From Candidatus Eisenbergiella stercorigallinarum (GTDB lineage Bacteria > Bacillota > Clostridia > Lachnospirales > Lachnospiraceae): a stretch of 33,911 nucleotides of DNA. The position numbers and the translations under genes were made by a program. This document shows positions 1 through 33,911 of this stretch, piece by piece. The notes beneath the pieces are model-generated. The model was not told the DNA's origin. It saw nothing but the letters and a program-made list of their open reading frames with translations, and did no database searches. The stretch lies in assembly GCA_019120525.1 (NCBI GenBank), contig DWUW01000154.1, positions 1 to 33,911 on the forward strand, read 5' to 3'. Position 1 is the first letter of the stretch, and the number at the start of each line of letters is the position of its first letter.

Positions 1-1088
1 TTTACGACCAGGTTTCTGTCAAAGCGTTTTTCCACGTATTCCCGGCCCTTCTGTCCCATCTCCCTCTTTTTCTCATAAGGAAGGGCGAGAAAGGCTTCCA
101 CGGCCTTCTCCAGGCTCTCCGCGTCCTTCGGCGCGAAGGAAATGCCGCTCACCCCGTCCTCAAAGGTGTCCAGGCAGCCCTCCACCGCGCTGGCAAGGAC
201 CGGCCTCGCCGTGGCCGCCGCCTCCAGGAGCACGTTGCTCATTCCCTCATGGTAGGAGGGATGGATCAGGGCATGGCATTGTGCCAGGAATGCGGGCACA
301 TCGTCCCGGTAGCCGTAGTACTCCAGAACGCCCTCCTTCTGCAGCTTCTCCACAAGAGGCTCATAACGCGCCCTGGTCTCCTCCTCGTAAGCGCCCAGCA
401 GGCGGAACACCGTTTCCGGATGCCGCGCGTGGATCCGCTGCGCCGCCTCCAGAAGCTCTCCGATCCCTTTATCCTCCATCAGACGGAGGATGGACAGGAA
501 CACGGTCCTTTTCCTTCCGTCCGGCGCCGTCTCCGGCGGATATTCCTGCGGCAGGTGCGCGGACAGGTTTACGCCGGAGCCGGGAATGATCCGGCTTTTT
601 CCGGAAAGGCAGCCCTTTTTTCGCATAAAATCCCGGTTCCCCCGGTTCTGGAAGAACACGCAGGAAGCCTTCTTAAGCCCCAGGCGGTACAGAAGCACGA
701 TCAGCTTCTGCAGAAGCCCTTCATGCTCCAGAGTGGTGCCCAGCCCCGTGACGTTGGCCAGATACGGCGTTTTCGTCATTCCCGCCGCAAGACCGCCGTA
801 GACATTGGGCTTGATGGTATAGGTAAACACCGCCTCTGGCCGGTAACGCTTCATCAGCTCTCTGTAAAAAAGCAGGAGCTTCAGATCCTTTGCCGGATTC
901 ATCCCCCGCCGTTCAAAAGAGGTGGGAATATATTCGCAGCCAAGCTGGCGGATGCGCTGCACATAGCCGGTATCCGGGACGGAAACCAGCACCCGCCAGC
1001 CTTCGTCCAGAAGCGCCTGCAGCACCTCCCTGCGGAAGTCGTACAGGCCGGAATCGCTGTTGGATAAAATCAGTACGCAGTGTTCCAT
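1..1088 (-). CDS. Glycosyltransferase family 4 (GT-B), 3' end truncated by window edge
   Basis: Open minus-strand frame from ATG at 1088 off the left edge (MEHCVLILSNSDSGLYDFRREVLQALL...VFTYTIKPNVYGGLAAG...HPSYHEGMSNVLLEAAATARPVLAS...). GT4 motif E-G-M-S-N-V-L-L-E-A-A present. Absent from ORF track because it has no stop in the window. Confidence 0.9.
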   Translation of the reverse strand, partial: MEHCVLILSNSDSGLYDFRREVLQALLDEGWRVLVSVPDTGYVQRIRQLGCEYIPTSFERRGMNPAKDLKLLLFYRELMKRYRPEAVFTYTIKPNVYGGLAAGMTKTPYLANVTGLGTTLEHEGLLQKLIVLLYRLGLKKASCVFFQNRGNRDFMRKKGCLSGKSRIIPGSGVNLSAHLPQEYPPETAPDGRKRTVFLSILRLMEDKGIGELLEAAQRIHARHPETVFRLLGAYEEETRARYEPLVEKLQKEGVLEYYGYRDDVPAFLAQCHALIHPSYHEGMSNVLLEAAATARPVLASAVEGCLDTFEDGVSGISFAPKDAESLEKAVEAFLALPYEKKREMGQKGREYVEKRFDRNLVV

Positions 1089-1093
1089 GCTTT

Positions 1094-2071
1094 CTACAAC
1101 TCCTCCCGCCTTCGGATCATGATCTCATTATACTTCATCATGCAGATCCCTTCCTCATAAGCCCCGATGGCTTCCTCATTGGGCTTTCCTTCCAGATTCC
1201 GGATGATCTGCGCGGGCACATTGACGCCGCATTCATACGCGTGCGGATAACCGCCGCCGAACCGGGGATTCACCTCTGAGATACAGTATTCGTCCCCGCG
1301 CCGGAAAATATCTATGTCAATGATACCACAAAAACCGACAGTTTCAACGAAATTTTTGATCAGGGAAAACAGCCTTTCGTCCTTCACGGAAACGGACTTG
1401 TCCGTTTCCCCGGCCCGCATCTTCAGCTTCTCCTTCACGAAAATGGAGGTCACCTTCTTCGTGATCATATCCACATACACGTCCGCGCCGTACTCCGTGC
1501 CGTCCATGTATTCCTGGATCATCATATCCTCCTGACAGCCGTGCAGGAACCGCACCGCTTCCAGCGTATCCGCCCGGCTGATGCCGATGCTGGCGCTTCC
1601 CTTCGCGGGCTTCACAAAGACGGGAAGCTTCACCTCTCCCGTATGAAGCGCCTCCTCAAAGGCGGCAAGATCCATGAAGCAGCGGCCCGTGGGGATCTGC
1701 AGCTCACACAGCTTCTGATACATCCGGAACTTATCAAAGGAGGTCTCCACCGCATCCAGGGAAGAAATCACAGGCGTGGTCCCCACCGCGAGAAACTCCT
1801 CCCGATGGCGGGCCAGAAGGGCCAGCTCCGGATCGATCAGGGAAAACACGCCGGTGATCTTCTTTTCCCTGCAGATGGAAAGGATTTTTTCCAGATAGCC
1901 CGGCTCCGTGATCCGCGGGACAAGGATGGCCTCATCCGCCTCATACAGGGCGGGGGCGAGGCTGCTGCAGTCCGTGGCGTACACCTTCCCTTTTCCCGCC
2001 AGCTCCTTCTTAAAATACTGCACCACCTTGTTGCGGGTGCCCGCGCTTAAGATCAGAAGATTGATTTCCAT
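1094..2071 (-). CDS. ATP-grasp (CarB-like) domain protein, putative carboxylate-amine/thiol ligase
   Basis: Motifs LPVFVKPAKGSASIGISRA, MMIQEYMDGTEYGADVYVD, FCGIIDIDIFRRGDEYCISEVNPRFGGGYPHAYECGVN typical of ATP-grasp; RBS ggaggtaatt before ATG. Confidence 0.85.
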   Translation of the reverse strand: MEINLLILSAGTRNKVVQYFKKELAGKGKVYATDCSSLAPALYEADEAILVPRITEPGYLEKILSICREKKITGVFSLIDPELALLARHREEFLAVGTTPVISSLDAVETSFDKFRMYQKLCELQIPTGRCFMDLAAFEEALHTGEVKLPVFVKPAKGSASIGISRADTLEAVRFLHGCQEDMMIQEYMDGTEYGADVYVDMITKKVTSIFVKEKLKMRAGETDKSVSVKDERLFSLIKNFVETVGFCGIIDIDIFRRGDEYCISEVNPRFGGGYPHAYECGVNVPAQIIRNLEGKPNEEAIGAYEEGICMMKYNEIMIRRREEL

Positions 2072-2092
2072 AATTACCTCCCTGACGCTGTC

Positions 2093-2731
2093 TCACAGCC
2101 TTCCTTCCGCCTCCGCCCTGGCCTTCCGGATCTGGGCCAGGTTTCCTTCGGAAGCCGACGTATCCTCCGCCACACCGGAGCGGTCGAAGACCGCCTTCAC
2201 CGTCATGACGAGCACCTTCACGTCCATGGCGAAGGACAGGTTCTTCACATACTCCACATCCTTCGCAAGCCGTCTGTCCCAGTCCAGAAAATTCCGCCCG
2301 GAAGCCTGGGCAAGACCGGTAAGGCCGGGCCTTACCGTGTGGCGCAGCCTCTCCTCTTCGGTGTACCAGGGCAGGTAGGAAACCAGCAGCGGCCTGGGGC
2401 CGATGATGCTCATATCTCCCTTAAAAATATTGAACAGCTCCGGCAGTTCGTCCAGGCTGGTGGAACGAAGGAACTTCCCGAAGGAGGTCAGCCGTTCTGA
2501 ATCCGGAAGGAGCTGTCCGTTCTCATCCCGCGCGTCCGTCATGGTGCGGAATTTGCACAAAGTAAAAATCTTCTCCTTCCGTCCCGGCCTCTCCTGATGG
2601 AACAGCACCGGGCTTCCCAGCTTCGTCCGCACCAGGACGGCCACGACCAGAAGCACGGGCGAGAGCACCAGGATCGCGCAGCCGGATAAAAGGATATCCA
2701 GCGCTCTTTTTCCAAATTTTCTGTAAAACAT
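2093..2731 (-). CDS. PglC-like bacterial sugar transferase (initiating phosphoglycosyltransferase)
   Basis: MFYRKFGKRALDILLSGCAILVLSPVLL...FHQERPGRKEKIFTLCKFRTMTDARDENGQLLPDSERLTSFGKFLRSTSLDELPELFNIFKGDMSIIGPRPLL. Start at 2731 with gggaggag RBS; the track ORF start at 3031 overextends. Confidence 0.9.
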   Translation of the reverse strand: MFYRKFGKRALDILLSGCAILVLSPVLLVVAVLVRTKLGSPVLFHQERPGRKEKIFTLCKFRTMTDARDENGQLLPDSERLTSFGKFLRSTSLDELPELFNIFKGDMSIIGPRPLLVSYLPWYTEEERLRHTVRPGLTGLAQASGRNFLDWDRRLAKDVEYVKNLSFAMDVKVLVMTVKAVFDRSGVAEDTSASEGNLAQIRKARAEAEGRL

Positions 2732-2774
2732 ACGCTCCTCCCTTCTGCCCGGATCCGCCCCGGCTCCGTTTCCG

Positions 2775-3956
2775 TCACACGAACAGCCCGCGCACCAGGC
2801 CGATGATCCGTTCCATGTCCTCCGGCGTATTCTTGATATCGCTGGGAAGGCACAGGCCGTGATAGAAGATCTTCGCTCCCACGCTCTCCGCGGGCGCGGA
2901 CAGATCCAGCGACTGCACGCTGCGGCCGTCCGCCCCCTTCCGGGATCCGTCCTTCGTGAAGAAATCCGCGCCCGCGAAAATGGGCTGCATGTGCATGGGC
3001 TTCCAGATGGGCCTGGTTTCAATGTTTTCATCGGAAAGCACGTCCATCACCCGGTCGGGCACAACGCCGCAGGCAGGATCGATGGTGATGCAGGAAAGCC
3101 AGTTGTTGGCCTCCCCGTCCGGGTTCAGGGGATTCATGGCAATGGCCGGGATATCCGCGAAGGCCTCCCGGTACTGCCGGTAGATCTCCTGCTTTTTCCG
3201 CTTGTGTTCCTCAATATGAAGGAGCTGGCCTCTGCCTACCCCGGCCGTGATATTGGACATCCGGTAGTTGAAGCCCAGCTGGGAATGCTGATAGTAGCGG
3301 GCCGCGTCCCTGGCCTGGGTGGAAAGGAACCTTGCCTTATCCACATATTCCTCATTGGCGGAAACCAGCATGCCGCCGCCGGAGGTGGTGATGATCTTGT
3401 TTCCGTTGAAGGAATAGATGCCGATGTCGCCAAAGCAGCCCGTCATCCTCCCCTGGAAGGTGGAGCCCAGGGATTCCGCCGCGTCCTCGATGAGCGGCAC
3501 GCCCTTCCGGTCGCAGATCTCGCGGATCCGGCCGATCTGGGCGGGGGTGCCGTACAGGTGGGCGCAGATCACCGCCTTCGCGTCCGGGTATTTTTCAAAG
3601 GCCGCCTCCAGCGCGTCCGGATCCATGTTCCAGGTCTTTTCCTCCGCGTCGATGAAAACCGGCACTGCCTTTTCATAGCAGATGGGATTGCAGGTGGCGG
3701 AAAAGGTCAGGTCGGAGGAAAACACCACGTCTCCCGGCTGAATTCCGATCAGCCGCAGGGCCAGATGGATGGCCGCCGTCCCGGCGCTCAGCGCCGCCGC
3801 GTGGCCGCAGCCCGTATATTCAGCCATTTCCTTTTCAAAGGCGTTCACATTCGGCCCCAGAGGAGCGATCCAGTTGGTCTCAAAGGCTTCGTTCACAAAC
3901 CGCTGCTCATCCCCGTGCATGGTAGGGGAAGACAGATAAATTCTTTCTTTTCCCAT
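2775..3956 (-). CDS. DegT/DnrJ/EryC1 aminotransferase, PglE-like
   Basis: MGKERIYLSSPTMHGDEQRFVNEAFETNWIAPLGPNVNAFEKE..., PLIEDAAESLGS, SFNGNKIITTSGGGMLVS closely resemble remembered PglE sequence. Start placed at MGKER rather than the track ORF start. Confidence 0.88.
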   Translation of the reverse strand: MGKERIYLSSPTMHGDEQRFVNEAFETNWIAPLGPNVNAFEKEMAEYTGCGHAAALSAGTAAIHLALRLIGIQPGDVVFSSDLTFSATCNPICYEKAVPVFIDAEEKTWNMDPDALEAAFEKYPDAKAVICAHLYGTPAQIGRIREICDRKGVPLIEDAAESLGSTFQGRMTGCFGDIGIYSFNGNKIITTSGGGMLVSANEEYVDKARFLSTQARDAARYYQHSQLGFNYRMSNITAGVGRGQLLHIEEHKRKKQEIYRQYREAFADIPAIAMNPLNPDGEANNWLSCITIDPACGVVPDRVMDVLSDENIETRPIWKPMHMQPIFAGADFFTKDGSRKGADGRSVQSLDLSAPAESVGAKIFYHGLCLPSDIKNTPEDMERIIGLVRGLFV

Positions 3957-4037
3957 ATCCTGTTCTCCATTTCCGTGCGGCTTTCGATCTGTCAAGGCCC
4001 TGCGCTGCCGCGCCATACGCAGAGCTGTCCGCTTCCG

Positions 4038-4066
4038 TAACAGTTCAGCCTTCGGCTAAACTGTTA
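4038..4066. repeat. Intergenic inverted repeat (12-13 bp arms, 3-nt loop) flanked by 9-bp direct repeats
   Basis: taacagttcagcc-ttc-ggctaaactgtta; the single mismatch becomes a U-G wobble in the minus-strand transcript. Flanked by tccgcttcc at 4028-4036 and 4067-4075. Confidence 0.7.
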
Positions 4067-4107
4067 TCCGCTTCCCGTCTTCGGCCCGCATGTCCGGCCG
4101 CCGGGCC

Positions 4108-4503
4108 TCAGCCCTCTTTCTCCAGAAGCTCGATCATCCCGGCAAAGCGGTTCATGAGAAAGCACACGCGCCTTCCGCCGATGGCCGGAGCTGGCACGGG
4201 AGAATCGATCTGCACATAGCCGGACCCGGTGAGCCGTTTCAGCTCCCCGTCCAGATCCTCGCACACATAGCAGATATGATAGGGAGCGTTCTTATAGGTT
4301 TTTAACAGCCCGGCAACCACGCTGTCCGGCGCGTTGGGGCTGACCAGCTCCACCACATAACCGTCCTTTTCCAGAAAAAGGATGTCCACCTTCCGGTATG
4401 TGTCGTCCGTAACGTCTCCCAGCCGGACATAGCCCAGCTTTTCAAATTCTTCCGCAGCCTTCTCCAGTTTTTTTACCAGATAGCCGATGTGATGTATCCT
4501 CAC
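4108..4503 (-). CDS. VOC-superfamily (glyoxalase / methylmalonyl-CoA epimerase-like) protein
   Basis: MRIHHIGYLVKKLEKAAEEFEKLGY...DILFLEKDGYVVELVSP...APYHICYVCEDLDGEL...; GTG start overlaps the upstream stop (GTGA). Confidence 0.8.
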   Translation of the reverse strand: MRIHHIGYLVKKLEKAAEEFEKLGYVRLGDVTDDTYRKVDILFLEKDGYVVELVSPNAPDSVVAGLLKTYKNAPYHICYVCEDLDGELKRLTGSGYVQIDSPVPAPAIGGRRVCFLMNRFAGMIELLEKEG

Positions 4504-6434
4504 GCTGATCCTCCCGTCCGTTTCGCTTCCTGTCTGGCCCGGACCGTCCTTCCGTCCTTCTTATAAACATAGGTGGGGACGATCTGCTGCACCAGAGGCC
4601 GGATATCCTCGACCTCATCCTTTGAGGCGTCCTCCAGCTTTTTTAGCTGGACGAAAAATTCGTCCTCGTCCAGCTCGATGGGCCTGCCGATATGGATGAG
4701 CTTATTCGCGGTATCCTGCATGCCCTCCTCATCCATCAGAAGCTCTTCATAAAGCTTTTCTCCCGGGCGGAGGCCCGTGAACTCGATCTGGATATCCTCG
4801 CCTACCTTGTAGCCGGATAAGCGGATCAGGTTTTTGGCAAGGTCCAGGATCTTCACCGGTTCTCCCATATCCAGGACGAAGATCTCTCCGCCCCTGGCGT
4901 AGGCCCCGGCCTGAAGCACCAGGGAAACCGCCTCCGGGATCGTCATGAAATACCGGATGATGTCCGGATGGGTGACGGTCACCGGGCCGCCCGCCGCGAT
5001 CTGCTTCTTGAACAGAGGGATCACGCTTCCGTTGCTCCCAAGCACATTTCCGAAACGGACCGCCACAAATTCCGTATCATAGTGCTTGTTGAAGGTCTGG
5101 ACGATCATCTCGCAGATCCGCTTGCTCGCCCCCATGATGTTGGTGGGATTCACCGCCTTGTCCGTGGAAATCATCACGAATTTGCGGCAGCCGTTGTTCG
5201 CCGCGGCATAGGCCGTCTTCCAGGTTCCGAATACGTTGTTTTTGATGGCCTCGTTGGGGCTAACCTCCATCAGGGGCACATGCTTGTGCGCCGCCGCGTG
5301 ATACACGATATCAGGATGATATTCGGAAAAAATGGCGTTCATCCGCTTTGTGTTGCGCACGGAGGCGATCAGCACCACAAGCTGCAGGTCCGGATGGTTC
5401 TGCAGCAGCTCCTGCTGGATATCATAAGCGTTATTTTCATAAATATCCACAATGACCAGCCGCGCCGGTTTATGCGTGGCAATCTGGCGGCACAGCTCGC
5501 TTCCGATGGAGCCGCCGCCCCCCGTGACCATGACCACCTTGTTCTGCACATAACCCAGGATGGAATCCAGGTCCACGCGGATGGGTTCCCTGCCCAGCAG
5601 ATCCTCCACCTCCACGTCCCGCAGCTTGCTCACGCTCACCTCGCCGTTGACCAGCTGGTACATGCCCGGAAGGGAACGCAGCTTACAGTTGGTTTCCTTA
5701 CAGATATCCAGGATATCCCGGATCACAGAACGGGGCGCGGAAGGGATCGCGATGAAAATCTCGTCGATATCGTAAAGGTCGGCGGATTCGATGATCTTGT
5801 CCCTGCCGCCAACCACCTTGATGCCCTGGATGAACTGGCCCCATTTCTGCCTGTCGTCGTCGATGATGCAGCGGATCACCATGGTGCTGTAGTTGCTGGT
5901 AACGATCTCCTTGATCAGCGCGTTCCCCGCTTCCCCGGCCCCGATGATCATGACGGAAATGTTATTTTTCCTGTTCTGCATCCGGTGCTTGCGGCCCCGG
6001 AGGAACCGATAGGAAAACCGGCTGATGAACAGGAAGGTGATCAGCAAAAACAGATACATGAAGTAGTAGCTGTCCGGCACAGGCTGTCCCGAGATCTTAA
6101 ACAGGTTCAGGCCGATCCCCGACACGATGGCGGACAGGAAGCAGGCGATCACCAGATTCTGCATCTCGTTTTCTCCCGCGAAGGCCCACAGGCTGTGATA
6201 CAGGCGGAAGAAGTAGAAGATCGCCACCGTCAGCAGGATGTTGAGCGGCAGGAAATTCCGCACGGGAAGGAGGAACTCGTCCGGAATGGCGTCCACATGC
6301 ATGTCGTAGCGCAGAAGCAGCGCCAGGAAGCTGGACGCGGTAATGCTCAGGATATCATACAGGATCAGCGCCGTCCTCCGGTAAAAAAGCTGATAATTAA
6401 AATATCTTTTTTTCGTTTTTTCTTTTTCCTGCAT
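4500..6434 (-). CDS. PglF/CapD/FlaA1-like membrane nucleoside-diphosphate-sugar 4,6-dehydratase
   Basis: N-terminal TM segments, CoA-binding-like IGAGEAGNALIKEI, then VVMVTGGGGSIGSELCRQIA, HKHVPLMEVSPNEAIKNNVFGT, FVMISTDKAVNPTNIMGASKR. Confidence 0.9.
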   Translation of the reverse strand: MQEKEKTKKRYFNYQLFYRRTALILYDILSITASSFLALLLRYDMHVDAIPDEFLLPVRNFLPLNILLTVAIFYFFRLYHSLWAFAGENEMQNLVIACFLSAIVSGIGLNLFKISGQPVPDSYYFMYLFLLITFLFISRFSYRFLRGRKHRMQNRKNNISVMIIGAGEAGNALIKEIVTSNYSTMVIRCIIDDDRQKWGQFIQGIKVVGGRDKIIESADLYDIDEIFIAIPSAPRSVIRDILDICKETNCKLRSLPGMYQLVNGEVSVSKLRDVEVEDLLGREPIRVDLDSILGYVQNKVVMVTGGGGSIGSELCRQIATHKPARLVIVDIYENNAYDIQQELLQNHPDLQLVVLIASVRNTKRMNAIFSEYHPDIVYHAAAHKHVPLMEVSPNEAIKNNVFGTWKTAYAAANNGCRKFVMISTDKAVNPTNIMGASKRICEMIVQTFNKHYDTEFVAVRFGNVLGSNGSVIPLFKKQIAAGGPVTVTHPDIIRYFMTIPEAVSLVLQAGAYARGGEIFVLDMGEPVKILDLAKNLIRLSGYKVGEDIQIEFTGLRPGEKLYEELLMDEEGMQDTANKLIHIGRPIELDEDEFFVQLKKLEDASKDEVEDIRPLVQQIVPTYVYKKDGRTVRARQEAKRTGGSA

Positions 6435-9028
6435 TATTTCTGTTTCTCTTTTCTTTTAAAGGTCAGGATGGGCGCAAGCACAGCCATGACGGACAGCCCC
6501 ATGGGATTGCAGGGATGGAACAGCCATTCCACCAGCCCCGCCGCGGCAAAAGCGGTAAAAACGGCAAGCGGGAGCGCCGCGTATTCATCCCGCCGCTCCT
6601 GTCTCCTGCGCAGCCGGTACAGATGATGATACGCATATCGTACCATCTGTATCAACGTCACAACCCCCAGGAGGATAAACGCCGCCCCTGTGATCAGGCC
6701 GTGGTCGTGGATCACCTGCAGATAGGTATTGTGGGCATGGACGGAAAGAGTCCCGTCCTCCAGGGGAACGCCCATCAGCTCGTGTCCCGTCAGGTTCCAC
6801 TGCGCGATATATTTCCGGAACAGGGCCAGGCGTCCGTTGGAAATATCGCCGCCCTCTTCCTCCTCAGACGGCCCGGGGTTCTGCCCCGCGTCCGTCTGCT
6901 CCGCTTCTTCCTCCGTCATCGGGCTGCCGGCAGCTGCTTTTGCGGATACCGTCAGGGCAAGCGCGTCCGCCTCCGCGGGTGCGTCCGTTTCCGTGGCGGG
7001 CACTTCTGAAACAGGATCGGCCTGCGCCATAAAGGTATCCACAAATTCCCGCAGCACCCTGTGTTCATCCCCGAACAGCTTTTCATCAAAGCAATAGGCG
7101 AAACGGGGAAACGTGATATAATTCTCGGAATCAGCACGGTCTCCCCTGTGGATCGCCCATTCCTCCGGGTCAGCCTCCAGTTCAAAAATATAAGGATCGT
7201 CATAGAGCGGCGGGATCAGCCGCACAGCCGAATAAGTAACCGGGAAGCAGGCAAGGACAGTCAAAAGCATCGCTCCTGTTTTGAAAAAGAAAGCCCCGGG
7301 CCGTTCCCTGTAACAGGAAAGCGACACAAACAGCCATATTCCAAGCCCCATCACTCCCGCCGCCAGATATCCGGTCCGCGACAGCGTAAGGATCAGCAGG
7401 GAAGCCGCCGTACCGAACAAAAAGCCGGTCCCCCACCAGGCATACAGCTTACGGGAACGGTGGTAGCGCGCGAGAAAACGTACCAGCAGGGCGGCAAGCA
7501 CCAGTGTCAGATAGCAGGCCGTCACCGTCACGGTATGGAACACAAAATTATACCGGTAAAAATACCAGGTCCGGAAAGGCCGCCGCGCCGCCGCAAAGAC
7601 CAGGGCACAGGCAAAATTCAGGATGATCCCGTTGCAGAAGATCACGCAGAACCGCTTCCTTCTCTCCCAGGCAAGGTAAAACAGGTACAGAAGCCCGAAG
7701 GCAACAGCCAGATAAACAGGCCAACCCCTGGTATTGCGCAGGACAATCAACAGGACCAGAAACACCGCGAGCAGTCCGGCATAGGCAAACGAAACCCTCC
7801 GCAGCTCTGCTCTTTTCCTGAGCAAAATAAGAACCAGCTGGATCAGCACCAGCCCGGCGACGACAAAAAGCACGGCATTCAGCTGTGCCAGCCGGTCCTG
7901 CTCCGGCATCCCGCGGTACTGCAGCCAGTAAAAAAATCCGGCCGCCGCAGAAGCCACGGCCCAGACCAGGCTGCCCACATGGAAAAGCGCCTTCTTCTCA
8001 CACATGGAAAGGAGCACCAGCCCCAGGAAGATCAGCACCTTCCGGTAAGCATAGGCCTGCTGGATATTATACATCGCGTTCATGTAATCGATGCAGCCCC
8101 AGAGTACGCCTGCCCAGAAAACGGTCTGGAGAGTATCCATCCCCTTATCCAGCAGGTTCTCCCTCACAGTGAGGGTCAGCGGCCGGATATCATCCCTTTT
8201 CGCGTTCACCACATAGAAAAGGACAGCGGCAGAAATGAGGATCCCGGCACAGTATACCATCTTATCCGCGCGGACGCCCCCATAATAGTCAAAGATCAGC
8301 ACGGCGGCAAGCCAGGCGGCGGTTCCCGCAGCGATCAGCGGATTGCATACCGCCCGGAAAAGCCATTGTACCCTTACCTCCCGGCCCTTACCTGCTTTCC
8401 TTGCCGCGTTTTCCGTAAGCAGCACAAAAAAGCCGGCAAGCAGGGCGATCCCCGCCATCAGCCCGGCCTTCTGGGGAAGGCTTAAGGGATCTGAATAAGT
8501 AAAGGCCATGGGGATGTTCTTCCCGACCTGCTCCCGGATTTCGCCGCCTTCCTCTACATAATAATAATTGCCGTAAACCGTCAGCCCCGATTCTCCGGTA
8601 TTCTGCCAGCCCAGCAGCAGCTCCTCCTCCGGATGGCTGATCTGCCAGACATAGGCCCTCCCGGCCTCCGTCTGAAACTCCACCGGGATCGTGAAAAAGC
8701 CCGGCGCGGTATAAGTATCCAACGCCACATTCCGGGAAAACAGCGTCTCTCCCAGATCGTTGGAAACGGTAAAGTTGACCACCTTCCGGGACAGATCGTT
8801 TTCCGCGAAAATGCTGACGCTTTCCAGATATCCGCCGTCCGCGATGAATACCTGCTGGATACGGTCATTTGCCCCTACGGCCTCCGTCGTCCCGGCCGTC
8901 GCCTGGTTTCCCGCCACCGTCCGCACACCGTCCAGGATCCCGGCGGGTCCCACGAGCAGCATCAGCACGGCCGCATAGCACAGAATCGCATATTCGATTG
9001 CCCGGCTTCTTTTCAGCTTTCTGTTCAT
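6434..9028 (-). CDS. Multi-TM O-antigen ligase-like protein (Wzy/WaaL/PglL-type fold)
   Basis: 864 aa with many hydrophobic segments; C-terminal LMGVPLEDGTLSVHAHNTYLQVIHDHGLITGAAFILLGVV matches the conserved H..N.yl....e.G..G pattern of the Wzy_C family; ATGA overlap with upstream gene. Confidence 0.75.
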   Translation of the reverse strand: MNRKLKRSRAIEYAILCYAAVLMLLVGPAGILDGVRTVAGNQATAGTTEAVGANDRIQQVFIADGGYLESVSIFAENDLSRKVVNFTVSNDLGETLFSRNVALDTYTAPGFFTIPVEFQTEAGRAYVWQISHPEEELLLGWQNTGESGLTVYGNYYYVEEGGEIREQVGKNIPMAFTYSDPLSLPQKAGLMAGIALLAGFFVLLTENAARKAGKGREVRVQWLFRAVCNPLIAAGTAAWLAAVLIFDYYGGVRADKMVYCAGILISAAVLFYVVNAKRDDIRPLTLTVRENLLDKGMDTLQTVFWAGVLWGCIDYMNAMYNIQQAYAYRKVLIFLGLVLLSMCEKKALFHVGSLVWAVASAAAGFFYWLQYRGMPEQDRLAQLNAVLFVVAGLVLIQLVLILLRKRAELRRVSFAYAGLLAVFLVLLIVLRNTRGWPVYLAVAFGLLYLFYLAWERRKRFCVIFCNGIILNFACALVFAAARRPFRTWYFYRYNFVFHTVTVTACYLTLVLAALLVRFLARYHRSRKLYAWWGTGFLFGTAASLLILTLSRTGYLAAGVMGLGIWLFVSLSCYRERPGAFFFKTGAMLLTVLACFPVTYSAVRLIPPLYDDPYIFELEADPEEWAIHRGDRADSENYITFPRFAYCFDEKLFGDEHRVLREFVDTFMAQADPVSEVPATETDAPAEADALALTVSAKAAAGSPMTEEEAEQTDAGQNPGPSEEEEGGDISNGRLALFRKYIAQWNLTGHELMGVPLEDGTLSVHAHNTYLQVIHDHGLITGAAFILLGVVTLIQMVRYAYHHLYRLRRRQERRDEYAALPLAVFTAFAAAGLVEWLFHPCNPMGLSVMAVLAPILTFKRKEKQK

Positions 9029-10935
9029 GACGTCTTTTCTATCCTTTTTTCCGACATCGTCGTATTAGTATAGCATAATTTCCCCCGGCTTACAACAAGT
9101 GCCAGGACCGGCAGCGCGAACCAGAGGATCAGCACATATCGCACCAGGCTGGCAGGCCCCAACAGGACAGTCAGCCAGTTCAGCCCGGCCGGAAGGAAGA
9201 CGGCGGCCGTCCGCAGGTTCCGGTTCCTGATCAGGAAGCCGGCCCCAGCCGCATAGGCCCAGAACAGAAAGCCCGGTGAAAACAGCATGGACAGCACGGG
9301 CATCCGCTGCTGGAACAGTTCAAGGCTCATCTTCTCAAACAGGCCGTCCAGCCAGGGAAGAAAGCTATTCCGCTCTCCCGGGAGCTCCGTTTCGTAGCCG
9401 AAATAGGAGCTGTCCCCGTAGGTGAAGGTAAATACCACATTGCCTTCATAGCAGTCCAGCACCGCGTCCGGATACCAGAATCCGTAGGAGGTGAGAAACC
9501 AGGCGTTCAGATAGGAGGCCGGAGCCTTCCTGAAAACGGACAGCCAGAGCTTCCAGAAGGAAGCCTTGTCCGACGCGTAAGCTTCATTGTTGAAGGAAAT
9601 CTTTACGTTGTCGCTGAGCTTCGGCGTATAGCGAAGAAGCGCTTCTTCCGGAAGAAAGGAAAACAGCGTTTCCTCCTCCTGCCGCGTAAAGGTCTCCGGG
9701 CTGAGCGTCCAGGTCCGGGCAAGCTGCTGGATCGGGACGGTAAGCATCTCCTGGTTTTCCGAATCCTGCGCGTGGAAAGCCGTCTTCAGGCCCACATTCG
9801 TTCCCAGAGCCAGGGCCAGGGCCGCAAGGCTGAAAAGCGCGGCTTTAAACCGCCGCTTCCTTCCGGCAAGCGCTGCAAGCACCGGGATCAGAAGGATCAG
9901 GATATACAGGCCGTTATGGCGCGTCAGGGCCATCACAGCCATGCAGACGGCCAGAAGGGACAGCCTTTGGGGGCTGCCGAAAAAGGCCTCCCTCTCCTGC
10001 GCCCCCTGCAGCAGCAATACCGTTACCGCCAGCATCGCCGCCGAATACAGGGTATCCTTGGCCGAACAGAGCACGTACATCTGGATCACCGGAAAAAAGG
10101 CAAAGTACAGCGTCCCTGCGGCCCGCAGCCACAGAGGCGCACCTTTTTTCCGGATAAGCTCCATCGTCCAGACAAACACGCAGGCCAGCACCGCCATCTG
10201 GAACAGCATATAGCAGGCGATCCCCGCGTTATAGCTTCCAAACACCCTGTTCCCCGCGCTGACGATCCCTCCCAGCAGAAGGACGTGCAGGAGCGGATGA
10301 TGGGTGCTAAACCGTCTCTGCGCCACCTGATTGAACTCCTCCTGGGCATCATAGACGAAAAAGCCCGGCCACACCGCAAGGAGCACGGTCCCCCAGACAA
10401 GCAGGAAAAACAGGAAAACAATCAGCCGCCGCTTTCCCACAGGCAGGCTCTCCCAACGGGACACAAGAGCATGCGTCCAGGCAGGCTTCCTTCCGGCAGG
10501 TTCCGCCCCGCCCTGCCCACTTCCGGCCGTCTCCCGGCGCCTGCCTTGTTCCCGCGCCGGCCGGTTCTCCAGAAGCCCGTACAGCCGCTCCAGCAGGGCG
10601 GCAAAAAACAGGGTCAGAAAAGGCAGGGACAGCCACATTTCCGGATCTGAAAGGAGCAGATAGCCCTCCGCCTCCAGCCGGCTTCCAAACGTACAGGCCA
10701 GCACAAAGCCGAAGGAAAGCAGCAGGACGACGATGCTTCCCGCGCCTTTCCAGCCTGCTGACAGCGCGCGGCGCACCTGCGGGAATGCCAGAAGGAACAC
10801 CGTTACGGACAGGAAGCTGTTGGAAAAACCCAGGCCGCGCCCTTCAGGAAGGAGCATCTGCGGCAGAAAGAACACTCCCGCAAGCGTGACCGCCAAGGCG
10901 GCAGGCAGATTACCGTTCTTCTCCGTCATCCTCAT
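9025..10935 (-). CDS. Multi-TM protein, DUF6020-like (putative GT-C glycosyltransferase)
   Basis: Many TM segments; WPGFFVYDAQEEFNQVAQRRFSTHHPLLHVLLLGGIV resembles remembered DUF6020 members. Family name from memory, not searched. Confidence 0.65.
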   Translation of the reverse strand: MRMTEKNGNLPAALAVTLAGVFFLPQMLLPEGRGLGFSNSFLSVTVFLLAFPQVRRALSAGWKGAGSIVVLLLSFGFVLACTFGSRLEAEGYLLLSDPEMWLSLPFLTLFFAALLERLYGLLENRPAREQGRRRETAGSGQGGAEPAGRKPAWTHALVSRWESLPVGKRRLIVFLFFLLVWGTVLLAVWPGFFVYDAQEEFNQVAQRRFSTHHPLLHVLLLGGIVSAGNRVFGSYNAGIACYMLFQMAVLACVFVWTMELIRKKGAPLWLRAAGTLYFAFFPVIQMYVLCSAKDTLYSAAMLAVTVLLLQGAQEREAFFGSPQRLSLLAVCMAVMALTRHNGLYILILLIPVLAALAGRKRRFKAALFSLAALALALGTNVGLKTAFHAQDSENQEMLTVPIQQLARTWTLSPETFTRQEEETLFSFLPEEALLRYTPKLSDNVKISFNNEAYASDKASFWKLWLSVFRKAPASYLNAWFLTSYGFWYPDAVLDCYEGNVVFTFTYGDSSYFGYETELPGERNSFLPWLDGLFEKMSLELFQQRMPVLSMLFSPGFLFWAYAAGAGFLIRNRNLRTAAVFLPAGLNWLTVLLGPASLVRYVLILWFALPVLALVVSRGKLCYTNTTMSEKRIEKTS

Positions 10936-11863
10936 TTTTTACGATCTCCCGTATCACATACTGCGGCGCATTATTCATACAGATATACATCCTCCCCACG
11001 TATTCCCCGATCATGCCCAGCATCAGCATCAGCATTCCGCCTATGAACACGATCGCCGACATCAGGGCGCTGAAGCCCACGGGAACCAGAGGGTTTACCA
11101 GCTTCTTGACAATGGTGTACAGCCCGTAAAGAAAGCCCAGGGCCGCACAGCCCGTACCCACCATGGTGGCGATGCGAAGCGGTTTTTCACTGAAGGAGGT
11201 GAAGCCGTTGAACCACAGGGAAAACAGCTTTCCCAGAGTATATCCCGATTCGCCCTCCCGCCGGTCATGATGCTCCACCGTCACGTTTTTAATGTTCTTC
11301 GTCGCCCGCAGGACCAGCCCGATCACATAAGGAAAGGCGTTCTGGTAACGCAGCATCTCATCCACGATGAACCGCTTCGCCGCGAAAAAGCTGGAAATAT
11401 ACAGATTCTTCGGCTTCCCCAGCATAAAGCAGAGCATCCAGTCGTTTATGCGGCTGCCGAAATTACGGAAGGCATTGTGATGCTTGTGCTCATATTTCGC
11501 GTATACCACATCGCTCCCTTCCTCCAGCCCCTGAAGGAGGCTGCCGATAGCGGCTGCCGGCGTCTGTCCGTCGTCGTCCAGACACACCAGAAGCTCTCCC
11601 TTCATCTGCCGGAACCCCGCCATCAGCGCCGCGTGCTGTCCGAAGTTCCTTGCCAGGTTCACGCCGGTGATATAAGGCTTCTCCTGACAGAGCCTGCGGA
11701 TGGCCTCAAAGGTTCCGTCCGGCGAACAGTCGTTGACCAGGATGATCTCATAAGCGTACCTGTCCTCCAGTTTTTCCATTTCCCTGTCGATATCCGCAAC
11801 CACCCCCGCGATCATCGTCTCCGAGCGGTAACAGGGGATCACAATACTGACCAGCTTTTTCAT
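10910..11863 (-). CDS. GT2 glycosyltransferase with C-terminal TM pair (GtrB/DPM1-like polyprenyl-phosphate glycosyltransferase)
   Basis: MKKLVSIVIPCYRSETMIAGVVADIDREM...LVNDCSPDGTFEAI...GVNLARNFGQHAALMAGF...LVCLDDDGQTP and C-terminal hydrophobic segments. Start at MKK preferred. Confidence 0.9.
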   Translation of the reverse strand: MKKLVSIVIPCYRSETMIAGVVADIDREMEKLEDRYAYEIILVNDCSPDGTFEAIRRLCQEKPYITGVNLARNFGQHAALMAGFRQMKGELLVCLDDDGQTPAAAIGSLLQGLEEGSDVVYAKYEHKHHNAFRNFGSRINDWMLCFMLGKPKNLYISSFFAAKRFIVDEMLRYQNAFPYVIGLVLRATKNIKNVTVEHHDRREGESGYTLGKLFSLWFNGFTSFSEKPLRIATMVGTGCAALGFLYGLYTIVKKLVNPLVPVGFSALMSAIVFIGGMLMLMLGMIGEYVGRMYICMNNAPQYVIREIVKNEDDGEER

Positions 11864-11881
11864 TCTGCCCTCTTTCTCCAT

Positions 11882-12421
11882 CTATCTGTTTTCCGGAAAC
11901 AGGACCGCCATCAGGATCAGGTCCCTCCGGCTTCCGTCCGCATTCCTGATCTCATCTCTCAGCAGGGCTTCCTGCCGGAATCCGGCTTTCTCATAGCTCC
12001 TGACTGCCGCGGTATTGTCCGCGAACACCCGCAGGGACAGCTTATGAAGCTTCAGCGTATCCCGGGCGAAAGCGATGGCTCCCTTCGCCGCAAGCGTACC
12101 ATAGCCTTTTCCCGCGGCATCCGCCTCGCCGATGAAGATCCCGTATTCCCCCTTTTCGTTTTTCCGGTCGATATCCCGGATATAGACGCTTCCCACCGGC
12201 CGGTCCGTCCCTGTCTCACAGAGAATGAACTGGACTACCTCCCCGGCCGCGACCCTGGTTTCCATCCAGTTCAGATGTCCCTGCCTGGTAAATGGCCTCT
12301 GGTCGATGAAATTCTTCCTTACCCGGTCGGAATTACGCCATCTTATGATCCGGTCCGTATCCTCCAGGGTAATAGGCCGGAAATAGACCGGCCCAAGATC
12401 GATCTTCTCTTCGTTTCTCAT
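11882..12421 (-). CDS. GNAT N-acetyltransferase (RimJ/PseH/WecD-like)
   Basis: VYFRPITLEDTDRIIRWRNSDRVRKNFID...EKGEYGIFIGEADAAGKGYGTLAAKGAIAFARDTLKLHKLSLRVFADNTAAVRSYEKAGF. Start moved to MRNEEK to avoid overlap with the upstream gene. Confidence 0.82.
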   Translation of the reverse strand: MRNEEKIDLGPVYFRPITLEDTDRIIRWRNSDRVRKNFIDQRPFTRQGHLNWMETRVAAGEVVQFILCETGTDRPVGSVYIRDIDRKNEKGEYGIFIGEADAAGKGYGTLAAKGAIAFARDTLKLHKLSLRVFADNTAAVRSYEKAGFRQEALLRDEIRNADGSRRDLILMAVLFPENR

Positions 12422-12464
12422 ATCTCTTTCCCGCTCCTTCCGGGCGACGCGGCACAGAACCGCC

Positions 12465-14453
12465 TCATTCTCTTTCCAGCCGCCAGACATACAGGCTCCT
12501 TCCTTCCGCCGCGATCTCATCCTCCGGTGTCAGGACGGCGCTTTTTCCCTGCCCCGCGAGCAGTCCTGTCAGCCAGCTCCAGTCCGTTTCCGGCTCTCCT
12601 ACCAGCCTGATCTTTTTCCCTTCCGAAACAGCCTGTCCCATGCTTTCATATCCAAAGGCGGCAAGCTTCTTTTCACTGTGCGGGCTCTTGCACAGCCAGC
12701 CTCCCAGAAGGTCATAATTTCCCGGCGCGCTTTTTTCCGAAAACAGCTTCTCCGAAAAATCCACGGTGGACATCACATCCGCCAGGTACAGAAGTCCCCC
12801 ATGGTCTTCATAATAAGAAAGAGCCGCCAGGTTCACCGCGTTTACCTGCTGTCTGCGGAAGAATTCCGCCTGTGTGCGTTCCGCCTGTCCGGGAAGGAAG
12901 CAGATCCCAACCGCCAGGCAGAAAAGCGCTGCCGCCGCAGGCAGAACAGCCGGAAACCTTCCGGATCCCGCAGGCGGCACAGCACGAGGCTTTCCCGTCC
13001 CGGCCCAAGGTCCGCAAGCCATGGTGTCCAGAAGCAGCCAGCCAAGCAGGATCAGCTCGCAGAAATACAAAGGATGGCTGATCCGCTCCGGCACCCGCTC
13101 CCGCAGGATGAGATACATCCACAGGCCGCTTCGCACCGCGCCCAGAAGCAGAAGCTTCCAGAGGATACCGGTCCGGCGGCCGGAACTGCCTTCCCGGCGG
13201 CCGGCGGCCGCATCAGAAGTCCCCGTCTGCCCGACGCCGCCCTTTCCCCGCCGGAGCCATCTGGCCCATTCCCCTGCGGCCGCCGAAAGAAGCAGCGCTA
13301 CGGGCCCGGCTTCCGGAAGCAGCCAGGGAAGCTGGTCGTCCGGCACGATGGCGCGGTTATTTCTCAGCCGCTGGACATAGAGCCACAGCCCTTCCGAAGG
13401 GCTGTGCGCGAAGGCTCCCTGCGTTTTTCTTCCATAAGCCGCCACCTGCTCCATTACCGAAGCGCCGATGGCATCGTCCGCCCCGTAATTATAATTGGAA
13501 AGCAGCTCACACTGCTCCCGCGAAAGCCCCAGTTCTTCGTAAAAGGCCCGGTTATCCTCCCAGGAGCGCAGATCGGCGCCGGAAAAATCATAGACCTCCG
13601 TCCTGGCGTCAAACAGCCGCTCAAACTCCCGCCAGGCAGGATCCGAACAGGCCAGCCGGTCCGCCCCCAGGCAGATCAGAAGCCCCGCCGCGATCCAGCC
13701 GAACAGCCCCGCAAAGGCAGCCATGTTTTTTTTCGTGAAAACAGGGCGGCAGCCCGACCACTTCCAGATTCCCGCCACGCCCGCCAGCGGCAGAAGGAGA
13801 AGCCCCATCTCGCTTCGCAGGCAGAAGGCGAGCCAGAACAGGAGCGCCGCGGGCAGGCAACGGAGCCAGAAGGATACGGCGCTTTCTTCCTTTCCCGGAA
13901 CCGCCAGGTTTCGTGGAACCGCCAGGTTTCGTGGAACCGTCAGGTTTCGTGGGACCGTCAGGAAATAAAAGACTGCCGCCGCCGCGAGGAGCCCCGCCGT
14001 CACCGTGTACTGGACGAATACCAGGTGGTACAGCAGGCAGACCGCCGCAATCAGGGTTTCCAGGAAACACATCAGAAGCTTCTTCCAGACCGGGCAGGAT
14101 GGACAGCCCGCGCACGCCTCCAGCCAGAGAAGGCTCCGCCGCAGGATCAGGAAAACGCTCCCCGCCTGGCACAGCCAGAGAAAGGCCCCAAAGACAGGCT
14201 GTCCCGGAAGCAGGCGGTACAGGCCCGCAAGCAGGGCGCCAAGCGGCCACAGAAGCTGGGCGGTCAGGGCCTCCGGTTCCCCGGTATAGACGCCGGAAAG
14301 GATGTCCCGGATCAGCACGTCGTCGTTCAGGTCATAATAATAATCCCAGGCCAGGCCCGCCGCGAGAAACAGGATCAGGCAGCAGAAGCCCGGGATCAGC
14401 CAGTTTTCTCCTTTTTTCAGATAGCCGGCACGTTTTTGCCATTTAGCGTCCAT
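12465..14453 (-). CDS. Multi-TM membrane protein, putative GT-C-like
   Basis: 662 aa with repeated hydrophobic segments and D-D-V-L-I-R-D motif near N-terminus (YYYDLNDDVLIRDILSGVYTG); contains an in-frame hexapeptide repeat. Confidence 0.7.
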   Translation of the reverse strand: MDAKWQKRAGYLKKGENWLIPGFCCLILFLAAGLAWDYYYDLNDDVLIRDILSGVYTGEPEALTAQLLWPLGALLAGLYRLLPGQPVFGAFLWLCQAGSVFLILRRSLLWLEACAGCPSCPVWKKLLMCFLETLIAAVCLLYHLVFVQYTVTAGLLAAAAVFYFLTVPRNLTVPRNLAVPRNLAVPGKEESAVSFWLRCLPAALLFWLAFCLRSEMGLLLLPLAGVAGIWKWSGCRPVFTKKNMAAFAGLFGWIAAGLLICLGADRLACSDPAWREFERLFDARTEVYDFSGADLRSWEDNRAFYEELGLSREQCELLSNYNYGADDAIGASVMEQVAAYGRKTQGAFAHSPSEGLWLYVQRLRNNRAIVPDDQLPWLLPEAGPVALLLSAAAGEWARWLRRGKGGVGQTGTSDAAAGRREGSSGRRTGILWKLLLLGAVRSGLWMYLILRERVPERISHPLYFCELILLGWLLLDTMACGPWAGTGKPRAVPPAGSGRFPAVLPAAAALFCLAVGICFLPGQAERTQAEFFRRQQVNAVNLAALSYYEDHGGLLYLADVMSTVDFSEKLFSEKSAPGNYDLLGGWLCKSPHSEKKLAAFGYESMGQAVSEGKKIRLVGEPETDWSWLTGLLAGQGKSAVLTPEDEIAAEGRSLYVWRLERE
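13897..13962. repeat. 18-bp tandem repeat (about 3.7 copies), in frame within the multi-TM gene
   Basis: ggaaccgccaggtttcgt x2, ggaaccgtcaggtttcgt, gggaccgtcagg; encodes NLTVPRNLTVPRNLAVPRNLAVP on the minus strand. Confidence 0.9.
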
Positions 14454-15573
14454 AGAATTCCTTTACCCTGCCGCAGATCTCGCTCACCTGATCCCGCGTC
14501 AGCCCGTAATACAGAGGCAGGCGCAGAAGCCGCTCGCTCTCCTTCGTGGTATATCGGTCCTCCCCGTGGAACCGGCCGTACTTCAGGCCCGCGGGCGCGG
14601 AGTGCAGCGGCACATAATGGAACACGGCCAGAATGCCGTTCTTCTTCAGGAAATCGATCAGCGCCGTCCGCTCCGCCATATCCTTCGTCTTCACATAGAA
14701 CATGTGCCCGTTCTGCTTACAGTGCCCCGGCACGTAAGGAAGCTCTACAATCCCCGCCTCCTGCAGGCAGGAAAGCTCTTCCCGGTACTGCTCCCAGACG
14801 GCAAGACGGGCGGCGGTGATCTGATCCGCCAACTCCAGCTGGGCGTAGAGGTAGGCCGCGTTCAGCTCGCTGGGAAGGTAGCTGGAGCCGTAATTCTGCC
14901 AGCGGTACTTATCCACCTGGCCGCGGTAATATTTGCTCCGGTCCGTCCCCTTTTCCCGGAAGATCTCCGCGTTCTCGATATCCTCCTCATGGGCGATAAG
15001 AAGCGCGCCGCCCTCTCCGGAGCTGACGTTCTTGGTCTCATGAAAGCTGAAGCAGCCGAAATCGCCGATGGTTCCCAGCGCCCTGCCCTTATATTCCGCC
15101 AGGATCCCCTGGGCCGCGTCCTCCACCACGAACAGGCTGTGCCGTTTCGCGATATCCATGATCTCGTCCATCTCGCAGCCCACGCCGGCATAATGGACCG
15201 GAACGATCCCTTTCGTTTTCTCCGTGATGGCGTCCTCGATCAGCTTCTCATCGATGTTCATGGTGTCCGGACGGATGTCCACAAATACGGGCGTCGCCCC
15301 CCGCAGCACGAAAGCGTCCGCGGCGGACACAAAATTGAAGGAGGGCATGATCACCTCATCCCCCGGCCCTACGCCAGTAAGCAGCGCCGCCAGCTCCGTA
15401 GCGTGGGTGCAGGAGGTGGTGAGCAGGCATTTCTTCGTCCCCGTGCGCGATTCGATCCACTCGCTGCACTTTTTCGTGAACTCCCCGTCGCCGCAGATCT
15501 TCTGGTTTTCCACAGCCTGCCTCATATATTCCATTTCTTTTCCCGTAAAGGGGGGTACGTTAAAATTGATCAT
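14443..15573 (-). CDS. WecE/RffA-like dTDP-4-amino-4,6-dideoxygalactose transaminase
   Basis: MINFNVPPFTGKEMEYMRQAVENQKICGDGEFTKKCSEWIE...LLTTSCTHATELAALL...VVEDAAQGILAEYKGRALGTIGDFGCFSFHETKNVSSGEGGAL; aggaagg RBS. Confidence 0.9.
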   Translation of the reverse strand: MINFNVPPFTGKEMEYMRQAVENQKICGDGEFTKKCSEWIESRTGTKKCLLTTSCTHATELAALLTGVGPGDEVIMPSFNFVSAADAFVLRGATPVFVDIRPDTMNIDEKLIEDAITEKTKGIVPVHYAGVGCEMDEIMDIAKRHSLFVVEDAAQGILAEYKGRALGTIGDFGCFSFHETKNVSSGEGGALLIAHEEDIENAEIFREKGTDRSKYYRGQVDKYRWQNYGSSYLPSELNAAYLYAQLELADQITAARLAVWEQYREELSCLQEAGIVELPYVPGHCKQNGHMFYVKTKDMAERTALIDFLKKNGILAVFHYVPLHSAPAGLKYGRFHGEDRYTTKESERLLRLPLYYGLTRDQVSEICGRVKEFYGR

Positions 15574-15638
15574 AAGCGTTTCCTTCCTTTTTCATTCTGC
15601 CGGCATTCCGCCGCCGTCCTGCCTTCAGGGCCGCGGCC

Positions 15639-17402
15639 TCAGTCCCGGCCGCCGCTTTCATAGACCCGGTAGCCTCCGTTTTCATAGCGCAGCCCATAAC
15701 CGCCTTCTTCCAGGAAGCCTGTCAGAAGCTCCCACTTTTCCGTTTCTTCCGGGACCTCTCCGTTTTCCTTATAGACGATCACCACGGGAAGCTCCTGTCC
15801 GGAAGACGCCAGTCCGTCCAGCTCCTCCTTCATCTGCGCAGCCGGATAGGTATCCAGATCCGGCCAGCAGTGGGAAATTCCCGGCGGCATGTCCAGGATG
15901 AAATGAAGCCCCGGCGCGCTGCCGAAGGCAATGAGATCCCTTCCAGCCAGAGAATGGTTTTCCGCATAGTCCGCAAGGCCGGACAGGCTTTCAGCGTTTT
16001 CCGCCCTGGTCTTCATACCTGTCAGTATAACACTGTTTTCCACTTTTGCATCCCTTTTTTCTCCGTAAATCCCGTCCCCGAAGGAAAAACAGGCCCGGAA
16101 ACCAATCCCCTGCGCCGCTGCCATCAGGAAAATAGCCGCCGTCAGCGCCGCAAAGGGAAAGGCGAAATACCTTTTCCGGTTCCTGGAAAAAATGTCGGAA
16201 ACAGCCCGGAGGGCAAAGGGCGCTGCAAGGAACAGATTGTTCAGCGCCGGCATGGTGCCGTTGTTGCTGCCGATGGGCGTCACCAGGACAACCAGGAGGA
16301 TGATGGACGCAAGCAGCCGGTCTCTCCGAAACGCCCTTCCGTCCGCCATCACAAGCACACAGGAGACCAGCGCAAGGTACAGAAGCAGCATCCCCCATTC
16401 GTACATACTCCGGTAATTGTAATAGGTAAAGGTGAACATCCCCCTGCCCCAGAACAGCCGGAAGAGCACCGGGATACAGCAGAGATAGGCCGCCCTTCCG
16501 GCCGGCCTCAGGCCTGCGGGAAGGAACCGGAAAAAAAGCCAGCCAGCCAGAGCGCATACCACCAGCGTCATCACCCAGGGAAAGGTTCCCGCATAGGCGG
16601 AAAACACCGAAGTCACCATGGAAAACGCCGAATAGGTCTCATCCGTTCCGGTATAGCCGGAAAGACCGGCAAACATGCTGAAATAAGCGCCGGGGCCATA
16701 CTGGATGCAGATGGCCGCAAAAGCCGCAAGAAAACCCGCCAGAAATCCGGCAAAGCAATGCCACACATTTTTCCAGACCGCCCCCGCCGGCGCTTTCTCC
16801 AGCCTGCCATACCAGAACACCGTCAGGATCAGGGCAGCTTCAAGAATGTTTGGCACACGCACCGCCACATTCAGCCCCAGGCAGACGCCGGCCAGAAAAA
16901 GCAATCCCTTCCGCTTCCAGATCAGTCCCCGAAACAGCAGGATACAGCAGGCGAGGAACAGAAAATAGGTGAGATAATTGTACAGGATCGTGGACGGACA
17001 CCAGCAGAAGCTGACGGCGATGACCTCCCCCGCGAAGGCCATCCAGGCGGGCATCTTTCCCCGCAGGAAAAAATAGGAAAAAAGCGCCATAGCGCTGATA
17101 AACAGCCTGGTATACAGGTTCATGCCAAGGAGCGTATCCCCGAAGGGAAGCTTCATGAGCAGAAAGCCCGCCGCGTTCGCCAGCCAGGTGGCGATGGGCC
17201 AGGTTCCGGAAAGCTCCGGGAAAAAGCGGAAATTGGTCAGGCTGTAGGTGGGATCCGACACATCGATCCCCTGGTCGGCCCACAGCAGCGGGTAGATCAG
17301 CAGGATCAGCGGGAACAGCCATTTTGAGGAAACCTGCCGCCAGACCCGCCATATGTTTTCCGGTAATCCGTTCGTTTTCTTCTGTATCAGACGTTGTTCC
17401 AT
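15639..17402 (-). CDS. Multi-TM membrane protein, putative GT-C-like glycosyltransferase
   Basis: 587 aa, many TM segments, N-terminal DVSDPTYSLTNFRFFPELSGTWPIATWLANAAGFLLMKLPFGDTLLGMNLY. Confidence 0.65.
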   Translation of the reverse strand: MEQRLIQKKTNGLPENIWRVWRQVSSKWLFPLILLIYPLLWADQGIDVSDPTYSLTNFRFFPELSGTWPIATWLANAAGFLLMKLPFGDTLLGMNLYTRLFISAMALFSYFFLRGKMPAWMAFAGEVIAVSFCWCPSTILYNYLTYFLFLACCILLFRGLIWKRKGLLFLAGVCLGLNVAVRVPNILEAALILTVFWYGRLEKAPAGAVWKNVWHCFAGFLAGFLAAFAAICIQYGPGAYFSMFAGLSGYTGTDETYSAFSMVTSVFSAYAGTFPWVMTLVVCALAGWLFFRFLPAGLRPAGRAAYLCCIPVLFRLFWGRGMFTFTYYNYRSMYEWGMLLLYLALVSCVLVMADGRAFRRDRLLASIILLVVLVTPIGSNNGTMPALNNLFLAAPFALRAVSDIFSRNRKRYFAFPFAALTAAIFLMAAAQGIGFRACFSFGDGIYGEKRDAKVENSVILTGMKTRAENAESLSGLADYAENHSLAGRDLIAFGSAPGLHFILDMPPGISHCWPDLDTYPAAQMKEELDGLASSGQELPVVIVYKENGEVPEETEKWELLTGFLEEGGYGLRYENGGYRVYESGGRD

Positions 17403-17463
17403 CCGTTCCTCCCGTGTTCTTTCCTGATCCGTCCCTTTTTCCGCTGCCTTTGCCTCATCGCTT

Positions 17464-18594
17464 TCACTCCTTCATGAGCCGGTCCAGCTCCCCGATCAGC
17501 CGGTCCATACGCGCGCCCGGCCATGTCCGCGCAAGGAGCCTTCCCAGGACGTCAAACAGCCTCGCCCGCGCAAGATCGATACACACCGCCAGCGCGAACA
17601 AAAGGACCACGCTCTCCACAAGCTGGATCAGATATCCCCCAAAATGCTCCGAAGCCTCCCCCACGATCCACAGTGCCCAGCCTGCGCTCACATCCACATG
17701 CTCATGGATGAGATACACGCCGAACACGGCAGGGGAGATCCGCCGCACAGCCTGCGCAAGCCCGTTTTCCGGGATCCTGAGGCCGGAGAAAAAGGTGAAC
17801 AGCCCCAGCGCCCCGGTCAGGCACAGAAGGAAATTATAGTGAAAGGGGACGGAAGCGTAATACTCCAGCGCCCCGGTCCATCCGCAGAGATACAGGCAGA
17901 TCAGGGACAGAGCCGCCACGCCCGCGCAGGAGAATAGATACAGCGCCCCGCCCCGTTTTTTCCCGTACAGGAAGGTGCTTCCGTATCTTCTCAGATAAGC
18001 CGCGATCAGGTACAGGCAGCAGAACCATCCGAAATCATATCCGTACCGGTCCGTCCCGAAGGGAAGCACGCTCAGGCTCTTTCCGAGACAGAAAAAGGCC
18101 AGCAGGCACAGGATGGCCGCCTTCAGCTGCCTGCGGGAAAGCGCGCGCGCCGCCGCGTTCAGGGCCGGTGAAAACAGAAGCATTATCACGTAAGCGGTCA
18201 CAAACCAGTAATGCCCGCTCTCCACGGGGAACAGGCAGGCCCACAGGTGATAGGGGTCAAATGCCTCCCGCCAGGAAAGCCTTCCCAAAAGCGCCAGCAC
18301 CGGCGGGATGAGCAGGGTGTAAAAAAGGATCTGCAGCCAGAGCCGCCAGAGCCGCCGGAAGGAAAATGCCTTTTCCGACAGAAAAAAGCCGCTCAGAAGC
18401 ACATAAACGTTTACCGCAACGATGCAGAAGGATTCCAGAAGCACGCCGAAAATCTCCCTCTCCCCCGGGAACCGCCCCGTTCCTGCCTCAGGCAGCGCTC
18501 CCGTATGGGAAAGAAAGTGCATCACCACCACCATCAGCATGGCAAGGATGCGCAGCAGCTCATAATTTGCCTGTCTTTTTCCGCCTGAACCCAT
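17464..18594 (-). CDS. Acyltransferase 3 family membrane protein
   Basis: KRQANYELLRILAMLMVVVMHFLSHTG...NVYVLLSGFFLSEKAFSFRRLWRLWLQILFYTLL. Start at MGSGGKRQ with ggaaaggaag RBS; the 5' extension in the track is unlikely. Confidence 0.87.
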   Translation of the reverse strand: MGSGGKRQANYELLRILAMLMVVVMHFLSHTGALPEAGTGRFPGEREIFGVLLESFCIVAVNVYVLLSGFFLSEKAFSFRRLWRLWLQILFYTLLIPPVLALLGRLSWREAFDPYHLWACLFPVESGHYWFVTAYVIMLLFSPALNAAARALSRRQLKAAILCLLAFFCLGKSLSVLPFGTDRYGYDFGWFCCLYLIAAYLRRYGSTFLYGKKRGGALYLFSCAGVAALSLICLYLCGWTGALEYYASVPFHYNFLLCLTGALGLFTFFSGLRIPENGLAQAVRRISPAVFGVYLIHEHVDVSAGWALWIVGEASEHFGGYLIQLVESVVLLFALAVCIDLARARLFDVLGRLLARTWPGARMDRLIGELDRLMKE

Positions 18595-18680
18595 TCCGTC
18601 TTCCTTTCCTGTTTTCTTTTCTCCGCGCCCGGACCGACGCCTTCCCGGCCAACGGCCCTGTCCGCCGCCCGCGCCTCCGT

Positions 18681-20444
18681 CTACCTCTCCCGCCGGATCT
18701 GTCCGTCCTCCACCCGGTAAACCATGTCGCATTTCTCGATGGTCTGCAGCCTGTGGGCGATGATGACCAGCGTCTTTTTCCCGTGCAGATGGTTGATGGA
18801 ATCCATGATGGCCGCCTCCGTCTCGTTGTCCAGCGCGGAGGTGGCCTCATCCAGCACCAGCACCTCCGGATCCTCAAACAGAGCCCTTGCGATGCCGATC
18901 CTCTGGCGCTGTCCGCCGGAGATGCGGATGCCCCGCTCCCCGATGCTGGTGTCCAGCCCCTCCGGGAGGCCGCGCACGAATTCGTCCAGCTGGGCTTCCT
19001 TCAGCGCCTGCCATACCTTTTCATCGTCGATCTCCTCGTCCGGCACGCCGAAGGCCACATTTTTGCGGATGGAAGAATCGATCATGAAAATAGTCTGGGG
19101 AATGTAGCCGATATTTTTCAGCCATCCCTCATAATGCTCCCTGACCTCCACGCCGTCCGCCAGGATCTGCCCCTCCTGGATGTGAAGAAGGCCGAGAAGA
19201 ATATCGATGATGGTGGTCTTTCCCGCGCCGGAGGTGCCGACCACGCCCACGGAGCTTCCCACCGGGATGGCCATCTGCGCGTGGTCAAAGATCAGCACGT
19301 CGCTGTTCGGGTAATGATAGACGATATCCTTCAGCTCGATTTTTTCATGGACCGGAAGCTTCTCCACCTCTTTTTTCTGCAGATAGGCCTGCGCGTCGTA
19401 GTTCACGCTGTCGTCGTGGATCTCCTCCTGCAGATTGTCGCTCACGCCCATGAAAAAGGGCTCGAAATAGGAAATGGAGGTCAGATAATTGTTGATCCGG
19501 TTGGCGCTGGGCAGAAGCCGCATGGCCGCCACCGCGAACACGCCGATCTGGGCGATCATGTCCGTCATGTCCCGCCCCGCCAGGATCTGCAGGATCAGAT
19601 ACAGCATCAGCCCCGCGATGCAGATCGTCTCGATCAAAAGCCTGGGGGTGGAGTTGTAGATGTTGTACTTCTGCACCGCGCCCACATAGCCCGCCCCGCA
19701 TTTGGCGTATTCGTTGATGAAATAGCTTTCCCGGTTGGCGATCTTGATCTCCTTGATGCCCATCACCGACTGGTCGATCCATTTGTACAGGCCGCTGTAA
19801 TAATCCTGATTTTCCTCGCCGGCCTTTTTCATGATGGGCTTGAGGATGTTCTTGATGACAAGAAGGACCGCCACAAGCAGGGCCGCGATCATCAGCGTCA
19901 TCAGAGGATCCTGCACCATCAGCACCGCGGTCAGGATCACAAACATGATGATCTCGCTGGTCAGCTGCAGACAGGCCAGGATCAGGCCGTACATGTTGTT
20001 CACGTCCGAGGTGATGCTCCTCTGGATCACGGAGGTGTCCGCGTTCAGATAATATTCATAGGGCCTCTGCATGAAATTGATCATCATCCGGCGGGAGGTG
20101 GCGAACTGATTGGTATAGACGAAGCGCAGCTGCACCACGTTCTGAAAATACAGGAATATATTTTTCAGCACAAAGGCCGCGATGATCGCCGCAAGCATCA
20201 GGATGGTGAACTGGGAGGCGCTCTCCAGCCCCAGAAAACGGTATATCTTCCCCAGATAACCGTCTCCCGTCACCTCCTCCGGGTCCAGAAGCGTCTGGAT
20301 CACCGGGATGACCAGGCCGATGCTGCAGGCCTCCAGAAGGGCGCCGATGAACATCAGCACGATGATCCCGCCCATCTTCGCCTTCTGCTTTCCGTCCAGC
20401 AGGACATTCATTTTCTTCAGTATCTTCTGCATGAAACTCTCCAA
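18681..20444 (-). CDS. ABC exporter (TMD-NBD fusion), PglK/MsbA-like
   Basis: Walker A GTSGAGKTT, signature ISGGQRQRIGIARAL, Walker B VLVLDEATSALD, H-loop IIAHRL; N-terminal TMD IVLMFIGALLEACSIGLVIPVIQTLLDP. Confidence 0.9.
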   Translation of the reverse strand: MESFMQKILKKMNVLLDGKQKAKMGGIIVLMFIGALLEACSIGLVIPVIQTLLDPEEVTGDGYLGKIYRFLGLESASQFTILMLAAIIAAFVLKNIFLYFQNVVQLRFVYTNQFATSRRMMINFMQRPYEYYLNADTSVIQRSITSDVNNMYGLILACLQLTSEIIMFVILTAVLMVQDPLMTLMIAALLVAVLLVIKNILKPIMKKAGEENQDYYSGLYKWIDQSVMGIKEIKIANRESYFINEYAKCGAGYVGAVQKYNIYNSTPRLLIETICIAGLMLYLILQILAGRDMTDMIAQIGVFAVAAMRLLPSANRINNYLTSISYFEPFFMGVSDNLQEEIHDDSVNYDAQAYLQKKEVEKLPVHEKIELKDIVYHYPNSDVLIFDHAQMAIPVGSSVGVVGTSGAGKTTIIDILLGLLHIQEGQILADGVEVREHYEGWLKNIGYIPQTIFMIDSSIRKNVAFGVPDEEIDDEKVWQALKEAQLDEFVRGLPEGLDTSIGERGIRISGGQRQRIGIARALFEDPEVLVLDEATSALDNETEAAIMDSINHLHGKKTLVIIAHRLQTIEKCDMVYRVEDGQIRRER

Positions 20445-20465
20445 TCTTTCCGGGCGCGCCGCTCT

Positions 20466-21539
20466 TTATTTTTCGATCTGCTCGTTCTGCCTGTGGATCT
20501 CCGGCGCTTCGTACCGGTCCATGAAATCCTCTCCCAGGAAAACCTTTTCCCTGGCGAAATGGATGGAATCCGGCACCGTGAACACGGAGATCACCTTTTC
20601 CACCTGAATGTCCGGCAGGAAATTCATCATCTCCATGGGGAACTTCCCGGGAAGCACCACGCAGTCGGAAAACAGCTTTTCATAATCCAGTATATCCCGG
20701 GGATGGGGTTTTAAAATTACCTGCGCGCCCTGTCCGTACTGCGCGATGATATCCCGGAAGATCCGCTCTCTGGTAGCGAGGTCGCACAGAGGCTCCGTCA
20801 GGATCAGAATCTTTTTCTCATGATGCGCCCCTCCCGTCAGCTGACGGACCAGGGCTTCCTTATTTTCCAGAAAGATCCCAAGCAGGCAGTCCCTTCCCTG
20901 CGGCGTGACCGCTTCTGCCAGCTTCTCTCTGGGGCATTCGATGTATTTCGGGCAGGGATAAGGCAGAACGGAGATGTCGTTCACTTCCATATCTATGCAG
21001 TATTTCCCCCATCCATTCTGAATGAAGATCAGGTTCCGGGACGCAAGGAACGCTTTCAGCCTGAAATGTCCCCGGTTGTCGTATCTGGCCGTATCATAAT
21101 AGCGGATGCAGTCCAGCCCGTCCTCCAGGGCATGATAGCGGATCCGCTTCCAGCTTAAGTAATACCCGATGGGGTCGGAATCGCAGAACACGTAAATATC
21201 CCGGTACTTCCTGAAATCCACGGGAACATACGCCTCCTGCGCCGCGCCCAGCTTTTTGCAGAAGATCATGCGGGAAACCATGTTCAGCACGAGGTTCCCC
21301 CTGTCCCTGTGGTATTTTTCCAGGCCGGGGATCCGGCTTTCTTCCTGCTCGTCAAAGCGGAAGACCGCTCCGTACAGACCGCTTTTTTCCAGCCGATTTG
21401 CCAGGGATCCAAAGTCGCAGGACATGGCGCTCAGCACCATGTCCGCGCCGCCCCGTTCTCCTTCCGGAAGGTTCAGCTCCTTCAGGCAGGCCACATATAC
21501 ATGATAAAAGGTATGGCATACATAGATCCGTTCCTTCAC
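20466..21539 (-). CDS. Sialyltransferase-like glycosyltransferase (GT52/polysialyltransferase-like), candidate nonulosonate transferase
   Basis: N-terminal KERIYVCHTFYHVYVACLKEL; D/E-D/E-G motif in HALEDGLDC; HP motif in LKPHPRD. GTG start at 21539 preferred (ggaggagaagaat-GTG); ATG at 21581 is an alternative. Confidence 0.7.
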   Translation of the reverse strand: MKERIYVCHTFYHVYVACLKELNLPEGERGGADMVLSAMSCDFGSLANRLEKSGLYGAVFRFDEQEESRIPGLEKYHRDRGNLVLNMVSRMIFCKKLGAAQEAYVPVDFRKYRDIYVFCDSDPIGYYLSWKRIRYHALEDGLDCIRYYDTARYDNRGHFRLKAFLASRNLIFIQNGWGKYCIDMEVNDISVLPYPCPKYIECPREKLAEAVTPQGRDCLLGIFLENKEALVRQLTGGAHHEKKILILTEPLCDLATRERIFRDIIAQYGQGAQVILKPHPRDILDYEKLFSDCVVLPGKFPMEMMNFLPDIQVEKVISVFTVPDSIHFAREKVFLGEDFMDRYEAPEIHRQNEQIEK

Positions 21540-21595
21540 ATTCTTCTCCTCCCGCGGGCCGGTATCCGGAGCGTCCCGCATCCGTCCAGCTAGGC

Positions 21596-21633
21596 CTGCG
21601 CCGCGCTTACTGCGCCGCCCTTACTGCGCCGCC
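21596..21633. repeat. 14-bp tandem repeat (about 2.7 copies) spanning the stop codon of the GtrII-like gene
   Basis: ctgcgccgcgctta / ctgcgccgccctta / ctgcgccgcc. Confidence 0.9.
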
Positions 21634-23348
21634 AGCGTCTCCTCACAGGTCTTTATCACCCACACGTCCTGGATCCGCCGCACGCAGCCGTCGGCCGGCC
21701 AGGCCGGCATGCTGCGGTATTCCTCCGACTGCCGGATGGCCTCCTGGGTTTCCTCGCTCACCTCCGGCGTCTCCATGCCGATATAGATCTTCATGAAATT
21801 CTGCCGTACGCCGCTGGTGAGAAGGCCGGTTTCCTTCGCCGCGCCGGACAGATCGTCAAAGCGCTCCCCATCCATGCCGTAGCTTCCCAGAAGATCCGGC
21901 GTATCGCTCAGGCCGTATTCTCCCAGCACAAGATAGGCGTCTCCCGGCTGATAGCCCTCCGTCGTCTCCAGCCGCTCCATGATCCGGTTATACCAGGCAT
22001 AGGCTCTCTCATAGGCGATATCCATCCGGAAATAAGCCTCGTTTGTCACCAGAAAATTTTCATAGCCCACAAGCAGGAGGACAGCTGTAACAAACAGGCT
22101 GAGAAGTCCCGGCAGCCTGCCAAAAACACGCCCTCCCGCAAGGCTCTTTCGTTCCGTCTTCCCTCCCGCCGTCCGCTCCGGGCCGGAAGCGCCGGACGAA
22201 GCATGCGCAAACAGCCCGTCCTTCTTTCGCAGGCTCCGTTCCAGTATGGCGATGATAAAAACATAAAGGATCACATACTGGTACAGCATCAGCATGCTGA
22301 CGCTGGCATCCGGCGCCATGATGATAATGGAGCCCATGGAAAGCGGCACCGCCGCCGCGAGAAACAGATACAGGGCCGCTCCCGCCGGACGCTTCCACAG
22401 CCTTTCTTTTACAAACCAGGCGATCACGAAGCCTGCCGCAAGCAGGCAGCAGATCACATTCAGTCCCCTGGCAAATGCCGTCACAAAGGAGTACGGCTCC
22501 AGGATAAAATACTCCGCCACATAACGGTACGCCCGCAGGATGAGCCGGGGAAGCCTTGCCGGATCGATCTGCCCCATCTGGTTCAGGCCGTTATAGGCAT
22601 CCAGCTCCGGAAAGATCAGCCTTGCGGTCAGGCTGTAGATGGCCACGGATGCCAGAAGCACCAGGAAGGCCTTCACCCCGGAAAGGAAAACCGACCGTAT
22701 TCTCTCCGCAGGGATCCCGGCCATACGCCGTTCCTTTTCCGAGGCCCCTCCCGTCTGCGGCCCGTCTTCCCGCAAAAGATCCAGAAACAGGCCGCAGACC
22801 AGCACCGCCAGCGCCAGGCACAGATAGGCCTGGTACAGCCCCAGGCCCAGCACCAGAAGCACGGTTCCCGGAAGGAATCCGGACCGGTATCTGCGGATCA
22901 GGAAAGCCGCCGTACAGGAAAAAAAGATCCCCACCGCATAGCAGTCCGCCGTGAACATGAAGGTAAACATGCTGCAGACAGAGGGAAAGGACAGCATCAG
23001 CAGCGGAACCAGCACCACGCCGGACATGCTGCGGATATCCAGGGCAGAAACCACCATACAGGCCGAAAGGGACAGGAAAAATACCGCGAACAGCCCTCCG
23101 ATCCAGGGGACGCTCCAGACTCCGTCCAGCGGATTGATATATTTCAGGAACCATCTGCCGAATTCCGATCCCACGCCAAAGCTTCCGATATTGTTGATGT
23201 CGTCCCAGTTGGGCAGCTTGTTCGCGAACATATAGGCATGGATCAGGATGCCGGATATCATGCCCGCGCAGAAACACAGGCGGATGCGGGAGGGTATTTT
23301 TTCAACAAGCGCTTTTATCATATCCGTATTCTGCGTCATTCGGTTCAT
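21621..23348 (-). CDS. GtrII-like multi-TM glucosyltransferase
   Basis: LPNWDDINNIGSFGVGSEFGRWFLKYINPLDGVWSVPWIGGLFAVFFLSLSACMV...FTADCYAVGIFFSCTAAFL. ATGA overlap with upstream gene supports start at 23348. Confidence 0.8.
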   Translation of the reverse strand: MNRMTQNTDMIKALVEKIPSRIRLCFCAGMISGILIHAYMFANKLPNWDDINNIGSFGVGSEFGRWFLKYINPLDGVWSVPWIGGLFAVFFLSLSACMVVSALDIRSMSGVVLVPLLMLSFPSVCSMFTFMFTADCYAVGIFFSCTAAFLIRRYRSGFLPGTVLLVLGLGLYQAYLCLALAVLVCGLFLDLLREDGPQTGGASEKERRMAGIPAERIRSVFLSGVKAFLVLLASVAIYSLTARLIFPELDAYNGLNQMGQIDPARLPRLILRAYRYVAEYFILEPYSFVTAFARGLNVICCLLAAGFVIAWFVKERLWKRPAGAALYLFLAAAVPLSMGSIIIMAPDASVSMLMLYQYVILYVFIIAILERSLRKKDGLFAHASSGASGPERTAGGKTERKSLAGGRVFGRLPGLLSLFVTAVLLLVGYENFLVTNEAYFRMDIAYERAYAWYNRIMERLETTEGYQPGDAYLVLGEYGLSDTPDLLGSYGMDGERFDDLSGAAKETGLLTSGVRQNFMKIYIGMETPEVSEETQEAIRQSEEYRSMPAWPADGCVRRIQDVWVIKTCEETLAAQ

Positions 23349-25093
23349 CCTTTCTTCGCCGTTCCCACAATGATCCCGTCCACATGAGTATATTCCATGT
23401 CCGGGCTGACGCACATGGCCTCATCGGACGCGAGATAGATATACAGCGTATCCTCCCTCACATCCGCCAGCGCGTCCAGCAGATCCTCCGCCACCTGCGC
23501 CCGGACCGTCACACAGGCACTGCAGAAATCGTTCACGGTCATCCCGTTCTGCGCGGCGTAAACGGAAAGCTCACTGACCAGATCCTCGTCCTCCAGAAGG
23601 TAGGAAACAAATACCATATGTTCTATCTCCGGATCCTCCGCCCATTCCTCCCACCGCGCGTCGTCCAGAGGGCTGACATAGGCGTAATCCGTACTGAACT
23701 GTACCTGCCGCTGCATGAGCTGCCATTTGCCGTCGTACACCTGGAATACGGCGAACGCGACGAGGAGTACGGCAGCCATCCCCTGCCAGGGCATGGATTT
23801 TTCCATAAAAACCACGCTTCCCAGGATGACCAGATAGACCACAGGCCAGATCAGCCGCCCCGTATTTCCCACAATCCCCCACAGCCTGGCCGCCCACAGC
23901 GGCAGGGAAAAGCTTACTATCACCTCTGAGCCAAACGCGATCTGCGGAGACAGAGCCGCCAGCACGCACAGGACGCAGAGCAGGAAAAACGCCAGGGCAT
24001 TCTTCCCCTTCCTGCGGTACGGGTTCTCCTGCCCGGCATCCTTTCCCCTGCCGGAAAGCTTCGCGGCTATCCCGGCGAAGATATTCTCCCTTCTGACAAA
24101 CAGCCGGAAGGCAAAATGAAGCAGCCAGCCGGCCACCCCTGCCAGAAGAGTCAGCAGGATCCCTGTCCCGGGAAAAGCCAGTCCCTCCTGCGCGTCATTC
24201 CCGTGCACAGGAAGCGTCTCAACCACCCGCGACCAGCCCTGGGGATTGAACAGGCCGTTCAGGTTAAAGCCCGCCTGCCCCAGGATCGTAAAATCTGCCA
24301 GATGCTCATGGGAAAATCCTCCCAGAAGCGCCGTCATTCCCACAGCGCAGGCAGCGTAGGCTCCCATCGCCGCAGCTCCGCGCGTGATTCCTTTTTTCCT
24401 TATCACATCCGCCAGGAAAAAACTGAACAGGATCAGCGCGCAGATCAGGATAAAATATGGCTGGATCCCCGAGGCAAGAAGCCCTGCCGCTCCCCAGCCG
24501 GCCGCTGCATGCGCCGCCCTCATCCCTTCCCTCTTCAGTCCCAGGTACAGGCAGAGCAGGACCAGCCACTGCGCCCCCAGCGCCATATTCACCGTCATCT
24601 GGGACAGCATGACGGGCGTAAGGATGAAAAGCAGGCTGCCCACCGCAGATTCCGCCCTTTTCCCCACATAATGGTAGATGAGAAGGGATCCGAACGCTCC
24701 CTGCAGCATAAAACAAATAAGGCCCCACAGCCCGAAATACTGAAATCGCTCCGGCAGGATTCCCCGGAACAGCTTGAAGAACACAGCCAGAAGCGGCACA
24801 GAATCCGTATAGATCACAGACACCTCATAAGGCCAGGACATCCGGTCCGTCAGCCCGATGGGAAAGGTCCATGCGCTGTCCCGGAAAAAGCACCACCCAA
24901 GATAATGCTGGGTCAGGTCTCCGCCGCCCAACAGCCAGTCCGTATAGGTAACATCCAGCACATGCACGCCGTAAATACACAGAAAAGCCGCGATCCCGAC
25001 TGCCATACCGCACAGCCAGACCATATTATTTATCATCCAGGCCGAAAAGCCCTTTCCGTTCCACTTCCGCACCGTTTCTGTTTTTCCTTCCAT
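23345..25093 (-). CDS. Multi-TM protein, DUF6311-like
   Basis: DWLLGGGDLTQHYLGWCFFRDSAWTFPIGLTDRMSWPYEVSVIYTDSVPLLAVFFKLF; family assignment from memory. Confidence 0.65.
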   Translation of the reverse strand: MEGKTETVRKWNGKGFSAWMINNMVWLCGMAVGIAAFLCIYGVHVLDVTYTDWLLGGGDLTQHYLGWCFFRDSAWTFPIGLTDRMSWPYEVSVIYTDSVPLLAVFFKLFRGILPERFQYFGLWGLICFMLQGAFGSLLIYHYVGKRAESAVGSLLFILTPVMLSQMTVNMALGAQWLVLLCLYLGLKREGMRAAHAAAGWGAAGLLASGIQPYFILICALILFSFFLADVIRKKGITRGAAAMGAYAACAVGMTALLGGFSHEHLADFTILGQAGFNLNGLFNPQGWSRVVETLPVHGNDAQEGLAFPGTGILLTLLAGVAGWLLHFAFRLFVRRENIFAGIAAKLSGRGKDAGQENPYRRKGKNALAFFLLCVLCVLAALSPQIAFGSEVIVSFSLPLWAARLWGIVGNTGRLIWPVVYLVILGSVVFMEKSMPWQGMAAVLLVAFAVFQVYDGKWQLMQRQVQFSTDYAYVSPLDDARWEEWAEDPEIEHMVFVSYLLEDEDLVSELSVYAAQNGMTVNDFCSACVTVRAQVAEDLLDALADVREDTLYIYLASDEAMCVSPDMEYTHVDGIIVGTAKKG

Positions 25094-25169
25094 TCCGTTA
25101 TCCGCCGCCCTCCCGGGAAAGCGGCGCAGCCGCAGGCAGGATCACGCCCACAGCCTGAAAACTGAGGAA

Positions 25170-25198
25170 AGTATAACACTTTTCCAGCCGGGAGACAA
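25170..25198 (-). promoter_or_regulatory. Candidate sigma-70 promoter for the long minus-strand glycan operon
   Basis: Minus strand TTGTCT-N17-TATACT with TG one base upstream of the -10 (extended -10). Confidence 0.65.
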
Positions 25199-25258
25199 CC
25201 GGAAACCTTTTTCTTCTTTCCCTTACGCCCATTCAGAAAATTACTTGATTTTCCTTAT

Positions 25259-25287
25259 TTGATGCTGCGGCTGCGCTATGATATAAT
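25259..25287 (+). promoter_or_regulatory. Candidate sigma-70 promoter for the pse operon
   Basis: TTGATG-N17-TATAAT with extended -10 (TGA-TATAAT). Confidence 0.7.
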
Positions 25288-25301
25288 GATTGCGCATAAT
25301 A

Positions 25302-25355
25302 ATTGCGCGAAGCGCAATCCGGCACGATTACATCGTGCCGCCCCGCTTCGCGGGG
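25302..25355 (+). promoter_or_regulatory. Three consecutive perfect hairpins with 3-nt loops in the pseG 5' UTR
   Basis: attgcgc-gaa-gcgcaat (25302-25318); cggcacgat-tac-atcgtgccg (25320-25340); ccccgc-ttc-gcgggg (25341-25355). Confidence 0.8.
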
Positions 25356-25379
25356 AATCATCAGGAAAGGGTAGCTGCC

Positions 25380-26438
25380 ATGGAAGACAGAAAAACGGTT
25401 CTGATACGGGCGGATGGGAATCCGGACATCGCCACGGGGCACTTGATGCGGTGTCTTTCCATCGCTGAAGCGCTGCGGGAGCAGGGAGCGCAGGCGGAAT
25501 TTGCCGTCGCGGATCCGGTCTCCGCCGGACTGCTCGCTTCTTTTTGGGAAGAAGAAAAGGCTTTTCCTGTCCATGTCCTGCATACGGACTATCGGAAGCC
25601 GGACGCGGAGCTTCCGGCCCTGGAGCGGCTGCTGGAAAACGGCCCTGCCGGACAGGCAGGCGGACGCTTCCGCTGTCTTCTGATCGATTCCTATTTTGTG
25701 ACGCCGCCATATCTGGAGGAGCTCAGGAGACTCCTTCCCACCGCTTATCTGGATGACCTGATGGCCTTCGACTGTCCGGCGGATCTGGTGGTCAACTATG
25801 ATTTCCTGCCGCCCCGGGATTTTTATTCCAAAGCGGGCAGGACGCTGCTGGGAGGCCGGTATACCCCCCTTCGCAGCCAGTTTTGCGGGCTTACCCCGGC
25901 ATTTCGGGAACAGGTGGGCAGCCTTCTGATCTCCACCGGAGGGACGGATGCCTGCAATGTGGCGGGACGGCTTGCAGCCTTCCTTCTCCTCGCCCCTCAA
26001 AGCGCCTCCTGGAAGATCCACGCGCTTACAGGCCCCATGCACGCACACAGACGGGAGCTTACAGCGCTTGCCGCAAAAGACCCCCGGCTGCAGCTGCATG
26101 AAAACGTAAAGGACATGGCTTCCCTCATGGCGGGCCGCGACCTGGCGGTATCCGCCGCAGGCACCACCCTGTACGAGCTCTGCGCCGCAGGCGTGCCGGC
26201 TGTCAGCTTCACCCTGGCGGACAACCAGCTTTCCTGCGCCCGTGACATGCAGCGCTTCGCGGGGGTTCCCTGCGCCGGTGACGCCAGACAGGAAAAGGAT
26301 ATCATCGAAACGCTTGCGTCCCTGCTTTTTTCCCTGGCAAAAAACAGGGAGAAACGGGATGCGCTGGCCCGCTCCATGCATGCCGCCGTTGACGGAAGAG
26401 GCGCGCAGAGGATCGCGCGCGCCCTGCTTGCGCTCTGA
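25380..26438 (+). CDS. pseG: PseG-like UDP-2,4-diacetamido-2,4,6-trideoxy-beta-L-altropyranose hydrolase
   Basis: MEDRKTVLIRADGNPDIATGHLMRCLSIAEALREQG...LLIDSYFVTPPYLEEL...AYLDDL...VVNYD...ISTGGTDACNVAGRL. Start at 25380 with aggaaaggg RBS; the track start at 25290 lies inside the leader hairpins. Confidence 0.87.
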   Translation: MEDRKTVLIRADGNPDIATGHLMRCLSIAEALREQGAQAEFAVADPVSAGLLASFWEEEKAFPVHVLHTDYRKPDAELPALERLLENGPAGQAGGRFRCLLIDSYFVTPPYLEELRRLLPTAYLDDLMAFDCPADLVVNYDFLPPRDFYSKAGRTLLGGRYTPLRSQFCGLTPAFREQVGSLLISTGGTDACNVAGRLAAFLLLAPQSASWKIHALTGPMHAHRRELTALAAKDPRLQLHENVKDMASLMAGRDLAVSAAGTTLYELCAAGVPAVSFTLADNQLSCARDMQRFAGVPCAGDARQEKDIIETLASLLFSLAKNREKRDALARSMHAAVDGRGAQRIARALLAL

Positions 26439-26581
26439 TCCGGCGTTTGCGCGCTGGCCTGAACGGCAACGGCCTCCCTCCCGCTCCAGGAGCGCGGCGA
26501 AAAGGCCCTTTCATAAGATCCATAGGATCACACATCTATCAGAACAGCCGCGCTTTGCGGCAGAAAGGCAAGGTCTGAGAT

Positions 26582-27349
26582 ATGCCGGAAACGGAACACA
26601 CATACAAAAACGATACCTCCCAAAATGATATCTGCGGAAACGATACCTGCAGAAACGCCGTCGCCATCATCACGGCGCGGGGCGGGAGCAAGCGCATCCC
26701 CCGCAAGAACATCCGGGATTTCTGCGGCCGCCCCATTCTTTCCTATTCTATCCGGGCTGCCCTGGAATCCGGCGTCTTTGACGAGGTGATGGTTTCCACG
26801 GACGACCCGGAGATCGCGCGGATCGCGGAGAAATGGGGCGCCGCCGTCCCTTTCTTTCGCTCCGGCGACACCGCAGGAGACTACGCTTCCACGGACGACG
26901 TGATCCTGGAGGTGCTGCGGGAGTATGAAAAAAGAGGCGTCCGCTTCCGCCGCTTCTGCTGCATCTACCCCACCGCCCCCTTCCTCACCGCTGACCGGCT
27001 TCGGGAGGCCATGGCCCTGCTGGATACGGCGGAGTCGGTGATGCCCGTGGTCGCCTTTTCCTATCCGCCCCAGCGCGGGCTGATCGTGGAACACGGACGC
27101 GTCCGGCGCAAATATCCGCAATATCAGAATACCCGGTCTCAGGATCTGGAGAAAATGTATCATGACTGCGGCCAGTTCTACGCCTGCCGCACGGACGCGT
27201 TCCTGCGGGATGGCACCACGGACGTGGAGGACCTGGTTCCCGTTTACCTCTCCGATCTGGAGGTACAGGATATCGACACCGAAGAGGACTGGGAAATCGC
27301 GGAGCTGAAATACCGCAGGCTCCATCCGACGGATTCTGCCGGGATATAA
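26582..27349 (+). CDS. pseF: PseF-like CMP-nonulosonate cytidylyltransferase
   Basis: NAVAIITARGGSKRIPRKNIRDFCGRPILSYSIRAALESGVFDEVMVSTDDPEIARIAEKWGA...RYPQYQNTRSQDLEKMYHDCGQFY-like pattern (here KYPQYQNTRSQDLEKMYHDCGQFYACRTDAFL). Confidence 0.88.
   Translation: MPETEHTYKNDTSQNDICGNDTCRNAVAIITARGGSKRIPRKNIRDFCGRPILSYSIRAALESGVFDEVMVSTDDPEIARIAEKWGAAVPFFRSGDTAGDYASTDDVILEVLREYEKRGVRFRRFCCIYPTAPFLTADRLREAMALLDTAESVMPVVAFSYPPQRGLIVEHGRVRRKYPQYQNTRSQDLEKMYHDCGQFYACRTDAFLRDGTTDVEDLVPVYLSDLEVQDIDTEEDWEIAELKYRRLHPTDSAGI
26609..26653. repeat. 15-bp degenerate tandem repeat (3 copies) at the 5' end of pseF
   Basis: aacgatacctcccaa / aatgatatctgcgga / aacgatacctgcaga encoding NDTSQ-NDICG-NDTCR. Confidence 0.75.
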
Positions 27350-27440
27350 TCTCCGCGGCAGCCGCCGGACGGATATGCAGAGACCTCTCCGCCCGGCCCC
27401 GCCGCCCGCAGGAATCAAACAATCAGGAAAGGAAACTATC

Positions 27441-28640
27441 TTGCAGCCATTAAATACCCCCTATTTTCATATTCAGGAAACGGATCTGGACAAGGACGTT
27501 TCCATTTTAAAGCAGGCCCTGACCGACAACTGGGGAAACTGGATCGTGGGCTATTCCGTAAAAACCAATTCCCTTCCCTGGCTTCTGTGCTACATGAAGG
27601 AGCAGGGCTTTTACGCGGAAATCGTCTCCGGGACGGAATACCGGCTGGCAAAAAGGCTGGGCTTTCCGGATGAACAGATCATCTATAACGGGCCGATCAA
27701 GGAAAAGCAGATTTTCACCGACATCCTTCTGGCGGGCGGCCTGGTGAACCTGGATTCCAGCGAGGAGCCCGTATGGCTTTCCGGGCTTTCCGCCCGCTTC
27801 CCCGACAGGACCTTTTCCGTGGGCCTGCGGGTCAACTGCGACATCGCCTCCCTCTGCCCGGAGGAAGTGCTTGTCGAGGAGGAGGGAGGCCGCTTCGGCT
27901 ACTGCTATGAAAACGGCGCGCTCGCCGAAGTCATCCGTTCCCTTCGCGCTCTTCCCAACGTGAGGATCGCCGGCCTGCACCTGCACTCCTCCACCCAGTC
28001 CCGCACGGTGAACGTCTACGCCGCCCTGGCCCGCACGGCGGTAAAAATCGCGCGGGAATACGACCTGAAGCTTTCCTATGTGGACATGGGCGGCGGCTAT
28101 TTCGGAGGCCGGGACGACAAGCCTGACTACCGGGACTATTTTCCCGCCATCTGCCGGGAGCTTCGTGCCGCTTTTAACCCGAAGGAAACCATCCTCATCG
28201 CGGAGCCGGGCGTCAGCCTGATCTCCCGCGCCACCACCTTCGCCACCACCGTCCTGGATGTGAAGCACATCCGGAACCACGTTTTTCTGGTGACGGACGG
28301 AAGCCGCACCAACTTAAATCCCCTGGTCACCAGGCACGTATATCCGCACCATATCGAATACGCGGACGCGCCGAAGGGCCGCCCGACGGTTCCCAGCCAG
28401 TGGGTGACCGGCTTTACCTGCATGGAATACGACCGCCTGTTTGAGATCAAGGACGGCCCCGCCCTGAAAAAAGGCGACCGGATCATCTACGATACCGCCG
28501 GCGGCTACACCATGTGCCTGAATCCTCTTTTCATCCATTATTTCCCTCCCGTCTGGGTGACGAAACGGGACGGAAGCCTGTTCAAAGCCAGAGAGCAGTG
28601 GGATGTGGAGGAATTCATGCAGAAAAATTATGTAAAATAA
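27441..28640 (+). CDS. PLP-dependent Orn/DAP/Arg decarboxylase-family (LysA-like) protein
   Basis: GYSVKTNS (PLP lysine), HLHSSTQS, YVDMGGGYFGG, EPGVSL, GFTCMEYDRL (cf. GPxCxSxD). TTG start at 27441 preceded by aggaaagga. Confidence 0.85.
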   Translation: MQPLNTPYFHIQETDLDKDVSILKQALTDNWGNWIVGYSVKTNSLPWLLCYMKEQGFYAEIVSGTEYRLAKRLGFPDEQIIYNGPIKEKQIFTDILLAGGLVNLDSSEEPVWLSGLSARFPDRTFSVGLRVNCDIASLCPEEVLVEEEGGRFGYCYENGALAEVIRSLRALPNVRIAGLHLHSSTQSRTVNVYAALARTAVKIAREYDLKLSYVDMGGGYFGGRDDKPDYRDYFPAICRELRAAFNPKETILIAEPGVSLISRATTFATTVLDVKHIRNHVFLVTDGSRTNLNPLVTRHVYPHHIEYADAPKGRPTVPSQWVTGFTCMEYDRLFEIKDGPALKKGDRIIYDTAGGYTMCLNPLFIHYFPPVWVTKRDGSLFKAREQWDVEEFMQKNYVK

Positions 28641-28641
28641 C

Positions 28642-28729
28642 GCTGTCAGAGCCCCCTGCAGGCCGTACCTGCGCGAATCCCGCCCGGCAGTCCGTGCCCT
28701 GCACGGAAAATGCCCGGAGCTTTGACAGC
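28642..28729 (+). promoter_or_regulatory. Predicted three-way-junction RNA structure in the decarboxylase-pseI spacer
   Basis: Outer stem GCTGTCAGAGC (28642-28652) / GCTTTGACAGC (28719-28729), 11 bp with one G-U; inner GCAGG-CCGTA-CCTGC (28658-28672) and CCGTGC-CCT-GCACGG (28692-28706). Confidence 0.65.
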
Positions 28730-28749
28730 CGGACAAGGAGATATGCTTC

Positions 28750-29802
28750 ATGAAAAAACAGTTTACCATCGGTTCCCGCAGCGTGGGAGAAAACTGCCCC
28801 GTTTTCATCGTGGCGGAAATGTCCGCCAATCACCTGCAGGACTATAACCGGGCCGTGGAAATCATCCATGCCGCGAAGGAGGCCGGAGCGGACGCCATCA
28901 AGCTGCAGACCTATACTGCCGACACCATCACCCTGGACTGCGATTCCCCGGATTTTCAGATCAACGAGGGAACTGTCTGGGACGGCACCACGCTTCATAA
29001 GCTGTATGAGGAAGCCTATACCCCCTGGGACTGGCAGCCGAAGCTGATGGAGGAAGCGAACCGGCTGGGACTGGAGTGCTTTTCCTCCCCCTTTGACGCC
29101 ACGGCGGTGGACTTCATGGCTTCCATGAACATGCCCGCCTACAAGGTGGCCTCCTATGAGATCACCGATCTTCCCCTCATCCGCCGGATCGCCCGCCTCC
29201 ATAAGCCCGTGATCCTGGCGACGGGCGTGGCGTTTCTTACAGACATCGAGCGCGCCCTCGCGGTCTGCCGGGAGGAAGGAAACGAAGAAGTGCTTCTGAT
29301 GAAATGCGTCTCCGCCTACCCCACTCCCTATGAGGATATCCACCTGAACATGATGCCCACCCTGGGCCGTACCTTCGGCTGCCTCACCGGCCTGTCCGAC
29401 CATTCCATGGGAAGCGCCGTGGCCACCGCCGCCACGGCCCTCGGCGCGCGGATGATCGAAAAGCACCTGACCCTGCGCCGGGCGGACGGCGGCCCGGACG
29501 GCTCCTTTTCCATGGAGCCGGAGGAATTCGCGGAAATGGTGCGAAACATCCGCGCGGTGGAAAAGGCGCTTGGCGATTCCGATTACCACCTCACCCCCGT
29601 TCAGGTAGTGGAGCACGGCGACTGCCGCTCCCTGTTCGCGGCGAAGGATATCGCTGAAGGGGAGACGTTTACGCCGGAAAACGTCCGTTCCGTCCGGCCG
29701 GGGAACGGGCTGCATACCATGTATTATGAAAAAATTCTCGGAAAAAAGGCGGCCTGCGCCATTCAGATGGGGACGCCGATGAAGTGGGAGCTGATTCGGT
29801 AA
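28750..29802 (+). CDS. pseI: PseI-like pseudaminic acid synthase (NeuB family, C-terminal SAF domain)
   Basis: FTIGSRSVGENCPVFIVAEMSANHLQDYNRAVEIIHAAKEAGADAIKLQTYTADTITLDCDSPDF...GLSDHSMGSAVATAATALGARMIEKHLTLRRADGGPDGSFSMEP...SLFAAKDIAEGETFTPENVRSVRPG. Confidence 0.93.
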   Translation: MKKQFTIGSRSVGENCPVFIVAEMSANHLQDYNRAVEIIHAAKEAGADAIKLQTYTADTITLDCDSPDFQINEGTVWDGTTLHKLYEEAYTPWDWQPKLMEEANRLGLECFSSPFDATAVDFMASMNMPAYKVASYEITDLPLIRRIARLHKPVILATGVAFLTDIERALAVCREEGNEEVLLMKCVSAYPTPYEDIHLNMMPTLGRTFGCLTGLSDHSMGSAVATAATALGARMIEKHLTLRRADGGPDGSFSMEPEEFAEMVRNIRAVEKALGDSDYHLTPVQVVEHGDCRSLFAAKDIAEGETFTPENVRSVRPGNGLHTMYYEKILGKKAACAIQMGTPMKWELIR

Positions 29803-29808
29803 AGTTAT

Positions 29809-29841
29809 GGAGCCGGCTGATGACCGGCTCCTGCTTTCTTA
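29809..29841 (+). terminator. Rho-independent terminator after pseI
   Basis: ggagccgg-ctgatga-ccggctcc perfect 8-bp stem followed by tgctttctta. Confidence 0.75.
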
Positions 29842-30099
29842 ATCGTCATAGTGTCCCAGACAGGAAATAATATAAATGATCCCGCCCTGCTCATAGTAAA
29901 CAATGCGGTTGGTTTCGTCAATACGACGGCTCCACAGGCCGCTCAGGCTGGCCCGCAGCGGCTCCGGCTTACCGATCCCTTCACAGGGACTTCTCTGAAT
30001 ATCCTTGATCAGCGCATTGATCCGTTTCAGCGTTTTTTTGTCCTGCGTCTGCCAGTACAGGTACTCGCTCCACGCCCGATCCTCCCACAACAGCCTCAT
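29839..30099 (-). CDS. YoeB/Txe-family type II toxin (mRNA interferase)
   Basis: MRLLWEDRAWSEYLYWQTQDKKTLKRINALIKDIQRSPCEGIGKPEPLRASLSGLWSRRIDETNRIVYYE closely matches remembered E. coli YoeB. Confidence 0.92.
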   Translation of the reverse strand: MRLLWEDRAWSEYLYWQTQDKKTLKRINALIKDIQRSPCEGIGKPEPLRASLSGLWSRRIDETNRIVYYEQGGIIYIISCLGHYDD

Positions 30100-30365
30100 T
30101 CGTCCACCTCTATCAGATCATGCTCGGCGAAATGCGCCTTGCCAGTCTTTACATCCTGCATGACGCTCTCCAGGTGGCGGAGATTGCTTTCCGAGTAAAA
30201 CGGATCAGCCGAAACCTCAAACGGTATGCGGTACTCTCTGCCGACCTTCTTTGCGAATATCGTAAAGGCCGCGCTCATGGAAAGGCCCATCTCGGTACAG
30301 GCCCGTTCCATTCTCTTCTTAACATCTTCATCCATCTTAATATTTACATTGACCATGTGTGCCAT
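30096..30365 (-). CDS. RelB/DinJ-family antitoxin
   Basis: VNVNIKMDEDVKKRMERACTEMGLSMSAAFTIFAKKVGREYRIPFEV; start at MAHMVN with ggaaaggag RBS; ATGA overlap with toxin. Confidence 0.87.
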   Translation of the reverse strand: MAHMVNVNIKMDEDVKKRMERACTEMGLSMSAAFTIFAKKVGREYRIPFEVSADPFYSESNLRHLESVMQDVKTGKAHFAEHDLIEVDE

Positions 30366-30389
30366 ATAGAACACTCCTTTCCCACCCAT

Positions 30390-30418
30390 AGTATATGCAA
30401 ATAGGAAGAAAAATTCAA
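30390..30418 (-). promoter_or_regulatory. Candidate sigma-70 promoter of the toxin-antitoxin module
   Basis: Minus strand TTGAAT-N17-TATACT upstream of the antitoxin start. Confidence 0.65.
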
Positions 30419-30428
30419 GCATTTTTCT

Positions 30429-30523
30429 TTACTTTTTCTGTAAATACTGTTGTACCTGACACAATAATACAAATACGGCTGTAACCGCGTAACAGCAGAT
30501 TACAACCGCAGAAATGGTACTTA

Positions 30524-30527
<4 letters not shown>
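30429..30527 (-). CDS. Putative 32-aa single-TM small protein overlapping the P-type ATPase stop codon
   Basis: GTG at 30527-30525 overlaps the ATPase TGA (GTGA); translates MISTISAVVICCYAVTAVFVLLCQVQQYLQKK-stop: one hydrophobic helix with basic C-terminus. Confidence 0.45.
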
Positions 30528-32419
<1,892 letters not shown>

Positions 32420-32490
32420 CGTAATCTTCCTTTCTTTACCGGCATTCCGTCGTTGGGCACGCCCTCACGACATGTCCTGCCAGACAGAAA

Positions 32491-32512
32491 TGCCCGCCGC
32501 ATCCGGCAGGCA
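32491..32512 (-). promoter_or_regulatory. Intercistronic hairpin between HMA gene and ATPase gene
   Basis: tgcccgccg-catc-cggcaggca: 9-bp stem with one U-G wobble in the minus-strand transcript; no T-run follows. Confidence 0.55.
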
Positions 32513-32536
32513 TCCGTCCACAGCGACATTTTCCGA

Positions 32537-32755
32537 TCAGAGGAAAATCTCGCAGTCGTCCTCTACCTTTTTGCAGTTCTTACGGACCTCCGGCATAACG
32601 GCCTTCGGATCCTGCCCCTCTTCAAATTCCACGATCATCTTCAGCGTCATGAAATTCACGGTCGCGTCCTTCACGCCCGCCGTCTTCTTCGCGGCTTCCT
32701 CCATCTTATTCGCGCAGTTGGCGCAGTCCACGTCGATTTTATAAGTCTTTTTCAT
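32537..32755 (-). CDS. Stand-alone heavy-metal-associated (HMA) domain protein
   Basis: MKKTYKIDVDCANCANKMEEAAKKTAGVKDATVNFMTLKMIVEFEEGQD; CxxC metal-binding motif. Confidence 0.9.
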   Translation of the reverse strand: MKKTYKIDVDCANCANKMEEAAKKTAGVKDATVNFMTLKMIVEFEEGQDPKAVMPEVRKNCKKVEDDCEIFL

Positions 32756-32811
32756 GATATCTGTTTTCTCCTTTTCTTTAACAATTAAGCAATTATTTAA
32801 TTTATACCCTT

Positions 32812-32840
32812 ATCATATGCCACATTTGCCCCTTCGTCAA
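32812..32840 (-). promoter_or_regulatory. Candidate sigma-70 promoter of the HMA/ATPase operon
   Basis: Minus strand TTGACG-N17-TATGAT. Confidence 0.7.
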
Positions 32841-32909
32841 CAGCTTTCATTCCACTTCTTCCGAACGGGCAATAAGTATTCCCAAATGGGAAAGACCTCC
32901 GGATTTTTT

Positions 32910-32938
32910 TTGCAGGATCCTGCCGGATATGATACAAT
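32910..32938 (+). promoter_or_regulatory. Candidate promoter of arsR-araC gene with palindromic spacer
   Basis: TTGCAG-N17-TACAAT with extended -10 TGA; perfect palindrome GCAGGATCCTGC (32912-32923) overlaps the -35 and spacer. The -35 is a weak match. Confidence 0.5.
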
Positions 32939-32939
32939 A

Positions 32940-32974
32940 ATTGCGCGCGGCACAATGCCTGCGCGCAGCGCAAT
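32940..32974 (+). promoter_or_regulatory. Start-site-proximal dyad ATTGCGC...GCGCAAT
   Basis: attgcgc-gc-ggca-caa-tgcc-t-gc-gcgca-gcgcaat; nested stem structure, similar to the element upstream of pseG. Confidence 0.6.
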
Positions 32975-33018
32975 CCAGAAAGGGAAACGGCAGCAGGCGC
33001 TTCAGAACGGAGGTTCCC

Positions 33019-33747
33019 ATGTCAGAAAACAAACTACCTCACGACCATGGCCAGAAAATCGAACAGCAGACGGAAGAAATGCCCAGCGTGGATAATTTTC
33101 AGACCGTCGCGGAAATTTTCAAACAGCTTGGGGATGGAAGCCGGATCCGGATCTTCTGGCTCCTGTGCCACTGCGAAGAATGCGTTATCAACCTTTCCGC
33201 CCTGGTGGAGATGAGCAGCCCAGCCGTCTCCCACCACCTCCGGCAGCTGAAGGCCGCCGGGCTGATCGTCAGCAGGCGGGAAGGCAAGGAGGTCTATTAT
33301 AAGGCAGCGGAAACCGACAGGGCACAGCTTCTGCACCACATGATCGAAGATCTGGTACAGATCGCCTGCCCGTCCGCCCCTGAAAAGGAAATTCCCTGCC
33401 ATAACGGCGGCCAGGCCGAACTGATCCGCTCTATCCACGACCGCCTGACGCAGAATCCGGGACAGCGCTTCACCATTGAAGAGCTGTCCCGGGAATATCT
33501 GATCAATACATCTACTCTGAAATCCGTATTTAAGGCCGTCTATGGCCAGCCCATCGCCGCCTACATGAAGGAATTCCGCATGCACAGGGCCATGGAGCTT
33601 CTGCGCGGAACCGATATGCCCATTTCTGATATCGCGGCCGCCGTAGGATATGAATCCGCAGGCAAATTCACCAAAGCTTTTCAGGATGTCGCCCACGTCC
33701 TGCCTTCCGAATACCGAAAGCAGTTCCTCCGCGGGGAAATCCGATAG
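33019..33747 (+). CDS. ArsR/SmtB metalloregulator fused to a C-terminal AraC-type HTH domain
   Basis: ArsR part: FKQLGDGSRIRIFWLLCHCEECVINLSALVEMSSPAVSHHLRQLKAAGLIVSRREGKEVYY; AraC part: FTIEELSREYLINTSTLKSVFKAVYGQPIAAYMKEFRMHRAMELLRGTDMPISDIAAAVGYESAGKFTKAFQDV. Start at MSENK with cggagg RBS. Confidence 0.9.
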   Translation: MSENKLPHDHGQKIEQQTEEMPSVDNFQTVAEIFKQLGDGSRIRIFWLLCHCEECVINLSALVEMSSPAVSHHLRQLKAAGLIVSRREGKEVYYKAAETDRAQLLHHMIEDLVQIACPSAPEKEIPCHNGGQAELIRSIHDRLTQNPGQRFTIEELSREYLINTSTLKSVFKAVYGQPIAAYMKEFRMHRAMELLRGTDMPISDIAAAVGYESAGKFTKAFQDVAHVLPSEYRKQFLRGEIR

Positions 33748-33824
33748 GATAAAAGAGAGATCCTGTCCTGCCGCAAAAGAACGCGCGGCCTTCCGCGGCA
33801 GGGCTGTCCGGGCCTGCAGGCTCC

Positions 33825-33911
33825 CTACAGGCCCTGCTCTCCGAGCACGAAATGCACGACCCCGCAATCATACTGCGCCCAGATGCCATGTCTCGCCTCA
33901 TCTCCGGAACG
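33825..33911 (-). CDS. C-terminal fragment of an unidentified protein running off the right edge
   Basis: 28 uninterrupted codons ending at TAG 33827-33825: RSGDEARHGIWAQYDCGVVHFVLGEQGL. Coding-like composition only. Confidence 0.35.
   Translation of the reverse strand, partial: RSGDEARHGIWAQYDCGVVHFVLGEQGL

Follow-up and report, generated by a model that had tools for sequence, protein, structure and literature searches.

Nonulosonic acids are sialic-acid-like surface sugars whose N-acyl groups shape charge and recognition. The canonical pathway to CMP-pseudaminic acid (CMP-Pse) comprises PseB, PseC, PseH, PseG, PseI and PseF and uses the flagellar Maf protein. Butirosin biosynthesis pairs the ATP-grasp ligase BtrJ with the alanine-racemase-fold decarboxylase BtrK. 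The BtrK step turns bound Glu into bound GABA, the Glu being held on a carrier (PMC7857480). BtrK belongs to a clade (FigC, SbnH, AcsE, MccE and BtrK) that decarboxylates conjugated amino acids, and FigC itself, an N-citrylornithine decarboxylase, acts on an amino acid after its coupling to a larger acid (PMC7857480). In Neisseria PglB2, an ATP-grasp/phosphoglycosyl transferase that makes GATDH, an ATP-grasp domain takes the place of the acetyltransferase (PMC11130364) and acylates the 4-amino sugar. Leg5GluNMe7Ac, from the flagellin of Clostridium botulinum, is a nonulosonate with a Glu amide (PMC5207245).

Here we describe a decarboxylase gene, under the working name DCX, in a 33,911-nucleotide stretch of DNA (the window) from Candidatus Eisenbergiella stercorigallinarum. 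The genome shares PseB, PseC, PseG, PseI and PseF with the canonical pathway, but PseI has no PseH as a neighbor, the set is enlarged by an ATP-grasp ligase and a PLP decarboxylase, and a GT52-type transferase in a polysaccharide-like locus is found where the canonical pathway uses Maf. With the FigC/FslC clade DCX has in common the alanine-racemase fold, the catalytic residues, the Met after the catalytic Cys and, if the role proposed below is right, the logic of decarboxylating an amino acid attached to something else. It differs from FigC in sequence (about 26% identity), in lacking the Arg of the EPGR motif, in having L360 and P362 at the positions of the citrate-binding R387 and N389 (a change to Leu and Pro seen in the DCX family) and in its setting among sugar-nucleotide rather than siderophore or antibiotic genes. 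The BtrJ/BtrK pair resembles the DCX module in composition, although the Glu of BtrK sits on an acyl carrier protein, whereas no carrier protein was noted at DCX, and BtrK is farther from DCX than FigC or LysA are. PglB2 has the same phosphoglycosyl transferase context as the group B DCX genes (see below), but it handles glycerate instead of an amino acid and has no decarboxylase. Leg5GluNMe7Ac is like the proposed product in that a nonulosonic acid bears a Glu-type amide at one of its amino groups, but it is legionaminic, flagellar and not decarboxylated.

No report joining pseudaminic acid, ATP-grasp and a decarboxylase was found in the literature searched, which lay outside subscription journals. 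Papers retrieved for pseudaminic acid, Lachnospiraceae and decarboxylase were unrelated by title and abstract, and decarboxylases and ATP-grasp go unmentioned in the main text of a 2026 Clostridium NulO survey. As far as could be checked, the parts of the module are of known kinds, while their combination, the PseF fusion and the proposed tailoring step are undescribed.

The DCX gene

DCX is an intact 399-aa alanine-racemase-fold PLP decarboxylase situated between pseF and pseI (Table 1). Its matches to PF02784 (E 2.8e-21) and PF00278 (E 4.9e-7) are both above the cut-offs, so it is not a chance ORF; together with the matches of its neighbors to PseG, PseF and PseI, they confirm the original prediction of an intact Orn/DAP decarboxylase-fold gene on the same strand as the pse genes. 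All the motifs claimed for it (the PLP lysine K41, EPGVSL and GFTCMEYD) were also found. The likely start is the TTG codon behind AGGAAAGGA, while the in-frame ATG that opens the longer ORF would add 22 aa. The hallmarks of type III PLP decarboxylases are present, namely, the Pfam pair, Lys, His, an Arg151-type residue, the GGG loop, Glu, Cys and Asp, with the EPGR Arg as the exception.

Table 1 Features of the window, with the evidence for each assignment
Feature	Position	Strand	Evidence
PglF-type dehydratase, VOC protein, LegC-type aminotransferase, PglC-type transferase and PylC-like ATP-grasp ligase, in a row	1094-6434	-	
PylC-like ATP-grasp ligase beside PglC-type sugar transferase	1094-2071	-	Pfam/NCBIfam; same subfamily as the group B ligase
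ABC exporter travelling with the cassette	18681-20444	-	Neighborhood comparison
GT52-family (sialyltransferase-like) glycosyltransferase travelling with the cassette	20466-21581	-	PF07922, 33.8 bits
PseG, UDP-sugar hydrolase	25380-26438	+	TIGR03590, 170.4 bits (cut-off 153.55)
PseF, CMP-pseudaminic acid synthetase	26582-27349	+	TIGR03584, 276 bits (cut-off 205.7)
ORF holding DCX	27375-28640	+	ORF list
DCX, Pse-operon alanine-racemase-fold PLP decarboxylase	27441-28640	+	Pfam, NCBIfam, AF2, Foldseek
PLP Schiff-base lysine K41 (YSVKTN)	27561-27563	+	Invariant in 58/58; equivalent to FigC K63 (PMC7857480)
EPGVSL: Glu for PLP pyridine N kept, EPGR Arg (FigC R290) replaced by Val	28203-28220	+	Alignment
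R298 on the specificity 3-10 helix, aligned with FigC Y331	28332-28334	+	Alignment
GFTCMEYD motif	28410-28433	+	Sequence
CMEYD: catalytic Cys327, Met328 (as FigC C354-M355), Asp331	28419-28433	+	Alignment
PseI, pseudaminic acid synthase	28750-29802	+	TIGR03586, 469 bits (cut-off 340.3)
ORF resembling a RelB/DinJ-type antitoxin	30096-30422	-	By eye
Heavy-metal P-type ATPase	30524-32419	-	
268-aa ORF: ArsR-type repressor with C-terminal AraC-type HTH	32941-33747	+	By eye

Phylogeny and predicted structure

DCX scored far below the family cut-offs for LysA (TIGR01048, 123.5 bits against 297.9), FslC (NF041039, 129.7 against 500) and the CANSDC family nspC (47.8 against 409), and the acidic features of ODC/ADC/LDC-type enzymes are missing, with Met328 beside the catalytic Cys and Arg298 on the helix. 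The same genome carries a separate decarboxylase-fold gene (contig C170, locus L049) whose best family is LysA, at 252 bits over an alignment that starts at profile position 57 and leaves the N terminus uncovered. In a maximum likelihood tree from which wrong-frame and fragment rows were left out, the Pse-linked DCX genes formed one branch (support 100/100) inside a larger DCX branch (97/89), while the LysA proteins, including that of the genome itself, formed a separate one (91/88). FigC neighbored DCX with support of 91/82, which is not a strong value. Phylogeny thus gave DCX a clade of its own, apart from LysA, and not the placement that the original prediction had set against itself beforehand, i.e., within the LysA clade of a genome with no other lysA; a separate LysA is present on C170.

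Sequence comparison pointed the same way, with 249 bits to FigC versus 186 to LysA and 154 to BtrK. The AlphaFold2 model, built with 58 sequences, had a pLDDT of 93.6 and a pTM of 0.90, and Foldseek ranked FigC (PDB 7kh2) first among solved structures, ahead of LysA, D-ornithine decarboxylase and BtrK. FigC/FslC is the characterized enzyme nearest to DCX in sequence, tree position and predicted fold alike.

Genomic context and distribution

Within a family sample of 299 genomes, DCX relatives (at least about 37% identity) were found in about 15, indicating an accessory gene. In the closest group (52 to 66% identity), the order PseF-DCX-PseI-PseG recurred, and PseF and DCX were one protein in two genomes. 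Scanning about 85,000 species genomes yielded 365 relatives, the best 80 of which, all from Lachnospiraceae genera or unclassified Clostridia (MAGs), provided 79 loci with a readable DCX. In 71 of these 79 loci (fusions included), PseF and/or PseI lay directly beside DCX on the same strand (PseF in 59 and PseI in 62), and PseF was fused N-terminally to DCX in 20, mostly from Butyrivibrio. Among the 53 loci of this set that are flanked by 9 kb or more on both sides, PseF was present in 49, PseI in 48 and PseG in 48, and 47 had the ligase described below as ATP-grasp2 within about 10 kb, the same number as for the GT52 transferase; the loci are interrelated, so that these counts represent nonindependent events. 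Arrangements also vary, with PseI divergent, PseF moved or PseF fused, indicating that the linkage outlived rearrangement.

Recurrent linkage to pseI, which had been put forward as a check, is therefore found in dozens of genomes, and the contrary outcome named with it, a linkage peculiar to a single genome, did not materialize. Membership of DCX in the Pse pathway is strongly supported, and it is very probable that DCX is a dedicated enzyme of a variant of this sugar pathway. Its fusion to PseF suggests that it acts at the Pse or CMP-Pse stage. The GT52-family transferase is the likely user of the CMP-Pse product.

Two further arrangements were seen. PseF and PseI were fused into one 589-aa protein in one locus (L175, 8809-10578), and in L032/L094 the neighbors of DCX are genes for an aspartate-dehydrogenase-like protein and a D-2-hydroxyacid dehydrogenase.

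More distant, older DCX genes have other neighbors. In group B (37 to 52% identity), DCX adjoins a PylC-like ATP-grasp gene and in many cases also a bacillosamine-type (PglC-type) phosphoglycosyl transferase (L038, L040, L041, L043 and L181), which in L043 is fused to DCX, and in L128 the order is PseC-DCX-ATP-grasp. In a third group (L046, L047 and L182), DCX is flanked by an HpcH/HpaI-type gene on one side and a phosphoglycosyl transferase on the other. Taken over these contexts, the constant companions of DCX are enzymes of the sugar-nucleotide or phosphoglycosyl type, in most cases together with an ATP-grasp ligase. The row of HpcH/HpaI aldolase-like gene, distant DCX and PglC-type transferase of the third group occurs in different families of the phylum, the aldolase-like gene having a Pfam match in L046 and L047. 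In the window itself, the PglF-to-ligase cassette (Table 1) has its ATP-grasp ligase where the PglD acetyltransferase would be expected, an arrangement to be compared with PglB2.

Active site

We aligned 58 DCX homologues and compared their active sites by using the FigC numbering (PMC7857480). The PLP lysine, the pyridine-N Glu, the stacking His, the Arg near the PLP hydroxyl, the catalytic Cys and the following Asp were kept in all 58, and nearly every homologue kept the glycine loop. The EPGR Arg is missing family-wide, being replaced by V in 41 and I in 4 of the 45 Pse-linked members; the remaining homologues have T, I, N, M, S or A instead. The replacement of EPGR by EPGVSL had been read correctly in the original prediction, but it is shared by the whole DCX family and not unique to this gene; a lesion of the window copy is thus ruled out. 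In FigC this residue (R290) contributes to the binding of the PLP phosphate and extends toward the amide of the substrate (PMC7857480). Its loss is unusual for the fold and counts against decarboxylation of a conjugate.

Of the 58 homologues, 56 have Met directly after the catalytic Cys, as FigC does, whereas in ODC, ADC and DAPDC an acidic residue (Asp) at this place binds the side-chain amine (PMC7857480). At the position of FigC Y331, all 45 Pse-linked members have Arg and the group B proteins have Lys (nine) or His (one); R289 is kept in 54/55. R298 and Y330 are characteristic of the Pse-linked clade. Judged from the alignment, these residues would speak against basic free amino acids and citrylornithine as substrates and in favor of an anionic conjugate.

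ATP-grasp ligases and PseH

The ligase that accompanies DCX, ATP-grasp2, is absent from the window contig and is found in the same genome on contig C45, followed by a GT2 gene, PseC (472 bits, cut-off 423.5) and PseB (537 bits, cut-off 408), so that PseB, PseC, PseG, PseI and PseF of the CMP-Pse pathway are all in the genome above the NCBIfam cut-offs. In a sister Eisenbergiella contig (L050), a stretch similar to positions 26653 to 32419 of the window continues into one similar to positions 2739 to 6158 of C45, indicating that, in the sister genome at least, the window contig and C45 correspond to two halves of a single superlocus. ATP-grasp2 is an intact ATP-grasp protein, with the fold and motif residues present in the alignment; its AF2 model (pLDDT 91.3) was nearest in Foldseek to the ATP-grasp structure 4dim and to L-amino acid ligases.

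In the family sample, ATP-grasp2 was found in 8/8 genomes with a Pse-linked DCX and in 6/59 other PseI genomes (Fisher P = 5e-7), where the relatives were weaker (34 to 43%). The PylC-like ligase of the window is disfavored as the partner of DCX, since it belongs to another subfamily, and it is ATP-grasp2 that tracks the Pse-linked clade. Decoration of the nonulosonate together with an ATP-grasp ligase, as originally proposed, is thus the best-supported reading, with the correction that the ligase is not the PylC-like one of the window. In three loci (L173, L175 and L177, from genomes G218, G094 and G157), the gene after ATP-grasp2 encodes a class III aminotransferase of the omega-amino-acid type, with no DCX beside the ligase; L173 and L175 have this pair within pse clusters.

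PseH was found within 10 kb of PseI in none of the 8 DCX genomes and in 28 of the 59 DCX-free ones (P = 0.017), a weak contrast because the other 31 are likewise without it, which rules out a missing PseH as a DCX-specific signature. The window has a PseH-like GNAT (90.7 bits, cut-off 93.1) 16 kb away beside WecE, which could still serve as PseH. ATP-grasp genes near PseI were found in 1/15 PseH-positive loci (15 of the 28 were sampled), 15/31 loci with neither PseH nor DCX and 8/8 DCX genomes (Fisher P = 0.0006), by using a profile built from the same families and counting two genomes (G000 and G037) that carry the gene on another contig than PseI. PseH and ATP-grasp are thus anticorrelated in Lachnospiraceae PseI loci (L172 to L178 and L183 to L222), a pattern that fits ligases replacing PseH, much as the ATP-grasp domain of PglB2 replaces an acetyltransferase, and suggests that they often do so in this family. 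Where no PseH was recognizable, the ATP-grasp genes near PseI were of several subfamilies.

Proposed role of DCX

From similarity and gene context, we infer that DCX may be a conjugate decarboxylase of the FigC-SbnH-BtrK type. This reading is favored because FigC, its nearest enzyme, and the FigC clade decarboxylate conjugated amino acids, because Met replaces the amine-binding Asp and a basic residue lies on the specificity helix, and because of the linkage to PseF, PseI and ATP-grasp2, the PseF fusion and the phosphoglycosyl transferase-DCX-ATP-grasp cassettes. The presence of ATP-grasp genes near PseI where PseH is missing and the precedents of PglB2 and Leg5GluNMe7Ac also speak for it. The ATP-grasp ligase encoded on C45 would take an acidic amino acid, in the simplest case Glu or Asp, and couple its side-chain carboxylate to an amino group on Pse or on the 4-amino-sugar precursor of Pse, probably where PseH would acetylate (C4 in the UDP-sugar, C7 in Pse). 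DCX would then remove the free alpha-carboxylate of the conjugate at about the PseI/PseF stage, leaving an omega-aminoacyl amide of the 4-aminobutanoyl or 3-aminopropanoyl type, and the CMP-Pse with its positively charged substituent would pass to the GT52-type transferase and to export. We hold this mechanism, with its order of steps taken from relatives and fusions, with moderate confidence. Glu or Asp as the donor is a tentative choice: for a PLP decarboxylase to act, the alpha-amino and alpha-carboxyl groups must both be free, so that attachment would be via the side-chain carboxylate, for which these are the simplest donors. Besides the lost EPGR Arg and the PseH-like GNAT, two points argue against the proposal. 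The L-amino acid ligases nearest to ATP-grasp2 by fold usually activate the alpha-carboxylate, which would leave none for DCX, and PseH replacement, given the DCX-free genomes without a nearby PseH, is not specific to DCX.

The same genes would be needed if DCX acted before ligation on a free amino acid (for example, converting Asp into beta-alanine, Glu into GABA or a diamino acid into an amine), with the ligase attaching the product. The class III aminotransferases that follow ATP-grasp2 could supply an omega-amino acid in another way, and DCX adjoins the aspartate-dehydrogenase-like gene in L032/L094, both in keeping with this order. We nevertheless consider it rather unlikely, as the nearest relatives act on conjugates (PMC7857480), the site lacks the amine-binding Asp and has basic residues on the specificity helix, unlike the Orn, Lys and Arg enzymes, and the DCX fusions among the loci examined (the best 80 of 365 and the family sample) are with sugar enzymes (PseF and the phosphoglycosyl transferase) and none with the ligase.

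The family-wide loss of the EPGR Arg, in a fold that also hosts racemases, might reflect another PLP reaction on the substituent (epimerization, retro-aldol cleavage or transamination), and the PseF fusion could be structural, with DCX as a noncatalytic partner. Both ideas appear improbable against the retention of the decarboxylase-site Lys, Glu, His, Gly loop, Cys and Asp in essentially all 58 homologues and the scores of both decarboxylase Pfam domains. Service to another glycan, that of the PglF/LegC/phosphoglycosyl transferase/ATP-grasp cassette, with the place in the pse operon due to translocation, is more doubtful still: the sister group B adjoins the same types of transferase and PylC-like ligase, and the cassette of the window has no DCX of its own, but the Pse-linked clade is a separate branch (100/100) with its own ligase, PseF fusions and residues R298 and Y330. 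A displaced housekeeping LysA or polyamine decarboxylase, to which DCX is similar at the fold level, can be dismissed on the LysA cut-off, the separate LysA, the clade of its own and the accessory distribution.

Returning to decarboxylation of a conjugate, it is quite possible that a two-enzyme module of ATP-grasp ligase and PLP decarboxylase decorates amino sugars with omega-aminoacyl groups while they are nucleotide sugars, with a Pse branch (including a bifunctional PseF-decarboxylase) and a bacillosamine-type branch. Such a module would represent an undescribed class of sugar tailoring and would give Gram-positive gut commensals positively charged surface nonulosonates; the common gut inhabitants Eisenbergiella, Butyrivibrio and Parablautia would make free-amine Pse by a route absent from the literature found. 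If the proposal is right, it points out an enzyme with a readily testable substrate; a decarboxylase family now filed as LysA-like also receives a name and a test.

Other genes of the window

Downstream from PseI, the heavy-metal P-type ATPase gene sits beside the 268-aa ORF on the opposite strand, in which an ArsR-type repressor and a C-terminal AraC-type HTH were recognized by eye. This pair is located inside the pse superlocus and recurs in L050. The small ORF resembling a RelB/DinJ-type antitoxin is found in the same part of the window.
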